Below are positions 1 through 64,000 of a stretch of 64,000 nt of DNA, piece by piece. The stretch is from positions 62,001 through 126,000 of IMG/VR virus record IMGVR_UViG_3300042897_000994; one strand, written 5' to 3'. This DNA is from a virus. A model generated the notes under the pieces. It ran no database searches. It was not told where the DNA came from and saw only the letters and a list, made by a program, of their open reading frames with translations. Position 1 is the stretch's first letter; each line of letters begins with the position of its first letter. The position numbers were made by a program, and so were the translations under genes.

Positions 1-1499
1 GAGTCAATAACGGAGAATTACCGAACCGCATAAATAAGAATCTCTGGGGTTCAATTGAATTAGAATCAAGAGGAAGACATGTAAAAATAGAAAGAGGTCT
101 GGCTCCTAATATTTTCAAAATTTATATAAACGGGGTTGAATATGATCAGGCAGGAAAAATGAACACTCAAGAATATCTTGAAGAAGAGATATTCGAAATC
201 TCATATAATGTTTTCAAAAATGTAATTATTCTTTCTGTTAATGATTTTAAGTCATTTTTGACGATGAGTCCTGGCGACAAAAAGAGTATTGTAGATAAAC
301 TCTTCGGCTTTAGTGTTATTAATGACATGCGAGAATCGATAAAAAAGGACAGAAGGGAAGTAAGACAAGAATTAAAAACTCTGGAAGATGAATTAAATTC
401 ATTAACTGAAAGTATTCTTTCTGTTCAGGAAAAGATTATTCAGCTAGAAGAAGCTTCTCAGAAAAAGAACTCAGAAAAAATTAAAGATCTAAAAAATCAG
501 CTTTTTCAGTTCGATGAAAATAAGAAAAAGTTAAACGAAGCCAACAAGACTCTAAAAGACAGACTTTCTGGAATTGACAAACAGATAAGCGAAAATAGAA
601 AGATATATGCGGAGTCTTCAGCTGAAGTTAAGACTCTAGATCAGAAGCTTAAGCTTTTCGAAAATAAACAGTGTCCTACTTGTCAGTCAGATTTAAGCGG
701 AGAATTTCATCAGAATCTAAAGAAAGATCTAGAAGACAAAAAATCTCAACTCTTAGAAAAAGAACAGTCAGTAGAATCTCTAATAAAAGAGAGTAGAGAA
801 GCTTATAAACAAGTTCAAGATAAACAACATGGGATTATTTCTAAGCTTTCTTCTCTAGAAACGAATATGAATAATCTAAAGAAAGAATTAGTAAAACTCG
901 CATCGAATTTAGATAATGGAGAGCATACAGAACTTTCTTCTTTGATCAGAGAATTCAGAGATAAAGAAAAAGAGAAAACAGACAAAAAAACAACTGTTGG
1001 TTCAGAAGATCATTACTTGCAGATTTTAGAAAATATTCTCGGAGATGATGGAATTAAGAACTTAGCAATTAAGACTATTTTACCTACGTTAAATAGTCAA
1101 GTCGCTCAGATGGGAAGAAGAATGCACATCCCATTCAGTATTAAGTTTGACGATAAATTTGATTCTATTATTACTCATCTTGGAGAAGAAATTAATCCAA
1201 AGACAATGAGTACTGGAGAAAGAAAGAAAGCTGATTTTGTGATTATTATTGCTCTGATTAGACTTTTAAAGTTGAGATATCCAAGTCTTAATATTCTTTT
1301 TCTCGATGAAATTTTTAGTTCTGTAGACTCTGACGGTGTTTATCATATCATTGGCATCCTACATGATATGGTAAAAGAGATTGAAATGAATACTTTTGTT
1401 ATCAATCACACAGTTCTTCCCAGCGAATTATTTGATAAGAAAATTGAAATACGCAAGGATAGCGGATTTAGTTCTTTTTCAGTAGAGACCATTTCTTGA
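1..1499 (+). CDS. 46: gp46-like recombination endonuclease subunit (partial at 5' end)
   Basis: Rad50/SbcC-type ATPase, the large subunit of the T4 gp46/gp47 nuclease that resects DNA ends for recombination-dependent replication. The gene is cut by the window edge: the frame is open from base 3, so the ATG at 159 is internal. Visible parts are long charged coiled-coil arms, a zinc-hook CPTC encoded at 672-683, an ABC signature STGERKK, Walker B FLDEIFSSVD and a following INHTV that fits the switch histidine. The Walker A lies upstream. The stop TGA overlaps the start of a late promoter element, so gp46 is followed directly by late genes. The family call is strong; the partner gp47 is not in view. 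Confidence 0.9.
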   Translation, partial: VNNGELPNRINKNLWGSIELESRGRHVKIERGLAPNIFKIYINGVEYDQAGKMNTQEYLEEEIFEISYNVFKNVIILSVNDFKSFLTMSPGDKKSIVDKLFGFSVINDMRESIKKDRREVRQELKTLEDELNSLTESILSVQEKIIQLEEASQKKNSEKIKDLKNQLFQFDENKKKLNEANKTLKDRLSGIDKQISENRKIYAESSAEVKTLDQKLKLFENKQCPTCQSDLSGEFHQNLKKDLEDKKSQLLEKEQSVESLIKESREAYKQVQDKQHGIISKLSSLETNMNNLKKELVKLASNLDNGEHTELSSLIREFRDKEKEKTDKKTTVGSEDHYLQILENILGDDGIKNLAIKTILPTLNSQVAQMGRRMHIPFSIKFDDKFDSIITHLGEEINPKTMSTGERKKADFVIIIALIRLLKLRYPSLNILFLDEIFSSVDSDGVYHIIGILHDMVKEIEMNTFVINHTVLPSELFDKKIEIRKDSGFSSFSVETIS

Positions 1500-1511
1500 T
1501 ATATAAAAAAA
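1498..1511 (+). promoter_or_regulatory. late promoter (T4-like TATA element) for gp15-like gene
   Basis: gATATATAAAAAAA with octamer TATAAAAA at 1502-1509. It resembles the T4 late box TATAAATA read by gp55. Using the T4 spacing, transcription would begin near 1515, downstream of the out-of-frame ATG at 1512 and 7 nt before the GTG at 1522. Confidence 0.7.
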
Positions 1512-1521
1512 ATGGCTCTAA

Positions 1522-2451
1522 GTGTCTGCATACAACGCTGAATTTAATACTGATGATGTTTATTTAAGATACATCGTTATAGCTCTACTAGCAGAGTTAA
1601 GAAATAAAGTCTACTTTTACAACTATGTAGACGGTTCAAAGGTTAAAATTGAAGTGCCTTTCTACTATTCAGTAACAGGCCAAGAACGTTTTCTTCTAGA
1701 TAAATTTCTGTTTGAAGCTCTAGACAAAGATAAAGCAGTAGGAGATTATGAAAGAGTCCCCAGAGGGATTATTGAACTTGATTCTGCCGCAATAGATTCA
1801 GGTTCTCTTGTAAATAAATTTGTCAGAGGAGAATTTTTAAGAGAAATTAATGGAGTTCTTAAAACTTTTTCTCTCAACACTCAGCTCATTCCTCTAAATT
1901 TGAATTTTAAAGCTACGATTGTAGCTAACAATAATCTTGAAATGTTCAAAATATTTCAAGGCGTTATTTCAACCCTGTACAAAACGAGCAATTTTTACGT
2001 AGATATGGGAGGATTTAGAGTACAGTCATCGGTGGTAATACCTGAAGATCTAAATCAAACACGACCAGTCGAATTTGGTTTTACTGACAGAAAAGAATAT
2101 CTGATAGATTTTAATCTTGAAGTTAAGAGTTTCACATTTATATTCGAGAACGGAATTCAACTTGCAGATCTTGAATTTATTATTGGAGGTGAAGGCGAAG
2201 GAATAGGACTACTTAGAAGTGATGGTCAAATTTACTTCGGAAATGTTATGGAGACAATTAATGTATCTGTTGATGATATTAAACTTGCTCCTTATGAAGG
2301 AGAAGAAAGCAACCTTGAATACAATAGTCTTCCAGATACTCTTGGCGGAAATCAACTAAGTTCTCTCAAATTTAGTGAAACAAATATAGACCCCGAGTCT
2401 ATAAGTAATGTGGAAAGTAGCCAAAGTAAAGAATATAGAAACGACAAGTAA
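1522..2451 (+). CDS. 15: tail sheath stabilizer / tail completion protein, gp15-like
   Basis: Likely homologue of T4 gp15, which caps the tail sheath and joins tail to head. The N-terminal pattern fits gp15: a RY..I helix, then a basic strand leading to VPFYYS (T4: VPITYAS), then VPRGIIELDS (T4: LPRINLHLVD), and later MFKIFQGVIS followed by an extended strand region. Length 309 aa against about 270 in T4, with an acidic, probably disordered tail. The start is GTG: an in-frame TAA lies immediately upstream (1519-1521), so no earlier start is possible, and the ATG at 1512 is in another frame that stops after nine codons. A late promoter sits directly upstream. The assignment rests on remembered family patterns, not on a search. 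Confidence 0.7.
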   Translation: MSAYNAEFNTDDVYLRYIVIALLAELRNKVYFYNYVDGSKVKIEVPFYYSVTGQERFLLDKFLFEALDKDKAVGDYERVPRGIIELDSAAIDSGSLVNKFVRGEFLREINGVLKTFSLNTQLIPLNLNFKATIVANNNLEMFKIFQGVISTLYKTSNFYVDMGGFRVQSSVVIPEDLNQTRPVEFGFTDRKEYLIDFNLEVKSFTFIFENGIQLADLEFIIGGEGEGIGLLRSDGQIYFGNVMETINVSVDDIKLAPYEGEESNLEYNSLPDTLGGNQLSSLKFSETNIDPESISNVESSQSKEYRNDK

Positions 2452-2468
2452 AAAGACACTAACTACTA

Positions 2469-2483
2469 GATATATAAAAAAAA
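2469..2483 (+). promoter_or_regulatory. late promoter
   Basis: gATATATAAAAAAAA; octamer TATAAAAA at 2473-2480. Predicted start of transcription near 2486, about 6 nt before the ATG at 2492. Confidence 0.7.
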
Positions 2484-2491
2484 TCTGAATA

Positions 2492-4264
2492 ATGAGTAAT
2501 CTCAATGAAAATTATCTCGTTTACTTAAACGGCGCTTTTCCCAGTACTGCTGATTTGAATAAACAGAGTGATACATTAGCAATACTGGTAGAACAGTTTA
2601 GAAAGAGCGGAAAAAGCGACGCCCAAATCTACTCAATCTTGAGTGGTATGGGAATTGAAAATTTAAAAATTTCTGCGTATTTTGAAGCAGAAAAGATGGG
2701 AAAGTCTCTTCCACCTACACAACCACAAAACGCAACGCCTGCCACTGAATTTATTCAGGTAATCAGCGTAGAAGAAAAAAATACAAACAAAATGAACATA
2801 ACAGAAACTTTAAAGAAGGCTGTATTAGAATCGGTTGAAGCTTTGAAGCCTTTTCAATCTGGAAAGTTTTCATATACTGCCAGCAAAGCCTCTCTTGTTT
2901 TAACCGAATCTCTAACTACAATTAACAGAATCGAAAAGATGATGGCAAATGAAGTAGTTGAAAGAATTAAATCACGAGTTGAGAAAATTGCTGCTGAAAC
3001 TAATGAAAATTTAGAAACTGCAGTAGAAAATATTACAGCTAAAGTTAAAAGTGAAGTTCTAGCTGAAGCAGAATCTCTAAATTCTGAAGTAGGATCTAGA
3101 ATTAGAAATGAAGAATTAAATCTTGTACATTATTTGAGCAATTCTCTTCAGCAAATTAAAGATTTTTCACCAGTCGCAAATCTTTTTAGTCAGGTAAAAG
3201 AAAGTATTGAAAGAAATATGTTTAGCCTAAAGCTTAACTATTACTTGAATTCTGTACCACCTGCTGGTATGTATACCAAAGGGGTGGCTGAAATGAAAAG
3301 CGAATTTAATAAAGGTGAAACTTATCTAAGAGAAAACTTTTCAGATTTTGAAAAGTGGAATTGGGTTCCAGGAATTTCTCAAATGATTAAAGAATTCTCA
3401 GAATATACCAAGTCACTTAGAAGTAATGGGAGTGGAAAGCTGGTTAAAGTATATTCTCCAATCCAGGAAAATGAAGATAAGAGTATTACTTTCTTCTTAG
3501 GGGGTAAATTCTATGCAATTCACGAAGGAAGAGTTGAAGTTGCAAATGAAAATCAACAACCAAATTCAAGAACTTTAGCCGTTCTTGAAGGTCTTTCTTT
3601 GATGAAAGATATGGGAAGCACTTTTTCTTACTTCAAGGGAGATAAAAGTTTCGATATTAACAAAGAAACCGGAGCATTCTCTATCAACGGTAAAGCAGTA
3701 TCAGAATCTGAAGCTCCAAAACTTATCAACTTATTAAGAGAAAATGCAGTAATTGCTCTTCATGAATCTGCAGTAGTTGATAAATTAGCAGTTCTTATTG
3801 AATCAGTAGATTTAGTAAAAGAACTTGATTTTGTAAATTCAATTAACTCAATTATTCACAGAGATGTTGCAGTTAATATGATCAGAATTAACGAAAATGT
3901 TTACATCAACAGAGTAAACAAAGCGATGAATGTAAACGAAATGGTAGAAGTATCAAATCCAAAATTAGCTCAAGAATTAGTAAATGAGTTTGTAAACTTC
4001 GATATTTCTAATCTTGTATACGATCTTTTAGAAAAGAATGAAAAGGATATTCTAAATCTAAATGAAAAGATCGAAGTAGTAAGTAATAACTTAAAATTCC
4101 TACAAGAGAAAAAATCAGATATTGAAAGAGTTTTATCTTTGAAGCCAGATTCAAACGAATTGAAAGAGGCTGTTGAATTTGTTTCTTCAGAAATAACTTC
4201 ACAAGAAAAAAATCTTTCAGATCTGTATGTTCAACTTTCTTCTTTAACAGAAAAAAAAAGTTGA
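2492..4264 (+). CDS. large coiled-coil late protein, function unknown
   Basis: 590-aa, mostly helical and rich in Glu, Lys, Asn and Ser, with long heptad-like stretches around residues 95-210 and 500-590. No enzyme motif or membrane segment was recognised. It lies between the gp15-like gene and the late sigma factor behind its own late promoter, so a virion or assembly role such as core or internal scaffold is plausible but unproven. It starts MSNLNEN, which contains an L-x-E site that the prohead protease might cut. The coding end is unusual: GAA AAA AAA AGT TGA, with an A AAA AAA heptamer in frame and an open -1 frame (4261-4440) beyond the stop, so a frameshifted longer product is possible. 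Confidence 0.55.
   Translation: MSNLNENYLVYLNGAFPSTADLNKQSDTLAILVEQFRKSGKSDAQIYSILSGMGIENLKISAYFEAEKMGKSLPPTQPQNATPATEFIQVISVEEKNTNKMNITETLKKAVLESVEALKPFQSGKFSYTASKASLVLTESLTTINRIEKMMANEVVERIKSRVEKIAAETNENLETAVENITAKVKSEVLAEAESLNSEVGSRIRNEELNLVHYLSNSLQQIKDFSPVANLFSQVKESIERNMFSLKLNYYLNSVPPAGMYTKGVAEMKSEFNKGETYLRENFSDFEKWNWVPGISQMIKEFSEYTKSLRSNGSGKLVKVYSPIQENEDKSITFFLGGKFYAIHEGRVEVANENQQPNSRTLAVLEGLSLMKDMGSTFSYFKGDKSFDINKETGAFSINGKAVSESEAPKLINLLRENAVIALHESAVVDKLAVLIESVDLVKELDFVNSINSIIHRDVAVNMIRINENVYINRVNKAMNVNEMVEVSNPKLAQELVNEFVNFDISNLVYDLLEKNEKDILNLNEKIEVVSNNLKFLQEKKSDIERVLSLKPDSNELKEAVEFVSSEITSQEKNLSDLYVQLSSLTEKKS
4250..4264 (+). other. A-run at gene junction: candidate -1 frameshift or TTG restart site
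   Basis: GAAAAAAAAAGTTGA. The upstream gene reads GAA AAA AAA AGT TGA. A slip of one base back on A AAA AAA would read AAG TTG AGC and enter the next ORF. Alternatively TTG at 4261-4263, overlapping the stop, restarts translation. The identical 15-mer occurs at 55502-55516. Confidence 0.45.
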
Positions 4265-4440
4265 GCGATTTAACTAAAGCCGTAGTAATCCAAGATCTTC
4301 CTGGTCTCCAAAAAGACCAGGAAGTTTTTGTTAATGCCCTAGATTACTCGTCAGCTGAAGACGCTAAAGAAATCGAATATCAAGACTCTGAAGGTAACGG
4401 TGGGTATGTTCTCAGAAAATACCTAAAAGTTTTAATTTAA
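4261..4440 (+). CDS. small acidic protein, 59 aa, or -1 frameshift extension of the upstream gene
   Basis: Short ORF beginning LSDLTKAVVIQ and ending YLKVLI, with codon use like its neighbours. The start is TTG overlapping the upstream stop (TTGA), and its stop overlaps the next ATG (TAATG), so it fills the gap between two genes exactly, which argues for a real gene. It may equally be the C-terminal end of a frameshift product of the coiled-coil gene. A perfect 11-bp hairpin followed by five T lies inside it. No homologue was recognised. Confidence 0.5.
   Translation: MSDLTKAVVIQDLPGLQKDQEVFVNALDYSSAEDAKEIEYQDSEGNGGYVLRKYLKVLI
4297..4329 (+). terminator. hairpin with T-run inside a small ORF (possible terminator or attenuator)
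   Basis: Perfect inverted repeat CTTCCTGGTCT (4297-4307) and AGACCAGGAAG (4314-4324), loop CCAAAA, then TTTTT. It has the form of a rho-independent terminator 33 nt after the end of the coiled-coil gene, but it lies within the 4261-4440 ORF. It could limit read-through into the gp55-like sigma gene. Confidence 0.5.
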
Positions 4441-4802
4441 TGGAAAAAAAGATATACCTAAAGAATAAAGATTTGTATGAAGAAATCATCAAATCTAAAG
4501 AGCTTGATGAACTGACACCAAGGGCTCAAGCAATGTTAATGTTACTTGCACAAAGAGCATCCAGCAAACTTCCATATAGAAATCCAGATGACAGACAAGA
4601 TTGTATTTCTTCTGCATATTTAGATCTCTGGAGATATTGGAGAAGTTTTAACCCGGAAAAAAGTAAAAATGCATTCGCATATTACACAGAAATTTGTAAA
4701 AAGGGATTTGCTAAGGGATGGAATCAAATTCATCCTAAAAAATACGCAGGAACAATAAGCATTGATGGTGGCCGAGACTCAGACGGAATTTATACCATCT
4801 AA
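4440..4802 (+). CDS. 55: late-transcription sigma factor, gp55-like
   Basis: Small sigma-70-related factor that directs RNA polymerase to phage late promoters. The diagnostic block is DCISSAYLDLWRYWRSFNP followed by NAFAYYTEICKKGFAKGW, which lines up with T4 gp55 (EMIADGIEASIKGLHNF, then NPHAYITQACFNAFVQ), the sigma region 2 helices that bind polymerase and melt the TATA box. At 120 aa it is shorter than T4 gp55 (185 aa) and ends GIYTI; the C-terminal clamp-binding tail of T4 gp55 is missing. The many TATAAAAA boxes in the window fit its presence. Its ATG overlaps the previous stop and its stop overlaps the next ATG. Confidence 0.75.
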   Translation: MEKKIYLKNKDLYEEIIKSKELDELTPRAQAMLMLLAQRASSKLPYRNPDDRQDCISSAYLDLWRYWRSFNPEKSKNAFAYYTEICKKGFAKGWNQIHPKKYAGTISIDGGRDSDGIYTI

Positions 4803-5281
4803 TGAGCGACATTAAGAAGATAAAGCCTACTCATAAATCTGGATTTAAACAGAGTTATTTCGAGCCCAAAAACTTATCAAAGTATTTGGGCTCATTTCCT
4901 ATAATATGCAGATCGAGCTGGGAAAGAAAGTTTGCAATTTTTTGTGATACAAATGACGCAGTGATTAAATGGAGTTCAGAACCTATTGAAATCAAATACT
5001 ACAATATTCTTGACAAAAAATTCCACAAATACTATCCCGATTATTTCGTTCAAATTCAAAAAGAAGGAAATCTTATTAATTATGTGGTAGAAGTTAAACC
5101 TTCTTCTCAACTCAAGAAACCTGAACCTCCGAAGAGAATTACAGAAAAGGTTGTAAATTCTTATAAAAGAGCATATGAAACTTATGTTATGAATCTTTGT
5201 AAATTAGATGCTCTCAGAAAATATGCAGAGCAAAGAAATTGGAAAGTTCTCGTTATAACCGAAAAAAGTAATCTAATCTAA
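4802..5281 (+). CDS. 4: head completion nuclease, gp4-like
   Basis: Homologue of T4 gp4 (gp50/65), a head-completion protein with a TnsA/PD-(D/E)XK-like nuclease fold. Visible are SSWERKFAIFCDTND near residues 39-53, IKWSSEPIEIKYY, then HKYYPDYF with the catalytic Asp and VVEVKPS with the E-x-K pair. The length of 159 aa matches T4 gp4 (about 150 aa). It sits between late sigma and a second head/tail protein, starting at an ATG that overlaps the preceding stop by one base. Confidence 0.85.
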   Translation: MSDIKKIKPTHKSGFKQSYFEPKNLSKYLGSFPIICRSSWERKFAIFCDTNDAVIKWSSEPIEIKYYNILDKKFHKYYPDYFVQIQKEGNLINYVVEVKPSSQLKKPEPPKRITEKVVNSYKRAYETYVMNLCKLDALRKYAEQRNWKVLVITEKSNLI

Positions 5282-5282
5282 A

Positions 5283-5951
5283 ATGCCAAGTACTCCCTTA
5301 GATTTTATAATTAAAGGTGTTGGTATTCTTGATCCGATGGAGATCAAGAAGAATAGAGACATGTATATCAAAGAGAGTAAGAGTCTACCAATTGCTTCTA
5401 AAGGAGCAATAGAATGGTATGAAGAATCTGAAACTTTTAAGAATTTTCAAATAAAAAGAATAAGGACAGGTGAAGAATTAAAGCTCGGAAAGCTTTATTT
5501 CTTTGACTATGATCCTCTCGATAGAAATCAAATATATGATATTAAACCATTGATAATCAGTTTAGGTAGAATAGGGGCTAAAGACGGTTCGGTAGAAACT
5601 GGAATTAATCTAAATTATTTTCCAGAGAACGTAAAGTCAGCTATACTAGATTTTTATTTTAGAATCTTTGCAAATAGATTAAGAAGAGAAGTAAGAAGTT
5701 CCAGTGCATATAATGTACAAAAGCAGAACGGGATTGGAATTACTTGGGAAGAATTAGCACCGCTGGAAAAAAGACTTCGTATCAGTTATGGAGTTAAAAA
5801 TTACAAAATAGGTAGAATGACTGATATCAGCGAGTTTACATATGAAAGCTGGTATCAAATGACTACATATCAACCGAATGTAGATTTTAGGAATGCGACA
5901 CTTGCTGAAGTGTATCGTAATTATTTTGAATATATAAAAAATAAAGCATAA
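5283..5951 (+). CDS. putative virion protein (possibly gp2-like DNA end protector)
   Basis: 222-aa protein located between head nuclease gp4 and the portal. Its centre reads LGKLYFFDYDPLDR, then YDIKPLIISLGR and GINLNYFPENVKSAIL, a pattern seen in T4-like virion proteins that I associate with the gp2/DNA-end-protector group (G-x-LY-x-F-x-Y-x-P, YD-x-x-PL, G-x-NL-x-Y-x-P). In T4, gene 2 is adjacent to gene 4, which supports this weakly. No catalytic motif was seen. A late promoter element lies within its last codons and serves the portal gene. Confidence 0.4.
   Translation: MPSTPLDFIIKGVGILDPMEIKKNRDMYIKESKSLPIASKGAIEWYEESETFKNFQIKRIRTGEELKLGKLYFFDYDPLDRNQIYDIKPLIISLGRIGAKDGSVETGINLNYFPENVKSAILDFYFRIFANRLRREVRSSSAYNVQKQNGIGITWEELAPLEKRLRISYGVKNYKIGRMTDISEFTYESWYQMTTYQPNVDFRNATLAEVYRNYFEYIKNKA
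5929..5943 (+). promoter_or_regulatory. late promoter for portal gene, inside the end of the upstream gene
   Basis: AATATATAAAAAATA; octamer TATAAAAA at 5933-5940. Predicted transcription start near 5946, 12 nt before the portal ATG. The element also encodes the YIKNK of the upstream protein. Confidence 0.55.
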
Positions 5952-5957
5952 TAAAAA

Positions 5958-7619
5958 ATGGCTGGCTTTCAGGACAGAAAAGGACCTCTTACTAGAGGAA
6001 ATCCTATAAGTGATACTCTCAAATCTTTGAGTAAGCTTGGGATGAAGTATGACGACATGGTCATTAGAAACTCTCGAGCTGTCGGTTTTACCGAGAGCAA
6101 GTTAGGTTATACGATGAATCCATCTGGATCTGATGCAGATGATATTTATTATGCATTTGCCGCTCTTTCAATGACGGATACTTCTAGTAAGAAGAATATC
6201 TCATTTTTTGATAAAAGTTATCCAAAGAAAAGAGATGAATTACGTCAGTTTGCAATTCAAGATGAAATTGAAGAGATTCTAGATACTGTTGCTGATGAAG
6301 CAATTGTATATGATGAGTCTAATTATTTTTGTTATCCTACCCTAAGAGGTCCTGTTAGTAAATCTCTAAGAGAAGATCTACAAGATAATTTTAACAAAAT
6401 TTACGAGTATTTTGGCTTTCAAGACGGACTTTCTGCATGGAACTATTTTAGAAAATGGTTAGTAGACGGTTATCTTTGTTTTGAAATTGTCTATAATGAC
6501 GAACAAGATCAGGTAATTGGATTTAAAGAGCTTGATCCAGTTTCTCTTTTTCCCGCAGTTGACAAAGATAGCGGTAAGAAGATTTGGATACAGTATAAAG
6601 GTGGCGGTCCTAAAGAAAGAATATTATGGGATGCTCAAGTAATTTATGTTTCATATTCTTCAGCTAACTCTCCTTCTAGAGTCTCTTACGTTGAAAGATT
6701 AGTTAGATCTTTCAACTTATTGCGAATTATGGAGCACTCCAGAATCATCTGGTCTGTTACCAATGCAAGTTACAAAATGAAATTTGTAATCCCAGTTGGT
6801 GGTAAATCTAAAACAAGAGCAAAACAATCTCTTTCTCAATTGATGCACAATTATCGAGAATTAGTAGATTTTGATTATGAATCAGGAGAATTATCTACTA
6901 ACGGTAAACCGATGATGCAGTTTCACAAAGAATATTGGTTGCCTTCAAAGGATGGAGAATCTCCGGAAATTGACACCCTTTCTAACGACGGCCCCGATCT
7001 TTCAGATGTAGAAACTCTTAAATGGTTTGCTGACAAATTAAAAATGGCTTCTAAGATTCCTTTCAGCAGATTTGACAAAGATAGTCCAGCTACATATGAA
7101 ATGGCAGCTGAAGGGATGCAAAGAGATGAAATAAAATTTGCTAAATTTATTAATAGACTTCGCTCTATATTCCAGGAAATTATTACTAAGCCCCTGTATC
7201 TACAGATGGTTTTAGATAATCCTGAGCTACAAGACGATTTTAACTTTAAAGCTAATCTTAGTGTAGAATATAATAAAGATAACGTATTTGAAGAATTAAA
7301 AGAAATGGAACTTGCTTCTAAAAGAATAGACTTTATCTCTACTATGATGAGTTCTCTCGTTGAACAAGATGCTGATATGAATGAAATACCATATTTCAAT
7401 CTAAGTTACCTAATTAAGAGATATGGTGGATTTAATCAAGAAGATCTCAGAGCCAATGAAAGAGAAAAAACGATTGAATCACTAGAGAAAGAGGGATACA
7501 GCAAAGAAGACTCCGAAAAGATAGTGGCAGGTGAGCCTAAAAAGAATTTCAAAAAACAAGAACCTGAAGGCGAAGAAGATTCGGCCGATGTAGGGGGAGA
7601 AATTGATTTAGGTTTGTAA
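5958..7619 (+). CDS. 20: portal vertex protein, gp20-like
   Basis: Dodecameric portal through which DNA is packaged and to which the neck attaches. Recognised by the gp20 pattern: DEIEEILDTVADEAIVYDE near residues 98-116, then a phospho-portal core with LIRVMEHSR-like RIMEHSRIIWSVTNASYK, and WLPSKDGESPEIDTLSN followed by DLSDVETLKWFADKLKMASKIPFSRF, typical of T4 gp20. The length of 553 aa compares with 524 in T4. The acidic C-terminal tail is probably disordered. It is preceded by an A-rich tract without a Shine-Dalgarno and followed by the protease gene behind its own late promoter. Confidence 0.92.
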   Translation: MAGFQDRKGPLTRGNPISDTLKSLSKLGMKYDDMVIRNSRAVGFTESKLGYTMNPSGSDADDIYYAFAALSMTDTSSKKNISFFDKSYPKKRDELRQFAIQDEIEEILDTVADEAIVYDESNYFCYPTLRGPVSKSLREDLQDNFNKIYEYFGFQDGLSAWNYFRKWLVDGYLCFEIVYNDEQDQVIGFKELDPVSLFPAVDKDSGKKIWIQYKGGGPKERILWDAQVIYVSYSSANSPSRVSYVERLVRSFNLLRIMEHSRIIWSVTNASYKMKFVIPVGGKSKTRAKQSLSQLMHNYRELVDFDYESGELSTNGKPMMQFHKEYWLPSKDGESPEIDTLSNDGPDLSDVETLKWFADKLKMASKIPFSRFDKDSPATYEMAAEGMQRDEIKFAKFINRLRSIFQEIITKPLYLQMVLDNPELQDDFNFKANLSVEYNKDNVFEELKEMELASKRIDFISTMMSSLVEQDADMNEIPYFNLSYLIKRYGGFNQEDLRANEREKTIESLEKEGYSKEDSEKIVAGEPKKNFKKQEPEGEEDSADVGGEIDLGL

Positions 7620-7637
7620 AATTTTCGAATTAACAAA

Positions 7638-7652
7638 GATATATAAAAAAAA
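7638..7652 (+). promoter_or_regulatory. late promoter
   Basis: gATATATAAAAAAAA; octamer TATAAAAA at 7642-7649. Predicted leader of about 7 nt to the ATG at 7662. Confidence 0.7.
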
Positions 7653-7661
7653 TTATAGAGC

Positions 7662-9482
7662 ATGGCTCATAAAAAACTTCTTATTTTAGAAAGATCCGGA
7701 GAAACCCTTAAAACGACAGCTGATGACGGTTCGGTTGTTCTAGAAGGCGTTTTCACACAAATTGGAGTTCGTAATAAAAATAACAGAATTTACGAAGAGA
7801 AAGAATTTCTTCCTCATGTTAAAGATCTTCAAGAAAAAATCAAGGGCAAAAAACTTTTAGGTGAATTAGATCACCCAAAGTCTTTCGATATTTCACTTGC
7901 CAACGTATCACACGTAATTGAAAAATTAGAGTACGATCCGTCAACCAAGCAAGTAATGGGAAGAATTAGACTTCTTGATACAGATGCAGGAAAACAAGCC
8001 AAAGCTTTAGTAGAGGCCGGTGTTCCTCTTAATATTTCATCTAGAGCCTCTGGGCGAGTTGATGAAAATGGAAAAGTAAAAATTCAGAAACTATTTACTT
8101 ATGATCTAGTAGCCGATCCAGGATTTGAAGCTGCTGAATTACATAGAGTAAATGAATCTCTAGGGTTTGACGACAGTGATGATCTATTGATTTATGAATT
8201 TGAAGATCTCAATTCAGAAGAAACTAAAGTAGAAGTTAAACCTGAAGAAATTGTTCAAGAGTCAAAACCTGAAATCAAAGAACCAATAAAAGAAAATACA
8301 GAAGAAAATACTCAACCTACTATGAATTATGTTAAAGTTGAAGATTTCGATAAGTACTCAGAATATCTGAAAACCGAAATCACGCAAATTAAAGAAGAGG
8401 CTTCAAAAGAGTCTATAGACTTCGAAACCTTCGAAAAGCTGGTTAAATATACTGAGCATATTGCTGAGAAACTTAATCAAGTTCACGATTATTCTAATTA
8501 CTTAGGAGAAAACTTAGATAAGAGTATTTCTCATGGTGATTATATCGTTGAAAGCGTAAATAAATTGAAAGACTATGCTAATTACTTAGCAGAAAGTTTA
8601 CAAAACGGGATTGGCTACTCTGAATATGTTGCTAATAAGCTCGAAGAGTCTATCAAATATCAAAACTATTTAGCAGAAAACGTTCAAAAGGGTATTGATT
8701 ATACTGAATATGTTGCCGAAAACCTAGACAATAGTATTCAGTACCAAAACTATTTGGCTGAAAATCTTGAAAGCTCTATTAAATACTCCGATTATCTAAA
8801 GGAGAATATCGAGAAGATCGGTAAATATGCAGACTACATTGCTGAAAGTGTTAATAGAATTCAAGAAAACAAACCAGCAGATGAAGAAACTCCAGCAATT
8901 AAAGTTGAAGAATCTGTAGAAACAACTCCAGAAGTTAAAGTTGAAGAGAATGATACTACTGTATCATATCAAGATCAAATTTCTAAGAAATTGAATGCTC
9001 TATTAGAATCAGCAGTAGTACAAAAAGAAGAAGATCACTTCTTTAGATTTTTAGACGCTTCTAAGAGAAATGAATTTTCTTCTCTTAACGAAAGTAAGCA
9101 AAACGAAATCAAAGGTGCATTTGAAATCAATAAATATTTTTCTGTTGCAGATGCAAATAGAATTTGGGAATCTTGCTTTATTCAAAAGCCAACTTCTCTA
9201 GATGTAGTTGGTAATATGCCAGAAAAATATAAAGCAAAGTGGGAATCTTTAAACGAGTCTCAACGAAGCAGTATTCTTGCCCAGTCTAAGTTTTGGCCTT
9301 TGAATACACAGTATCAGATTGATAACTTCTGGCAAACAAGAGACTTAAGAACTGTTAAAGTTAATTCTCCAGTTAATGAATCTTCTGTAGCTCCTTTAGC
9401 ACCAGAAGATAAGAATGCAGCAGTTAACGAACAGCTTGAAAATATCAAAAATGCAATTAAAGCAAGATTTGATAAGTTCTAA
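7662..9482 (+). CDS. 21: prohead protease gp21 fused to a repetitive scaffold-like region
   Basis: Residues 1 to about 165 are a T4-type prohead serine protease: GELDHP carries the catalytic His71, and NISSRASG (residues 124-131) carries the nucleophile Ser. T4 gp21 is only 212 aa; here 606 aa. After an acidic linker (about 175-230) comes a run of ten exact 14-residue repeats (residues 262-401, consensus Y-x-x-YLAENL-x-x-SI), two heptads per unit and so probably coiled coil, then a second acidic linker and a helical domain to the end. Nine of the ten repeats contain (I/L/V)-x-E, the T4 gp21 cleavage motif. No separate gp22 scaffold gene was found, so this protein may supply both protease and core. 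Confidence 0.85.
   Translation: MAHKKLLILERSGETLKTTADDGSVVLEGVFTQIGVRNKNNRIYEEKEFLPHVKDLQEKIKGKKLLGELDHPKSFDISLANVSHVIEKLEYDPSTKQVMGRIRLLDTDAGKQAKALVEAGVPLNISSRASGRVDENGKVKIQKLFTYDLVADPGFEAAELHRVNESLGFDDSDDLLIYEFEDLNSEETKVEVKPEEIVQESKPEIKEPIKENTEENTQPTMNYVKVEDFDKYSEYLKTEITQIKEEASKESIDFETFEKLVKYTEHIAEKLNQVHDYSNYLGENLDKSISHGDYIVESVNKLKDYANYLAESLQNGIGYSEYVANKLEESIKYQNYLAENVQKGIDYTEYVAENLDNSIQYQNYLAENLESSIKYSDYLKENIEKIGKYADYIAESVNRIQENKPADEETPAIKVEESVETTPEVKVEENDTTVSYQDQISKKLNALLESAVVQKEEDHFFRFLDASKRNEFSSLNESKQNEIKGAFEINKYFSVADANRIWESCFIQKPTSLDVVGNMPEKYKAKWESLNESQRSSILAQSKFWPLNTQYQIDNFWQTRDLRTVKVNSPVNESSVAPLAPEDKNAAVNEQLENIKNAIKARFDKF
8445..8864 (+). repeat. ten tandem 14-codon repeats in the protease-scaffold gene
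   Basis: Ten in-phase 42-nt units starting at KYTEHIAEKLNQVH and ending KYADYIAESVNRIQ. Units diverge at the DNA level but keep the pattern aromatic-x-x-Y-(L/I/V)-x-E-(N/S). Only the fifth unit (YVANK) lacks the Glu. Confidence 0.9.
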
Positions 9483-9483
9483 A

Positions 9484-9498
9484 GATATATAAAAAATA
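9484..9498 (+). promoter_or_regulatory. late promoter for the major capsid gene
   Basis: gATATATAAAAAATA; octamer TATAAAAA at 9488-9495. Predicted start near 9501 gives a leader of about 85 nt, far longer than at the other late genes. Confidence 0.7.
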
Positions 9499-9500
9499 AT

Positions 9501-9585
9501 AATCACGTAACTCGGATATCAAGAAGCAAAAGGTGTTGGGACCAAACGTGAAATAACAAAAACAACAAAAAAACTCAATCAAAAA
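9501..9585 (+). promoter_or_regulatory. long 5' leader of the major capsid mRNA
   Basis: About 85 nt between predicted start and ATG. TCACGT (9503-9508) and ACGTGA (9546-9551) can pair to close a 37-nt loop. The last 35 nt are almost only A and C with a few T, an unstructured ribosome landing zone of the kind expected where Shine-Dalgarno is not used. Function is inferred. Confidence 0.4.
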
Positions 9586-11271
9586 ATGAATCATTTAATT
9601 AATGAAGCCGAAGTTGTAAGAACTTGGGCGCCCGTGATTGAGGAAGCTACTGGTATTTCAGACAAAGGTAAATTAAACTGGATGTCTAAATACTGCCACT
9701 TCCATCAGTTGAATGAGAATGTGTACAACCAAGTACACTTGAATCCTAACGCCAACGTTTATGGTATGGGTGCAGTTACCTTCCCAGGTGACCCAACCAC
9801 TACTACTGGATTCAATGCTCAAGCAACCGGATCTGGTGACAGACCTTTCAGTCTGCTTCCTCTAGCTATGCAAGTAGCTGCTCAAACAGTAGGTCTTGAC
9901 CTTGTTCCTGTAGTACCAATGTCTGGTCCTCTTGGAATCTTGACTTACTTAGACTTTATCTATGCTGGTGGTAGACTAGATTCTACTGAACCGCCATTGA
10001 TGGTTAAAGTTAACACTACTACCGCTACTTTTGGTAGTTCTTTAACGAATGCTACTGCATGGACTGCTAACACTACATATTATCTATGTTCTGCTGCTGG
10101 TGCTGCTACTTATGCTCTTACTTTTGTAGGTCTATCTCGTATCGACGGATTACCTATCTTTAAAGTAAATGCTTACAATAGTGGTGCAGCTCAGCCTAAC
10201 GGTACTGCAGGTACTGTAACTTTAGCAGCTGCAGCTATTGCTACTGCAACAATTTCAACCAATGCTAATGGTACAGGTGACATCGTTACATTTACCGCAA
10301 GCGGAACTCTTGAACTTGTAAAAGCTCTTGAAGATCATATCCCAGGTTTCTCTGGTGCTGGTTTTGCTCCTGCTGCAGTAACAGGTGGTAACAGTGTTGC
10401 TAACGTTGAACCTTTCTTGAGAGCTGATGGTGAATTAACATCAGATAACCTAATGGGTCTTTCATTGTTCAATAAATCAGTTGCTGCTGAAACTTACCAA
10501 GTTGCAGCTGCTGTAACTAGAGAGCAAGTACAAGACCTTAAGCAATTCGGTATTGATGCAGTAGCTCAAGTAGAAGCTGTATTGGTTAATGAATTGACTC
10601 AGTCAATCAACAAGTTGATTCTTCAGAGAATCTTCAGACTAGGTGCAAGTAACGCAGAAAACGTATTTAACGTTGATGCTACTAACTTAAACCTTTTTGT
10701 AGCTGCAACGGCTACAACCACTTCTATCGATCTTGGTACTAATGCAAATGGAGTAGCCGTAAGTATTCTTACTTCTTCTACTATCCCTACATCAGGTGAC
10801 AACGGTGGTACATTGCAAAGAAAGATTTTATCTAGAATCCTAGCTGCTTCAAACTTGATCGCTATCCGTGGTCGTAGAGGAGCTGCTAACTTTGCAGTAA
10901 CTAACGGTCAACTTGCTACTGCAATCCAAGATATCGCTGGATTTACTCCATACCCAATGGCTAACACCGTTAACCAAAACGGTGGATCTCTATATCCAGT
11001 TGGTTCTGTTGCAGGTGTAACTATCTACGTAGATCCTAACATGTCATGGACTGACACTAGAATCGTAGTAGGTAGAAAAGGTGACGGTAACTCTCCAGGT
11101 CTAGTATTCATGCCTTACTTAATGGCTGAATCTGCCCAGACTATTGCTGAAATGACTATGGCACCTAAAATTGCTGTTAAGTCAAGATTCACTCTAGTTG
11201 ATGCTGGTTTCCACCCAGAAACTATGTACTTCACTCTAGGAGTTAAGTTTACTAGTTACTCAATCGTTTAA
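9586..11271 (+). CDS. 23: major capsid protein, gp23-like
   Basis: HK97-fold capsid subunit of T4 type. Recognisable features are the N-terminal VVRTWAPVIEEA (T4: LLNKWKPLLE), the block LLPLAMQVAAQTVGLDLVPVVPMSGPLG (quoted here as LDLVPVVPMSGPLG), and the C-terminal stretch with DPNMSWTD, VVGRKGD and KSRFTLVDAGF. The length of 561 aa compares with 521 in T4; residues about 130-260, Thr/Ala rich, look like an inserted domain. A propeptide cut by gp21 is expected; INE followed by A at residues 5-8 and LNE at about 42-44 are candidate sites. Codon use is the most regular in the window, consistent with high expression. A strong terminator follows. Confidence 0.93.
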   Translation: MNHLINEAEVVRTWAPVIEEATGISDKGKLNWMSKYCHFHQLNENVYNQVHLNPNANVYGMGAVTFPGDPTTTTGFNAQATGSGDRPFSLLPLAMQVAAQTVGLDLVPVVPMSGPLGILTYLDFIYAGGRLDSTEPPLMVKVNTTTATFGSSLTNATAWTANTTYYLCSAAGAATYALTFVGLSRIDGLPIFKVNAYNSGAAQPNGTAGTVTLAAAAIATATISTNANGTGDIVTFTASGTLELVKALEDHIPGFSGAGFAPAAVTGGNSVANVEPFLRADGELTSDNLMGLSLFNKSVAAETYQVAAAVTREQVQDLKQFGIDAVAQVEAVLVNELTQSINKLILQRIFRLGASNAENVFNVDATNLNLFVAATATTTSIDLGTNANGVAVSILTSSTIPTSGDNGGTLQRKILSRILAASNLIAIRGRRGAANFAVTNGQLATAIQDIAGFTPYPMANTVNQNGGSLYPVGSVAGVTIYVDPNMSWTDTRIVVGRKGDGNSPGLVFMPYLMAESAQTIAEMTMAPKIAVKSRFTLVDAGFHPETMYFTLGVKFTSYSIV

Positions 11272-11296
11272 TCTAACTTAGATTCGATACCCAAAG

Positions 11297-11321
11297 GGGG
11301 ACTCTTAGGAGTCCCCTTTTT
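11297..11321 (+). terminator. rho-independent terminator after the capsid gene
   Basis: GGGGACTC (11297-11304), loop TTAG, GAGTCCCC (11309-11316), then TTTTT. An 8-bp perfect GC-rich stem. Confidence 0.9.
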
Positions 11322-11331
11322 ATTTTCAATA

Positions 11332-11343
11332 GATATATAATAG
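11332..11343 (+). promoter_or_regulatory. late promoter
   Basis: gATATATAATAG; box TATAATAG at 11336-11343. Predicted leader of about 11 nt to the ATG at 11360. Confidence 0.55.
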
Positions 11344-11359
11344 GAACAAAATAAATAGT

Positions 11360-12697
11360 ATGATGAAAAAAGTTTTAACTCTTGAAGAATATGATCAAAT
11401 AATAGAAGGCTTAAAGCCTATCAACACGGAAGAATATGATCATGATTTTATCACTTCAGTCATGTACGAAAAATTTGAAGTAGTTGATAAAACGGATAGA
11501 GAAATTAATGAAACCTTTAATCTATATTTAGCAGAAGGGGCTATATCGAATTTTATCGCTCTTTCAACAAATCCTATAACAGGAATCAAACTTGCAAATA
11601 ATGCAAAAAAATTAGCTAAAGCTCACATTCAAAACGCAACAGCTAAAATAGACTTTGAGAAGAAAATACAAGCAGCTGAAAGGGCAAAAGATAAAAATCC
11701 AGAAAAAGCTGATCAAGCTAAAAAGGCTATGGAAATTGCTAAATCGGCTTATGCTACCAAGAAAGAAGTTGCAGCTGATCAAATAGAAGCAATCCAAGAC
11801 AGGATGGGCGAATTGTCTAAAGACGATCCAAAGTTATCTAAAGTTTCCGCTCTTTTGAAAACCAAAGCTAGAGTCGAAGCAAATAAAAAGCTTCTAAGGA
11901 TATTAGATACAGAAGAAAGAAAGCAATTACAACTAACTATTAAAGATCAGGAAGAAAAAGCCAAGAATGCTGAAGCGCAAATGGCTGATTATGTTAGTTC
12001 TGAAAAAGAAAAAGATAATGCAGATAAAGGTGGAGAATCTACAGATCAGAAAGTCAAAGATTTACAAGATAAAATAGACTCAGTTCAGGATAAAATAGGT
12101 AAAACTGAAGATCCTGAAGATAAAGCTAAATTGAGCGTAGATAAAGCTAAATTGAATCAAGAGAAAGCAAAAGAAAAAGGAGAAGATTTAGATAAAGCAA
12201 ATTTTAAAGTAGCAGCTGAAACTGCAAGATTAAAATATGTACAAGATAAAACTCCTCAAAACTACTTAGAATATCTAAAGACAAGTCTTAAATACGACGA
12301 ATCTGCAGAAAATCCTAATAAAGAAGCTATCGATAAAAAGAAAGAAGCGATTAAAGACTGGGAAGAGAAAGTTAAAGCAAAACCTACTGAAAAACCAAAG
12401 GGTGACAAAACTGAACAGGAAATCGCAGATCTTAATAAAAAGAAAGAAGACTTAGCAGCTAAAATCGCAGATCAAAGAGAAGGTGTTGATACTTCTAATA
12501 AGCTTTACACCGATGCTTTGAATAAAAGAGATTCTATTAAAGATACAGAAAGCCCAGAATGGGCCAAAGCTGCTGAAGAATACAGTGCAATCTCCTCAGA
12601 AAGACAAGCAGATCTAGCTAGACTAAGCGGTCTAGAAGCTCAGTTGAAAACTATTTCGCAGAAAATTTCAGATCTCCAGGCTAAGAAGAAAAAATAA
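11360..12697 (+). CDS. coiled-coil late protein with capsid-targeting-like N-terminus
   Basis: 445 aa, highly charged (Lys, Glu, Asp, Ala), predicted as long coiled coil from about residue 75 to the end with no enzyme motif. The N-terminus MMKKVLTLEEYDQIIEG fits the T4 capsid-targeting type: a short amphipathic peptide ending in I-I-E before Gly, a site the prohead protease could cut. It lies directly after the capsid terminator with its own late promoter, so I infer an abundant internal head protein. ATG at 11360 or 11363 are both possible. Alternative: a scaffold component. Confidence 0.55.
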   Translation: MMKKVLTLEEYDQIIEGLKPINTEEYDHDFITSVMYEKFEVVDKTDREINETFNLYLAEGAISNFIALSTNPITGIKLANNAKKLAKAHIQNATAKIDFEKKIQAAERAKDKNPEKADQAKKAMEIAKSAYATKKEVAADQIEAIQDRMGELSKDDPKLSKVSALLKTKARVEANKKLLRILDTEERKQLQLTIKDQEEKAKNAEAQMADYVSSEKEKDNADKGGESTDQKVKDLQDKIDSVQDKIGKTEDPEDKAKLSVDKAKLNQEKAKEKGEDLDKANFKVAAETARLKYVQDKTPQNYLEYLKTSLKYDESAENPNKEAIDKKKEAIKDWEEKVKAKPTEKPKGDKTEQEIADLNKKKEDLAAKIADQREGVDTSNKLYTDALNKRDSIKDTESPEWAKAAEEYSAISSERQADLARLSGLEAQLKTISQKISDLQAKKKK

Positions 12698-13194
12698 TGA
12701 ATCGATCCAAAGAGCCTAGAATCGTATTTAGAAACTGGGGAAAAACTCCGAGAAAACATCAGGTAGTATTAAAACATCTAACCGAAGATCAAAAGAAGTT
12801 TCTACAAAACAATGAGTTCATAAAATTTCTACCAAAAGAGCATCAACTATTTTCTATTCTTTTCAAGATTAATTATATGGAAAGAATGTTAAAAAGCGAA
12901 AAGATTTTTAAGCCAAATCCGTATACTGGGGAATTTAGCAATGAAAGACAGCTTTTTAAAGATAGCAATCTAGTAGATTGGTATTGCGCAATATGTAAAG
13001 TAGATATTGTTTCTAAGATGAATGACTTCGAACCTCAGAATTTTTTATGTGAGAAATGCAAAGAGAGTCATGGAGATAGAAATACAATAGACTCTCGAAT
13101 AAAAGAAAATTCTATTCTCTTTACTCAAAACTGTAAGAAAGAATTGAAAATAGAGCAGAAGGAATTTCTTAAGTATGTTAAAAGAAATGTTTAG
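12697..13194 (+). CDS. zinc-ribbon protein, function unknown
   Basis: 165-aa basic protein with two CxxC pairs (CAIC near residue 92 and CEKC near residue 114), a likely zinc ribbon. The rest is rich in Lys, Phe and Asn. The ATG overlaps the stop of the preceding coiled-coil gene, so it is probably cotranscribed with it. Its stop overlaps the stop of the convergent minus-strand gene. No homologue was recognised; nucleic-acid binding is a guess from the zinc ribbon. Confidence 0.6.
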   Translation: MNRSKEPRIVFRNWGKTPRKHQVVLKHLTEDQKKFLQNNEFIKFLPKEHQLFSILFKINYMERMLKSEKIFKPNPYTGEFSNERQLFKDSNLVDWYCAICKVDIVSKMNDFEPQNFLCEKCKESHGDRNTIDSRIKENSILFTQNCKKELKIEQKEFLKYVKRNV

Positions 13195-14027
13195 AGAGCT
13201 AAAGCTTCAGTATAACTAATCTTTTCTATCTCTTTTATTTCGCTAAATTTAGAAGTGTTATAGATTTTAACTCTCCTGCCTTCTAGTGAATTAACTAGTG
13301 AGGAGTAATGGGGTAACCAATTCCTTTGCATCACTTCATCGCTGGCCCCCTTTTTACCGTAACCATCATGCCAGTGCGTATTACCACCAGAACCGTTTTT
13401 ACCATCAAATCCCATTAAAACAATTTTTTTAGCACCTAGATGATATGCAACATTGATTGCGGCATATCCTGAATTTCCACCAGTTCTAATTCCATTGGGT
13501 TCTAATTCTAACCCTTCTCTTCCAGTTTCTACTAAATTGATAATGTCATCAGTTTTTGGAGATGGATTTTTTGTTGCTTTAATTCCTTTGAATAGATGAA
13601 TTTCTTTTTTGAATGTATCATAAAAACTCGAATCACTCCAATAAAGAACCTGAGCAAAGGGCAGATATAAAAATGCTTTGTTTACTGCAATAACTATTTT
13701 GTCTTTTAGAATCTCAAAATCAAAATCTTTTAATGAAGGACCTCCACCGACTATATAAATAGTTTCACCTAGAAATATAGGTTCGAGATCAGAAATTTTT
13801 TCGTATCTGCTATACTTAAATCTGAGACCTTCTTCACTATAGTTTCCTCTAGTCGGCTGATGAACATAAACATTATTAACTCTCTTAGTAGCTACGACAC
13901 CAGATTTTTTGGATTCTATTTGAAGCTCTTTTTTCTCTTCAATCGTGATTTGAACTTGATCCTTCTTTCTGATTATATGTTCTCTTCTTGATGGTAGAAC
14001 ACTAATCTTTTTCTTTCTTACCGCCAT
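13191..14027 (-). CDS. Rossmann-like MptE/DUF115-type or glycosyltransferase-like protein
   Basis: The only convincing minus-strand gene. Its core reads ETIYIVGGGPSLKDFDF, then IVIAVNKAFLYLP, VLYWSDSSFY, a Gly-rich GIRTGGNSGYAAIN and KKIVLMGFDG with HWHDGYG. This GGGPSL nucleotide-binding pattern occurs in phage proteins related to DUF115 (MptE-like) and GT42-like enzymes. The substrate is unknown. I chose the ATG at 14027 (MAVRKKKISVLPSRR) over 14054, because the upstream codons are AT-rich and overlap a palindromic regulatory region. It is divergent from gp44 and convergent with the zinc-ribbon gene. It may be transcribed at a different time from the flanking late genes. Confidence 0.7.
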   Translation of the reverse strand: MAVRKKKISVLPSRREHIIRKKDQVQITIEEKKELQIESKKSGVVATKRVNNVYVHQPTRGNYSEEGLRFKYSRYEKISDLEPIFLGETIYIVGGGPSLKDFDFEILKDKIVIAVNKAFLYLPFAQVLYWSDSSFYDTFKKEIHLFKGIKATKNPSPKTDDIINLVETGREGLELEPNGIRTGGNSGYAAINVAYHLGAKKIVLMGFDGKNGSGGNTHWHDGYGKKGASDEVMQRNWLPHYSSLVNSLEGRRVKIYNTSKFSEIKEIEKISYTEALAL

Positions 14028-14035
14028 ATTAATTA

Positions 14036-14043
14036 TATATTTG
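14036..14043 (+). promoter_or_regulatory. candidate Bacteroidota-type promoter box upstream of gp44
   Basis: TATATTTG matches TAnnTTTG, the -7 element of Bacteroidota primary sigma promoters. No clear -33 element was seen. Probably drives the gp44-RNase H cluster early. Confidence 0.35.
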
Positions 14044-14049
14044 TAATGA

Positions 14050-14087
14050 AACAATTGTTCATAATCTTCATATAACGTATAACGTTA
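14050..14087. promoter_or_regulatory. two palindromes in the divergent intergenic region (candidate operators)
   Basis: AACAATTGTT (14050-14059) is a perfect palindrome. TAACGT (14073-14078) and ACGTTA (14082-14087) form an inverted repeat with a 3-nt spacer. Both lie between the start codons of the minus-strand gene and gp44, where a shared regulator could act. Confidence 0.35.
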
Positions 14088-14094
14088 AAAAAAT

Positions 14095-15060
14095 ATGACA
14101 GTGAAAGTAGAAAACTTTTTATTTACAGAAAAGTATCGTCCAAGCACTCTTAAAGATCTTATTGCACCGGCCAGAGTTTTAGAAAAATTAAAAAACGGTG
14201 TTTATCAACACCTTCTTCTATACGGAAGCCCAGGAACTGGAAAGACGAGTAGTGCTAAAGTTTTAGTTAGGGAATTCGGGCATCCTTATTTGTACATCAA
14301 TGCAAGTACTGATACTAGTGTTGATATTGTTAGAAATAGAATTACAGACTTCTGCGCAAACAGAAGTATTATGGATGAACCCGGTAAATTAAAGGTTGTA
14401 ATTCTAGATGAGATAGATGGAGTATCTGATCAGTTTTTCAAAGCTCTAAGAGCTACAATGGATCAGTTTAGTGCAAATGCTCGATTTATCGCAACCTGTA
14501 ACTTTATTAATAAAGTTCCAGATCCTATTCAGTCTAGATTTGAAATGATTAATTTTGATTTTTCAAAAGATGAAGAGAATGAATTAGTAAAACAATACAT
14601 ACTGAGAATAAACCACATCTGTAAAGAAGAAGGCATTACGATAGATAAGCACGCAATTTTAGAATTAGTCAAGAGAAAATTTCCAGATCTTAGAAGTGTT
14701 TTAAATACTATCCAGGGATATTATAGTCAGGGATTAAAAAACATCACTTTAGAAGATATTAAAAAGTTCAATTCTATCTATAAAGATGTTTTTGAACTTG
14801 TATTTCAAAATGTAGATCCTATTAAGAACTATCAGTATTTAGCTTCTGAATATTCAAATCGAGTAGATGATGTTTTAAATTCCCTAGGAAATGATTTTAT
14901 TGACTATATTAAAACTGAACAACCTACTTATGAAAAGGCAGTTCCACAAATAATCATTACAGTGGCCAAATATCAATCGATGAGAAGCCAAGTCATAGAT
15001 CCAGTTATCACAATGTTGGCTTGTGTTTATGAATTACAAACAATAATTAAAGGGGCATAG
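14095..15060 (+). CDS. 44: sliding-clamp loader ATPase, gp44-like
   Basis: AAA+ subunit that opens and loads the sliding clamp onto primed DNA. Motifs: TEKYRPSTLKDLI at the start, Walker A GSPGTGKTS (residues 44-52), Walker B VVILDEID (101-108), sensor 1 ATCNF and the SRF arginine-finger motif in DPIQSRFEMI. The length of 321 aa equals T4 gp44 (319 aa). It heads a replication block with RNase H and a gp62-like gene. The ATG at 14095 follows an A-run without Shine-Dalgarno. Confidence 0.94.
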   Translation: MTVKVENFLFTEKYRPSTLKDLIAPARVLEKLKNGVYQHLLLYGSPGTGKTSSAKVLVREFGHPYLYINASTDTSVDIVRNRITDFCANRSIMDEPGKLKVVILDEIDGVSDQFFKALRATMDQFSANARFIATCNFINKVPDPIQSRFEMINFDFSKDEENELVKQYILRINHICKEEGITIDKHAILELVKRKFPDLRSVLNTIQGYYSQGLKNITLEDIKKFNSIYKDVFELVFQNVDPIKNYQYLASEYSNRVDDVLNSLGNDFIDYIKTEQPTYEKAVPQIIITVAKYQSMRSQVIDPVITMLACVYELQTIIKGA

Positions 15061-15095
15061 TTTTCAAAAAGTTTTTCGTTTTCGAAAATTTTTAT

Positions 15096-15103
15096 TATAT
15101 TTG
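15096..15103 (+). promoter_or_regulatory. candidate Bacteroidota-type promoter box directly at the RNase H start
   Basis: TATATTTG four bases before the ATG at 15107. If used, the transcript would be leaderless or nearly so. Similar TTATAnTTnnnATATGAAC contexts occur before the genes at 31242 and 39611. Confidence 0.35.
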
Positions 15104-15106
15104 TAT

Positions 15107-16315
15107 ATGAACAAAAAACACACGTTGGTAATAGATGGAAACTACTTTCTGTTTAGAACCTTATACGTTTTACCGAGAAACAAAGGAAAGATTTTAGAGA
15201 CTAAAGCCGATGTAGGAATTTTCGTAAGAAAACTTGCAACAGATTTCGCATCTGAGATTAGAAAATTTAGAACTATGGTAGATCAAGTGGTCTTTACTAT
15301 AGATTCAAAATCATGGAGAAAAGATTTTTATCCACAAAGCGAATACAAAGGTAATCGAAGTTCTGATGAATCTATCAATTGGGAAAATTTTGTAAAAGGT
15401 GGCGAAGACTTTAAAGAATTTTTAAAATCAAAGGGGGTTATTTTACATAAAGTAAATGGAGCTGAAGGTGATGATCTAATTTTTGCATGGTCAGTAAATG
15501 CTAACTACCGAGAAAAGCCGGTAATTGTTTTTTCTGGTGATAGAGATTTACTTCAGCTTGTAAATTACAATCAATCTACCAGATCTTACACTATCTTCTA
15601 TTCAAACACGCACAAAAAACTCTGTGTATTCAAGGGTTTTTCTGATTGGTTAGAAAGAGAAGAACATCAAGTCACTGATATTTTTGATATGCAAAAATCA
15701 GTTGAAGGAGATAACATCATTCGCAATGGTTTGAAATCTTTGATTAAAGATTCTAAGTTAAATTTAGAAGAAATTCATCCTGGAGAATTCGCATTTAAAA
15801 AGGTTTTAACTGGAGATGCTGGAGATAATGTAAAGCCAGTTTACTACTATCAAGTAACTAAAGATGACAAAACTAGAAATTACGGACTTTCTGACAAGAA
15901 AGCCGAAATGATTTTTAGAGAGTTTGAAAAAAAGTACGGTACCTTTAAGATAGAATACCTGTATGATGAAGAATATCAAAGACAAATCTGCAATTTAATT
16001 GTAAAACACTTAAATGCAGACAAAATGCCTTTCGATAGAATTCTTCAAAATATCAAAGACAACACACATTTAGTTATTTTGCATCAGAGATCAATTCCAG
16101 AAGAAATTACAAATCAAATGTTTGAATTAGTTGATCAAATGCAAGATTTAAAAATTCCAAATTTTGAAGCAATATCTTCTAAAGACGAATTGCTAAAAGG
16201 TTCTTCTTATCTAACTGAAAATTACAGACCGGCCAGTTCTAACTTCTTTGAAGAAGGAGGCGAAGAAGATAGGTCCTTCATCTTGAAGAGTAAACCTTCT
16301 GACTCTTTATTCTAA
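15107..16315 (+). CDS. rnh: RNase H / 5'-3' exonuclease (FEN1-like)
   Basis: T4 RNase H family 5' nuclease that removes RNA primers during lagging-strand synthesis. Metal-binding acidic motifs are visible: TLVIDGNYF at the start, VVFTIDSKSWRKDFYPQSEYKGNR, AEGDDLIFAW, FSGDRDLLQLV and LTGDAGDNV. About 400 aa, longer than T4 (305 aa), through insertions between motifs. I choose ATG 15107, two codons after an in-frame TTG. The last residues are KPSDSLF, a C-terminal (S/A)LF peptide shared with three other proteins of this phage and resembling a clamp-binding motif. Confidence 0.88.
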   Translation: MNKKHTLVIDGNYFLFRTLYVLPRNKGKILETKADVGIFVRKLATDFASEIRKFRTMVDQVVFTIDSKSWRKDFYPQSEYKGNRSSDESINWENFVKGGEDFKEFLKSKGVILHKVNGAEGDDLIFAWSVNANYREKPVIVFSGDRDLLQLVNYNQSTRSYTIFYSNTHKKLCVFKGFSDWLEREEHQVTDIFDMQKSVEGDNIIRNGLKSLIKDSKLNLEEIHPGEFAFKKVLTGDAGDNVKPVYYYQVTKDDKTRNYGLSDKKAEMIFREFEKKYGTFKIEYLYDEEYQRQICNLIVKHLNADKMPFDRILQNIKDNTHLVILHQRSIPEEITNQMFELVDQMQDLKIPNFEAISSKDELLKGSSYLTENYRPASSNFFEEGGEEDRSFILKSKPSDSLF

Positions 16316-16328
16316 AATATATAAACAG
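16316..16328 (+). promoter_or_regulatory. weak late-promoter-like element
   Basis: aATATATAAACAG between RNase H and the gp62-like gene. The predicted start (about 16333) lies inside that gene, so any transcript would serve only downstream genes. Could be chance in AT-rich DNA. Confidence 0.25.
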
Positions 16329-16748
16329 ATGGAACTTTTCGATTTTATAAAGGTAATTTTTGAGCAGAACAATAAGTACGAAAGTTTAAAGAGCTACGAT
16401 AAAGTTAAGCACAACTTTATGCTGAATAGATTTATGTCTATTCAATATCCTATTCAAGCTCAAATGTTTAACAGATTGGGAATTTCTTCTCTTGGAGTTT
16501 CTGATTCTTGGAGAAAAGTAGGTCGACAATATAAAAGAACTCCAGGTTGGGTTTTTACTAAGTTGAAGAAGAATCAGAAGAATCAAAAAAATTACTCGCC
16601 TTCACCGGAAGCGCTAAATTTATTTCTTCAAATTAATCAGATAGGAGAAAGAGAATATAAAGAAGCTCTACAGTTTAATCAAGAAGGTGTTGTTGAATCT
16701 TTAAAGTCGATTGAAAAACAATTAACTTCTAATGGAGCTAAAGAATGA
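16329..16748 (+). CDS. 62: putative clamp-loader small subunit, gp62-like
   Basis: 139-aa protein placed two genes after gp44. Its pattern resembles gp62: HNFMLNRFMSIQYPIQAQMFNRL (quoted as FMLNRFMSIQYP), then SDSWRKVGRQYKRTPGWVFTKL, and a C-terminal segment IGEREYKEALQFNQEG. T4 gp62 has FMVENALSQFP, SDEAHFN and RYGKWAK at equivalent places, and cyanophage gp62 has a short REAL..L segment at the end. Shorter than T4 (187 aa). This is pattern matching by eye; a profile search is needed to confirm. Confidence 0.5.
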   Translation: MELFDFIKVIFEQNNKYESLKSYDKVKHNFMLNRFMSIQYPIQAQMFNRLGISSLGVSDSWRKVGRQYKRTPGWVFTKLKKNQKNQKNYSPSPEALNLFLQINQIGEREYKEALQFNQEGVVESLKSIEKQLTSNGAKE

Positions 16749-17436
16749 AATTAATCATTGGGAAGTACCTGTTTGGATAGAAATAATTCTGTACAAGTCA
16801 TGTGCATATGATCTGAAGCTAGTTAATGATATTAGAACCAGAGCAGTAAAGACCAAAAACGAATCAAATGGTGAATCTCTCTTCATCTTACCTAAAGATC
16901 TTAAAGAACTAATATCTAAAAGACCTTATTCTACAAGATTAAAGAAACAGTCTAAGATGACTGAATCTGAGATAGCACAAGATGTAGATTCTGTTTATTT
17001 TATCAATAATATTCTGAATGCTCTTCAGAATTTGAGAATAGTTAAGATCTTTCTTTCTAATTCAATTTTTACAGGAAGAGTTTATAGTACTTTAGATGAT
17101 CAAGAAGTCATTATGCTAGAACATTCAGTAGAATATGGGGTTTTAGATCTTCCTAAATTCTTTACAGAAAAAGAACTCGAATCTTTTAATAAAGCGATGA
17201 TGAATTTAGGGTTTTTGAGCAACAAATATCTTCAAAGAGACCCCTATTTTAAAATTGGAACTAGTGAATTTTTACAGAAACTTGAAGATTATATAACTGA
17301 ACTTTTCTTAAAAGACGAAATAGAAGATCAAGATTCTAAAATGATTTTTCTTGATAAATTATACGCCTTAATTGATCCAAAGCTTGAAGAAGACGACACT
17401 TTGTTACTAGTCTTGACCGACTATAAGAATTTGTGA
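16732..17436 (+). CDS. hypothetical protein following the clamp-loader genes
   Basis: 234-aa, mainly helical, no Cys, no membrane segment and no recognised motif. It starts at ATG 16732, overlapping the preceding gene by 17 nt; the ATG at 16745 is in another frame that soon stops. The acidic C-terminus LEEDDTLLLVLTDYKNL is followed immediately by a late promoter. Cotranscription with gp44, RNase H and the gp62-like gene suggests a replication or assembly accessory role, but nothing in the sequence shows it. Confidence 0.6.
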   Translation: MELKNEINHWEVPVWIEIILYKSCAYDLKLVNDIRTRAVKTKNESNGESLFILPKDLKELISKRPYSTRLKKQSKMTESEIAQDVDSVYFINNILNALQNLRIVKIFLSNSIFTGRVYSTLDDQEVIMLEHSVEYGVLDLPKFFTEKELESFNKAMMNLGFLSNKYLQRDPYFKIGTSEFLQKLEDYITELFLKDEIEDQDSKMIFLDKLYALIDPKLEEDDTLLLVLTDYKNL

Positions 17437-17448
17437 TATATAAAAAAA
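17435..17448 (+). promoter_or_regulatory. late promoter
   Basis: gATATATAAAAAAA; octamer TATAAAAA at 17439-17446. Predicted start near 17452, about 7 nt before the TTG at 17459. Confidence 0.7.
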
Positions 17449-17458
17449 CACAAATGTC

Positions 17459-19405
17459 TTGGCAGTTTCAAGTAATACCGTAAACGAAGTCGGAGAATCA
17501 ATTTTAATTACTCTCATAGCTCCTTATGAAAGGGTAGTTTCAGTCTTGTCATACACAGATTCGGTTATAGGAGAGGATGCTTATAACTACTTCAAAAAAG
17601 AGTTCAGATGGTCCATTGATGATGTTACATATTCAGACTATTTGAATTTAACTGATGAGAATCTGTATTCTCTTAATTTAGATCCTAATAATCCATTTTG
17701 GATTCAGTATAGGTATACCGTTGAATCTTTAGAATCTGGTCATGAACTCACATTTGAAAGCATTTCTTTAGAAGTTTTAACAGAGCAAGGCACTCTCGTA
17801 GTTGTTCCTCAATATGAATGCTGTTCCGGTGATGAAGCTAATGTATGCAACAATCTGGTTTTAGAGTGCTGCGGGAATGAGACCTGGAATCCATATAATA
17901 TCGGAGGAGCAATTTCTACATATAAGTTTTTAAGTAAAGCAGTATCTGATATTTTTGGATTTTGTGTTCAGTATTACAAGACTGAAGCTGATCAAAGAAG
18001 CAAAGACGTTGTTCTAAAAGAATATACACTTTTTAATGTGATTGAATCCGCAGAGGTAAAAATCATGGTCCCAGACAATGAATTACCAACGAGAGAGATT
18101 GCATTTAATCCTTTGATGATGGATTATGCAATGGATGTTTTCGAGATTCATGTAGTAAAGAGTGAATTTGAACAGATATTTGGAAGAAAAAAGAAACCAG
18201 AACAGGGAGATTATCTTTATTTTCCTATTATGCAGAAACTTTATGAAGTTAACAGCGTAGCAAGACCAGATGATTTTATGTATGATTCTAGTTACTGGAG
18301 AGTAGGCTTAGTTACATATCAACAAAGAGGTAATTTTGCATTTAGTGATCAAAACATAGAAGATGAGGTGGAAGCCCTTATTTCTAATCTGGATGACTTT
18401 GAACCAGAAGTTATTAAAGAAGAAAAGATCATAACTAAACCACAAGAATATAAGACTGTAGGAACCGAAGGAAATGATTATGTAAGAAGAATTCTTCTGA
18501 AAAAATTAATCATCAAAGAAGAGAAGATTTACAATAACTGGACTGTAGTAGGAAAATATTATTATAGACTTTCTTCGCTCGCATCAGCTGAAAGAGGAAT
18601 AGTCTATAGATACAATTCCGGAATTTCCGAAGCAGATAGTAGAAGTTTCACGTACTGGTTCAAACCTGGATTTACCAAACCTATCTATTCAAACGTAAGT
18701 ATCACTTCGATATCTAATAACGGCGGATTAGCAGAAATAATCGTTTCCGCTACTGGATATGCAGTAGGAGACTATGTAGTTATTGAAGGCACATCCGATT
18801 ATAATGGTTTAGCAGAGATAGTTGAAGTTTCATCTTCATCGTACACTATTGATAAAGATTATGTAAGCTCTACCATTACACCAACTGCTAGACTGCATAA
18901 AGAAGAAAAATGTAATTTTCTTAATTATGAGTTAAATTCTTCAGTTTTATTCGGGGTAAGCTATACGCAGAATTATTATGTGATAGAGATAAACAGTATG
19001 AAATATGTCTTTAATTTGACGACTAATTCAGCTTCTCTTTCAAATAATCAATGGTATGCAGTAGTAATAAATTTCTCGAATGTTTTCCAACAGCTTTCGT
19101 TATTCTTATGGAAATCACAAACCCTTTTAGGTTCTAGCGATCCTACTCGAAACGTAGAGCTCGAAAACATTTATACGTCTACATATCAGACTTCATCAAA
19201 AGTTACTCTAGCTTCTAACGGGGAGTGGGGAGTTTATGGTTGCAATATGCAATTTACCAATTTTAGAATATTTACTCAGCCTATTGAAGTAGAAGAACAA
19301 TCTCTTGTACTTTCTCAATATGTTGTTAAGAATACAGATCTTGCGGAGCTAGTAGACAATGCTACTCCTCAACTCAGATTAAGCAGAGTTTCTAACCCTA
19401 GATAA
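17459..19405 (+). CDS. 14: neck protein (gp14-like) with C-terminal LamG-like extension
   Basis: The N-terminal 310 residues resemble T4-like neck protein gp14: FEIHVVKSEFEQIFGRKKKPEQGDYLYFPIMQKLYEVN (core KPEQGDYLYFPIMQKLYEV) followed by SYWRVGLVTYQQRG matches the gp14 pattern P-x-EGD-x-(I/V)YFPL-x-x-x-LFEI. Residues about 355-645 are beta-rich with FTYWFKPG and NNQWYAVVINFSN, typical of LamG/concanavalin-like jelly rolls. A Cys-rich loop (residues about 119-140) is odd for this phage. 648 aa against 256 in T4. The start is TTG; the ATG at 17454 is out of frame and stops after nine codons. Confidence 0.5.
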   Translation: MAVSSNTVNEVGESILITLIAPYERVVSVLSYTDSVIGEDAYNYFKKEFRWSIDDVTYSDYLNLTDENLYSLNLDPNNPFWIQYRYTVESLESGHELTFESISLEVLTEQGTLVVVPQYECCSGDEANVCNNLVLECCGNETWNPYNIGGAISTYKFLSKAVSDIFGFCVQYYKTEADQRSKDVVLKEYTLFNVIESAEVKIMVPDNELPTREIAFNPLMMDYAMDVFEIHVVKSEFEQIFGRKKKPEQGDYLYFPIMQKLYEVNSVARPDDFMYDSSYWRVGLVTYQQRGNFAFSDQNIEDEVEALISNLDDFEPEVIKEEKIITKPQEYKTVGTEGNDYVRRILLKKLIIKEEKIYNNWTVVGKYYYRLSSLASAERGIVYRYNSGISEADSRSFTYWFKPGFTKPIYSNVSITSISNNGGLAEIIVSATGYAVGDYVVIEGTSDYNGLAEIVEVSSSSYTIDKDYVSSTITPTARLHKEEKCNFLNYELNSSVLFGVSYTQNYYVIEINSMKYVFNLTTNSASLSNNQWYAVVINFSNVFQQLSLFLWKSQTLLGSSDPTRNVELENIYTSTYQTSSKVTLASNGEWGVYGCNMQFTNFRIFTQPIEVEEQSLVLSQYVVKNTDLAELVDNATPQLRLSRVSNPR

Positions 19406-19413
19406 ATAATTAT

Positions 19414-20061
19414 ATGTCAAAAAGAAAAGAAGAACTTAGATCCCAAATCGATCATCTAATTCACGACGATCTACCACTCGAAGTTCCTGGTTACGATGAA
19501 GAAAATATCGATGATGTAGCCAAGAGAACTACCGATTATGTAGATTATACTGAAACAAAGGCAAGGACTCTTACCAAAGCAAAAAAGCTCATGGACGGTC
19601 TTTTAAAATTGTATCTTTCAGAAGAAATTATTGAAGATCATGAATACATCAAAGCCAAACTTGAACTTGATAAAATGGCTTTAAGCTCTTTGATCTTTCA
19701 AATGGAGGCTGCCGAAAGAGCAATTGTTACAATGCTTCGAAACATAGACGATGGCGAAATGCACCCTCGTATGTTTGAAGTTTTAGGTGGAATGCAGAAG
19801 ACTCTTCTAGATATTATCAAAAGCCAAACTATGTACATGATGGCAGCTGAAGAAAATATTAAAAAGATAGGAAGAGATATTGATGTTTATCATTCAAGTC
19901 CCCAGAAAGCAATAGGTCCTAAAAATACAAACTCTGATGGGGGAATGTCAGTAAGAGGAACAAAGGATTTAATGAAGAGTATACAACAAAAACCGGAAGA
20001 AGAGCTTGATTTTCAACCACCTGAAATAGAAGACGTAACTCCAGAAGAAGACGAAGATTAA
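19414..20061 (+). CDS. 16: small terminase subunit, gp16-like
   Basis: Recognition subunit of the DNA-packaging motor. It lies immediately before gp17, as in T4. 215 aa, helical, with acidic ends. The central segment HPRMFEVLGGMQKTLLDIIKSQTMYM matches T4 gp16 [28 protein letters not shown] (compare core PRMFEVLGGMQ). An upstream Lys-rich helix could contact DNA. Longer than T4 gp16 (164 aa). The stop is followed within 2 nt by the gp17 ATG. Confidence 0.78.
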   Translation: MSKRKEELRSQIDHLIHDDLPLEVPGYDEENIDDVAKRTTDYVDYTETKARTLTKAKKLMDGLLKLYLSEEIIEDHEYIKAKLELDKMALSSLIFQMEAAERAIVTMLRNIDDGEMHPRMFEVLGGMQKTLLDIIKSQTMYMMAAEENIKKIGRDIDVYHSSPQKAIGPKNTNSDGGMSVRGTKDLMKSIQQKPEEELDFQPPEIEDVTPEEDED

Positions 20062-20062
20062 T

Positions 20063-21883
20063 ATGCCAGCACAGTATAAAGATAGCGAAGTACAGCTAGT
20101 AGTCCCAAAGGGAGATCTTGAAGAAAGAATTTCCTGGAGCAGTGAAAAAGTCAGCCAGTTTATGCTTGCTCTCGACGAAGGATATAAACCCAAGGGTGGA
20201 ACTCCTTTCTATGAAGGTAATCCTGATTTGAGAAAGGGAAATATACTTTTTGATTATACTGCACATGAAATTGAAGAAATTAAAAAATGCGCATCAGATA
20301 TATGTTATTTTGCCGATAACTACTGCACTGTAATGACTGATGAAGGTCTTAGAACAATTGTTCTCAGAGATTATCAGCATGAAATGTTGAATCACTTTCA
20401 AGATAATAGATTTTCAATATGTCTCGCAAGTCGTCAGATAGGAAAGACAATATGCTCTTCTATCTATATTGCATGGTATGTCTTATTTAACTATGACAAA
20501 AATGCTTTGATTCTTTCTAACAAAGGCGCAACTACTAGAGAAATTATTGATAAGGCAAAAGTAATTCTTGACAATTTACCTTTCTTTTTGAAACCTGGTG
20601 TCGTAAAGAATGACGTCTTTAATATGAAGTTTGATAATGGCTGTCGTATCATCGGTCAGAGTACAACTAAAAAGGCAGCAATCGGTTTTACCATTCACTT
20701 GTTGTTTATGGACGAGTTTGCACACATCCATTCAAGTTTCTTGGACATATTTTACGAAAACGTTTATCCTACAATTTCATCTTCAAAAATCTCTAGAGTA
20801 ATCATAACGAGTACTCCAAATGGTTTTAACAAATTCTACGATCTCTATACTACTTCGATAAACGGTAAAAATGAATATGCACCCTTCCGAGTAGACTGGT
20901 GGCAAGTTCCCGGCAGGGATGATGCATGGATGAAAAGAGAAGTAGCGAATCTTGGAACAGAAGAAGCTTTCAACAGACAATATGGCAATCAGTTTATCGC
21001 TAGTTCTAATCTACTCTTAGGGCCTTCTACTATTAAACGTTTACAGGCTGGAGAAAAAGCTTTTGTTCATCATGAATTTTATGAGTTAGATGACATTGAT
21101 ACTAATTATAGCAGTCTGGTCTGGCATCCTGAATTCGATATTGATAGAACAAGAGAAGACGGAGAATACTGGGTTCTTTCTGTAGATATCGCAGAAGGAA
21201 ACGGTGGAGACTATTCAGTAATTAATATCTTCAGTATTGATGTTATCCCAACTGAAGACTTTAAGAATATCAAAAATCCTGGTACTTTTATCGACTTTTT
21301 TGGATTGAAGCAGATAGGAGTTTTCAGAAGTAATGAGCACACAATAGAAGAATTTAGTAAAATTCTATATGTTTTAGGATTTAATATTTTTGATCCAGAA
21401 AACGTTAAAATGGTTATTGAGTGGAATATGTTTGGATCCGAATTGATTAGAAGAATGGAAACTATTTTTCCAGCCAAGAATGATTTTGATGAAGAAATGA
21501 TAGTCAAATTTAAACATAGAGCAGATGCCAAACAGCTTAAATTCGGATTAAAACTAAAAAGAGATAACAAATCAATCTTCTGTCAAAATTTTAAAAAATA
21601 TGTTTCGCAAAATAGAATTACAGTAGAACACAAACACACAATTACCGAGTGTATTAGTTTCGGTAAAACACCAACCGGAAGCTACGAAGGAATGTTAGGA
21701 AATGACGATTTAGCAATGTCATGTGTAAACGTTTCTGAATTTTTTCATACCGTTGACTTTTCTGATTTTGTAGAAGAAAAATATGACCTTGTAGATAAAA
21801 GTATTCAAAATGTGATTGATGAATTATTGGCAAGAGATAAAGATGACGGTAATCTTTTTTATGATATTTACGATCTAGTTTGA
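20063..21883 (+). CDS. 17: terminase large subunit, gp17-like
   Basis: Packaging ATPase-nuclease. Walker A-type SRQIGKT at residues 123-129, Walker B LLFMDE at 213-218, coupling motif TSTPNG at about 250-254, and a C-terminal RNase H-like nuclease starting with SVDIAEG (Asp375). The length of 606 aa matches T4 gp17 (610 aa). It is translated with the small subunit. Two late promoter elements follow its stop, for the sheath gene. Assignment is secure. Confidence 0.97.
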   Translation: MPAQYKDSEVQLVVPKGDLEERISWSSEKVSQFMLALDEGYKPKGGTPFYEGNPDLRKGNILFDYTAHEIEEIKKCASDICYFADNYCTVMTDEGLRTIVLRDYQHEMLNHFQDNRFSICLASRQIGKTICSSIYIAWYVLFNYDKNALILSNKGATTREIIDKAKVILDNLPFFLKPGVVKNDVFNMKFDNGCRIIGQSTTKKAAIGFTIHLLFMDEFAHIHSSFLDIFYENVYPTISSSKISRVIITSTPNGFNKFYDLYTTSINGKNEYAPFRVDWWQVPGRDDAWMKREVANLGTEEAFNRQYGNQFIASSNLLLGPSTIKRLQAGEKAFVHHEFYELDDIDTNYSSLVWHPEFDIDRTREDGEYWVLSVDIAEGNGGDYSVINIFSIDVIPTEDFKNIKNPGTFIDFFGLKQIGVFRSNEHTIEEFSKILYVLGFNIFDPENVKMVIEWNMFGSELIRRMETIFPAKNDFDEEMIVKFKHRADAKQLKFGLKLKRDNKSIFCQNFKKYVSQNRITVEHKHTITECISFGKTPTGSYEGMLGNDDLAMSCVNVSEFFHTVDFSDFVEEKYDLVDKSIQNVIDELLARDKDDGNLFYDIYDLV

Positions 21884-21894
21884 TATATAAATAG
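21882..21894 (+). promoter_or_regulatory. late promoter (perfect TATAAATA), distal of a tandem pair
   Basis: gATATATAAATAG overlapping the gp17 stop; TATAAATA at 21886-21893 is identical to the T4 late consensus. Predicted start near 21899. Confidence 0.65.
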
Positions 21895-21920
21895 AAGAAT
21901 ACAAAAAGCTATTCCGCGAA

Positions 21921-21935
21921 GATATATAAAAAAAA
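21921..21935 (+). promoter_or_regulatory. late promoter, proximal of a tandem pair for tail sheath
   Basis: gATATATAAAAAAAA; octamer at 21925-21932. Predicted leader of about 9 nt to the ATG at 21947. The tandem arrangement may raise sheath expression. Confidence 0.7.
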
Positions 21936-21946
21936 TCTAACTAAAA

Positions 21947-24900
21947 ATGGCATTAAGTCCTCAAATTGCTGCATTCAAATCTTCAGGTGTATATAGACTG
22001 GAGTTTGACAAAAGTCAAACCGTAGCTATTCCAGCTGAACAATTAAGACTTATCGTAGGATTTTCTAGAAAAGGTCCTTTTAATACTCCAGTGTTTTGTC
22101 CAGATTCAGGTTTCTTTAGAAGTGTTTTCGGAGACATCAGCAGAGCTGATGAGAGAAAACAAAGTTACTTCCACAGAAGCTGTTTAACTGCATTGGAGAG
22201 AGGTCCAATTCTAGCTCTTAACCTATTGAGATTAAACAACGCTACCGATGGCACCGGAGACTACGATGAGGCATATATGTTCTCTAGTAGTTCAACTTCG
22301 GCTAACGAAGGTTACACCACAGACGCACTCTACTCTGGTTACTACAATCAAGATAAGTTCTTCTATCCAGAAGAAGCAGCTACTTTAACAAACATTGGAG
22401 CGACAGACTCGGCTCCTTTCAACAAATTATTCAACTTCGTAAATCTTGGTCAGTCAAAGCTAACAGTTCTTGTTAGAAAAGCTGCTCCAGATAACGTAAG
22501 AGGTTTCAACGTTACAGTTCAAGACTGGTACGGATCTGCAAATATTCCAAGCTTTTTAAACCCTGAAAGTTATATTTCAGATTTTATGGTAGATGTGCTT
22601 GTAATGGGTGGAGATTTCGGTGCTGATGCAACTGCAACCTATCCTTACGAAAGATTCTCTTCAGATCCTTCTTTTGCTCAATATTTTGACAAGCAAAGAG
22701 GTTTGGTTAGAAAACTTTCTCCAAGTGATGTAACTGATACTTCAGTTGCTCAATTCTTGAATCTTCCACAAGTTCAATTCCTTTCAACATACACAGGTTG
22801 TTTAATCCCTGAATTTACAGATCTTCAAGGTAATAACTTGTATATTGAAACTCTAATTAACGCAGATACTGCAGCAACCGGTTTATTCTGTGCAATAAAC
22901 ACTGCAATGTTTGATCTTGATCTGGTTATCGATGGAGTAAATGGTGGAATTGACCTAGTAGGCCACGAACTCGAAAGACTTAAACCTGAAACTGTAGACT
23001 TCCTTTCGTATAAAGGAACCATTGTATCAGATCTTAGCTATGCAGGAAACGTAAGTACTGTTAATTCGGTTTCTCTATCTGGGTGCACGATTTTACCAGA
23101 AAGTGCGGGAGATATAGAATTTAGCGTATCTAAAGCAAGTAACCTTGCTCTTTATAATGTAATCACAGGAATGACTGCTAACGTTGATGTTAGCGATAGA
23201 ACAGTAGGTACGTATATTCTAACGGCGACTGGAAGTTATGCAGTACCTGTTATCTTTAAAACTTCTACTTCTACGCAAGCTACTTTTGCAGTATCCAGTG
23301 TAAAAAGCGATACTTCTAGTAATTTTAGTGCTGCAGATTTTCCAAATGCAAGTGGAACCCTTAAATTTATTAATCCTGTTGATATGAATTTTGTAACTCA
23401 AGAAGACGGAGATACTGGTACTATTGTTGCAGGACCCGCTTCTACTCTATATGAAGCTGCACAAGACGGGATTGTTACTGATGGTGATAAAGCAGAATTC
23501 GGAGCAACATATGCAACTTCTGCTACTCTATATCTAGACTTTAACGCAGAGAACAAAGATTATATCTATTCCAACAATAGTGGAATAGATGAAATACCTA
23601 TTTCAGACGAATTATACCCACTCCCAGTATTTACTGTAAATGCTTATGAAGATGCAGCTTTCACTTCACCAGTTACTGATGACGCAGATTTCGGAATTAA
23701 TCAGGGAGGTAAGTTTTTCTTCAATACTGCTGAAGTACCTTATACTAACGGTACATTCGGAGTTCAAACCTTTGCAGGTTCTCTTAACATAACAATGGAT
23801 GTTTTAGAAGATTCTACAAATGCTGGAAGTACTCTAAGAGCAAACCAAGTCATCGTAAGTTCTACATATTCTGCAGATGTTCTGGTAGGAAACTACTTAG
23901 TTCAAAATGTAGGAAACACTGCTTCTGGGATTTCTTCTAGATTAACTAGGATCACCGAAGTAGTCGGTTTAAGTAACTTTACAAATCCTTCACACCCTAC
24001 ACCACAAAATGCTCTTAAAATTACATGTACTGGTGAAATCTTCATCAATACAATAGGCGGACAAGACACTGTAGAATTATACTACCCTGTTACTGAATGG
24101 TTTAACTACTATGAGCTTTTCACTCTAGACGGATTTGCATTAGGTTCTTATAATATGCCTGATGGTACTAATGACCAACAGAATAATATCATATACGATA
24201 CTTTATCTGGAACTAACTTATTTAATGCTCTAATCGATAAAGACAATATTTCTTACAGATATATCGTAGATACATTCGGAAACGGAATCGAAGCTGGAGA
24301 TAAAGCACTATTATTTACTCTTGCAAAAGAAAGACAAAATGCATTCTTACTTGCAAACGCTCCTTCAGTAGCAAACTTTAAGAAGAGCACCGATCCTTCA
24401 TTCTTGAATATATTAGGACAGTTTGATACTTACTTTGTTTCTACTGGTGGTAATCTTTCAAATAACCCAACTGTTAGATATTCATTACCTAGCATAACAC
24501 AAGGTTCTAGCTATGGAGCTTTCTACTTCCCATTCCTAGTGGTTAGAGAAAATGGAAGCAACATTACAGTTCCACCAGCTGCTTATGTTTCTAATAACTA
24601 TATCGACAAATATACTGCAGCTCTTCCTTGGTCAATTGTGGCCGGAACTAGAAGAGGGGTACTTGGGGGTAGAGGTTTAGTTGGAGTTGAATACAACTTA
24701 AGCAAAACTGATAGAGATAACGTTGAACCGTTTGGATTGAATCCAATTGTATTCCAACCAGGAAGTGGATTGGTAATCTTCGGTAACAAAACTGCACAAC
24801 AAAACGTTGTAAGTGCTCTATCATCTGCACACGTTAGAGAAGTTCTAATCTACATTCAAGATGGATTGGCCGCAATCTTGAGGAACTACTTGTTTGAATT

Positions 24901-25144
24901 TAATACTGCTCAGACAAGATTAGAAATCAAGACTTTAGCTGATAACTTCATGACAACCGTACAATCAGAAAATGGTGTATATGCATTTAGAAATATCATG
25001 GACGAAACAAACAATACTCCAGATGTTATTGATAGAAATATCGGTATTCTAGATACATTCATCGAACCAGTAAAAGGTATGGAAATCTTGGTAACAAGAA
25101 CAACTATCTTAAGAACTGGCCAAATTCAATCAGGAAATGCCTAA
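21947..25144 (+). CDS. 18: tail sheath protein, gp18-like
   Basis: Contractile sheath subunit. The N-terminal SSGVYRLEFDKS...RLIVGFSRKGPFNTPVF region (residues 11-50) and C-terminal GLAAILRNYLFEFNTAQTR, NFMTTVQSENGVYAFRN and FIEPVKGMEILVTRTTI are typical of gp18. At 1065 aa it is far longer than T4 gp18 (659 aa): the middle (about residues 360-700) is Ser/Thr/Ala-rich beta sequence that looks like inserted surface domains. Followed by the tube gene after 19 nt. The ATG follows an A-rich tract. Confidence 0.93.
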   Translation: MALSPQIAAFKSSGVYRLEFDKSQTVAIPAEQLRLIVGFSRKGPFNTPVFCPDSGFFRSVFGDISRADERKQSYFHRSCLTALERGPILALNLLRLNNATDGTGDYDEAYMFSSSSTSANEGYTTDALYSGYYNQDKFFYPEEAATLTNIGATDSAPFNKLFNFVNLGQSKLTVLVRKAAPDNVRGFNVTVQDWYGSANIPSFLNPESYISDFMVDVLVMGGDFGADATATYPYERFSSDPSFAQYFDKQRGLVRKLSPSDVTDTSVAQFLNLPQVQFLSTYTGCLIPEFTDLQGNNLYIETLINADTAATGLFCAINTAMFDLDLVIDGVNGGIDLVGHELERLKPETVDFLSYKGTIVSDLSYAGNVSTVNSVSLSGCTILPESAGDIEFSVSKASNLALYNVITGMTANVDVSDRTVGTYILTATGSYAVPVIFKTSTSTQATFAVSSVKSDTSSNFSAADFPNASGTLKFINPVDMNFVTQEDGDTGTIVAGPASTLYEAAQDGIVTDGDKAEFGATYATSATLYLDFNAENKDYIYSNNSGIDEIPISDELYPLPVFTVNAYEDAAFTSPVTDDADFGINQGGKFFFNTAEVPYTNGTFGVQTFAGSLNITMDVLEDSTNAGSTLRANQVIVSSTYSADVLVGNYLVQNVGNTASGISSRLTRITEVVGLSNFTNPSHPTPQNALKITCTGEIFINTIGGQDTVELYYPVTEWFNYYELFTLDGFALGSYNMPDGTNDQQNNIIYDTLSGTNLFNALIDKDNISYRYIVDTFGNGIEAGDKALLFTLAKERQNAFLLANAPSVANFKKSTDPSFLNILGQFDTYFVSTGGNLSNNPTVRYSLPSITQGSSYGAFYFPFLVVRENGSNITVPPAAYVSNNYIDKYTAALPWSIVAGTRRGVLGGRGLVGVEYNLSKTDRDNVEPFGLNPIVFQPGSGLVIFGNKTAQQNVVSALSSAHVREVLIYIQDGLAAILRNYLFEFNTAQTRLEIKTLADNFMTTVQSENGVYAFRNIMDETNNTPDVIDRNIGILDTFIEPVKGMEILVTRTTILRTGQIQSGNA

Positions 25145-25163
25145 ACAAAATAAATAAAAAAGG

Positions 25164-25718
25164 ATGCCATTACCACACTATACTCAAGCTAAAGCTTCTA
25201 TTCAGAAGTTTGAAACGGTACAACCTAACCTATTTGAAGTTACGATGCTCCCTCCTGCGGGTATTGGATTTGACACAGGTCTGGTTCTTCAACATGTAAT
25301 TAAAATCAGCGGTCTAGATGCTGTAAATCCTGCATTTGAAGCAGTTGGACAGAAATATAAATTTGCTGATAGAAGTTATGCAGGTATGCCAGGACAAACT
25401 TATGTAGATCTAAGTATGGATTTTACTGTTAACTTGAATGATGCTAACGAAGCTTATATTTACAAATCTATGCAAGACTGGTATAAGCTAATCTATGATC
25501 CAGCAACCGGGGAAATGGGATTAAAGAAAGATTATGTTGGAACGATTATCGTTCTTCAATATAACAGAGCAGGAGATGTATTTAGAAAGATAACTTTTAA
25601 AGATGCATTTCCTACTGGAAATCCAACATTTGCCGATGAATTGAATTATGAAACTCAAGACCCAGCAGCGGTATCTATGAGTTATAGAAGCGACTACTGG
25701 ATCGAAGAATTAGTTTAA
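25164..25718 (+). CDS. 19: tail tube protein, gp19-like
   Basis: Inner tube subunit of the contractile tail. 184 aa, close to T4 gp19 (163 aa). Features: NLFEVTMLPPAG at the start, a hairpin region around VIKISGLD, and the C-terminal TFKDAFPTGNPTFAD with the typical YRSDYWIEE ending. Located directly after the sheath gene as in T4. An efficient terminator follows its stop. Confidence 0.92.
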   Translation: MPLPHYTQAKASIQKFETVQPNLFEVTMLPPAGIGFDTGLVLQHVIKISGLDAVNPAFEAVGQKYKFADRSYAGMPGQTYVDLSMDFTVNLNDANEAYIYKSMQDWYKLIYDPATGEMGLKKDYVGTIIVLQYNRAGDVFRKITFKDAFPTGNPTFADELNYETQDPAAVSMSYRSDYWIEELV

Positions 25719-25735
25719 TTAAACAAAATTTATAA

Positions 25736-25757
25736 GGGTCCGAAAGGACCCTTTTTT
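25736..25757 (+). terminator. rho-independent terminator after tail tube gene
   Basis: GGGTCC (25736-25741), loop GAAA, GGACCC (25746-25751), then six T. The stable GAAA tetraloop and T-run make this a clear terminator. The next gene starts only 6 nt later. Confidence 0.88.
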
Positions 25758-25762
25758 ATGCT

Positions 25763-26725
25763 ATGGCTAAAGCGATGAAGTCCAGATCTGCTTCTTCTAA
25801 AACTTCAAAAGAGAAGCCTAAATTATCTGATCTAAAACAGATTGTGATGGGAGGTGATGAAGACACGAAGAGCAATACAGCGGGAAACGATTCTGCAAAA
25901 TCTGATTATTCTTCGGATTCTAATTCAATGCTTAATGCACCTAATTCACAAGTTCCAAACCGAGAACTTAATTACAAAAAAGATCCAAAGCTTTATAAAG
26001 CTCCAGAATCAATTTCTTTGGATAAATCGGCTGCGGGAAGTGCAAAAGCTGCTAAGTCTTTCGTTAAAACCCCGGTAGATTCTAATTATACTTCACCCTA
26101 TCCAAAAGAAACCCCTCTCAGAGATTTAAAAGCTCCTGATATTGTTAATCAATCTAAGGTTTCTGATCCTATAAGTTCTCTTGGAAATATGAAAGTCCCA
26201 GGACCGAAAGATTCTGATTATAGTGATATAAGAAACAATTCGAATCTTGCTTCGAGCAAAAACTTTGATGCATATTCTCGACAAGAATTAGATCCTTCCG
26301 GGAATTCTTCGCAAGTTAGAAATCAAGTTAATCAATCTTTAGCTAATTCTAACTCATCAGTTACTCAGCAGAATTATAAAGACAATAGTGGTAAAATAGG
26401 TAAGGGTGATTTTAGTGATACGCAAAAGGGAAATCAAGAATTTAAAAAAATCAAAGATTCTGCTGTCAAAGAAGGTAGTCCACAAAGAACTTCTTCGATA
26501 CTTGATCAATCTGTAACTGATACAAAAGCCGTAAGTGTTGTAATGCCTGAAATGCCTAAAGAATCTCCAGGTGGAGATCCCATGAAAGGTTCGGTAGAAC
26601 CTACTAAAGCTAAAGATGATTTTACAAGCAAAACAAAATCACAGACAAAAGAATCTATAATGTCTAAAGTAAATGAATCAGGTCTTCAGGCTGCCGGAAG
26701 TTTATCAATAAACGTTTTTAGATAA
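25763..26725 (+). CDS. low-complexity, probably disordered protein
   Basis: 320 aa dominated by Ser, Lys, Asp, Asn, Pro, without hydrophobic core, membrane segment or known motif. Starts at ATG 25763; the ATG at 25758 is out of frame and stops quickly. It follows the tube terminator and precedes tail hub genes. A tail or internal structural role is possible by position only. Its start so close to the terminator T-run raises the question of how it is transcribed: read-through or an unseen promoter. Confidence 0.5.
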   Translation: MAKAMKSRSASSKTSKEKPKLSDLKQIVMGGDEDTKSNTAGNDSAKSDYSSDSNSMLNAPNSQVPNRELNYKKDPKLYKAPESISLDKSAAGSAKAAKSFVKTPVDSNYTSPYPKETPLRDLKAPDIVNQSKVSDPISSLGNMKVPGPKDSDYSDIRNNSNLASSKNFDAYSRQELDPSGNSSQVRNQVNQSLANSNSSVTQQNYKDNSGKIGKGDFSDTQKGNQEFKKIKDSAVKEGSPQRTSSILDQSVTDTKAVSVVMPEMPKESPGGDPMKGSVEPTKAKDDFTSKTKSQTKESIMSKVNESGLQAAGSLSINVFR

Positions 26726-26747
26726 CAAAAAAATTTGCATTCAGTTA

Positions 26748-26760
26748 GATATATAATCTA
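26748..26760 (+). promoter_or_regulatory. late promoter
   Basis: gATATATAATCTA; box at 26752-26759. Predicted leader about 11 nt to the ATG at 26776. Followed by a direct repeat TAATAATC/TAATAATA. Confidence 0.5.
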
Positions 26761-26775
26761 ATAATCTAATAATAT

Positions 26776-27018
26776 ATGCAGAAAGAAACCCTAACTGAAA
26801 AGCTACAGGTTTTGCTTTCCAAAAACGATCTTCGGGCTTTAAATACTATAATTGCAGCCAGGTCTATGGAAACGGGAGAAAAACCAGTGCCGGCTTCTTT
26901 TTATATAAGAGAACTTATAAAAAGAGATATTGAAGAAAATTACCCAGAACAAAAAAGTTTTGTTGGGGATAAAGTAAAACAAATAATCAGTAACTATCAC
27001 GAAAATGGAAAACAATAA
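26776..27018 (+). CDS. small helical protein, function unknown
   Basis: 80 aa, charged, with helices LTEKLQVLLSKNDLRALNTIIAARS and ASFYIRELIKRDIEENYP. The arrangement is faintly like ribbon-helix-helix proteins, but no clear N-terminal strand is present. It overlaps the following hub gene by 14 nt, so it is translationally coupled to it and expressed late. Possibly a tail-assembly helper. Confidence 0.5.
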   Translation: MQKETLTEKLQVLLSKNDLRALNTIIAARSMETGEKPVPASFYIRELIKRDIEENYPEQKSFVGDKVKQIISNYHENGKQ

Positions 27019-27988
27019 CGATTACAAAGAATCTCTAAAGAAAGAGATTGAAGAATTGGAAAGCTCACCTGTGCAATATGATGCCGAATATGTACAGGAA
27101 ACTGAAGCACCCGAACCTAAACTCGGTAGAGTAACTTCTCACATCAGAGATAAAGAAGAGGAGCTTAAAGAAGTTAACGAAAGAATCGGTTACATTAATC
27201 TTTTAATGACTAATCTCCCATCAAAGGGAAGATTTTATCGTAATGATATGAGAATTTCAATTAGAGCTGCAAGAGTTCTAGAAATTAGAGAATTCTCTAC
27301 AATGGATGAAAATAGTATTCTTGATGTAGATGAAAAACTGAATTCAATCTTGAATTCTTGTTGTAGAATTGAATATGGCGGAAGAAGAGGTAGTCATAAA
27401 GATATTCTAGAAGAAGACAGACTTTTTATTATCTTGTCTATTAGAGAATTAACTTTTGCTACCGGCGAAAACCGGCTTATGATCAATGCCAAATGTAACA
27501 ATTGTAAGAATGATAATTCTTATGAATTGAGAACTAATATTCTACAGTATTATAATACAGATGAGTACGATAAGTACTATGATGAGGAATATAGAGCGTT
27601 TAAATTTGAAACAAAGTCATCAGGAACTATTGTAATGGCTCCTCCTACAATCGGGGTGATGAGAACAGTCACTGAATATATTAAAGAAAAGGAAGAGAAG
27701 AAAGAAAATTGGGATAAGTCATTCCTGCAACTCTTACCTTATCTACAAAGAGATTGGAGAGGTTTTGATAAAAACGGAATCTTTAACGCAAATGTTGAAT
27801 TTAACGGATGGTCAGCCAACAAATATTCAACAGTATATAGACTTGCAGAAAAAATAAGAGTCGGAGTCAAACAAGAGCTAACATGTCAGTGTGGAAACTG
27901 TGACGGGGAGGTCACAGTGCCGATAACCTTTCCCGGAGGCATCAAAGGTCTTTTCGTTATTTCAGATCTCTCTGGAGAACTACTTTAA
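27005..27988 (+). CDS. baseplate hub protein, PF12322-type (T4 gp26/gp51-like)
   Basis: 327 aa. The block NLLMTNLPSKGRFYRNDMRISIRAARVLEIREF (core LPSKGRFYRNDMRISIRA), then LNSILNSCCRI and EDRLFIILSIRELTFATGENRL, is the pattern of T4-type baseplate hub proteins of family PF12322. Two CxxC-type pairs (CNNC near residue 165; CQCGNC near 300) suggest a bound zinc. The N-terminal 45 residues are acidic and probably disordered. Next to a short chaperone-like gene and the tape measure, as expected for hub assembly. Confidence 0.75.
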   Translation: MENNNDYKESLKKEIEELESSPVQYDAEYVQETEAPEPKLGRVTSHIRDKEEELKEVNERIGYINLLMTNLPSKGRFYRNDMRISIRAARVLEIREFSTMDENSILDVDEKLNSILNSCCRIEYGGRRGSHKDILEEDRLFIILSIRELTFATGENRLMINAKCNNCKNDNSYELRTNILQYYNTDEYDKYYDEEYRAFKFETKSSGTIVMAPPTIGVMRTVTEYIKEKEEKKENWDKSFLQLLPYLQRDWRGFDKNGIFNANVEFNGWSANKYSTVYRLAEKIRVGVKQELTCQCGNCDGEVTVPITFPGGIKGLFVISDLSGELL

Positions 27989-27995
27989 AGCAAAG

Positions 27996-28235
27996 GTGGC
28001 TCTCTATTACCACATCAGGCTTCAGCCTAGTGAAATAGAGAACCTCCCTTTCTATGAGTTTGAAATAACTATGAAAGAATTATCCGAATTGCTTAAACAG
28101 AAGAATGATGCTGAGAGAAAAGCTTATGGCCAGCAACAAGATTCTAGTGGAGGTGACGTAGGTAAATATATGGGAATGGCTAAAAATATGACAAGCGGAC
28201 TTAAAATGCCTAAATTTAGTAGACCTAAATTCTAA
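27996..28235 (+). CDS. small tail-assembly protein upstream of the tape measure (gp51- or chaperone-like)
   Basis: 79 aa starting at GTG 27996 (VALYYHIRLQ). The segment ENLPFYEFEITMKELSELLKQKNDAER is like the short proteins with LPYYEFEW...L..LLK that follow hub genes and precede tape measures in T4-like phages and in lambda-type tail chaperone systems. A flexible tail rich in Gly, Met, Lys follows. Its stop overlaps a late promoter for the tape measure. Confidence 0.55.
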   Translation: MALYYHIRLQPSEIENLPFYEFEITMKELSELLKQKNDAERKAYGQQQDSSGGDVGKYMGMAKNMTSGLKMPKFSRPKF

Positions 28236-28247
28236 TATATAAAAAAA
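28234..28247 (+). promoter_or_regulatory. late promoter for tape measure
   Basis: aATATATAAAAAAA; octamer at 28238-28245. Predicted start near 28251, about 9 nt before the TTG at 28260. Confidence 0.6.
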
Positions 28248-28259
28248 CATCTTTGAAGG

Positions 28260-31109
28260 TTGGCTCTCGATAAAGGATACGAAAAAAAGGCTCTTGAACA
28301 ACAAGCTGCAATACTTGGTGTGATGGAGAAAATAGAAGTCCTTTCAAAGGACACAAATCAAAGTGTAAAACGCATTGAACAGATAGCGATTGGGAGCGTA
28401 GAAGTTGATAGAAAACAACTTGAAGTTGCCAAAGACTCAAACAAAGTTTTACGCGAGATTAAAGCTATTCTTCAGTCATCTTCTAAAGATAAAAAATCAG
28501 ATTCTGGCGTAACTGAAGGGAAGTCAGCCAAAGAAAAAATAGTTGCAGCAGCTTCAAATTTTGGCGAAACTGCAAAGAGTTTAGCATTAATTGCAGGAGC
28601 TTTAATAATCTTCGCGGGTGCTATCGCAGCAATTAATGCAATAGTAACTCCTTTAGATGTTCTGAAATTTTTACCTTTTATCGCAGTAGTAGGCATTACA
28701 TCTTTTGCTTTTGCTGAAATATCAAAAGGCTTCGCAGAAGATGGAGTTACCAAAAAGGACATTCTAAATACGGGACTTTTAATGGTAGTAGTGGCTGGAG
28801 CCATTGTTGCAGTAGGTGCAATTTTTGCAGCCGCTGCTTTCTTAGGCGGTCTTTCTCCGCAAAATGCACCAAACCCCATGTGGGTATTAGCTTCTGGATT
28901 CGCAATACTTGCGTTTAGTTTTTCACTTTCCCTTTTACTAAAGTCATTGCAAGGAAATCCACTAGACACTAAAACTGCTCTAAATGCAGGTTTGCTCATG
29001 GTAATTATAGCAGGAGTTGTTGTAGCAACTGCATATATTTTTATGGCATTACCACAAGTCGGACCTGAACAAGCTCCTAATTTACTATGGGCAGCAGGAT
29101 CTGGTCTAGCCGTACTTGCCTTTAGTTTTGGTATGTATGCCCTGTTAAAGGCTTTAAAAGATCAAGGATTAGCTTTAAAAGATATAGTAATAGCAGGAAT
29201 AGCGATGATAGTAATTGCAGCTTCTATTGTAGCTACTGCATATATTTTTAAGGCATTACCACAAGTAGGACCGGAAAATGCTCCTGATTTACTCTTTGCA
29301 GCTAAAGCAGGACTTTCTCTAGCACTCTTTACTTTTGGTTTTATTATGATATCTAAATACACCAAAGATCTTTCTTTAAAAACTGTGGCTTTGGTAGCTC
29401 TGTCGATGATAGCAATAGCCGGAATAATTTTAGCAACTGCTTTCTTGTTTCAGTATCTTCCAGATGCAATGAAATATCCTAGTATAGAATTTTCTCTAGG
29501 CGCTGGATTAGCTGTAGCTATTTTTGGAATAGGTTTTGCTCTCCTTTCTAAAGTAACCGCAACTATGCAATATGGAGATATTATCAAAACTGTATTGGCG
29601 GCTGTAGCTATAGCAGGAGTTATTCTAGCAGTTTCTTGGATATTTAGTTATCTTCCAGACGAACTTAGAGCTCCTAGTATAGAATTCACATTAGGTGCAG
29701 CGGTAGGCTTAGGAATTATGGGAGTATTGTTGGCAGGCTTAGGATTATTGATGACGACATTAACGCCTGCAGTATTCGGGTTTGGTATACTTGCAGTTCT
29801 TCTTTCTGCTTTAGCTATTGTAGGAGTAGCTTGGATTTTTACACTGCTCCCATCTAGTTTATTTGAACCTGGCGGATTGATTTATAAAGCAACTGATGCA
29901 ATTTATTATTTTGGTTCTAAAATGATTGATTTATTTAGTAAATTAGCTGGAGCTATCATTAATGGAATGGTATCATTCTTTACTGCTATTACTAATTTTG
30001 TAGTTAAACTTGCAGAAGTCGGTCCGGTCAATTTAATAGCACTTGGGGGAGGCCTCGTTTCTTTGGCTGCTGGTATTGCAGCAGTTTCAGCTGCAATCGC
30101 GGGTGGTGGATTAGCTAGTGGAGTTGCATCAGCAGGAACTGCCGTGGCTGGATTTGTATCTAGCGGAATCGGTAAAGTTAGCGATTTTTTATTCGGTGGA
30201 GGAGGAATGAAAGAAGAAGGATCTAAAGCAGTAAGTCCGTATAATGCTATTTTGACTCTAGCTGCACAAGGAAAAAATGTCGACTTCGCAGCTAAAGCGG
30301 TATCTGCTCTCGCAAATGCAGTTAAAGCATTTTCAGGCCCTCTTACTTCTATAAATTCTTCTCTGGGTAGCGCAACTACACAGATGATAGCTTTCATTCA
30401 ATCTGTAAATTCAAATGCTGCTACAAACTTTTTACCTCCATCTAAGTTAATAGAAGCATTGACAGATTCTACTGAGTATCTACACGATGCAATGGAAGAA
30501 TTAGGAGATCAAACTTCTTATGCCAAAAATGAGTTCGATCAGTTTAAGAATATTGCAAGTCAGTATGCAAGTGTTTTTGTAGGAAATGCAAAATCACCCG
30601 GATTCATTAGTGGTCTAATAGGGGGCAGCGGAAGACCCGTTACCGTAATCGACGAGATTGTTTTAGGTATGAAAGGTATGAATGACTTCATATCTAAAAT
30701 TGTATCTCAGCAAAGTCCTCTCCAAAAAATTGCAAGAACTTTTGAAGATATCGCAGAATCAATGGAAGACTATATTGATGCTGTTAACGGCGTTAATGTA
30801 GCTAAAATGACTGCACTTAATGATCAGTTGAAGATCATGCAGAAATTCAATCAACCTGGAATTTCTCAAAGTTTTGAAGCAGTTAAAGGATTAGTTGATA
30901 AGCTTATCGATCTTGAAAAGGAAAAGAGTAGCTCTCTTATTAATATTGAAACCGGCGGTGGTTCATCTAAAGCTACTGAAATTTCAGAAGCAAGCATGAT
31001 TATGTTAGCAAATAGAATAGCACAGTCTATGGGACAGATGAAAGTAATTATAACTGATCCAAATACGGGTAGATCATTAGGGGTAGTAGGTAGGTTAAGC
31101 AGCGAATAA
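28260..31109 (+). CDS. tape measure-like tail protein with repeated hydrophobic hairpins
   Basis: 949 aa starting at TTG. Residues 1-75 are charged and helical. Residues about 100-540 are alternating very hydrophobic helices with six related units, each closing with F-x-x-LP (codons near 28851, 29049, 29256, 29457, 29652 and 29847; spacing 65-69 residues). A Gly/Ala hydrophobic stretch follows (about 590-645), then a charged helical C-terminus. Position after tube, hub and chaperone-like genes, length and membrane-active character fit a tape measure that could insert into the host inner membrane during ejection. T4 gp29 is 590 aa; sequence similarity to it is not evident. Confidence 0.65.
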   Translation: MALDKGYEKKALEQQAAILGVMEKIEVLSKDTNQSVKRIEQIAIGSVEVDRKQLEVAKDSNKVLREIKAILQSSSKDKKSDSGVTEGKSAKEKIVAAASNFGETAKSLALIAGALIIFAGAIAAINAIVTPLDVLKFLPFIAVVGITSFAFAEISKGFAEDGVTKKDILNTGLLMVVVAGAIVAVGAIFAAAAFLGGLSPQNAPNPMWVLASGFAILAFSFSLSLLLKSLQGNPLDTKTALNAGLLMVIIAGVVVATAYIFMALPQVGPEQAPNLLWAAGSGLAVLAFSFGMYALLKALKDQGLALKDIVIAGIAMIVIAASIVATAYIFKALPQVGPENAPDLLFAAKAGLSLALFTFGFIMISKYTKDLSLKTVALVALSMIAIAGIILATAFLFQYLPDAMKYPSIEFSLGAGLAVAIFGIGFALLSKVTATMQYGDIIKTVLAAVAIAGVILAVSWIFSYLPDELRAPSIEFTLGAAVGLGIMGVLLAGLGLLMTTLTPAVFGFGILAVLLSALAIVGVAWIFTLLPSSLFEPGGLIYKATDAIYYFGSKMIDLFSKLAGAIINGMVSFFTAITNFVVKLAEVGPVNLIALGGGLVSLAAGIAAVSAAIAGGGLASGVASAGTAVAGFVSSGIGKVSDFLFGGGGMKEEGSKAVSPYNAILTLAAQGKNVDFAAKAVSALANAVKAFSGPLTSINSSLGSATTQMIAFIQSVNSNAATNFLPPSKLIEALTDSTEYLHDAMEELGDQTSYAKNEFDQFKNIASQYASVFVGNAKSPGFISGLIGGSGRPVTVIDEIVLGMKGMNDFISKIVSQQSPLQKIARTFEDIAESMEDYIDAVNGVNVAKMTALNDQLKIMQKFNQPGISQSFEAVKGLVDKLIDLEKEKSSSLINIETGGGSSKATEISEASMIMLANRIAQSMGQMKVIITDPNTGRSLGVVGRLSSE
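28640..29860 (+). repeat. six hydrophobic repeat units in the tape measure gene
   Basis: Protein-level repeat of about 66 residues: basic turn, long Ile/Ala helix ending IVATAYIF, then (K/M)ALPQVGPE or YLPD, then a second hydrophobic helix. Units 2 and 3 are nearly identical around ALPQVGPE; units 4 and 5 share YPSIEF/APSIEF. Confidence 0.75.
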
Positions 31110-31241
31110 TCTGTTTAACTCTAATGATAGATCTTAATCTATTATAATACCATATTAAAGATTTATTTGCGTTAAGCAGTCATCATCTATTTAATTTTTT
31201 GGATAATTTTTTCTTCTCATTTTTCTTGTTTATATTGTAAT
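31110..31241 (+). promoter_or_regulatory. intergenic region with candidate early/middle promoter
   Basis: 132 nt without a gene, the boundary between late tail genes and the metabolic block. TTTATATTGTAATATGAAC ends at the next ATG (31242). It resembles the context before RNase H (15096). No clear terminator was seen after the tape measure gene. Confidence 0.35.
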
Positions 31242-32012
31242 ATGAACTTAGAAAGACCCATCGTATTTTTCGATGTAGAGACTACAGGTCTAGACATTGC
31301 CAAAGACAGAATCATTGAACTGTGTATGATTAAGCTTATGCCAGACGGTGAAAGGAAAATGTGGAAATCTAGATTTAATCCAGAAGGAAGAAAATCTTCA
31401 GAAGGTGCTCTAGGAAAACATGGGATTGAAGATGAAATTCTATTAGATGAAGATACATTTTCATATTTGGGAGTAGAAGTATTCAGTTTTATTTCAGGCT
31501 GTGATATTGGAGGTTATAATGTAACCAAATTTGATCTACCTATTTTAGTCGAAGAACTCTTAAGAGCTGGAATTACTTATAACTACAGAGAAGTTAAAAT
31601 AGTTGATGCATTTTCGATTTATTCTAAAATGGAACCTCGAACTCTCGAAGCAACTTATACCAAATTTACTGGAAAGATTTTGGAGAATGCTCACAGTGCT
31701 CAAAGTGATATTGAAGCAACTATAGAAATTTTCGAAAAGCAGAAAGAAGTTTATTCTTTAGATTCGATAGAAATGATAGATAATCTTTCAATTGAAAGAG
31801 AAACACTTGCAGATTTAGGTGGAAAATTCAAACTCAAAGAAGGAAAAATAATCTATAACTTTGGAAAATATTTCGGAAAAGAAGTTAAAGAAGTTTTTGA
31901 ATATGATTCAGGTTATCTAGAATGGATGAGTAGATCAGATAATTTTCCGCAAGAAACTCGAATCATCGCCGGAAAATTATTTAAAAAAATGCAAGCAGAG
32001 GCAAAAGCCTAA
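31242..32012 (+). CDS. DnaQ-like 3'-5' exonuclease with C-terminal DUF3820-like segment
   Basis: DEDDh exonuclease. Exo I FFDVETTGLD (residues 9-18), Exo II around GGYNVTKFDLPIL, Exo III AHSAQSDIEAT with the catalytic His and Asp. The C-terminal 60 residues, IIYNFGKYFGKEVKEVFEYDSGYLEWM, match the small domain often fused to such nucleases (DUF3820-like: fGKykG-x-x-(L/I)-x-YL-W). Probably acts in replication proofreading or repair. First gene of the metabolic block with no late promoter. Confidence 0.88.
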   Translation: MNLERPIVFFDVETTGLDIAKDRIIELCMIKLMPDGERKMWKSRFNPEGRKSSEGALGKHGIEDEILLDEDTFSYLGVEVFSFISGCDIGGYNVTKFDLPILVEELLRAGITYNYREVKIVDAFSIYSKMEPRTLEATYTKFTGKILENAHSAQSDIEATIEIFEKQKEVYSLDSIEMIDNLSIERETLADLGGKFKLKEGKIIYNFGKYFGKEVKEVFEYDSGYLEWMSRSDNFPQETRIIAGKLFKKMQAEAKA

Positions 32013-32057
32013 AACTTATTGTCTAACTTTCATATAAAAGTAAATTAATAGTGTCTA

Positions 32058-33998
32058 ATGGCTAAGGCGGTAGAACAGAAATATAGAAAACTTACAGACA
32101 TAGAGCACGTCCTCTTAAGGCCAGGTATGTATATCGGCTCGGTAAAACAACACGAGGGTGAAATTTATCTTTTAAATGAAAGTAGAAACTTTGAAACACA
32201 AAAAGTCAGTTACAATCCAGCTTTTTTAAAGATTTTTGATGAAATTATCTCTAACTCAGTAGATGAACATAAAAGAAATCCAAAGCTAAATCAGATTGAA
32301 GTTAAAGTAGACAGAGAAGGCGGTACTATCTCAATTACAGATAACGGAGGAATTCCGGTTCAAAAGCATAAGGAATATGATGAGTGGATTCCAGAATTGA
32401 TTTTTTCAAATCTGAAAACAGGATCAAACTTTGACGATTCAGAAGATAGGACAGTTGCTGGTACTAATGGAGTAGGGGCAACTCTTACAAATATCTTTTC
32501 TAATCATTTCAGAGTTTCAACTTGTGATGGTAGTAAAGAATATGTGCAAGATTTCTACGATAACATGCATCGCAGAAACGAACCTAAAGTTTCTAATAAG
32601 AAAAGAGGCTACACTGAAATATTTTATTCTCCTGATTTTTCCAGATTTTCTGGAATGGATGGAATTGATGAAATTTCATACCAATTAATGAGAAAACGAG
32701 CTTGCGATATTGCAGCATGTAACAACAAGCTCAAAATAACTTTCGACGGAGAAGTATTTCAATTTAAGTCTTTTAAAGAATATTCAGAAATGTATGTTTC
32801 TGAAATCTTCTATGAAGAATCAGAGAACTGGAAAATCGGAGTAGGTCATTCCGGGCAGGGATTTCAATCAGTATCATTCGTAAATTCAGTAGAAACAAAA
32901 GACGGAGGTACTCATGTTGAATATATCTTCTGGCAAATCTGTAATTCTTTAAGAGAAAAAATCAAAAAGAAGTATAAAGTTGAAGTAAAGCCTTCGGAGA
33001 TTAAGAATCACATGTTCTTGTTCATCGATTCTACCGTAATTAATAGTTCATTTTCATCTCAGACAAAGGAAAAGCTGATTACTGAATATAAAGAATTCGG
33101 AACTGAACATGCTGTTACAGAAGCCCTTGTCAAAAAGGTATTTACTTCTGAGGTTGTTAAGTCTCTTTTAGATTGGATAGAACAAAAACAGCTAGCAGAA
33201 GAAAGAAAACAACTCAGAGCTCTAAACAAAAATCTCGATAAAGCAAAAATCATCAAATTGATTGATGCTAAATCTAAAGACAGAGAAAAATGCACTCTTT
33301 CGATATTTGAAGGCGACTCTGCAAGTTCTGCATTTAGACAATATAGAAATCCGCAGTATCAAGGTGCATTTCCGCTACGAGGTAAGTTCATTAATGTAAT
33401 GGAAGTACCTAACACAAAGGTGATTCAAAACCAAGAAGTAAAGAATCTACTTGCTTCTATTGGTTTGAAAATGGGGGAATCTCCAAAGGATTTAAGATAT
33501 GGAAAGATTTTAATCTACACCGATCAAGATCATGATGGAATGAGTATTGCAGGTCTTTTAATGAATTTCTTTGCCAAATATTGGCCTGAACTTTTTGAAG
33601 AAGAAAGAATATGCAAAGTAGAAACTCCTCTACTAGTTGCTAAAAACAAAAAAGAGACCTTTAGTTTTTATACACAAGAAGAATTTGATACTTGGAGTAA
33701 AAAGACAAATACCAACTCCTGGGATATTGAATATAAAAAGGGTTTAGCTTCTTTGGAAAATGATGAATATGAAGAGATCATCAGAAACCCGAGATATTTC
33801 GTGGTAGAAAAAGGAAAGAATTTTAAAGGTGTATTTTCTACTTGGTTTGGTGGTGATTCTCAACCTAGAAAATATAAAATATTAGGAACTTCTCCCGAAC
33901 CTATCGAGGAATTAGAACCAGAGCCAACTCCTTCTAAGCCAAAGGCAGAGAAGAAAGAACCTGAAAAGAAAGAAAAGAAAAGCATTAGTTTATTTTGA
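32058..33998 (+). CDS. 39: type II DNA topoisomerase large subunit (gp39+gp60-like)
   Basis: ATPase/TOPRIM subunit. GHKL motifs: IFDEIISNSVDE, ITDNGGIPV and GTNGVGATLTN. The TOPRIM part has FEGDSASSAF and TDQDHDGM, then a region equivalent to T4 gp60, so the two T4 genes are one here (646 aa against 516 plus 160). The Pro/Glu/Lys-rich tail ends KKSISLF, one of four (S/A)LF C-termini in the window. Its stop overlaps the ATG of gp52 (TGATG), so the two subunits are translationally coupled. Confidence 0.95.
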   Translation: MAKAVEQKYRKLTDIEHVLLRPGMYIGSVKQHEGEIYLLNESRNFETQKVSYNPAFLKIFDEIISNSVDEHKRNPKLNQIEVKVDREGGTISITDNGGIPVQKHKEYDEWIPELIFSNLKTGSNFDDSEDRTVAGTNGVGATLTNIFSNHFRVSTCDGSKEYVQDFYDNMHRRNEPKVSNKKRGYTEIFYSPDFSRFSGMDGIDEISYQLMRKRACDIAACNNKLKITFDGEVFQFKSFKEYSEMYVSEIFYEESENWKIGVGHSGQGFQSVSFVNSVETKDGGTHVEYIFWQICNSLREKIKKKYKVEVKPSEIKNHMFLFIDSTVINSSFSSQTKEKLITEYKEFGTEHAVTEALVKKVFTSEVVKSLLDWIEQKQLAEERKQLRALNKNLDKAKIIKLIDAKSKDREKCTLSIFEGDSASSAFRQYRNPQYQGAFPLRGKFINVMEVPNTKVIQNQEVKNLLASIGLKMGESPKDLRYGKILIYTDQDHDGMSIAGLLMNFFAKYWPELFEEERICKVETPLLVAKNKKETFSFYTQEEFDTWSKKTNTNSWDIEYKKGLASLENDEYEEIIRNPRYFVVEKGKNFKGVFSTWFGGDSQPRKYKILGTSPEPIEELEPEPTPSKPKAEKKEPEKKEKKSISLF

Positions 33999-35362
33999 TG
34001 AAAAGAACAGTAGAAGATTTTTTCGATAGAGAATATTTAGATTACGCTAAATACGTAGTTGAAAGTCGAGCTATTCCCTCCGTGATAGATGGTCTAAAGC
34101 CATCGCAGAGAAAGATTATTTATGCAGCTAACCGGATTTGGAAAACAGGAAATGAAAAGCCTATGAAGCTTTTTCAATTGGCTGGTAATGTAGCTGCAAC
34201 TACAATGTATCACCACGGGAATGCATCATTGGAATCTGCTCTGGTAAACTTGGCACAAACCTTTAAAAATAGTATGCCACTCTTACACGGGATCGGTCAA
34301 TTTGGTTCTTTAAGAAGTCCAGAAGCTGGAGCTCCTAGATATATTGGTGCTAAACTACATCCTAATTTCAGACTTTTATATAAAGATTTTGAACTTTTAG
34401 AAAAAAGATATGAAGATGGAGAAGAAATAGAACCCCGTTTTTTTCTGCCGATCGTTCCTACTGTTCTTCTAAACGGAAGTTCGGGAATTGCAGTTGGATT
34501 TTCTACTAATATTTTTAATCGAAATCCTCTTGATATTATTCAAGCATGTCTTAGCGTTCTAGAAGGAAAGAAGTTAAAAGACTTACCTCCCTGGCGTTCT
34601 AATTTTAGAGGAACTTATGAAAAAGCCGAAGAAGGAGAAAGCACCTGGTATATCAAAGGTTCTTTTGAAGTTAAAAATACTACCACTGTAGAAATTACAG
34701 AACTTATTCCTAGCTTTACCTATGAGAAATACGAGAATCATCTTAATAATCTCTTAGAAAAACATATCATATCTAGTTATGAAGATAATTGTTCTAACGA
34801 TATAAATTACACTCTAAAGTTTAGCAGAGCAACTCTTCAAGAACTTATTGACAAGGGAAAACTTGCAGAAGTTCTTAAAATGCAAGAAAGAGATACCGAA
34901 AATCTTACAGTGATAGACGAACAAGGAAAGCTAAAAATCTTCAATAATGCAAAAGAGATAGTTTCTTATTTTGTTAATCTTAGATTGGGTTACTATCAGA
35001 AAAGAAAAGACTATTTTATAGAACAAATAGAAAGAGAACTTATGATTCTTTCTAATAGAGCTCGCTTCATTAAGGGTATTTTAGAAGAAAAGATCAAAGT
35101 TAATAAAGTAAAGAGAGAAGATCTTATAGCTACTTTAGAAAAAATGAAATTTGATAAAGTAGATGGAAGTTTTCAATATTTGATTGGAATGCCAATCTAC
35201 TCTCTAACTTTAGAAAAGTACGAAGAGCTTCTAAAACAAGTTACAGACAAAGAATCTGAACTTGAATTAATGAAAAAGTCTGATATTACTGAAATGTATA
35301 AAAAGGACTTGAAAGAACTTGAAAAGAAAATCAAAGAAACTTCTAATAACAATAACAAATGA
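33998..35362 (+). CDS. 52: type II DNA topoisomerase medium subunit, gp52-like
   Basis: DNA breakage-reunion subunit. SRAIPSVIDGLKPSQRKI, LHGIGQFGSLRSPEAGAPRYIG with catalytic Tyr115, and SSGIAVGFSTNIF are characteristic. 454 aa against 442 in T4. I choose ATG 33998 in the TGATG overlap rather than TTG 33995. The C-terminus is a Lys/Glu coiled coil ending in Asn repeats. Its stop overlaps the next ATG (AAATGA). Confidence 0.95.
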   Translation: MKRTVEDFFDREYLDYAKYVVESRAIPSVIDGLKPSQRKIIYAANRIWKTGNEKPMKLFQLAGNVAATTMYHHGNASLESALVNLAQTFKNSMPLLHGIGQFGSLRSPEAGAPRYIGAKLHPNFRLLYKDFELLEKRYEDGEEIEPRFFLPIVPTVLLNGSSGIAVGFSTNIFNRNPLDIIQACLSVLEGKKLKDLPPWRSNFRGTYEKAEEGESTWYIKGSFEVKNTTTVEITELIPSFTYEKYENHLNNLLEKHIISSYEDNCSNDINYTLKFSRATLQELIDKGKLAEVLKMQERDTENLTVIDEQGKLKIFNNAKEIVSYFVNLRLGYYQKRKDYFIEQIERELMILSNRARFIKGILEEKIKVNKVKREDLIATLEKMKFDKVDGSFQYLIGMPIYSLTLEKYEELLKQVTDKESELELMKKSDITEMYKKDLKELEKKIKETSNNNNK

Positions 35363-36432
35363 GCAAACTTGCTTTAACCTACGATGACATTCAGTTAGTA
35401 CCTGCACTATCTACAGTTGCATCTAGACAAAAAATAAAATTGCGTACTCTAGTGTCTAGAAGATACGGTATTTTGAATCCTTTCGTAGCTTCTCCGATGG
35501 ACACGGTTTGTGAAGAAGAAATGGCATTCAAGATGTTCTTAATGGGAGGTGTAGGATGCATTCATCGATTCATGTCGGTTGAAGATCAGATAAAAATAGT
35601 TCGTAGTTTGAACGGTAGAATCTATGGCGACGGTTTTGGAGGACCTTATGAGGATTGGGGAATTATGTTGGATGATTGGCACTCAGAAATTCCACACATC
35701 CCAATTATGGCTGCAATTGGAGTGATGGCTTCTGACGTAGAAAGAGCTAAGAAATTAGTAGAAGCAGGAGCAAATATTATTTTAATAGATGTTGCACACG
35801 GTCATCATCAAAATGTGATTGACATGATAAAAATATTAAAAGAAGCTCTACCTCAGCATGTAGACATTATTGCAGGTAATATTGCAACTGCTCAAGCTGC
35901 AATTGATTTAGAAGAAGCAGGAGCAGACGGTCTCAGAGTAGGTATAGGGGGAGGATCTCTCTGTACTACTCGAGTTAAGACCGGATTTGGTATTCCAAAC
36001 GTAACTTCAATTATGGAAATTGAAGCAGTTGCTAAAACTCCAATTATGGCAGATGGGGGAATCAGAAGCAGCGGAGATATTGCCAAAGCATTAGCAGTCG
36101 GTGCATCTTCGGTAATGTTAGGTTCGTTATTGTCTGGTACTGATGAAGCACCCGGGCAAATTATCGAAAAGCCTAATGGTTTATACAAGAGATATAGAGG
36201 AGCAGCTTCATTAGAAACAAAAACGGTTCACGGTCAAGCTCAACGAAACGTAGAAGGAGAATCTACGGTTGTTCCGTATAAGGGTGGTGTTAAATTTATT
36301 TTGAACGGACTTATTGATGGAGTTAAATCTGCACTTTCTTATGCAGGTTCAGAATCTTTAAAAACTTATAATCCAGAATTTGTACAAGTTACAAACGCTG
36401 GAGCAGCAGAAGCAAAACCACATTTACTATGA
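35359..36432 (+). CDS. IMP dehydrogenase / GMP reductase family enzyme (GuaC-like)
   Basis: TIM-barrel purine enzyme. LTYDDIQLVPALST at the start, NPFVASPMDTV, the phosphate-binding and catalytic loop GGGSLCTTR (Cys nucleophile), and MADGGIRSSGDIAKALA. No CBS domains. The segment after KRYRGAAS reads AQRNVEGE and then SYAG, closer to bacterial GMP reductases (KNVEG, SYAG) than to IMPDH, so GMP to IMP conversion is slightly favoured. It could rebalance the guanine/adenine pool for phage DNA synthesis. Coupled to gp52 by overlap. Confidence 0.85.
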   Translation: MSKLALTYDDIQLVPALSTVASRQKIKLRTLVSRRYGILNPFVASPMDTVCEEEMAFKMFLMGGVGCIHRFMSVEDQIKIVRSLNGRIYGDGFGGPYEDWGIMLDDWHSEIPHIPIMAAIGVMASDVERAKKLVEAGANIILIDVAHGHHQNVIDMIKILKEALPQHVDIIAGNIATAQAAIDLEEAGADGLRVGIGGGSLCTTRVKTGFGIPNVTSIMEIEAVAKTPIMADGGIRSSGDIAKALAVGASSVMLGSLLSGTDEAPGQIIEKPNGLYKRYRGAASLETKTVHGQAQRNVEGESTVVPYKGGVKFILNGLIDGVKSALSYAGSESLKTYNPEFVQVTNAGAAEAKPHLL

Positions 36433-36692
36433 TAGAAGTAGAATCAAGCACAATTAAAAAGATAGGATATAGTTATCCAGATAGAAAGCTTATTGTAGAG
36501 TTTAAGTCTGGTGGAATTTATCACTATAAAGATGTACCCGAAGAAGTTTTTGAAGAGTTAAAAACTTCTGAATCTATGGGAAAGTTTTTAAATGAAAATA
36601 TAAAGAAAAAATATGAATTCGAAGCTGTATATTTACCTGGACGACGTGAGGACTCCGAAGGATCCGAACTGGAAAGTAGTCCGAAATTATGA
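36429..36692 (+). CDS. KTSC-domain protein
   Basis: 87 aa. VESSTIKKIGYSYPDRKLIVEFKSGGIYHYKDVP, ending SMGKFLNENIKKKYEF, is the KTSC domain (core VEFKSGGIYHYKDVP), a small fold often found in phages and next to RNA/DNA processing genes. The role is unknown. The domain ends near residue 70; the remaining residues are Ser/Glu-rich and are encoded by DNA shared with the next gene in another frame. Confidence 0.8.
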   Translation: MIEVESSTIKKIGYSYPDRKLIVEFKSGGIYHYKDVPEEVFEELKTSESMGKFLNENIKKKYEFEAVYLPGRREDSEGSELESSPKL

Positions 36693-37071
36693 GGAATTTG
36701 TAGATCTAGTTTCTAAAACTGGACTAGAAAATATTGAAACAATATCCTTAGATCATGATCTAGGTCCTATAGCAATGTCAGAATATTTTAACAATGTTTC
36801 ACCTAATTACAAACTTGACTATAATAATCTTATAGAAGAAAAGACAGGATATGATTGTGCAAAATGGTTAGTTGATTATTATTATGAAAAATATGATAAA
36901 GAAGTTTCTAGAAATGAAAAAAGAAACTCCGGAATATTATTCCCTCGGATTTACACTCATTCTGCTAATCCGATTGGTTCTGCTAATATCATGGGATATG
37001 TAAATAATTTTTTAATGAATGAAGCTCAACCACAAGATTGTGTTAGAGTACAAATAGAACATACAGTATGA
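36613..37071 (+). CDS. cyclic-phosphate processing receiver-like protein (cPPRD-type)
   Basis: 152 aa. KLYIYLDDVRTPKDPNW at the start, TISLDHDLG in the middle and KTGYDCAKWLVDYY, then a late IYTHSANPIGSANIMGYVNN, match receiver-like domains of the cPPRD family (LYLDDVR, SLDHDLG, GYD). These are proposed to act on cyclic phosphates in RNA metabolism. The conserved start LYIYLDDVR requires ATG 36613, so the gene truly overlaps the KTSC gene by 80 nt in another frame. Confidence 0.75.
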   Translation: MNSKLYIYLDDVRTPKDPNWKVVRNYEEFVDLVSKTGLENIETISLDHDLGPIAMSEYFNNVSPNYKLDYNNLIEEKTGYDCAKWLVDYYYEKYDKEVSRNEKRNSGILFPRIYTHSANPIGSANIMGYVNNFLMNEAQPQDCVRVQIEHTV

Positions 37072-37286
37072 ACCTAGTATTTGAAGCTACATTATCTGCA
37101 CTAGAAACTCAGAGAAAAGAAGCGTTAGCAGAGCTTTCTGTATATTTTCTCAGAACTAATGAGTACGATAAATCCGCGATAATAGATGCAGTTAAAAAAT
37201 TAAATGAAGCTGAAAGCTGTATCGAAACCTTGATGAAAAATTTCATAGAAGAAAATAATGAGCAACAGGATAATATTAGTGGGTAA
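37068..37286 (+). CDS. small helical protein, function unknown
   Basis: 72 aa, predicted two-helix hairpin (LETQRKEALAELSVYF and IIDAVKKLNEAESCIETLMKNF). Overlaps both neighbours (ATGA with the upstream gene; 29 nt with the kinase), so it is translated within the nucleotide block. No motif was recognised. Confidence 0.55.
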   Translation: MNLVFEATLSALETQRKEALAELSVYFLRTNEYDKSAIIDAVKKLNEAESCIETLMKNFIEENNEQQDNISG

Positions 37287-37743
37287 GGCCGGGAGCGGTA
37301 AGGACCACATCAGAAAAAAATTCCAAAGGAGAGGCTTCGAGTATGCGATTTCATATACTACGAGGCCTCCTCGTGAAGGAGAAGTAGATGGTAAAGATTA
37401 CTATTTTCTAAGTGATGAAGAGTTCACAGAGATGCAGAAAAATGATCTATGGTATGAGTGGGTTGAATTCAATGGTTGGAGATATGGAACCACGAAAGAG
37501 CAATTCTATTCAGAAAAGCCAATGGTCTTTATTATGACTCCAGTAGGTCTTTCTCATGTAAAGGGTGAAGACAGAGAATCAAGCTTGGTAATTTATTTGG
37601 ATATTGATAGACTTACGAGAATCAGAAGACTAGATGCCCGAAATATGCCAGGAGATTCAGTTTGGAGAAGAGTACAAGCTGATAGCGAAGACTTTAAAAA
37701 CTTTAATAACTTTGATATTGTGATTAAAAACTCAGATTTTTAG
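37258..37743 (+). CDS. guanylate kinase-like (d)NMP kinase
   Basis: P-loop GKAGSGKD at residues 9-16 directly after the first strand, and the guanylate-kinase signature SYTTRPPREGEVDGKDYYFLS (quoted core TTRPPREGEVDGKDYYF), then GTTKEQF. 161 aa, shorter than cellular Gmk (about 200) through a reduced lid region. Likely phosphorylates dGMP/GMP, parallel to T4 gene 1 dNMP kinase. It overlaps the previous gene by 29 nt; the ATG must be this one because the P-loop begins nine residues later. Confidence 0.88.
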   Translation: MSNRIILVGKAGSGKDHIRKKFQRRGFEYAISYTTRPPREGEVDGKDYYFLSDEEFTEMQKNDLWYEWVEFNGWRYGTTKEQFYSEKPMVFIMTPVGLSHVKGEDRESSLVIYLDIDRLTRIRRLDARNMPGDSVWRRVQADSEDFKNFNNFDIVIKNSDF

Positions 37744-38129
37744 TGTTCACAATAGAAAATATCAAAGACAAAGATCTACTAAATAGAATAGTAGATGAAG
37801 AAACCGATCAAATATTCAAAAGACCGGGCAGAAGAGGCAGAAGCTATGATGAATTAAGAGCTTCAGTTTTGCAGGGTAAGGTTGCAGAACTTTACTTAGT
37901 CGAAACTGGAAAATATAAATTCTGCGATCTTAAATATCATGATCTCTATAATCAAAAGAAACAGATTATAGAAGTTAAAGCTTATTCTTCTACTGAAATT
38001 CTCCCACCCTTCGTAATCAAAGATATCAGAAAGATTCAATCTTTAGATTGGAACAAATCTGATTGGTATTACTACTTTGGAGTTTTCGAAGGAGTGTACA
38101 CTCTACATCAAAGAATAAAACTAAAGTAA
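37743..38129 (+). CDS. putative PD-(D/E)XK nuclease-like protein
   Basis: 128 aa from GTG 37743, overlapping the previous stop by one base. The order GRSYDELRASVLQGKVAELYL, KYHDLYN and QIIEVKAYSS suggests a restriction-endonuclease-like core (Glu in AELYL, Asp in KYHDL, E-x-K in EVKAY). Similar small proteins occur in T4-like phages. Substrate unknown. A fold prediction would decide. Confidence 0.5.
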   Translation: MFTIENIKDKDLLNRIVDEETDQIFKRPGRRGRSYDELRASVLQGKVAELYLVETGKYKFCDLKYHDLYNQKKQIIEVKAYSSTEILPPFVIKDIRKIQSLDWNKSDWYYYFGVFEGVYTLHQRIKLK

Positions 38130-38135
38130 AAACAA

Positions 38136-38160
38136 TTGTAAAAAAACTGATATAACAAAT
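38136..38160 (+). promoter_or_regulatory. candidate promoter before the thymidylate kinase-like gene
   Basis: TTGTA at 38136-38140, then TATAAC at 38151-38156, immediately before the ATG at 38161. Weak match to a host-type promoter with almost no leader. Confidence 0.25.
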
Positions 38161-38730
38161 ATGCAAAAATATATTATCTTTGAAGGTCTAGATCGTTGTG
38201 GTAAAGACACTCAAGTTGGATTAGTACAAAAGTCTTTTTCGGATGAGACTTTTCATGTCTTCCATTATAGCAAAATCCCACTAGAAACTCCAGAACAAAA
38301 CAGAGAATATAGTGAAAGAATGTATAGAGATATGTTCAATGTGATGATAGAGAATAAAGGTGAAAATAGAAATTTTATCTTCAATCGATCTCATCTCGGA
38401 GAATCTGTATATGCTCCTCTATATAGAAATTATTTAGGTGATTATGTTTTTAAGATTGAAGAAGAATATATCGAAGATCTAAAATCTAATCTTTATCTTG
38501 TAGTTTTGGTAAATGAACCTTCTATCTTAATCAGTAGAGAAGATGGAGATTCTTTAAGCAAAGGCGAAGAAGATATTGCTAAAGAAAAACAAATGTTTGA
38601 AAGAGCTTATTTTGAAAGCAAAATTCAAAATAAAATCTTGATCGACTGTGGAGTAGATAGCCCAACAGAAATTGCACAAATTATTAAAGACTTTATTTTA
38701 GATTCAGAAAATGAAAATATACCAGGGTAA
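38161..38730 (+). CDS. thymidylate kinase-like dNMP kinase
   Basis: P-loop FEGLDRCGKDTQ (residues 7-18) and the FNRSHLGESVYAPLYR segment corresponding to the DR(Y/H)-x-x-S motif of TMP kinases. 189 aa. A LID-like region with RED appears later. Likely makes dTDP or a modified dCMP diphosphate. Its C-terminus overlaps the following thymidylate-synthase-family gene by 20 nt. Confidence 0.85.
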   Translation: MQKYIIFEGLDRCGKDTQVGLVQKSFSDETFHVFHYSKIPLETPEQNREYSERMYRDMFNVMIENKGENRNFIFNRSHLGESVYAPLYRNYLGDYVFKIEEEYIEDLKSNLYLVVLVNEPSILISREDGDSLSKGEEDIAKEKQMFERAYFESKIQNKILIDCGVDSPTEIAQIIKDFILDSENENIPG

Positions 38731-39583
38731 TTCTTTCGCATCTGTATACAGAGATCTTCTGAACGATCTTTTAAATTCTCCTGAATATACATGTTCGCCT
38801 AGGGGAATGGAAATAAGAGAAATTACAGACTGTGCTCTAGTAATTGAAAATCCTGTCTTTGCAATGTATGAAAATGAGAGAAGATCTACTCAAGAAAAAT
38901 ATATTGCTGCAGAGTTTTTATGGTACTTTGCTGGTAGAAATGATTTAAGTTTTATCGAAAGATTCGCAAAGTTCTGGCAACATGTTGCAAATGAAGATGG
39001 AACTTTAAATTCTGCTTATGGAAATTTAATTTTCACAAAAAAGAATGAGCATAACATTTCACAGTGGGAATGGGCTTATAATTCATTAGTCGAAGATAAA
39101 GATACTCGTCAGGCAATTATGCATTTTAATATGCCTGAACACCAAAGACGTGGAAATAAAGATTTTGTTTGTACTCTAACTGGAATTTTTCAGATCAGAG
39201 AAAATAAATTGAATTTTACTGTGAACATGCGAAGTAATGATGCCATCTTAGGAACTCCTACAGATATTCCTTTCTTCTGTGTTTTGCAGATCCAAATGTT
39301 AGAACTTTTAAAGTCTACATATCCAGATTTAGAACTCGGTACATATACACATTTTGCGCATTCTCTTCATATTTATGAAAGACATTTTCAACTGGTTGAA
39401 GAAATGTTAAAAGATGACAATTTTATTGCAAAAGATTTACCAAAAATCGATCAGACCCTGATATATAGATCAGGGAAACCCAACGAAAAAGTATTGGAAA
39501 TGATTGATAAAATTGAAAAAGGCGAATCTGATGTAGAAGCAACAGGTGAAATTTTTAAATGGATTTATCAGAACATTTTCTGA
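38711..39583 (+). CDS. thymidylate synthase family enzyme, possible dCMP (hydroxy)methylase
   Basis: Folate-dependent pyrimidine methylase fold. Phosphate-binding DTRQA (Arg133), catalytic Cys154 in DFVCTLTGIFQIR, and NMRSNDAILGTPTDIPFF. In thymidylate synthases the last motif is LG-x-PFNI, with Asn recognising the uracil ring; here the position is Asp185 (TPTDI). Asn to Asp at this place is the known change in dCMP hydroxymethylases such as T4 gp42. Together with two neighbouring clamp-tagged glycosyltransferases, I infer dCMP as substrate. Ordinary thymidylate synthesis cannot be excluded. 290 aa. Confidence 0.85.
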   Translation: MKIYQGNSFASVYRDLLNDLLNSPEYTCSPRGMEIREITDCALVIENPVFAMYENERRSTQEKYIAAEFLWYFAGRNDLSFIERFAKFWQHVANEDGTLNSAYGNLIFTKKNEHNISQWEWAYNSLVEDKDTRQAIMHFNMPEHQRRGNKDFVCTLTGIFQIRENKLNFTVNMRSNDAILGTPTDIPFFCVLQIQMLELLKSTYPDLELGTYTHFAHSLHIYERHFQLVEEMLKDDNFIAKDLPKIDQTLIYRSGKPNEKVLEMIDKIEKGESDVEATGEIFKWIYQNIF

Positions 39584-39610
39584 TATCAATAAAAAAGATT
39601 ATAATTTAAT

Positions 39611-40765
39611 ATGAACGTTACGAAATTTGAAAAGCCAGACACTTCCGTGAAATCGGTATATGTGTACTATTTTGGCAAGTATCCGAAGAAAACAAAACCA
39701 GCTAAAGATGTAACTTTACCTATCAGGCTTTGGCCAGAAGCTAAATTTTATATTAGATGTAATACTAAAGGAGGAATCGGAAAGAATAATCTGGAATATT
39801 TCTCTAATCTTTACAACGGAACTCAATTTGAGTTAGTAGAAGAAACTCTCGATCAAGTAGTAGATGCAGAAATGCTCTTTATCCATCATGAAAATTATAA
39901 TGCATTTGGTGGAGTAGTTCGAGAATGCTGTATTCATTTTGCTCAAATTCTAGGGAAATGGACGAAAAAGGCAACAGTTTTCTACAATGATGAATTATTC
40001 TCTGGTTTCTATGATATTAGGGATTGGTTAGAATCAAGATCAACAAATGAAAACTTCTTGAAAAATAATCCTCAAATTTTAGAAAGAGTTCCAAGAAGCG
40101 AAAATTGGGAAAATGTTACTCTGCTCATGAATGAAAATAAAATCACAGACTGGGCTGATGTACATGTAAAAGACACTCTAACCGATAGAATTGAAGTTTC
40201 TTATCTATCAGATATTATTTTATATGATCTTCCTACCTCGGGAATGAAATATAAAAATAGTTATGAAAAGAAGGGAGTTTATGTTCCTCTGTTTACAGCA
40301 GAAAGAATTTCAGTTTGTAACAAACTTTTCAATGGAAATGTAGAGATTACTTTTGCTGGATCTCGTTCAGATGAATTAAAAGAAAATATTGCAGGCGATG
40401 GAAAATACATTCAGAATTTTGAATTACCTGCATTCTTGAAAAAATTCGATTGGACTATTTATATCGGAAAGGGAAAGCAGTCTTCATATCTAGGAGCTAC
40501 TTTTTACGAACCTCTATTAAAAGGTCTTCCTGTTTTTGTATGGACTGAAACCGACAAACAAAAGAAAGTTTTTGGTGATATCGATTGTTATTTCTCAACT
40601 GAAGATCAATTACAAAAGCTTGTTGAAAAGTGGGATATGAAAGAACTTTACAAAACTCAAGTAGTACATATCTTCGGAAATGAACCTGAAGAAACTGGAG
40701 AATTTGAAAGTGTACAAGCTACAGAAATTCCAAAAGAAAAGCCTAAAGTAATTGCACTATTCTAA
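39611..40765 (+). CDS. putative DNA glycosyltransferase (GT-B type) with C-terminal clamp motif
   Basis: 384 aa. The pattern MLFIHHENYNAFGGVV...KKATVFYNDELF resembles T4 beta-glucosyltransferase (LIVVNSSINFFGG...KIYYLFTDIRL), and VEITFAGSRSDELKEN, then an YLGATFYEPLLKGLPVFV segment, fits the second Rossmann domain of GT-B enzymes. The C-terminus is KVIALF after a Pro/Glu-rich linker, as in the next gene, RNase H (SDSLF) and gp39 (SISLF). Next to a dCMP-hydroxymethylase-like gene, a role in DNA base glycosylation is inferred. Candidate TATAATTTAATATGAAC promoter directly before the ATG. Confidence 0.5.
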   Translation: MNVTKFEKPDTSVKSVYVYYFGKYPKKTKPAKDVTLPIRLWPEAKFYIRCNTKGGIGKNNLEYFSNLYNGTQFELVEETLDQVVDAEMLFIHHENYNAFGGVVRECCIHFAQILGKWTKKATVFYNDELFSGFYDIRDWLESRSTNENFLKNNPQILERVPRSENWENVTLLMNENKITDWADVHVKDTLTDRIEVSYLSDIILYDLPTSGMKYKNSYEKKGVYVPLFTAERISVCNKLFNGNVEITFAGSRSDELKENIAGDGKYIQNFELPAFLKKFDWTIYIGKGKQSSYLGATFYEPLLKGLPVFVWTETDKQKKVFGDIDCYFSTEDQLQKLVEKWDMKELYKTQVVHIFGNEPEETGEFESVQATEIPKEKPKVIALF

Positions 40766-41877
40766 TGATTGGAATAATTAGAACTCGACCATCTTTTGCA
40801 AGAGTAGAATATGAACCCTATCATTTTTTAAAATGGCTTGAGCTTTTTCCTCAAAATAGATTTTTGTGGTTGAGTAAAAATCCAGATAAAGTTAAAAAAA
40901 GATTCGGAGAAGAAAATTTTCCAGCAATAGAATCTTTTGATCTTGATGAATATTTTACAATTGAAAGTATCTCTGAACGTGAAAAGTATTTGGATGATTT
41001 AATTAAGAGTAAAAATCTAACTCAGATAATTACTATTCATAATGATATAAAGCAAAACTTTAAAAATGGAGCTGAAGAAAAGGGAACTTCCTTTTTTAAC
41101 GGTATAGTAGAATCTGATAGTCTACCTACTTTTGTATCAGTGAAAAATTTCTTTGAAGTTAATCACATTCCTTATTATCTTTCAAAGAAAATTCCAGTCG
41201 TTCATGTTTATGTAGATCCCCAAGAAGCATCTTGGAATAGAATGACAGGATGCATTGAAGAAAAATATTTCTTCTATGAGAACTCAAGAATAGATGCAAA
41301 GTATCTACCTTTTGTAGAATGGAGTTTTTCAAAGCAGATTAAAAAATATTCAAAGAAAAAGAAATTTGCATTTGGATTTACAGTAGTTACTGAAGACCGG
41401 GAACCTCTTTATTATCAATTAGCAGATATTAAAAATGTCAATTTTCTGGTTAAATTTCCGAAGATAGGAATTGATACCACGGTAAAAAGAGCCGATTATG
41501 CAGAAATGCTTAAAGAGAGTGAATTTACTCTTGTGATTCCTTCGTATGAAGATACTGATTTTAGTAGTATTCGATTTTGGGATGCTATTACAAAAGCTTG
41601 CATTCCCTTTATTTTAGATACATGTAAATGGGAACAGGCTTTTGAGCAACATCCAGAAATAACAAAAATCATAAGTGAAGATCTTTTGGTGAATACTGAT
41701 ACCGTAAAAGAAAAGATTGAAAATACTGATTATGAATCCTTGCTAAATAAAATCTGGAATACTCAAGACTGGAAAAATATTCAAGATCTAGAATGGTATC
41801 AAGATCAGATTAAGGGAATTTCATTTGCAGATTCTGATAAACCTAAACCACCTTCCAAAAATATAGCTTTATTTTAA
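40765..41877 (+). CDS. second putative DNA glycosyltransferase with C-terminal clamp motif
   Basis: 370 aa, overlapping the previous gene by one base. GT-B-like organisation: MIGIIRTRPSFARVEYEPYHFL start, KFAFGFTVVTEDREPLYYQL linker into a second domain, and YAEMLKESEFTLVIPSYEDTDFSSIRFWDAI with ACIPFILD, the acceptor/donor-edge segment of GT-B transferases. It ends KNIALF after a Pro/Lys linker. Pairing of two such genes recalls T4 alpha- and beta-glucosyltransferases; T4 AGT is reported to bind the clamp gp45. Substrate is inferred. Confidence 0.5.
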   Translation: MIGIIRTRPSFARVEYEPYHFLKWLELFPQNRFLWLSKNPDKVKKRFGEENFPAIESFDLDEYFTIESISEREKYLDDLIKSKNLTQIITIHNDIKQNFKNGAEEKGTSFFNGIVESDSLPTFVSVKNFFEVNHIPYYLSKKIPVVHVYVDPQEASWNRMTGCIEEKYFFYENSRIDAKYLPFVEWSFSKQIKKYSKKKKFAFGFTVVTEDREPLYYQLADIKNVNFLVKFPKIGIDTTVKRADYAEMLKESEFTLVIPSYEDTDFSSIRFWDAITKACIPFILDTCKWEQAFEQHPEITKIISEDLLVNTDTVKEKIENTDYESLLNKIWNTQDWKNIQDLEWYQDQIKGISFADSDKPKPPSKNIALF

Positions 41878-42296
41878 TGGAATTACTCAACACCCACCCA
41901 ATTAAAAAATCAGATTTAGGCTTTCATGGCAACCTTTTCGGAGGGAAATTGCTCGCCTGGATCGATGCAGCTGCTGCTGGGTATTCCATGCAATTATGTG
42001 ACACCCCTAGAATGGTTACTGTATCAATTGATAAATGTATTTTTGAAAAGCCAGCAAGAGAAAGTCAGCTTTTAAAAATTTACGGAGAGCCAAGTGAATT
42101 AGGCAACACTTCAGTCACGATGTACCTAGAGGCAAGAGCTCATAATGTTTACACTGGCAGACAGACTCTTGTCTTAAAAACTCATATCAAATTTGTACAT
42201 ATTGATGAAGAAGGAAATCCAATTCCAATTGCAGAAAAAGGCAGAACTCGGGTACAAAAAATGATCGATTCAAAAACAAATATAGAAGAAAAATGA
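41877..42296 (+). CDS. acyl-CoA thioesterase, hotdog fold (YciA-like)
   Basis: 139 aa. HPIKKSDLGFHGNLFGGKLLAWIDAAAAGYS (core GNLFGGKLLAWIDAAA) is the signature of hotdog acyl-CoA thioesterases, with the catalytic Asp in WIDAA, followed by VTVSIDKCIFEKPA and a beta-rich C-terminus. An unusual enzyme for a phage; it could alter acyl-CoA pools or act on a sugar-linked acyl group. Overlaps the neighbours on both sides (TAATGG; AAATGA), so it is embedded in the operon rather than a stray insert. Confidence 0.88.
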   Translation: MELLNTHPIKKSDLGFHGNLFGGKLLAWIDAAAAGYSMQLCDTPRMVTVSIDKCIFEKPARESQLLKIYGEPSELGNTSVTMYLEARAHNVYTGRQTLVLKTHIKFVHIDEEGNPIPIAEKGRTRVQKMIDSKTNIEEK

Positions 42297-43312
42297 AAAT
42301 ATTAGTAGTAGGCGCAGGATTAAGCGGAGCAGTAGTTTCAAGACATTTAGCAGAAACTGGATGTAAAGTTACAGTTATCGATAAAAGAGATCACATTGCA
42401 GGAAACGCATTTGATTATACGAATGAACATGGAATAAGAGTTCATAAATATGGACCACATCTCTTTCATACTCGAAATGAAAAGATCTTTAAATATCTAA
42501 GTAGATTTACAGAATGGGTTCCTTACTTTCATAAAGTAAAAGCTCAGTTGGAAGATGGTAGATATGTCACACTCCCAGTGAATAAAGAAACAAAAGAGAT
42601 TGTTGGTGAAGAAAACATTTTGGATATTTTCTTTAAACCTTACACAAAGAAAATGTGGGGAAAGGAAATTGAAGAACTTGATCCGGGTATTGTAAACCGA
42701 GTGAAACAATTTACTCGAGATGATATGAATGATCTTTATTTTCCGGACGATGAGTTTCAATGTATGCCAAAAGATGGTTATACTAAGATGGTAGAAAATA
42801 TGTTTGAACATGAAAATATTCAAATCAATCTTTCAACTGGATTTCATAAGAGTATGGAAGCTAATTTTGATTATGTTTTCAACAGTATGCCGATTGATGA
42901 ATATTATGATTTTTGCTATGGTGAACTTCCCTATCGATCAATCAAGTTTCATACTGTAGATCTTCCTGCACCAAAAATGTTACCTGCAGTTACTGTGAAT
43001 TTTACTCATACTGGTAAATTTACTCGAATGACAGAGTGGAAAAATATTCCGGCACATGGAGAAAATCCCTCAATGACGACTTTGACTTATGAAGAGCCTT
43101 GCGATTATGCAGATAATGATAATGAAAGATATTATCCAGTCAAAGATGTTGAAGGTAAAAACAGAGAGCTCTTTAGTAAATATCAAGCAATAGAAAATCC
43201 AAAGACAATTTTTATGGGAAGATTAGGTCTTTATGTTTATATTGATATGCATCAATGTATCAGCTCTACTCTTACTATTGTGGAAAAATTCATTAAAGAG
43301 AAAAATGTATAA
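42293..43312 (+). CDS. glf: UDP-galactopyranose mutase
   Basis: Flavoenzyme interconverting UDP-Galp and UDP-Galf. N-terminal FAD site VVGAGLSGAVVSRHLAE, VIDKRDHIAGNAFD, then YGPHLFHTRNEKI, PYTKKMWGKE, and a C-terminal GRLGLYVYIDMHQCI. The length of 339 aa is close to bacterial Glf (about 370). It supplies galactofuranose for host-surface or DNA/virion glycans. Its neighbours are a thioesterase and a methyltransferase. Confidence 0.93.
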   Translation: MKILVVGAGLSGAVVSRHLAETGCKVTVIDKRDHIAGNAFDYTNEHGIRVHKYGPHLFHTRNEKIFKYLSRFTEWVPYFHKVKAQLEDGRYVTLPVNKETKEIVGEENILDIFFKPYTKKMWGKEIEELDPGIVNRVKQFTRDDMNDLYFPDDEFQCMPKDGYTKMVENMFEHENIQINLSTGFHKSMEANFDYVFNSMPIDEYYDFCYGELPYRSIKFHTVDLPAPKMLPAVTVNFTHTGKFTRMTEWKNIPAHGENPSMTTLTYEEPCDYADNDNERYYPVKDVEGKNRELFSKYQAIENPKTIFMGRLGLYVYIDMHQCISSTLTIVEKFIKEKNV

Positions 43313-44060
43313 AGATTTGTCAAGATTGCTATATGGCACTTCTGATCCATATTCCGAATGGAAAAAAATTAATTTTCCCATTGAAAGAGACTATCCAATG
43401 ACAAATATCTATTCTTCTTTAATACGAGAATCAATTGAAGAAACTAATACTAATTTTTGGTTAGAAATTGGCAGCATGTTTGGAGGTTCTGCGATTAAAA
43501 CGGCTAAAGTTGCAAATAGTCTTAAGAAAGACATATCAATTATATGTATAGACCCTTTTTGCGGAGATGTTTCTATGTGGGAACACAATATTTTTTTAAA
43601 AAATCAAAGAGAACAAGGATTCATTGCAAAAAATTCTATATATCTTGATCTAGATGGTTGCAGACCAACTTTAATGGATAAATTCCTCGGAAATGTAATT
43701 TCTGAAGGTTTCGAAAAAACTATCTTACCACTCCCTACTACGAGTATGGTAGGAATGCGATTACTTGAAAGATTTAGAGAAGATAAAAAAATTGATAGAG
43801 GTCCGGGTGTAATCTATCTTGATTCTGCTCACGAATGGTATGAAACTTATATAGAATTAGTTACTGCATGGAGAATACTAGCTCCGGGTGGAATTTTAAT
43901 AGGAGACGATTATGATTGGCCTGCAGTAAATCATGATGTCAATAAATTTGCAAGAGACTATAAAGTTAAAATTTTAGAGAAAGAAAAAGCACATTGGATG
44001 ATTAAAAAACCTCTAACTGTAGGATATTTAGCATCTCCTTTTTTTATGGGTGGGTATTAG
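43305..44060 (+). CDS. class I SAM-dependent methyltransferase (Methyltransf_24 type)
   Basis: 251 aa. NFWLEIGSMFGGSAIKTAKVA carries the SAM-binding motif, IICIDPFCGD the second acidic strand, and GVIYLDSAHEWYETYIELVTAWRILAPGGILIGDDY the late motifs (cores IYLDSAHEWYETYIE and APGGILIGDDYDW). Such enzymes methylate sugars or small molecules. ATG 43305 overlaps the mutase stop; an upstream in-frame start at 43233 would need 72 nt of overlap. A link to galactofuranose decoration is a guess from position. Confidence 0.8.
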   Translation: MYKDLSRLLYGTSDPYSEWKKINFPIERDYPMTNIYSSLIRESIEETNTNFWLEIGSMFGGSAIKTAKVANSLKKDISIICIDPFCGDVSMWEHNIFLKNQREQGFIAKNSIYLDLDGCRPTLMDKFLGNVISEGFEKTILPLPTTSMVGMRLLERFREDKKIDRGPGVIYLDSAHEWYETYIELVTAWRILAPGGILIGDDYDWPAVNHDVNKFARDYKVKILEKEKAHWMIKKPLTVGYLASPFFMGGY

Positions 44061-44068
44061 ACACTCCG

Positions 44069-44098
44069 AGGAGATATATAAATAGAAAAATATCTCCT
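44069..44098 (+). promoter_or_regulatory. inverted repeat enclosing a late promoter
   Basis: AGGAGATAT (44069-44077) and ATATCTCCT (44090-44098) form a perfect 9-bp inverted repeat. The 12-nt loop ATAAATAGAAAA contains most of TATAAATA (44077-44084). It may be an operator or a hairpin that also terminates or stabilises the upstream transcript. Confidence 0.5.
44073..44085 (+). promoter_or_regulatory. late promoter (perfect TATAAATA) for the ATP-grasp genes
   Basis: gATATATAAATAG; TATAAATA at 44077-44084 equals the T4 late consensus. Predicted start near 44090, 11 nt before the ATG at 44101. Confidence 0.7.
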
Positions 44099-44100
44099 TG

Positions 44101-45588
44101 ATGCCACAAATTAAAAATCTAGACTCTTTCTTATCAGAAGGAGCTTCAGAACATAAGACAATATTAATTCTTACTGCAAGACCTAAGTCTTCTGATACCT
44201 CAGAAAGATTTGTCGAAGAGGCAAAGAAGAGAGGATTCAAAGCATATGTTGTAGATGTAAATTCAACTAAACTTGTTAAGATTGATGATAACAAGTTTAA
44301 AATAGAAAATACAGAAACAGGCAAAGGCCCAACGGTTAATAGATCAGAAACAGTAGTTCTCAGTAGAAGAGGAGTTCTCTCTAATACATTTACAAAAAAT
44401 TTAGCGTATAGTTTAGAAAAAGCTAAATTTTTCTGCGTGAATAACATTCAATCTATGGAAACCTGCGAAAATAAGTATCTTGCAGGGGCACAGTTAGAAG
44501 CTGCGGGTATTCCAGTTCCTAAGACTGCGCTTCTACCAAATGATGAAAGCATAGATGAAGCTATCAAAAAGGTTGGAAGCAAATTTCCAGTTGTTGTAAA
44601 ACTTCTTTCTGGCACTCAAGGTGTTGGAGTTTCGATAGTAGATTCTTATGCCTCTCTAAAATCAGTGTATCAGACTTTAAAGAAACTGGACAAGGGAGCA
44701 GAAATCCTGATTCAGGAAATGATTCCTTCTGATTATGATATCAGAATACACGTTTTAAATAGAAGTTTTGATCCAGAAGATGATTCACCAGAGTCTTCTC
44801 AAATTATAGGAGCAATGAGGAGAAATAGAGTAAAGAAAGACTTTAGAACTAATTTTTCTCTTGGTGCAACAACACAAAAAATTAAACTAACTCCAGAGAT
44901 CGAAGAAATTGCCAAAAAAGCAGCTAAAATCGTAGGATGTGTTTGGTGTGGTGTAGATATTATCATCGACAAAAAGACAGGAAAGCCTTATGTTCTTGAA
45001 GTAAACTCTTCACCTGGAACGAAAGGTATCGAAAAAACAACTGGAATTTCTGTGACTGGAAAAGTTCTTGATTTTCTTCAAGACCAAGGAAATTGGATGA
45101 TGGACAGATTTGAAACAGGTTTTAGAGAAATTATCGATATTCATGGAGTAGGAAAATTTGTAGCTAAATTCGATACCGGAAACGGTTCTAAGAGTAGTTC
45201 GATGCATGTCGATTCTTACGAAATAGAAGGAGATACTTTAATTTGGAAATTGAAAGGTAAAACTTATAAGAATCAGATCATAGGATATTCAAAAGCTGAA
45301 GTTGGAAAGCATACATTCAAAAGACCTATTATGCTTATCGATATCAGTGTAGGTGGTAAAGTTCTTAGAGATGTTGAAGTAAGTCCAGTCGATAGATCAG
45401 GTAAAAGCACTCCTTTTCTTGCAAATAGAAAATTTATGGAAAGAGCTGGTATCATGGTAAATCCTGATAGAGAATTCTATATTACTAACATTTCTTCAGT
45501 AGATAAAAACTTTAATGCAGTCGATGCTAAAGGAGACAAACATGCTGGTATATCTGTAGACAATGATGTGGAGGACGAAGATGAATAA
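44101..45588 (+). CDS. RimK-like ATP-grasp ligase fused to RimB-like retropepsin, capsid-targeting-like N-terminus
   Basis: 495 aa. Residues 120-325 are an ATP-grasp ligase of RimK type: VVVKLLSGTQGVGVSIV, ILIQEMIPSDYDIRIHVL, VDIIIDKKTGKPYVLEVNSSPG with metal ligands Glu300 and Asn302. Residues about 342-480 resemble the PF05618 retropepsin-like family (RimB): IIDIHGVGKFVAKFDTGNGSKSSSMHV (core AKFDTGNGSKSSSMHV) and KRPIMLIDISVGGK. RimK adds glutamates to ribosomal S6; RimB trims them. The N-terminus MPQIKNLDSFLSEG has an L-S-E before Gly, like a T4 capsid-targeting peptide. I use ATG 44101; TTG 44098 precedes it. It is a late gene. Confidence 0.8.
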   Translation: MPQIKNLDSFLSEGASEHKTILILTARPKSSDTSERFVEEAKKRGFKAYVVDVNSTKLVKIDDNKFKIENTETGKGPTVNRSETVVLSRRGVLSNTFTKNLAYSLEKAKFFCVNNIQSMETCENKYLAGAQLEAAGIPVPKTALLPNDESIDEAIKKVGSKFPVVVKLLSGTQGVGVSIVDSYASLKSVYQTLKKLDKGAEILIQEMIPSDYDIRIHVLNRSFDPEDDSPESSQIIGAMRRNRVKKDFRTNFSLGATTQKIKLTPEIEEIAKKAAKIVGCVWCGVDIIIDKKTGKPYVLEVNSSPGTKGIEKTTGISVTGKVLDFLQDQGNWMMDRFETGFREIIDIHGVGKFVAKFDTGNGSKSSSMHVDSYEIEGDTLIWKLKGKTYKNQIIGYSKAEVGKHTFKRPIMLIDISVGGKVLRDVEVSPVDRSGKSTPFLANRKFMERAGIMVNPDREFYITNISSVDKNFNAVDAKGDKHAGISVDNDVEDEDE

Positions 45589-46552
45589 GATTAAGCTGTT
45601 CGAAGAATTTATTCGAGAAGAAAAAAGTCCTAGAATTCTAGTCTTGAATTTTATGGTTGATAGTGTTTCTGCTGAAGGAACAGAAAAGAAATATGCAGAC
45701 GGTTACAGAAGAGCAAATAATATTTTGGCTAGTAAGCTGAAAGAAAAGGGATTTACACCAGTTAACGCAGAGTATTCTGATCTCGTTTTTTCGAACTCGG
45801 ATCTATTCGTAAACGAAGAGTCTCTATCTTCATTCGACTTTGTATTTTTAGGCTTGATGGCCAAAAAAATGGAGTTAGCTAATATCGTAACCGATTATTT
45901 AAAAGATAAAAATATTCCTTATTTTTCCTATGGAACTCCTAGAGACAGGGGAAACAAGCTTGAAGATATGTGGAATCTTTCAAGAGAAGGTCTCCCTTAT
46001 ATTCCAACTTTCGTTTCTGCTTCATTTGAAGAATCATTAAACTATATGAAAAATAACAAATGGGATTTTCCAGTAGTTGTTAAAGATATGGATAGTGCAG
46101 GCGGAGCAGGAGTTAGTAAAGCCGATGATGAAAAAGAACTAAAAAAGCTTTTCGGCATTTCTGATGAAAAACACCAAGGAAACTTTGAAAGCTTTAAAAT
46201 GATCCAAAAGTTTATTCCAAACGATGGAGATTATAGAGTTCTTATTTTTGATGGGAAGATTATAGCTATCGCAAAGCGTTGGACTGAAGACAAAAAGGAG
46301 TTCAGAAATAATATGTCTTTAGGCGGAAAGGGAAAGATGGAAGACCTTCCCCAAAAAGAAAAAGATCTTGCACTAGCTGCAGCTCAAACCACCAGAAAAC
46401 AGATGGCTGGTGTAGATTTAATACAGTCGAAAGATGATAAAAAATGGTACATAATGGAAGTGAACAGCTCTCCACAGTATCACTATTTTTCTGAAATTCA
46501 GGACTTAGATTTTCCTCAATTACTTGCGGATTATATAGAAGACAAACTATGA
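45581..46552 (+). CDS. second RimK-like ATP-grasp ligase, capsid-targeting-like N-terminus
   Basis: 323 aa starting MNKIKLFEEFIREEKSP at ATG 45581, overlapping the upstream gene by 8 nt. The start resembles the T4 internal-protein leader, with I-R-E as possible gp21 cut site. ATP-grasp features: FPVVVKDMDSAGGAGVSKA, MIQKFIPNDGDYRVLIFDGKI, a basic NNMSLGGKGK, and KKWYIMEVNSSPQYHYF (metal-binding Glu and Asn). Substrate unknown; RimK-type ligases join amino acids to proteins or peptides. It forms an operon with the fusion gene upstream. Confidence 0.82.
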   Translation: MNKIKLFEEFIREEKSPRILVLNFMVDSVSAEGTEKKYADGYRRANNILASKLKEKGFTPVNAEYSDLVFSNSDLFVNEESLSSFDFVFLGLMAKKMELANIVTDYLKDKNIPYFSYGTPRDRGNKLEDMWNLSREGLPYIPTFVSASFEESLNYMKNNKWDFPVVVKDMDSAGGAGVSKADDEKELKKLFGISDEKHQGNFESFKMIQKFIPNDGDYRVLIFDGKIIAIAKRWTEDKKEFRNNMSLGGKGKMEDLPQKEKDLALAAAQTTRKQMAGVDLIQSKDDKKWYIMEVNSSPQYHYFSEIQDLDFPQLLADYIEDKL

Positions 46553-46683
46553 CAAGTTGGAATATTACAATTCTAAAGGAAACTTCAGAAGGTTTTTTGT
46601 GCATGTCGCCGAATGGCGATACTCACTGGATGACTAGAAATGATTATGAAATCTATCTAGAGAACAGAAAGGAAAAATGTTGA
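46549..46683 (+). CDS. small protein, 44 aa
   Basis: Short ORF MTSWNITILKETSEG...ENRKEKC starting in an ATGA overlap with the ATP-grasp stop. Compact, aromatic-rich, with SPNGDTHWMTRNDYEIYLEN typical of a small folded domain. The tight junction supports a real gene. No family was recognised. Confidence 0.5.
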   Translation: MTSWNITILKETSEGFLCMSPNGDTHWMTRNDYEIYLENRKEKC

Positions 46684-46764
46684 AAATAGTTCAATCTAGA
46701 CTTTTCATTCTCGTCCATTTTGATTATATTTTATTATTAAACTTTATTACTACCTTAAATAAAT
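46684..46764 (+). promoter_or_regulatory. intergenic AT-rich region with possible promoter
   Basis: 81 nt without a gene. TTGATTATATTTTATTATT near 46719-46737 could hold a host-type promoter; no late element or terminator was recognised. Confidence 0.2.
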
Positions 46765-47295
46765 ATGTCGCAAACATACGTGACCTCGGATCATTTTATT
46801 GGAAGAACGAATATCCTAAAGATTAACAATAGGTCATATTCTTCTATAGAAGAAATGAACCAAGATTTTGTTAGACGTTGGAACTCTAAAGTTAAAAGCG
46901 AAGATACAGTTTATCATTTAGGAAATTTTATATGGGATCCTCTTATAGGATCTGAGTATTTACAGTTACTAAATGGAAAGATAATCTTAATTCCAACTCA
47001 AAACGATAAAGCTTCAGTTGAACTATCTAGTATAGCTAAAAATCATCTTACATTAGCTAAAGATAAAATCGTAGAATTGCCTAAATATGGAATCGTAATG
47101 TCTCACTATCCACAAGAAGATTGGAATGGAAAGGATTCAGGGACTATACACCTACATGGCGGAAAATCAGAAATTAAAACAGATCTTACTCTTTCCAGAA
47201 GAGTAAATTGTTCTGTAGAACTTTGGGACTATTATCCGGTAGAAATAAACGCAATATTAGACTTTGTTAAAGAATTTGAAGAAAATAGAAAATGA
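46765..47295 (+). CDS. calcineurin-like phosphoesterase homologue with degenerate metal sites
   Basis: 176 aa with the layout of small phage/bacterial metallophosphoesterases: SDHFIGRTNI, EEMNQDFVRRWNSKVKSEDTVYHLGNF, LLNGKIILIP, SHYP and HLHGG. Key metal-binding motifs are altered: GDF is GNF (residues about 52-54), GNHD is TQND, and HGHSH is HGGKS. The first D-x-H and the SHYP are retained. I infer loss or change of catalysis, perhaps a binding role. Its stop overlaps the sigma gene start. Confidence 0.7.
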   Translation: MSQTYVTSDHFIGRTNILKINNRSYSSIEEMNQDFVRRWNSKVKSEDTVYHLGNFIWDPLIGSEYLQLLNGKIILIPTQNDKASVELSSIAKNHLTLAKDKIVELPKYGIVMSHYPQEDWNGKDSGTIHLHGGKSEIKTDLTLSRRVNCSVELWDYYPVEINAILDFVKEFEENRK

Positions 47296-48032
47296 ACGAA
47301 ACCTACCGGCAACTGGCAATACATTTTAAGGAAACAAAAGACGAAAAGACATTCAACAAGCTCTATGCTCGTATCAAACCCGGTTTGACAAACTACATCT
47401 ATAATATCGTTAAAGATAGAGAAGCTGCCAATGATATCGTATCAGATACTCTAACTAAATTATACACCTTAATAGACACTTATAATCCCCAATATGAAGT
47501 TACAACTTGGCTCTATCGAATAGCTAAAAATGACGCAATTCATTTCATTTATTATCGTAACTCTTTTACTTCTTTGAACGCTTTTGCAGATAAAGGATAT
47601 GAAGCTATTGATAGTGATGATCTAAAAAGATTTGGGGGAAAATCTTTGAGTATAGACGAGTCTTATCAACAAACAAATGTAGAAAAAGAGCATCTAGAAA
47701 AAGAAGAAAATCTACAGAAAAAATATAATATTTGCGTAGATGCAATAAACTCTCTGAAGCCAAAATATCGCCAGATAATGATGGATCGTTTCTTTGGAAA
47801 AATGGCGTATCAAGATATTGAAGCAAAGATAAACAATCCAATCTTTGAAAAAATCAAAGAGATAGAAGAAGATTCCAATTTAACTGAGGATGAGAGAAAA
47901 TATGCTCTGAAGAAACTAAAATCTTCTCTTATAAATCTTCAAACTGTTAAAAATAGAATACATAGAGGGAGGAAGATTATCCAAGAAATTCTAGGCAATC
48001 ATCCTATCTTCTGTGTGCGCGAAGATATATAA
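47292..48032 (+). CDS. ECF-like sigma-70 family factor with an insert in region 4
   Basis: 246 aa. Region 2: NIVKDREAANDIVSDTLTKLYTLIDTYNPQYEVTTWLYRIAKNDAI (core DIVSDTLTKLY, TTWLYRIAKNDAI). Region 4: INSLKPKYRQIMMDRFFGKMAYQDIEAKIN, then about 35 inserted residues, then LQTVKNRIHRGRKII, the recognition helix. Normal ECF factors have only a few residues between these helices. The phage therefore has two sigma-like proteins, this and gp55. It may serve middle promoters. Overlaps the previous gene by 4 nt. Confidence 0.82.
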   Translation: MNETYRQLAIHFKETKDEKTFNKLYARIKPGLTNYIYNIVKDREAANDIVSDTLTKLYTLIDTYNPQYEVTTWLYRIAKNDAIHFIYYRNSFTSLNAFADKGYEAIDSDDLKRFGGKSLSIDESYQQTNVEKEHLEKEENLQKKYNICVDAINSLKPKYRQIMMDRFFGKMAYQDIEAKINNPIFEKIKEIEEDSNLTEDERKYALKKLKSSLINLQTVKNRIHRGRKIIQEILGNHPIFCVREDI

Positions 48033-48038
48033 AAAAAA
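48024..48038 (+). promoter_or_regulatory. late promoter
   Basis: gATATATAAAAAAAA overlapping the end of the sigma gene; octamer at 48028-48035. Predicted leader of about 6 nt to ATG 48047. Confidence 0.7.
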
Positions 48039-48046
48039 TAAAAATT

Positions 48047-48517
48047 ATGCTCAAGAAGTTTCAAGAATACATTAAAGAAGGTGATTCAGGTGAAGCTCCT
48101 CACTATATGTTCTTTGGAAATCTTAAAACGATTCAGAAAGACGTAAATATGCTTTTATCTCTCCCAGAAGATCAAGTTGCCGCAATATTAGCGAACGGTC
48201 ATGATTGGGCATCTGATCATATTGCCACATCTAAAGATGACATTGAAGAAGTTACTAATTTTTTTTCCGGCGAATTTTCACCAATGATAGGTGAAGGTTT
48301 CATAGAAGGTGCTTTAACCGCCGCATTCGAAGACTACACTAAATCTATAAGCAAATTTACAGATCTTCAAAAGACTTTTATCACAATGTCTAAAGACAGA
48401 GTAACTGAAAGACAAAAAGTTAAAAATCAGTTGATAGAAGCTCTAAGAGATTTAAGAGCTAAAGAATCTTATTATAAAGAAGTTCTGCAAGAAGACGCAG
48501 ACTTCTTTGAGATGTAA
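48047..48517 (+). CDS. late protein with capsid-targeting-like N-terminus
   Basis: 156 aa beginning MLKKFQEYIKEGDSG, very close in form to the T4 internal protein III leader (MKTYQEFIAEA): basic start, FQEYI, then I-K-E before Gly. The remainder is helical and charged, ending in a coiled coil. No enzyme motif. Its own late promoter and this leader suggest a small head-internal protein delivered with the DNA. Confidence 0.6.
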   Translation: MLKKFQEYIKEGDSGEAPHYMFFGNLKTIQKDVNMLLSLPEDQVAAILANGHDWASDHIATSKDDIEEVTNFFSGEFSPMIGEGFIEGALTAAFEDYTKSISKFTDLQKTFITMSKDRVTERQKVKNQLIEALRDLRAKESYYKEVLQEDADFFEM

Positions 48518-48527
48518 ACTTTATGCT

Positions 48528-48550
48528 CTTTCTTTCTATAAAAAAGAAAG
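48528..48550 (+). other. hairpin just before the 48554 start codon
   Basis: CTTTCTTT (48528-48535) pairs with AAAGAAAG (48543-48550), loop CTATAAA. No T-run follows, so it is not a standard terminator; it ends 3 nt before the next ATG and could affect translation. Confidence 0.3.
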
Positions 48551-48553
48551 GTT

Positions 48554-48964
48554 ATGTACTGGATAAATTTCTTTAAAGAAATCTCGATATGGAGAATGGT
48601 TCGAAGAATCGCTCGCAGAAATCAAAATCTCCTCGAAGAGAATAATTTAAGAGTCGATTGGGTTGGTAGAATGTACACGGTAGTAAATCTGCCTGATGAG
48701 ATTATCGAAAATCCCTATTTAGAACAGACTTATGTAATTTCTCAATTGAGAGAGTATGACAAAATGTTAATATCCCTAGGATTAGCTGATGTTGTTTATC
48801 CTGAATTTTCAAAAATTGAAGGGGAAGCTGCCTATTTACTTGTTCTTTATCCCGAATCAGATTATTTAAACTGGTCAAGATTCATCTTTAATCTTCTTAT
48901 CACTGGATCTGTAATTACTTGTCTCTATTTTTTCTGGACTCTCTATCTTTCTAAATATATTTAA
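48554..48964 (+). CDS. membrane-anchored protein, function unknown
   Basis: 136 aa. Basic N-terminus (IWRMVRRIARRNQ), soluble middle, and one strong transmembrane helix near the C-terminus (FIFNLLITGSVITCLYFFW). Probably C-tail anchored in the inner membrane. Its stop overlaps the nuclease ATG. No family was recognised. Confidence 0.6.
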   Translation: MYWINFFKEISIWRMVRRIARRNQNLLEENNLRVDWVGRMYTVVNLPDEIIENPYLEQTYVISQLREYDKMLISLGLADVVYPEFSKIEGEAAYLLVLYPESDYLNWSRFIFNLLITGSVITCLYFFWTLYLSKYI

Positions 48965-49716
48965 TGGGAAAGACCGTAAGTATTAACAACAAGAGATATT
49001 ATGTTGTTGACGAAAACAATCTAATCTATTTACCTTCAGTAACTACTATTATAGGTTCAATGACTGATAAAACCGGTCTTGAACAATGGAGAAAAAGAAT
49101 AGGAGAAGAAGAAGCAGACAAAATTTCAAAATTTAGTGCCAATCGAGGCACTCTAATGCATACGTATATAGAAAATTTTTTAACATCTGAAAAAGAAGAA
49201 AAGAGAGATAAACTGTTAGATTCTTTAGAAGTTACTACTACATATGCAAGAAGAAATAATTTTACTGAAGATGAAATAAAAGTCGGTAGAATGCTTTTTT
49301 TCAATTTTTATAACGGAGGTCATTTCGATGTCATTAAAAGAGTAGTAATGCACGAAGAAATGTTATTCTCGCTTAACGGCGGAGGATATGCAGGTAGAGT
49401 AGATGATATTTACGAATCTTTGGATTCAAGTATAGTCATAGCAGATTATAAGACAAGTAAAAAACCAAAGAAAGAAGAGTGGATAGAAGGATATAAAATG
49501 CAAATCAGTGCATATTTTGTAGCTTATTGGGAAATGTTTGGAATTAAACCCCAAAGAGCAGAAATTTGGATCAGTAATGAACAAGATCATTTTCCACAAA
49601 TCTTTACAATGGATCAATCGGCTATTAAAGAATACTATACAAAATTCATCGAATTAGTAAAAGGCTTTCATTCTAAATTTCCTGTCGAGGTTTCCGAATA
49701 TATAAATAACAAATAA
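48964..49716 (+). CDS. PD-(D/E)XK exonuclease-like (RecB-type nuclease)
   Basis: 250 aa. Motifs in order: PSVTTIIGSM near residue 24, NRGTLMHTYIENF (His/Glu of motif I), GGYAGRVDDIYE (Asp), VIADYKTSKKP (E/D-x-K core) and YKMQISAYFVAYWE (motif QxxxY). This is the Cas4/RecB-like phage exonuclease group. Likely functions in DNA degradation or recombination. A T4-consensus late element lies in its last codons. Confidence 0.85.
   Translation: MGKTVSINNKRYYVVDENNLIYLPSVTTIIGSMTDKTGLEQWRKRIGEEEADKISKFSANRGTLMHTYIENFLTSEKEEKRDKLLDSLEVTTTYARRNNFTEDEIKVGRMLFFNFYNGGHFDVIKRVVMHEEMLFSLNGGGYAGRVDDIYESLDSSIVIADYKTSKKPKKEEWIEGYKMQISAYFVAYWEMFGIKPQRAEIWISNEQDHFPQIFTMDQSAIKEYYTKFIELVKGFHSKFPVEVSEYINNK
49696..49710 (+). 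promoter_or_regulatory. late promoter-like element inside the nuclease 3' end
   Basis: GAATATATAAATAAC; TATAAATA at 49701-49708 matches the T4 consensus. Predicted start near 49714, 15 nt before ATG 49729. Confidence 0.5.
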
Positions 49717-49728
49717 AAAAAATTTGTA

Positions 49729-50232
49729 ATGTCCGAAATCAACGAGAACGAACAAGAACTTCTTAATACTTTTATGAAGAAGAAGTCTGCAGGCGAAGAA
49801 CCACCAGTAGACAAAAATGCGGAAGAGATGATTTCCCGTTGGGACAAGAAAAAACAGGGAACTTGCCCACGTTGCGGCAATAAAGTAAAATATTGTTCTT
49901 GCCCAGAAGATGACTACTATAGCACAGTAAATGCATACAGAATACCAAACACTAAAAAGGTAGAAGTAGAAGAAAACTACGTTAAAACCTTTGAACAGTT
50001 TGTAGATGATGGATCATCAAGGCTAGATTCTTACCCCAAGTCTGTTGCTCAAGTGAACGCTTTTTTAAAGAGTAAAAATGTAGAAGAAATATTGAATAGA
50101 GGTAAAGGCTATTTTTACTTTTCTAAAGGTAGATCATATGACTGGCCGTCAACATCGGTTTATGTTTATGGGATAAATGACATGACATTTGAAGAATGGT
50201 ATGACGAATATAAAAAACTATCTAATTTTTAA
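49729..50232 (+). CDS. zinc-finger-containing protein, function unknown
   Basis: 167 aa. Acidic N-terminus, then a compact zinc-binding knuckle CPRCGNKVKYCSC (residues about 46-58), a linker, and a C-terminal alpha/beta part with SKGRSYDWPSTSVYVYG and MTFEEWYDEYKKL. Four Cys in CxxC...CxC spacing support zinc binding. Preceded by a late element and followed by a membrane protein. Confidence 0.6.
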   Translation: MSEINENEQELLNTFMKKKSAGEEPPVDKNAEEMISRWDKKKQGTCPRCGNKVKYCSCPEDDYYSTVNAYRIPNTKKVEVEENYVKTFEQFVDDGSSRLDSYPKSVAQVNAFLKSKNVEEILNRGKGYFYFSKGRSYDWPSTSVYVYGINDMTFEEWYDEYKKLSNF

Positions 50233-50235
50233 ACT

Positions 50236-50535
50236 ATGAATAAAATAGAAAATTTTCTAAACAAACACTTTCAAAAACTCGTAGCTGTTTTTTTGATTTT
50301 GATTTTTGTTCAAACATGCGGAGATGATGCTAAGCCTCTTCGTAAAAGAGTGGAAACTCTATCAGCTAAAATTGATTCTCTAGATCAAAAAGCTATCAGT
50401 AAAAAGGATCTTCAAATTGAAGGTTTAAAGGTTGAAAAAAGACTTATTCAAGCTACTGATAGAAAGTTGATGGACGTAAACAGACAATTTGAAATAGAAA
50501 AAGAGATCGAATCTCTACAGAAAAATAAAAAATAA
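50236..50535 (+). CDS. small membrane-anchored coiled-coil protein (spanin-like candidate)
   Basis: 99 aa. N-terminal transmembrane helix KLVAVFLILIFVQTC, then a periplasmic-type coiled coil (KRVETLSAKIDSLDQKA to the Lys-rich end). This topology is that of Rz-type inner-membrane spanins. VQTC is not a proper lipobox. No outer-membrane partner or lysin was found nearby, so the spanin idea is weak. It sits directly before the fibre genes. Confidence 0.5.
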   Translation: MNKIENFLNKHFQKLVAVFLILIFVQTCGDDAKPLRKRVETLSAKIDSLDQKAISKKDLQIEGLKVEKRLIQATDRKLMDVNRQFEIEKEIESLQKNKK

Positions 50536-50536
50536 A

Positions 50537-51094
50537 ATGGCGACTATTGCTTCACTTTTAAAATCTGCAACCGGATGTGCTGCACCTTCAATGTGCGGAA
50601 AATACGGAGCGTTTGTAGATTGCATAGTGGACATAGTGCAGGGAGAATCTCCCTGCTTTTCTATTCAAATTTACGACGCAAATCTAGAAAGAGCTAATTT
50701 AGCAAACTTTGATCTAATTCAAGTTGTTGTAACTGATATTGGTGGAAATACAGTAGGGATTTTTTCAGATCCTAGATTGATAGGATCTGAATTAGATCAG
50801 CCCCTCACTGTAGATGATGTAGATGGAATCTTAAGTTTTTGTATTCCTGGGAGTTTAACTCTGTATGCAATGACTGGTAAATTATTAGCAGACATTAGGT
50901 TAACTTCACTAGATTCTGCTGGGAATTCTGATAATGTTTACATCACATGTCTTTGGATTGGAAACATTAAAGCTACTAGATTTAATAATATGTCTTCTAG
51001 TACTTCCTCTGGATCATCTGGTTCTGCTGGAACTAGTGGAATAGCTCCTGATTATCACGGAACAAGTGGTAATACCATAACAATACCAACATAA
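50537..51094 (+). CDS. tail fibre-associated protein with beta-sandwich and Ser/Gly tail
   Basis: 185 aa. Residues 30-150 look like a beta-sandwich of the kind used in baseplate-attached or upper fibre domains (FSIQIYDANLERANLANFDLIQVVVTDIGG, LLADIRLT, VYITCLWIG). The tail SSSTSSGSSGSAGTSG starts the same Gly-Ser-Ser idiom as the next gene. A structural role at the base of the fibre is inferred from order and composition. Confidence 0.55.
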   Translation: MATIASLLKSATGCAAPSMCGKYGAFVDCIVDIVQGESPCFSIQIYDANLERANLANFDLIQVVVTDIGGNTVGIFSDPRLIGSELDQPLTVDDVDGILSFCIPGSLTLYAMTGKLLADIRLTSLDSAGNSDNVYITCLWIGNIKATRFNNMSSSTSSGSSGSAGTSGIAPDYHGTSGNTITIPT

Positions 51095-51102
51095 GAAGAA
51101 AC

Positions 51103-52167
51103 ATGCCATATTCTGATATTTCGCTTATTACTGATTCATATCTTTTATTTCAACCGCTTGATTTCATACAGTTGTCACATGATGAAAACAATTATATCAT
51201 CGGAAGAGTTGTCAGCTATAATCCAAATACCGGAAATCTTGTTTTTACTCCTATTCAGGTAAATGGATCGGGTACTTATAGTTCATGGACTGTAGCTCTG
51301 TCTGGTTCGCCAGGTTTGTCCGGTTCTTCTGGTCTTAGTGGTAGTTCAGGAACATCTGGTTCTTCAGGAACTTCAGGTTCTTCTGGTTCTTCAGGAACTT
51401 CAGGTTCTTCAGGATCTAGTGGTAGTTCAGGAACATCTGGTTCTTCAGGAACTTCAGGTTCTTCTGGTTCTTCAGGAACTTCAGGTTCTTCAGGATCTAG
51501 TGGAACTTCAGGTTCTTCGGGATCTTCAGGAACTTCAGGTTCTTCTGGTTCTTCAGGAACTTCAGGTTCTTCAGGATCTAGTGGAACTTCAGGTTCTTCG
51601 GGATCTTCCGGGACATCTGGTTCTTCAGGATCTAGTGGTTCATCAGGTTCATCAGGAACTAGCGGTACAGATGGTTCTAGCGGTTCTTCAGGAACAAGCG
51701 GTTCATCAGGTAGTTCAGGAAGCTCGGGTTCAAGTGGTTCTTCAGGTTCTTCAGGTTCATCTGGATCTTCAGGATCTTCAGGATCGTCTGGGACAAGTGG
51801 TACATCATTCAGTTCTCCATATTCAGGAAACATACAGATCAACGGACAAGCTTGGGTAACGGCTGATGCTAACGGTAACACCTCGGCAAGCACCACTGTC
51901 AATTGGAATGATAGTAATATACAGACATTTACATTAAACGCAGCAACTACAACATTTACTTTCAGTAACCCAAATGCTGGTGCCACATATATTCTTATTA
52001 TAAGACAAAACGCAGAAGGATCTTATACGATTACATGGCCTGTAACCGTGGCTTGGGCTGGTGCATCTACGCCTACTATGACAGCAACAGCCAGCAGATA
52101 CGATGTTTACACTTTTGTTTATGATGGATCTAAGTACTTTGGATCATATGTACAAAACTTTACATAA
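51103..52167 (+). CDS. collagen-like tail fibre protein
   Basis: 354 aa in three parts: an N-terminal beta domain (1-67) likely attaching to the virion; 56 uninterrupted Gly-x-y triplets (68-235), mostly GSS and GTS without proline after the first triplet, a probable triple helix; and a C-terminal beta domain (about 240-354) with INGQAWVTADANGNTSAS and TFTLNAATTTFTFSNP, of the type that trimerises phage fibres. Followed by a LamG protein whose ATG overlaps this stop. Confidence 0.8.
   Translation: MPYSDISLITDSYLLFQPLDFIQLSHDENNYIIGRVVSYNPNTGNLVFTPIQVNGSGTYSSWTVALSGSPGLSGSSGLSGSSGTSGSSGTSGSSGSSGTSGSSGSSGSSGTSGSSGTSGSSGSSGTSGSSGSSGTSGSSGSSGTSGSSGSSGTSGSSGSSGTSGSSGSSGTSGSSGSSGSSGSSGTSGTDGSSGSSGTSGSSGSSGSSGSSGSSGSSGSSGSSGSSGSSGTSGTSFSSPYSGNIQINGQAWVTADANGNTSASTTVNWNDSNIQTFTLNAATTTFTFSNPNAGATYILIIRQNAEGSYTITWPVTVAWAGASTPTMTATASRYDVYTFVYDGSKYFGSYVQNFT
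51304..51807 (+). repeat. Gly-x-y coding repeat, 56 triplets
   Basis: Each 9-nt unit codes Gly-(Ser/Thr)-Ser. Within it an 81-nt (27-residue) higher-order unit occurs three times in tandem at 51376, 51457 and 51538. Confidence 0.9.
51376..51618 (+). repeat. three tandem 81-bp repeats inside the collagen-like region
   Basis: Units start at GGTTCTTCTGGTTCTTCAGG in each copy. Copies 2 and 3 are nearly identical; copy 1 differs in its second half. In-frame expansion or contraction would change shaft length by nine triplets. Confidence 0.85.
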
Positions 52168-54167
52168 TGATAGTATTTCCATTTTCATTTATTAAGTCGA
52201 TTTCAAATCTAGATGAAGGGCTTATTATTCATTTAGATGCAAATGATCCTTCAAGTTATCCTGGTACTGGTACAGCAGTATTTGACTTGGCTGGCCCATA
52301 CGATCACACTTTAACCGGTGCAACTTACACAGTTCTTAATGGCATAAGGTGTTTTGATTGCACAACAGGAACTAAAAGAGTTGTTGTGGATGGAACTGGT
52401 CCTACTTTACCAACTTCGGGATACACCTATATTACTTGGGCGAGATTGGAAGCTAATCCATCAGCATTCAGAACATTACTTTACACCAATTCACCTAGAT
52501 ACACACCAATCACAATTCTCGATGGAACTGATACTCTAGGTTATTGGGACAGTGCATTTAGAAGCTCTGGTTACAACACTGCATCTTCAGTCGGGGTTTG
52601 GGTTCAATATGCGATAGTCGGAGATAGTTCATCTCAAACATTTTACATAAACGGATTACAAGTTGGAAGTTCAATCTCTTATGGAGCAGGGGGAACTGCA
52701 CATTTCGGATGGGGAAATAATCATAATGTAACCCAACCTTGGGGTTATGTTGCAAACTTGTACTTATACAATAGAAAATTATCCTTTCCTGAGATCGTAG
52801 AACAATATAACACACTTTCTCCAGCCTTTAATCTGGTTCTGGATTATAACACATTTAATACATCATCATATAGTGGTAGTGGAACAACTATCAATGATTT
52901 AAGTGGTAATAGTAGGAATGGAACAATCACAGGTTCTCCAACCTGGACTAGTAATTATTTTACTTTTAGTGATGATTATGTAACAACACCAAATTTAAGT
53001 TCAGTAATAACAGCACTTAACGAAGTTCATTCAGTAGAGGTATGGGTATATCCGACTAATAATGGAGTACTGGTTCAATATAATGGTACTCCGACTCCAA
53101 ATAATACGGGATACCACGCTTCCGCAATAGAAATAGTTGGTGGTAATTTAGAAGTTGGACTTTGGGATGGAACTGTATTAGCTTCAACCGGCAACATAGG
53201 TGCAGTTTCATTTAATGAATGGCATCAAATAGTTTTAACCTACAACGGTTCAGTATGTAGGGGATACCTTGATGGGGTATTTAAGGGTTCGGTGAATGTA
53301 GCATGGGATTCACCTATGGATTATTCTCTACCATTTTATATGAACTTTGGTCCCCAAGATTCTACAAATCAGGGTGACGGAAGTTATTTTGATGGTAGAT
53401 TTGGTATAATGCGAGTATATAATACCGCTTTAACCGACGCACAGGTATTATCTAATTATAATTCTACCGTACCAACTATCGTTAATATAACCACCAATGG
53501 TTTGGTATTATATTACGACCCATCAAGTGCATCATCATATCCAGGCAGTGGTACAACTATTACTGATTTAAGTGGTAACGGTAGAAATGGAACGATGTCA
53601 AATATAACATATACATCCCCTTACTTTGTATACAATGGTTCTTCGTCTCAAGTTAGTATTGCTGACAATGCATTATTAGAACCGGGGAGTGGGGATTGGA
53701 CAATGGAAGTATGGGTTAACCAATCTGTTTCAGGTAACGATGTTGTATTAGGAAAGTTCGATCCAGGCGGACTCGCAGTAGATGTGAGTTATAGTATAAG
53801 AACAACCAATACAACCTATTATGCTCAAATAGGTTCGGGCTCTGGATCAGGCTCAACACTATTCGTAAACAGTACAAATTATGTAGGAACTATTGGTTCT
53901 TGGTCCCAAATAGTTTATGTATTTACAAATGTTGCTGCTAATACACTTCAAACATTTGTCAACGGTTCAAGCATAGGTACTGTAAGTCACAGTTTACCAA
54001 GTATATTAAACACTTCTGCTAATTTATACATCGGTTCATATAATAATGGTGAATCTCTACAATACTTTGACGGTAAAATTGGAATAACCCGCTTATACAA
54101 TAGAGCATTAACTGCATCGGAAGTTTTGGATAATTACAATGCAGATAGATCTAAGTATAGTTTATAA
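52167..54167 (+). CDS. tail fibre/adhesin protein with three LamG-like lectin domains
   Basis: 666 aa, three related jelly-roll units beginning near residues 20, 223 and 448, each with (L/Y)D-x-x-x-xSY-x-G(S/T)GT, DL(S/A)G and NGT, and each closing with Y-x-D/NG-x-x-I...LYNR-x-L-x-x-x-E(I/V) (for example FDGKIGITRLYNRALT). These are LamG/concanavalin-type domains that bind glycans and likely recognise the host surface. The ATG overlaps the stop of the collagen-like fibre gene (TAATGA), so they are coexpressed. Confidence 0.85.
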   Translation: MIVFPFSFIKSISNLDEGLIIHLDANDPSSYPGTGTAVFDLAGPYDHTLTGATYTVLNGIRCFDCTTGTKRVVVDGTGPTLPTSGYTYITWARLEANPSAFRTLLYTNSPRYTPITILDGTDTLGYWDSAFRSSGYNTASSVGVWVQYAIVGDSSSQTFYINGLQVGSSISYGAGGTAHFGWGNNHNVTQPWGYVANLYLYNRKLSFPEIVEQYNTLSPAFNLVLDYNTFNTSSYSGSGTTINDLSGNSRNGTITGSPTWTSNYFTFSDDYVTTPNLSSVITALNEVHSVEVWVYPTNNGVLVQYNGTPTPNNTGYHASAIEIVGGNLEVGLWDGTVLASTGNIGAVSFNEWHQIVLTYNGSVCRGYLDGVFKGSVNVAWDSPMDYSLPFYMNFGPQDSTNQGDGSYFDGRFGIMRVYNTALTDAQVLSNYNSTVPTIVNITTNGLVLYYDPSSASSYPGSGTTITDLSGNGRNGTMSNITYTSPYFVYNGSSSQVSIADNALLEPGSGDWTMEVWVNQSVSGNDVVLGKFDPGGLAVDVSYSIRTTNTTYYAQIGSGSGSGSTLFVNSTNYVGTIGSWSQIVYVFTNVAANTLQTFVNGSSIGTVSHSLPSILNTSANLYIGSYNNGESLQYFDGKIGITRLYNRALTASEVLDNYNADRSKYSL

Positions 54168-54189
54168 ATGTAACTATAAATGGCTTTAG

Positions 54190-54201
54190 GATATATAATT
54201 G
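54190..54201 (+). promoter_or_regulatory. late promoter
   Basis: gATATATAATTG; box TATAATTG at 54194-54201. Predicted leader about 6 nt to ATG 54213. Confidence 0.5.
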
Positions 54202-54212
54202 AAATATAGTTG

Positions 54213-54596
54213 ATGAAACATATTATGTTATTCGAAGAATTCATCGGAGAAGCTGGACGCTATCCGTATGTGGATCCAGAAGAAGGTACTGGTAAAAAAC
54301 CTGAAGGATCCGGTCGTAGACTATACACAGATGAAAATCCAGATGATACAGTACCTGTAAAATTTAGAACAAAGGAAGATATAGTAGATACTCTTAACAG
54401 AGAAGACTTTAAGTCTAAACCTCATGTTAGACAGTCTCAAATAATTAATCTCATTCATCAAAGAACTCGAGCTGCTCATAAACACGCTAAAGATCCAAAA
54501 GTTATTAAAAGACTTGGAAGAGCTCTAGAATATATTGAAAAAGTTAAAGAGGAGTCAAAGAAGAAAACAATAGAATTAAACAAAGATAAAAAATGA
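54213..54596 (+). CDS. basic late protein with capsid-targeting-like N-terminus
   Basis: 127 aa beginning MKHIMLFEEFIGEAGRYPYV: the strongest match in the window to the T4 capsid-targeting leader, ending I-G-E before Ala. After it the protein is basic (RTRAAHKHAKDPKVIKRLGR), consistent with DNA contact inside the head. I use ATG 54213; TTG 54210 precedes it. Overlaps the next gene's ATG. Confidence 0.6.
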   Translation: MKHIMLFEEFIGEAGRYPYVDPEEGTGKKPEGSGRRLYTDENPDDTVPVKFRTKEDIVDTLNREDFKSKPHVRQSQIINLIHQRTRAAHKHAKDPKVIKRLGRALEYIEKVKEESKKKTIELNKDKK

Positions 54597-55516
54597 AAAA
54601 AGAAAAAATAGTAAGAGGATCAGTAATCTCAACCTTTGTGATCCTTTATTTGATGGTTTCGATTATTTCGACTATTCACGTAATAGACTTTTTCGAACTT
54701 TCAAACCCGTATTGGCTAGCAGTCACTTTGGCTATTGCCTTTGAAGTTGGAGCTGCTGCTTCATTAGCTTCTTTGGTTATTTTAGATAAAATGAATAGAG
54801 GCTTGGTTTGGACTCTATTCAGCGCAATCACTCTGATGCAAATGCAGGGTAATATGTACTACGCATTTACTAATCTTCAGGATTTTACTTCATGGTCAGA
54901 ACTTTTTGGATTAATAGAAGAAGAAGTAATCTTTCAAAAGAGAATCATTGCTGCAGTGTCAGGAGCAATATTACCTCTTGTTGCATTAGGATTTATCAAA
55001 TCCCTGGTAGATTATATCAAGCCAGAGTCTGAGAAAGAAAAACTAATAGAAGAGGAAGAGAAAGAAGTAAAAGAAGAAATTTTAGGATCAGAAGAATATC
55101 TTTTTAATTTACAAAAAAATGAGATAAAGGAAGAACCGAAAAAGGAATCCTTCGAAGATTATTTAGTAGATATCCCACTTAAGTACGCAGAATCATATTC
55201 AGAACCTTCAATAGAAGAAAATGTAGAAGATATGAGAAAGGTAGTAGAAGCATATGATGATTTAGAAGAAGAAATCAAAGAATGGGAAGAAGCTTCATTA
55301 ACAGACTTTAACGAAGATGTCGAATGGGACGAATCACACGCTTTAGATCAAGTCCTAAACGATATTGCAGAAGAAGTTGAAGAAGAAGTTGAAGAAGAAG
55401 TTGGAGAGATTGAAGTTACTGAAGAACCGGAAGTTGTAGTCTCAGAAGAAAATGATTTCTCAGAATCTATTCAAACGGAAGAAGAAAACGAAAACGCCGA
55501 AGAAAAAAAAAGTTGA
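54593..55516 (+). CDS. multipass membrane protein with acidic tail
   Basis: 307 aa. Four hydrophobic helices in the first 145 residues (VISTFVILYLMVSIISTIHVI, YWLAVTLAIAFEVGAAASLASLVIL with Glu inside, LVWTLFSAITLMQM, IIAAVSGAILPLVALGFI), followed by 160 strongly acidic residues with EEVEEEVEEEV repeats. No transporter family was recognised. The gene ends GAA AAA AAA AGT TGA, the same 15 bases as the coiled-coil gene at 4264, with an open -1 frame beyond. Confidence 0.65.
   Translation: MKKEKIVRGSVISTFVILYLMVSIISTIHVIDFFELSNPYWLAVTLAIAFEVGAAASLASLVILDKMNRGLVWTLFSAITLMQMQGNMYYAFTNLQDFTSWSELFGLIEEEVIFQKRIIAAVSGAILPLVALGFIKSLVDYIKPESEKEKLIEEEEKEVKEEILGSEEYLFNLQKNEIKEEPKKESFEDYLVDIPLKYAESYSEPSIEENVEDMRKVVEAYDDLEEEIKEWEEASLTDFNEDVEWDESHALDQVLNDIAEEVEEEVEEEVGEIEVTEEPEVVVSEENDFSESIQTEEENENAEEKKS
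55502..55516 (+). other. A-run at gene junction: candidate -1 frameshift or TTG restart site (second copy)
   Basis: GAAAAAAAAAGTTGA, identical to 4250-4264. In-frame A AAA AAA heptamer, stop TGA overlapped by TTG in the -1 frame, followed by a 49-codon open frame. Confidence 0.45.
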
Positions 55517-55662
55517 TAGATCAAATACGAAAGAGATATTCAACCCCTTCGACAATAACGGAGGATTCTTCAGAAGATTCGACCACAAGACAGCGAGGTG
55601 GATCGATGTCAAATAGAACAAGAACTAATAAGTTCGTAGTTGGTAGTAGAAAAAGAAGATAA
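55513..55662 (+). CDS. small basic protein, 49 aa, or -1 frameshift extension of the membrane protein
   Basis: ORF from TTG (overlapping the upstream stop) ending NKFVVGSRKRR. Ser/Thr/Arg-rich with several Arg-Gly/Arg-Thr pairs; the basic end contrasts with the acidic upstream protein. It could be an independent nucleic-acid-binding peptide or the tail of a frameshift product. It ends one base into a hairpin. No homologue was recognised. Confidence 0.4.
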   Translation: MIDQIRKRYSTPSTITEDSSEDSTTRQRGGSMSNRTRTNKFVVGSRKRR

Positions 55663-55676
55663 TGACATTTTGTCAT
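55662..55676 (+). other. small hairpin ATGACA-TTT-TGTCAT
   Basis: Perfect 6-bp stem at 55662-55667 and 55671-55676. It nearly repeats the core of the terminator 40 nt downstream (ATGAGACA-TTT-TGTCTCAT). May be a duplicated terminator or protein site. Confidence 0.4.
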
Positions 55677-55701
55677 AAAGTTTATTAGAAAAAATTATAA
55701 A

Positions 55702-55730
55702 ATGAGACATTTTGTCTCATTTTTCTTTTT
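55702..55730 (+). terminator. rho-independent terminator
   Basis: ATGAGACA (55702-55709), loop TTT, TGTCTCAT (55713-55720), then TTTTCTTTTT. Ends the membrane-protein transcript. Confidence 0.75.
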
Positions 55731-55786
55731 GGCATACTTTTTGAGATATTTAATAAACAAATCAAAATAAAAAAATATAAGAAAAT

Positions 55787-56158
55787 ATGTTTTACAATCC
55801 AATTAACTTAAGAGAAATGTTTGATCTTTTAGATCGCGGCCCTCTATGGAAAACTTCTTCAATTACCAAAACTAGAAATTGGGGGATAGAGGCCAGAGAA
55901 GTCGAAAACGGATTTGAAGTTGAAATGGCTCTTCCCGGATATGAAAAAGATGAAATTCATATAGATGCAGAGTCCACAGTCGTAAATGTTTACACCGAAA
56001 GGGCTAATAAATGGGGAGAAAAATTTTCACAAAGAATTGCAGTTCCTGACCATTGTGAAATTAAAAACATTTCCGCAGAATACAAAAATGGAATTTTAAC
56101 AATCTTATTTCCTGCCAAAGAAGAAAGAAACGAAAAGATTTCTATTCAAATAAAATAA
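55787..56158 (+). CDS. small heat shock protein (Hsp20 / alpha-crystallin)
   Basis: 123 aa. GIEAREVENGFEVEMALPGYEKDEIHIDAE begins the alpha-crystallin domain, and NGILTILFPAKEE is its typical closing strand. Short N-terminal arm (FYNPINLREMFDLLDRGPLW) and the C-terminal ISIQI oligomerisation motif. ATP-independent holdase; T4-like cyanophages and relatives also carry one. It may protect virion or replication proteins. Transcribed apart from the preceding gene because a terminator intervenes. Confidence 0.93.
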   Translation: MFYNPINLREMFDLLDRGPLWKTSSITKTRNWGIEAREVENGFEVEMALPGYEKDEIHIDAESTVVNVYTERANKWGEKFSQRIAVPDHCEIKNISAEYKNGILTILFPAKEERNEKISIQIK

Positions 56159-56187
56159 ACAAAAAAGCATTTTCTTATATAAAAACT

Positions 56188-56424
56188 ATGGAAAAACAAT
56201 TAGAAATGAACGCATCTAGAGCAATAAGCGTCTTGATTCAGGGCGTAGAAATTGCTCAGAAACAGGGTGCATACACTTTAGATGATGCAGAATTGCTGGC
56301 TAAAGCTGTTAAATTTTTCAAAAACGCGGCTAAAGTAACCTCTGCAGAATCTGAAGAAAAAGCACCAGAAACACCGTCTGAAGAATCCTCAACCCCAACT
56401 AGAACAAGAAGCAAAGCAAAATGA
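56188..56424 (+). CDS. small helical protein with disordered tail
   Basis: 78 aa. An N-terminal helix pair (ASRAISVLIQGVEIAQKQG, LDDAELLAKAVKFFKNAAKV) and a Ser/Thr/Pro/Lys tail. Overlaps the next gene by 4 nt (ATGA-type). A weak TTATATAAAAA element lies upstream. No family was recognised. Confidence 0.55.
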   Translation: MEKQLEMNASRAISVLIQGVEIAQKQGAYTLDDAELLAKAVKFFKNAAKVTSAESEEKAPETPSEESSTPTRTRSKAK

Positions 56425-56972
56425 TACAAGTAAGTAATAAAAACCCAAAAGAAATGACTGCTCAAGAAATTGAAGCAGAAATCAAAGAACTTTCCGATAT
56501 CTCTGGAAAGATTTTAATTGAAAATAGAGATAGAACATACCCTATCAATGTAGCAGATTCTAAGGGATTGAATACAATGATTAAGCATGTCGAAAAAGCT
56601 AAATGGTCTCACACCGAAGCAGCGGCTCTTATAGCTCTAGTAATGGATCTTAGAGATCAAAAAGCTAAACTAGATGAGAATGGAAACATTCATTTGAGAA
56701 CCGCTAATATTTCCAGTTTATATCAAACTATGCTGAAATATACAGGTCAAGGTTTCTATGAGGCTAAAGAACATATTCAAATTTTAGCTACTGTAGGCGA
56801 AAGCATTTCAAATGCAATGGAAATTGTTGCTAAAGATAATAATACTCTTAGAGAAATTCACACTCGTCTAAGCGTATTAGATGATGAAATGCAGTTACAT
56901 ACTGCAGCACCTCAATCAGAAATTTCACAAGAAACTCAAATTGAAGCTGAAGCTGAAGTAGTTAGTGAGTAA
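56421..56972 (+). CDS. helical protein, function unknown, before a terminator
   Basis: 183 aa, soluble, helical, acidic C-terminus. Central part includes HTEAAALIALVMDLRDQKAKL and YQTMLKYTGQGFYEAKEHIQIL. No catalytic residues stand out. Paired with the small gene upstream by overlap; the two probably form a complex or share timing. Confidence 0.55.
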   Translation: MIQVSNKNPKEMTAQEIEAEIKELSDISGKILIENRDRTYPINVADSKGLNTMIKHVEKAKWSHTEAAALIALVMDLRDQKAKLDENGNIHLRTANISSLYQTMLKYTGQGFYEAKEHIQILATVGESISNAMEIVAKDNNTLREIHTRLSVLDDEMQLHTAAPQSEISQETQIEAEAEVVSE

Positions 56973-56988
56973 TTTGATTTTCCATACT

Positions 56989-57018
56989 AAAGCGGGCTTT
57001 GGCCCGCTTTTTTTTGCT
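56989..57018 (+). terminator. rho-independent terminator
   Basis: AAAGCGGGC (56989-56997), loop TTTG, GCCCGCTTT (57002-57010), continuing into a T-run. The strongest hairpin in the window. Confidence 0.92.
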
Positions 57019-57050
57019 CTCGGAAAGATAAATAAAAAAACAAATCGGGT

Positions 57051-57662
57051 GTGGATATATCATCTTCAGTAACTGAAATACTTATAGCTTTTATTTCTGG
57101 TATTTTTGGTCCAATTGCGATCATGTATGCTAAAAAGAGATTTGAAAGCAAAAAACAAGATTTATTAACAGAGGCCTTTGAGTTTGGTGCTGTAGTAGAT
57201 CAAGAAGTTGACGATTTACTTTTTGGTTTAGATCTTGATAGAGTTTGGATTGCTCAATTTCACAATGGAGGACACTTTTATCCTACTGGAAAAAGCATCC
57301 AAAAATTTAGTATTTTTTATGAAACTGTGCATGACGGTATTCAAAAGATTACTCCACAGTTTCAAAACATTCCATGTTCTCTCTTTGCTAAAAGCTTTTC
57401 AGAAATAATAGCGAATGATGAACTTTTAGTTCAAAATTTTAATGTTGACGAGAGAACCTACGGATTAAAAAACGTAGCAGATACAACAGGATGCAAATCT
57501 ATTGTTATGGTTCCTCTAAAAACACATAACGGTAAAATTTTCGGTTGTCTCGGTGTTGAAAGAGTGAGAAGAATCGGATTTGAAGATGAAGATTTAACTA
57601 CAGTTAGAGAATCAGCTGCTTTTCTATCTGGATTGCTATTTCAACATTTAAAAAATTCTTAA
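57051..57662 (+). CDS. membrane-anchored GAF-domain protein
   Basis: 203 aa from GTG 57051. One N-terminal transmembrane helix (EILIAFISGIFGPIAIMYA), a short basic coiled linker, then a GAF domain (residues about 55-200) with DRVWIAQFHNGGHFYPTG, KFSIFYETV, and SIVMVPLKTHNGKIFGCLGVE. GAF domains bind small ligands; no output domain is attached. It might sense a host metabolite at the membrane. Codon context and the terminator upstream support GTG as the start. Confidence 0.78.
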   Translation: MDISSSVTEILIAFISGIFGPIAIMYAKKRFESKKQDLLTEAFEFGAVVDQEVDDLLFGLDLDRVWIAQFHNGGHFYPTGKSIQKFSIFYETVHDGIQKITPQFQNIPCSLFAKSFSEIIANDELLVQNFNVDERTYGLKNVADTTGCKSIVMVPLKTHNGKIFGCLGVERVRRIGFEDEDLTTVRESAAFLSGLLFQHLKNS

Positions 57663-57689
57663 AAATGGAAGGCGACAGTCATAAACGGA

Positions 57690-57884
57690 ATGAACAAGAA
57701 AGTAGCAACCCTGTGTCTTATATTAGCCACCTTTTTCAACCCTTTGGGCTTCGATGCCCTATTCGCGTTGACAACGAAGTGGACAGGGTCCTATTGGGTT
57801 ACGGACTTAATTTTTTACCTTCTTTCGGGATTATTTTTTGGCTTATATTTCTTATTTTCTAAACTAAACAAAAAAGAAAGATAA
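57690..57884 (+). CDS. small two-helix membrane protein
   Basis: 64 aa from ATG 57690: signal-like helix VATLCLILATFFNPLGFDALFAL, then a second helix DLIFYLLSGLFFGLYFLF and a basic end NKKER. The alternative frame starting 57665 has a less coherent product and no good membrane pattern in its first half, so it is not reported. Topology could suit a holin or superinfection protein; unproven. Confidence 0.6.
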   Translation: MNKKVATLCLILATFFNPLGFDALFALTTKWTGSYWVTDLIFYLLSGLFFGLYFLFSKLNKKER

Positions 57885-57893
57885 AATAGGTAT

Positions 57894-58136
57894 ATGGGTT
57901 TCAATAAAAGATATATCTCAAGAGAATCTCTTAAAATTGTTTATAAAGAAAAAGGAGCAGAAGGAATTGAATGTTATTTAACTAAACCTGATGCCCTAAT
58001 TATTGACAGCGACTGCAAGATCAATCTATGTTCAATAGCCGAAACTATTGAAAGTATTAAAGATTGGATATCGGAAGAACAAGAACAAGAACAACAATTA
58101 GAAAAAAATATTAATGTCGTAAATCATGGCGGTTAA
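57894..58136 (+). CDS. small protein, function unknown
   Basis: 80 aa: an alpha/beta N-terminal half (LKIVYKEKGAEGIECYLTKPDALIIDSD) and a Glu/Gln-rich coiled tail (EEQEQEQQLEKN). Overlaps the PhoH ATG by 11 nt. No family was recognised. Confidence 0.55.
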   Translation: MGFNKRYISRESLKIVYKEKGAEGIECYLTKPDALIIDSDCKINLCSIAETIESIKDWISEEQEQEQQLEKNINVVNHGG

Positions 58137-58854
58137 AAGAGATAAAAACGCAAACGCACAAAGAGATTATACTATCGATTTAGATAATGTTAGACTAACC
58201 CCAAAACAACAAGAACTCTACGAAAATATATGTAGCAATGAAGTAATATTTGCAACAGGCCCAGCCGGAACAAGCAAGACTTTTACTGCAATGTACAGTG
58301 CTCTTCGTCTATTGAGCAAAGGAGCCATTCGAAAAATTATTTTAACGAAACCTATTCAAGAATCTGGAGAAAAATTAGGATATTTACCAGGTACTGTAGA
58401 TGAGAAAATTGCTCCTTATTTAGAAAGTTTTATACTTACTCTAAAAAAAATTATCCCAGAAGCAGCAGTAAATGAATTGTTCGCTTTTGGTATTATCGAA
58501 TTTAGACCTCTTGCCTTTATGAGAGGAGCAACCTTCGATCATTCTCTAATGATTTTAGATGAAGCCCAAAACACTATCGAAAGCCAGCTAATCTTGTATC
58601 TTACTCGTTTAGGAAATAAGAGTAAAATTCTAGTAATGGGTGATACTAATCAGATTGATATTAGAGAAAAAGATTCTGCATTCGAAAACTTCATCGGAAT
58701 GATTTCTGACGTAAAAGGAGTTACTCATCACAAATTTGATAGAGAAGATATCGTAAGAAATAAAATGATTGTAGAGATTACTGATCGATATGATGTTTGG
58801 AAATCTCAGCAACCTAAGGGCAGTAGTGGTTCTTCCGGAAATAGAGGCAGATGA
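58126..58854 (+). CDS. phoH: PhoH-like ATPase
   Basis: 242 aa. Walker A FATGPAGTSKTFTA (GPAGTSKT at residues 45-52), KPIQESGEKLGYLPGT, Walker B HSLMILDEAQN and GDTNQIDI, the standard PhoH series. RNA-helicase/ATPase-like; common in phages of many hosts, role in phage growth unclear. The C-terminus ends in a Ser/Gly/Arg tail (GSSGSSGNRGR). Its stop overlaps the ATG of a glycosyltransferase. Confidence 0.93.
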   Translation: MAVKRDKNANAQRDYTIDLDNVRLTPKQQELYENICSNEVIFATGPAGTSKTFTAMYSALRLLSKGAIRKIILTKPIQESGEKLGYLPGTVDEKIAPYLESFILTLKKIIPEAAVNELFAFGIIEFRPLAFMRGATFDHSLMILDEAQNTIESQLILYLTRLGNKSKILVMGDTNQIDIREKDSAFENFIGMISDVKGVTHHKFDREDIVRNKMIVEITDRYDVWKSQQPKGSSGSSGNRGR

Positions 58855-59507
58855 AAATAGCCACAATCACTCCTACTCGAGGTGATAGAAAAGATTTTTT
58901 AGCCCAGTGTAGACGAATGATTCATCGTCAAACACTTCCTCCTGACGAAGTTATATTTGTAAACTTTCAGAGTAGAGACGATGAGAAAGATATAACTCTT
59001 CGTTACAGAAGAGGAATTGCAGAAGCTATAAAAAGAGGCTGTGACATTGCTCTATTTATTGAAGATGATGATTGGTATCATCACGAGTACATTGAGTGGA
59101 TGGTAAGGATGTGGGAATCTAGAGGACGTCCTGATCTTTTTGGCATAGAAGAGACTTATTACTATCATCTAAAACTACAAAATCTTTGGCATTCTAATCA
59201 CGCAGATCGTTCTTCTGCTTTTTCTACTTTGGTTAATCTCAAATTTACTGGGATGACTTGGCCCGCAGATAATGATCCTTTCACTGATTTGTGGATTTGG
59301 AGAGAATGGAAATGCAGAAAAGCCACTATTAAATTTGATAGAGAGAAGATTTATACAATTGGTGTAAAACACGGAATCGGGTTGACTGGTGGGTCTGGGC
59401 ATCGAAATAATCTCAAATGGACAATGCAGAAAGCTCAGTTCTGGTTCAACGGAAAAATAAACCAAATAGATGTCCAGTTCTATAATAGAATGAGAAATCT
59501 TATATAG
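58851..59507 (+). CDS. glycosyltransferase, family 2-like (GT-A)
   Basis: 218 aa. KIATITPTRGDRKDFLAQCRRMIHRQ at the start, then CDIALFIEDDDWYHHEYIEWM with the metal-binding EDDDW motif. The acceptor part is short. First of a run of sugar genes that includes GDP-fucose synthesis, so likely involved in glycan assembly on the host surface, the virion or DNA. Confidence 0.8.
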   Translation: MKIATITPTRGDRKDFLAQCRRMIHRQTLPPDEVIFVNFQSRDDEKDITLRYRRGIAEAIKRGCDIALFIEDDDWYHHEYIEWMVRMWESRGRPDLFGIEETYYYHLKLQNLWHSNHADRSSAFSTLVNLKFTGMTWPADNDPFTDLWIWREWKCRKATIKFDREKIYTIGVKHGIGLTGGSGHRNNLKWTMQKAQFWFNGKINQIDVQFYNRMRNLI

Positions 59508-59508
59508 A

Positions 59509-60177
59509 GTGCATCCAGATATTTTAGTCACAGTAGTTAATCACAATCACAATGAAAATGCTCTTAAATTGCTTACGCAATTTTCAAGAGATTTTAAAAC
59601 AATCGTAATCGATTCTGGATCCGAAGTAAAGGATAACCGATTTATCTTATTAGACAATGTTTATTATTCAGGTCTCTTTAATAAAGCATGTGAGCTTTTA
59701 AAAGAAACTGATAAAAAATGGCTTCTTTTTATCGCATCTGATGTAAGAATAGACGAAGATAATTACTGGAAGCTAACACGTAGGCTCTGTGACCATCGAT
59801 CATTTAGTGATATAGGTCTATATACTCCTAGTGTAGAAGGTCGCTCGCACCTTTTCTTAAAACAACAAACCGGAAGCCATAAATATCGAGATGTAAATTT
59901 CGTAGAAGGTTTTATGTTTTTAACAAGAAGATCCATACTTTCAAAAATGCACCCAGTTGATGTAAGATTGAATAAAATCGGATGGGGCTTAGATGTAATG
60001 AAAGGATTCTTTTGTAGAGAACTAGGTCTTCGATCGGTGGTAGACGACTTGGTAAGTGTTTATCATCCACCCGAAGCTGGATATTCATATGAAGAAGCCG
60101 TTGAAAATTGCAAAAGATGGGCCAAAGTTCAAAGCCCAGAGTTTAGAAAATTCTTAAAAATAAATACAGGACTATGA
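59509..60177 (+). CDS. glycosyltransferase-like protein (GT-A)
   Basis: 222 aa from GTG 59509, one base after the previous stop. VTVVNHNHNENALKLL, TIVIDSGS, WLLFIASDVRIDED (variant DxD) and GFMFLTRRSIL with GWGLDVMKGF match GT2 organisation. Ends with a small helical segment. It overlaps the Gmd gene start by 4 nt. Confidence 0.7.
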   Translation: MHPDILVTVVNHNHNENALKLLTQFSRDFKTIVIDSGSEVKDNRFILLDNVYYSGLFNKACELLKETDKKWLLFIASDVRIDEDNYWKLTRRLCDHRSFSDIGLYTPSVEGRSHLFLKQQTGSHKYRDVNFVEGFMFLTRRSILSKMHPVDVRLNKIGWGLDVMKGFFCRELGLRSVVDDLVSVYHPPEAGYSYEEAVENCKRWAKVQSPEFRKFLKINTGL

Positions 60178-61145
60178 AAGCACTAATTACCGGAATTAAC
60201 GGACAAGACGGATCATACTTATCAGAATTTCTTTTGGAAAAAGGTTATGAAGTGTATGGGATATTAAAAAGAAATTCAGTATCAGAAAATCAAACTTATC
60301 GACTAAATGGGGTATACTCCGAGTTAAAACTTTTTTACGGTGACATGACTGACCTTTCATCTCTAATCAGAGTGATAGAAGAAGTTAGACCAGACGAAAT
60401 TTATAATTTAGCAGCACAGTCTCATGTTAGAATTAGTTTTGATCAACCTATTTACACTGCAAATACTACAGGAATTGGAACCCTGAATTTATTAGAATCT
60501 GTAAAACTGATTAAGCCGAACACAAAAATTTATCAAGCTTCATCTTCTGAGATGTTCGGAAACTCTATTGATACTGACGGCTTTCAGAGAGAAAATACTC
60601 CACTAGTGCCAGTTTCTCCCTATGGTTGTGCAAAAGTTTATGCATATAATATCTCTAGAAATTATAGAAATTCTTATGGGATGTTTGTATCTAATGGAAT
60701 TCTTTTCAATCACGAATCTCCCAGAAGAGGAACAAATTTCGTTACAAACAAAGTAGTTAAAGAAGCCGTAAAGATAAAGCTATTCATGTCAGATTCTCTA
60801 CGTCTTGGAAATTTAGAAGCTACTCGAGATTGGGGTCATGCTAAAGATTACGTAAAAGCGATGTGGATGATTCTACAACAAGAAAGACCTGATGATTTTG
60901 TTTGTTCAACTGGAATATCTCATTCAGTTAAAGATTTGTGTGAATATGTTTTTTCCTCTTTAGATTTGAATTATAGAGACTATTTAAAAATAGATGAAAA
61001 ATATTTTAGACCTGAAGAGTTACGTGATTTAAAAGGCGATTCTTCAAAACTTAGAAATCTTACCGGATGGGAACCTGAATATACATTTGAATCAATGTTA
61101 GACGAGATGATTGAATATTGGCTACAATACTACAAGAATAAATAA
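60174..61145 (+). CDS. gmd: GDP-mannose 4,6-dehydratase
   Basis: Extended SDR enzyme making GDP-4-keto-6-deoxymannose. NAD(P) motif ITGINGQDGSYLSEFLLEKG, YGDMTDLSSL, NLAAQSHVRISFDQP, catalytic SSSEMFG and SPYGCAKVYAYN (Tyr-x-x-x-Lys), and FNHESPRRGTNFVT. The length of 323 aa is typical. With the next gene it gives GDP-L-fucose. Confidence 0.95.
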   Translation: MKALITGINGQDGSYLSEFLLEKGYEVYGILKRNSVSENQTYRLNGVYSELKLFYGDMTDLSSLIRVIEEVRPDEIYNLAAQSHVRISFDQPIYTANTTGIGTLNLLESVKLIKPNTKIYQASSSEMFGNSIDTDGFQRENTPLVPVSPYGCAKVYAYNISRNYRNSYGMFVSNGILFNHESPRRGTNFVTNKVVKEAVKIKLFMSDSLRLGNLEATRDWGHAKDYVKAMWMILQQERPDDFVCSTGISHSVKDLCEYVFSSLDLNYRDYLKIDEKYFRPEELRDLKGDSSKLRNLTGWEPEYTFESMLDEMIEYWLQYYKNK

Positions 61146-61148
61146 TTT

Positions 61149-62045
61149 ATGAAAATAATTACAGGAGGAAGCGGACTGATAGGATCTGAATTTTCAGAGG
61201 GAATGAAATTAAAAAGTTCTGACTACGATCTAAGAAACAGATCAGAAGTAATTAGAATGATAGGAGACTTTGCTCCTACTACTATTATACACACTGCTGC
61301 AAAGGTAGGTGGTGTCTGGGCTAATATGAATTATAAAGCCAATTTTTTCTATGATAATATTACGATGAACTCGAATATTATTCATGAAGCAGCAATGAGA
61401 AAGGTTGAAAAACTGATAGTGTTTCTTTCGACTTGTGTTTTCCCAGATTCTGTAGAATATCCTCTAGATGAAACCAAGATTCATTTAGGTCCTCCGCACT
61501 CATCGAATGATGCTTATGCTTATGCCAAAAGAATGGCAGATGTTCAAGTGAGAGCGTACAATCAACAATATGGAACCAAATATTTTTGTGTAATTCCTAC
61601 TAATGTATATGGTCCACAAGATAATTACAATCTCGAAAACAGTCATGTATTGCCAGCTCTTATTCATAAATGTTATTTAGCAAAAAAGAATAATACTGAC
61701 TGGGAAATTTGGGGAGACGGTACACCCTTACGAGAATTTATTTTTTCTAGAGATGTAGCTGAAATTTGTGATCTTTTATTAGAAAAATATGAAGATGATT
61801 CTCCCGTAATTCTTTCTACTTCTTCTGAAATTTCAATCAGAGAAGTCGCAGAGATGATTGGAAAAATTATGAACTTTAAGGGAAAAATAAAGTGGCTTTC
61901 TGATAAACCTAATGGGCAATTTAGAAAACCTTCCGATAATTCCAAGCTATTATCGATCATAAATTATAAGTTTACTCCGCTTGATGAAGGCTTGTCAGAA
62001 ACAATAGAATATTTCATACAAAATTATGAGAAGGTGAGGAAATAA
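61149..62045 (+). CDS. fcl: GDP-L-fucose synthase
   Basis: Epimerase-reductase completing GDP-L-fucose synthesis. N-terminal ITGGSGLIGSEF, HTAAKVGGVWANM, FLSTCVFPD, the catalytic NDAYAYAKRMADVQ (Tyr-x-x-x-Lys), TNVYGPQDNY and SHVLPALIHKCYLAK are family-specific. 298 aa. It pairs with Gmd 3 nt upstream; the fucose is presumably used by the neighbouring glycosyltransferases. Confidence 0.94.
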   Translation: MKIITGGSGLIGSEFSEGMKLKSSDYDLRNRSEVIRMIGDFAPTTIIHTAAKVGGVWANMNYKANFFYDNITMNSNIIHEAAMRKVEKLIVFLSTCVFPDSVEYPLDETKIHLGPPHSSNDAYAYAKRMADVQVRAYNQQYGTKYFCVIPTNVYGPQDNYNLENSHVLPALIHKCYLAKKNNTDWEIWGDGTPLREFIFSRDVAEICDLLLEKYEDDSPVILSTSSEISIREVAEMIGKIMNFKGKIKWLSDKPNGQFRKPSDNSKLLSIINYKFTPLDEGLSETIEYFIQNYEKVRK

Positions 62046-62851
62046 TGACAATACATAGAAGACAAATATTAGTTCAGAAACAAGAAACCAAAAAGATAGT
62101 TTTGCCGCACAGCAAGCTAGGAGGAAAGATATTTGTCTATACTATTTGTTGGAATGAAGAAAAGCTTCTTCCTTTCTTTATTGAACATTACTCAGAATTT
62201 GCAGATAAGATCATTATTTATGATAATGAATCTACAGATTCTTCTGCTCAAATTATGAGCAAATATCCTAAAGTTCAGCGCAGAGAATATTCAAGTAATA
62301 ATCAGATCAGAGATGATCTTTACTTAAAGATCAAAAATAATGCATGGAAAGAAGTCAGAGGCACTGCAGACTGGGTAATTGTTTGTGATATGGACGAATT
62401 TTTTTATCATCAAAATATCCAAAACTTTTTGAACACTACAAAGAGCAGAGGCTTTACCATTATTAAGCCGCAGGGTTATAATATGGCTTCTTTTGAATTC
62501 CCCCAGTACGGAAACCCTTTAGTAGAAACTGTTAAAACAGGTCTGCCTTTTGATCCAGAATCAAAGATGTGTGTTTTCAACCCGGGTGTGATTAAAGAAA
62601 TGAATTATACCGCAGGATGTCACTACGCAAAGCCACAAGGAAATATAAAGATTCTAGAAGACAAAGAAGCTAAACTACTACATTACAAATTTCTGGGAAG
62701 GGATAACTTCTTAAATAGAAACATTCAATATAGAGGAAGACTGAGCGAAGCAAATAAGAGAAGAGGATGGGGAGCTCACTATTTACAGTCAATGGCTGAT
62801 CATGAAAGTACTTTTGATGGAACTCTGGCTCAATCTACTCAAGTAATATGA
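62045..62851 (+). CDS. glycosyltransferase family 2/92-like
   Basis: 268 aa. FVYTICWNEEKLLPFFIEHYSEFADKIIIYDNESTDSS (core TICWNEEKLLPFFIEHY, IIIYDNESTD) and DWVIVCDMDEFFYH with the D-x-D motif are typical of the Glyco_tranf_2_4 group. Late HYKFLGRDNFLNRN is also typical. Overlaps fcl by one base. Possible fucosyltransferase, by context only. Confidence 0.85.
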   Translation: MTIHRRQILVQKQETKKIVLPHSKLGGKIFVYTICWNEEKLLPFFIEHYSEFADKIIIYDNESTDSSAQIMSKYPKVQRREYSSNNQIRDDLYLKIKNNAWKEVRGTADWVIVCDMDEFFYHQNIQNFLNTTKSRGFTIIKPQGYNMASFEFPQYGNPLVETVKTGLPFDPESKMCVFNPGVIKEMNYTAGCHYAKPQGNIKILEDKEAKLLHYKFLGRDNFLNRNIQYRGRLSEANKRRGWGAHYLQSMADHESTFDGTLAQSTQVI

Positions 62852-63669
62852 AATCTCAAAGAATTTCAAAAATAGAAAAAAAACCTACATTTTCTCTCCC
62901 TAGAGATTTTAATTATGAGTCGTATCATCTGCTGAATCCAGACGTTTCTACAGGCGGCTATGTAGGAAAGGAGGGAGCCATACAACACTGGCTTGCATAC
63001 GGACAGTACGAAGGTAGAAAATATAAATTTGTTCAGCCACAGAGAAGAGGGAAGATTAGTGTAATTATGCCTTCTTATTTAGGAGAATATTCTACAGAAT
63101 TAACTACATCAGCCAAGAACAGAGAAACAAAATTTGAAAGAGCAGTAAATTCTTTTCTTTATCAAACCTATAGAAATTCTGAATTGATAATTATCTCAGA
63201 TGGGTGTCATAGAACTTCTGACATACTTAAGAGAAGATTTTTACGGTATCTGGGAAATCAAATTATTCTTATTTCTTTAGAAAAGCAACCCCTATTCAGT
63301 GGAGAAGTTAGAAATGCAGGATTAAGAGTAGCCACCGGCAATCTTGTCTGCTATTTAGATACTGATGACATGTTTGGAGCTAAACATTTAGATTCTCTTT
63401 CTAAGGGATTTGATTATGATTCTGATTGGTGTTTTTTTGATGACTATTTATATGACGGAAAACAAAAGACTCTTAGAAATTCTACACTAGAATACTCGAG
63501 AATCGGAACAAGTAATTTTACACACAAAAGATCAGTATCTGTAAATTGGGCCGACGGTTATGGACATGACTATGAAACAATTATGTCTCTTATCCAATTA
63601 CGACATCGAAAAATTCAAACTCCTGAATATTTTGTCTGTCATCAGACATCAATCGGTTTAGATTTTTGA
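62848..63669 (+). CDS. glycosyltransferase family 2 with an N-terminal DF-Y/HWL-GR module
   Basis: 273 aa. Residues 18-60 form a small module (DFNYESYHLLNPDV...AIQHWLAYGQYEGRKY) seen at the start of various bacterial and viral glycosyltransferases. The rest is GT-A: KISVIMPSYL, RAVNSFLYQTYRNSELIIISDG, NLVCYLDTDDM (DxD). The same module starts the next gene, so two enzymes carry it in tandem. Confidence 0.85.
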   Translation: MKSQRISKIEKKPTFSLPRDFNYESYHLLNPDVSTGGYVGKEGAIQHWLAYGQYEGRKYKFVQPQRRGKISVIMPSYLGEYSTELTTSAKNRETKFERAVNSFLYQTYRNSELIIISDGCHRTSDILKRRFLRYLGNQIILISLEKQPLFSGEVRNAGLRVATGNLVCYLDTDDMFGAKHLDSLSKGFDYDSDWCFFDDYLYDGKQKTLRNSTLEYSRIGTSNFTHKRSVSVNWADGYGHDYETIMSLIQLRHRKIQTPEYFVCHQTSIGLDF

Positions 63670-63691
63670 TAAATAAATAATAAATAATAAA

Positions 63692-64000
63692 ATGAGGTAT
63701 AGTAGACAAGTTAAAGGCCAAATCCCCCAGGATTTTGACTATAGAGACTATCTAGAGCTGAATCCAGATGTTGCAGCGGGGGGTTTTCATGGAATAGAAG
63801 GAGCAATGAGGCACTGGATTAATCATGGAATGCATGAAGGCAGACAATATAAGAAACAACAACACACCAGAAAAAATATAACCGTGCAAAAAAATTTACT
63901 TAAGCCCAAGCTGATAAGTTATTATGCAGATTTTCAGCCAGGTGACTATTACAAGAATTTTGCTATCACTCTTATCGATAGATGTAATCAGTTTGGAATT
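63692..64000 (+). CDS. N-terminal module of a probable glycosyltransferase (cut by window end)
   Basis: 103 codons visible, open to the window edge. Residues about 14-56 repeat the module of the upstream gene: DFDYRDYLELNPDV...AMRHWINHGMHEGRQY. After a Lys/Gln linker, KLISYYADFQPGDYYKNFAITLIDRCNQF begins a new domain (core YYADFQPGDYYKNFAI), compatible with a sugar-transferase or glycan-processing part, but too little is visible. Confidence 0.65.
   Translation, partial: MRYSRQVKGQIPQDFDYRDYLELNPDVAAGGFHGIEGAMRHWINHGMHEGRQYKKQQHTRKNITVQKNLLKPKLISYYADFQPGDYYKNFAITLIDRCNQFGI

Follow-up and report, generated by a model that had tools for sequence, protein, structure and literature searches.

The window, a 64,000-nucleotide stretch of a 160.9-kb viral record, carries a T4-type head module in which genes for a tail sheath stabiliser, late sigma factor, head closure protein and DNA end protector precede the portal-protease-capsid series; the portal, protease and capsid genes, and the 590-residue gene and promoter-like motifs described below, lie on its plus strand. 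Since complete relatives are 462-735 kb long, the record is probably a fragment. The gene for the portal protein of the gp20 family (positions 5958-7619) is followed by a 606-residue open reading frame (7662-9482) and then by the gene for the major capsid protein of the gp23 family (9586-11271; PF07068, 112 bits). In the capsid protein a putative cleavage site, LNE/N at Glu44 (9709-9720; the slash marks the predicted cut), is equivalent to the T4 propeptide site and falls near the position at which the T4 capsid propeptide ends, and in nearly all relatives an [LIM]xE motif with N, S or A as its next residue stands near residue 44. The capsid protein also matches phrog_28442, listed as of unknown function, with an E-value of 1e-95, far better than it matches the named capsid family; phrog_28442 is evidently a family of gp23-type capsid proteins.

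Shortly before the 606-residue gene lies GATATATAAAAA (7638-7649), a late-promoter-like motif recognized by motif count. Motifs of this type occur 10 times in the window against 0.5 expected, with plus-strand starts at 1498, 2469, 5929, 7638, 9484, 11332, 17435, 21921, 28234 and 48024, mostly shortly before structural genes including those for the portal, protease, capsid and a 590-residue protein considered below. The GATATATAAAAA-type motif is probably the late promoter of the phage.

The 606-residue product, defined by its translation and by Pfam and PHROG profile matches, consists of an S77-type protease of about 160 residues and an extension of about 440 residues. Its N-terminus is a T4 gp21-type (S77) prohead protease. 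The Pfam profile PF03420 (Peptidase_S77) matches residues 23-136 with 54.7 bits against a cut-off of 27, phrog_207 matches residues 17-231 (1.4e-43), and BLASTP aligns the protein with T4 gp21 at 31% identity over 118 residues (E 5e-14). The protease domain (residues 1-160; 7662-8141) has the S77/T4 gp21 fold, its AlphaFold model matching the T4 gp21 crystal structure 5jbl with a probability of 1.00 and a TM-score of 0.77-0.79 over the target. All of 26 homologues have H71, S126, S127 and D148. Of these, H71, S126 and D148 are the putative catalytic residues, equivalent in our own alignment to the T4 gp21 triad H85/S140/D168 (H and S by alignment, D by motif). The fold search returned no significant match to the herpesvirus protease family S21, the varicella-zoster protease reaching only E 0.11 and a probability of 0.57. 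A reading made earlier from the sequence only had described a prohead protease fused to a longer region, 606 residues against the 212 of T4 gp21, and both the open reading frame and the PF03420 and 5jbl matches bear this out.

Beyond the protease, the extension matched no credible Pfam or NCBIfam family. Relatives of the fused protein were found at first at 39 loci of a viral contig collection, and the non-redundant relatives with this architecture now exceed 80, complete phages of 462-735 kb among them; the same long protein is present in the huge phages LR756500, LR756501, LR756502, LR745206 and LR756504. The capsid gene lies downstream of the fused protease in 45 of 45 held-out loci, mostly 35-190 bp away. 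Six loci (L006, L009, L010, L013, L018 and L038) have 0.7-2.8 kb of extra DNA between the protease and capsid genes, perhaps a mobile gene.

A conserved internal methionine

Conservation within the extension was assessed in a first alignment of 29 distinct full-length fused proteins of 588-815 residues and in a held-out set of 54 representatives, clustered at 85% identity, from two further scans; the held-out contigs are mostly new, and some overlap the first set (e.g. L173, L174, L200, L239, L240 and L246). An internal ATG encoding Met221 (8322-8324), directly followed by a [VI]-[ST]-x-E-D-F-like motif, opens the helical part of the extension. The Met221 position is kept in 29 of 29 first-set and 54 of 54 held-out proteins (one by eye, outside the strict pattern), so that its conservation holds in 83 of 83, at identities down to about 30%. 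In the 29 proteins of the first set it is the sole invariant position among the surrounding 32 of a poorly conserved linker, which joins the putative site at residue 165 (see below) to the helical part.

The bases upstream of this codon resemble those upstream of genuine gene starts. In the first set A makes up 64% of them; gene starts have 58%, other internal Mets 35% and the linker 38%. In the held-out set the value is 58%, the corresponding figures being 59%, 40% and 40%. The dinucleotide AA stands at -15/-14 in 29 of 29 first-set genes and 47 of 53 held-out genes, whereas the start codons of these genes have it in 79% of cases and the linker in 15%. At -3, A is found in 41 of 53 held-out genes, compared with 39% at internal Mets generally. 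Upstream of this phage's own gene starts G is scarce and A increases around -15 to -11. No Shine-Dalgarno sequence was found before Met221, nor are such signals prominent at the phage's gene starts, and no late-promoter-like motif precedes Met221 as an internal promoter. Bacteroidetes lack Shine-Dalgarno signals, and in them initiation is favoured by A at -3, -6 and about -11 to -14 (PMC6847099). From the relatives of the phage we infer that its host belongs to the Bacteroidota. Because Met221 is universally kept and the family has, upstream of it, an A-rich context like that of genuine starts, a nested product of 386 residues, scaffold without protease, is likely to begin there. The earlier proposal that a single protein builds the core would then have to be replaced by one of, probably, two nested products.

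The same codon would be accounted for differently if scaffold and protease were fused with no internal start, Met221 being the relic of the start codon of a former scaffold gene or a residue kept for protein reasons. A Met of this kind is what a gene fusion would be expected to leave behind, and the literature treats P2 gpO as a single polypeptide (PMC7552001). In the window itself Met221 has a weak start context, which ranks at the 62nd percentile when set among internal Mets and at the 4th when set among gene starts; AA is present at -15/-14 and the RNA is weakly folded (z +1.05). The A-rich stretch upstream also encodes a linker rich in Lys, Asn and Glu. A Met present in all 83 proteins within an otherwise unconserved linker, together with a start-like base pattern, nevertheless exceeds what is expected of a relic, and we consider a fusion lacking an internal start somewhat unlikely.

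Helical repeats and cleavage motifs

Residues 262-401 (8445-8864) comprise ten helical repeats of 14 residues, roughly of the form Y-x-x-Y-[LIV]-A-E-N-L-x-x-x-I-x. The repeats had been called exact, which is true of their period, as the ten copies follow one another with no insertions, but not of their sequence, in which identity at a lag of 14 residues is 35% (the shuffle maximum being 17%). They had also been called a likely coiled coil. AlphaFold does place long helices at residues 226-402, but with pLDDT below 50, so the helix is of low confidence; these residues are likely helical.

Cleavage by T4 gp21 occurs after L/I-X-E (PMC9026906). Here (I/L/V)-x-E followed by K, N or S is present in nine of the ten repeats, as the sequence-only reading had stated and the position profile confirms. 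The residue after the Glu is mostly N or S in the repeats of the fusion protein, and among the motifs at large K, H, Q and R also occur there; a cut before N or S fits the lineage, because at the capsid site of the relatives [LIM]xE is followed by N, S or A. We counted [ILV]xE[NSAGT] sites against residue shuffles in all 158 open reading frames of at least 80 residues in the 160.9-kb record. The fusion protein ranks first of the 158, with 23 sites against 4.6 expected (z 9.1), and the enrichment persists when the repeats are removed (13 sites against 3.5 expected, p 2e-4). Apart from the 590-residue protein encoded at 2492-4264, no other open reading frame among the 158 approaches such enrichment. 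Applied as a positive control to eight T4-like phages, the test picks out gp22 in every one (p at most 0.0055), and T4 gp68 too, whereas portal proteins, the negative control, are not enriched (0 sites against 2.4 expected in the portal of the window). All 54 held-out homologues are site-enriched and have 14 as their top period. The extension is thus strongly and conservedly enriched in the cleavage motif of its own lineage.

Within the repeats the Glu is found in about 90% of copies in clades A, B and D, where it is the least variable polar position, and in 54% in clade C; in the outermost clade (L032-L039) the 14-residue period is kept and the cleavage Glu is mostly replaced by Lys. The repeat sites are therefore a feature of most, not all, members of the family. 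Such a pattern raises the question of whether the repeat motifs are cleavage sites at all or arise as a by-product of the duplication of a helical repeat in which Leu and Glu have fixed places. Duplication of the repeats inflates the counts, the distant clade retains the period without the Glu, and the Glu can be followed by K, H, Q or R, all of which would suit a by-product. The enrichment outside the repeats would not, nor would the standing of the Glu as the most constant polar position, nor the preference of the fusion protein for N or S as the next residue, as at the capsid site. On balance, a by-product of duplication appears unlikely, and we continue to regard the repeat motifs as putative cleavage sites.

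The most conserved putative cleavage sites lie outside the repeats. The first, VNE/S at Glu165 (8148-8159), stands at the end of the protease domain and is, from its conservation in homologues, a putative release (autocleavage) site: the LxE context is present in 28 of 28 homologues, with Ser next in 24, and an LxE site follows the protease in 54 of 54 held-out homologues. The second, VNE/S at Glu573 (9372-9383), lies 33 residues before the C-terminus and is by the same token a putative maturation site, its LxE being kept in 96% of 28 homologues with S, N or G next in 26. As the repeat Glu falls to 54% in clade C and is mostly Lys in L032-L039, the flanking sites at 165 and 573 are the constant ones.

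Between the repeats and the second of these sites lies a conserved C-terminal helical domain (residues 436-563; 8967-9350) with a near-invariant QYQIDNFWxT. This domain is also present in the fused proteases of Lak phages, of PTm1 and, weakly, of pT24, and is absent from MaF61, from T4 gp22 and from the other separate scaffolds tested. A fold search of the PDB with its model (mean pLDDT 71, pTM 0.33) returned no match. Its strongest matches in BFVD are a 389-residue protein of Virus NIOZ-UU157 and a 657-residue protein annotated as a T4-type protease; the former (A0A7S9SUJ9) is close in length to the 386-residue product predicted to start at Met221, and may represent a separate gene, a gene called from the internal start or a fragment. 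The protein ends in a predicted helix (residues 584-605; 9411-9476), a candidate capsid- or core-binding tail. A likeness of this helix to the ends of T4 gp21 and gp22, noticed by eye, was discarded, the segment being too short to test.

The scaffold slot between protease and capsid genes

In T4, the cyanophages, CBA120 and others, the gene order is portal, a protease of about 210-220 residues, gp22 and capsid. In the present phage it is the extension itself that fills the gp22 slot between the protease and the capsid gene. Most of the phages checked that have a short protease (208-246 residues) carry a separate site-rich protein adjoining the capsid gene, and such proteins were found near the capsid gene in T4, in P-TIM40 and six other phages (all gp22s), and as PA5oct gp330, Atu_ph07 gp214 and PAU gp155; in fused phages the site enrichment is located in the protease protein. 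XacN1, whose capsid gene is outside the stretch examined, was left out of this comparison.

Two of these separate proteins merit comment in their own right. Atu_ph07 gp214 (an Agrobacterium phage; L048, 14792-16036) is annotated as a Rad50 ATPase, adjoins the capsid gene and has 20 motifs against 3.8 expected; by these features it looks like an unrecognized scaffold. In Sphingomonas phage PAU (L044, 8660-9493 and 10306-11052), gp152, annotated as scaffolding, has 1 motif against 1.0 expected, and gp155, whose gene lies close to that of the capsid protein, shows 11 where 3.0 are expected; from these counts the PAU scaffold may be gp155.

The earlier reading had found no gp22-type gene, and HMM searches with the gp22 models PF25623 and phrog_237 likewise gave no match in the 160.9-kb record, probably a fragment, or in the complete huge phages LR756500, LR756501 and LR756502. 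The same models recover the gp22 of P-TIM40 but also miss PAU, so that a lack of gp22 homology does not equate to the lack of a scaffold; divergent scaffolds are often undetectable by homology. The extension was itself rejected as a gp22 homologue when four pieces of it, compared with 65 gp22s, gave hhalign probabilities under 2%. Because this profile comparison finds no link between the two, our claim, drawn from the analogy of position and sites, is that the extension would work like gp22 rather than be gp22. A 445-residue open reading frame (11360-12697) was rejected as a separate scaffold, having 3 sites against 2.5 expected (0-4 in relatives) and not occurring in all clades.

The second-ranking protein in the site test, of 590 residues and unassigned function (2492-4264), has 16 sites against 5.4 expected and is site-enriched in eight of eight homologues tested. 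It is probably another substrate of the protease and, on the same counts, may be a core or internal head protein. As its product is also site-rich, the core may hold more than the fusion protein, which departs from the earlier picture of a core made of one protein only. The enrichment of the 590-residue protein also lends itself to an explanation in which this or another protein is the true scaffold, the extension being a long C-terminal propeptide for core targeting or the control of activation. However, 438 residues with repeats and a conserved domain far exceed the known propeptide, the extension occupies the gp22 slot, and the conserved internal Met would yield a protease-free product that is pointless for mere targeting. 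In addition, within the limited span searched, no gene of the 590 type turned up close to the module in the distant clade or in LR756501 and LR756502. A propeptide is hence an improbable account of the extension, and a scaffold role for it, though one that we infer, is well supported. The initial notion of a protease and a scaffold-like region in one protein stands in its domains, its gp22 slot and its site enrichment; the repeats are not its constant part, as the Lak homologue is without them and L032-L039 mostly have Lys in place of the Glu.

Proposed maturation pathway and related systems

The domain make-up, the enrichment and conservation of sites, the genomic position and the conserved internal Met in its start-like context, each computed directly, fit a common scheme in which the role as scaffold, the assembly of the core, each cleavage, initiation at Met221 and the order of events are proposed. 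We think it likely that a very large T4-related phage here encodes its prohead protease and its main prohead scaffold in one reading frame, with a probable Met221 scaffold product, and that the scaffold is self-cut at maturation. The helical C-terminal part would carry the full-length protein, and the protease with it, into the assembling core, while the shorter Met221 product, without the protease, would probably supply the bulk of the scaffold. Since this product would add protease-free scaffold, protease and scaffold need not be present in a 1:1 ratio; the extra scaffold can be likened to the excess of gp22 over gp21 in the T4 head, where there are about 576 gp22 per 100 gp21 (PMC5694885). 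The capsid shell would then assemble around the fusion-protein core. After closure of the shell the protease would become active, free itself by a cut at VNE/S165, remove the C-terminal tail at VNE/S573 and so detach the scaffold from the shell, cut the helical repeats at their (I/L/V)-x-E sites, and remove the N-terminal propeptide of the capsid protein at LNE/N44. Scaffold fragments would exit the head before DNA enters. It is very improbable that the extension instead persists inside the mature head, where as an internal or inner-body protein it would organize DNA or be ejected with it, for although huge phages such as phiKZ retain processed internal head proteins (PMC13282480), these are usually trimmed by a terminal propeptide and otherwise retain a stable body (PMC10052503), whereas the sites here are spread through the extension.

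The proposed arrangement can be set beside several known ones. It shares with T4 gp21 and gp22 the protease family and fold, the portal-protease-capsid order, the L/I-x-E motif and the many sites in a core protein; it differs in that T4 gp21 has 212 residues and gp22 is encoded by a separate gene of 269 residues, to which the extension has no detectable homology. T4 gp21 also has a second internal start, at Met45 (PMC9026906). The likeness to herpesvirus UL26/UL26.5 is one of layout: an N-terminal protease and then, in the phage as putative or proposed counterparts, a release site, a nested in-frame scaffold start, a maturation site near the C-terminus and a short tail that this site would free. 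In pseudorabies virus the nested start is offset by 21 residues from the release site and the tail has 37 residues (PMC4498786), compared with 55 residues for the proposed start and 33 for the tail in the fusion protein. The catalytic triad and cleavage motif of herpesvirus UL26 are different and its sequence is unrelated.

In phage lambda, C and Nu3 provide a further in-frame scaffold nested in a protease gene, with an unrelated ClpP-like protease. P2 gpO, a protein of 284 residues from a different lineage and not known to have 14-residue, site-filled repeats, is the simpler case of an N-terminal protease and a C-terminal scaffold in one protein. Its protease (residues 1-141) cuts itself and the capsid protein, and its scaffold domain spans residues 195-284 (PMC7552001).

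Parts of the arrangement are also seen in other fused proteases. Tenacibaculum phages pT24 and PTm1 have fused proteases of 527 and 564 residues between portal and capsid, with 23 sites each and part of the C-terminal domain; the 14-residue repeats were not found in pT24. Both proteins are annotated by name as 'prohead core scaffold', apparently the usual name of gp21. The Prevotella Lak protease has a release-type VNES, the conserved C-terminal domain and a terminal VNES, but an acidic linker in place of the repeats and a different genetic code. In Prevotella phage Lak-B2 (L043, 11986-13731) this gene yields 581 residues under code 15 (TAG = Gln) and appears broken under the standard code. 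Flavobacterium phage MaF61 (L049, 7902-12116) encodes a protein of 1404 residues with the same protease at its start, 28 motifs and none of the conserved C-terminal domain, perhaps an independent, larger fusion.

Fusion of a protease to a scaffold is already known from P2 gpO and herpesvirus UL26, and what is new is its form in the T4 gp21 lineage. Nor is the fused architecture wholly new to databases, since phrog_207 (519 positions) matches the pT24 fused protein from end to end. In the open-access literature we found no paper on the fusion, the enrichment in self-cleavage sites or an internal start in this family. Whether a large clade of huge phages nests its scaffold in the protease gene, with release and maturation sites like those of UL26/UL26.5, and whether this is the missing counterpart of gp22, is in our judgement evenly balanced. 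The present analysis names a candidate scaffold for an entire clade, among whose members is one of the largest known phage genomes, and the site-enrichment test offers a route to unrecognized scaffolds in other phages. The nested protease/scaffold arrangement is otherwise best known from herpesviruses, and the gp21 protease is thought to be related to the herpesvirus enzyme. If the nested reading is true, the fusion gene would be another instance of the UL26/UL26.5 arrangement, built on a gp21 protease, and the parallel bears on whether the coupling of protease and scaffold is an ancestral trait of tailed phages and herpesviruses or one that evolved more than once.
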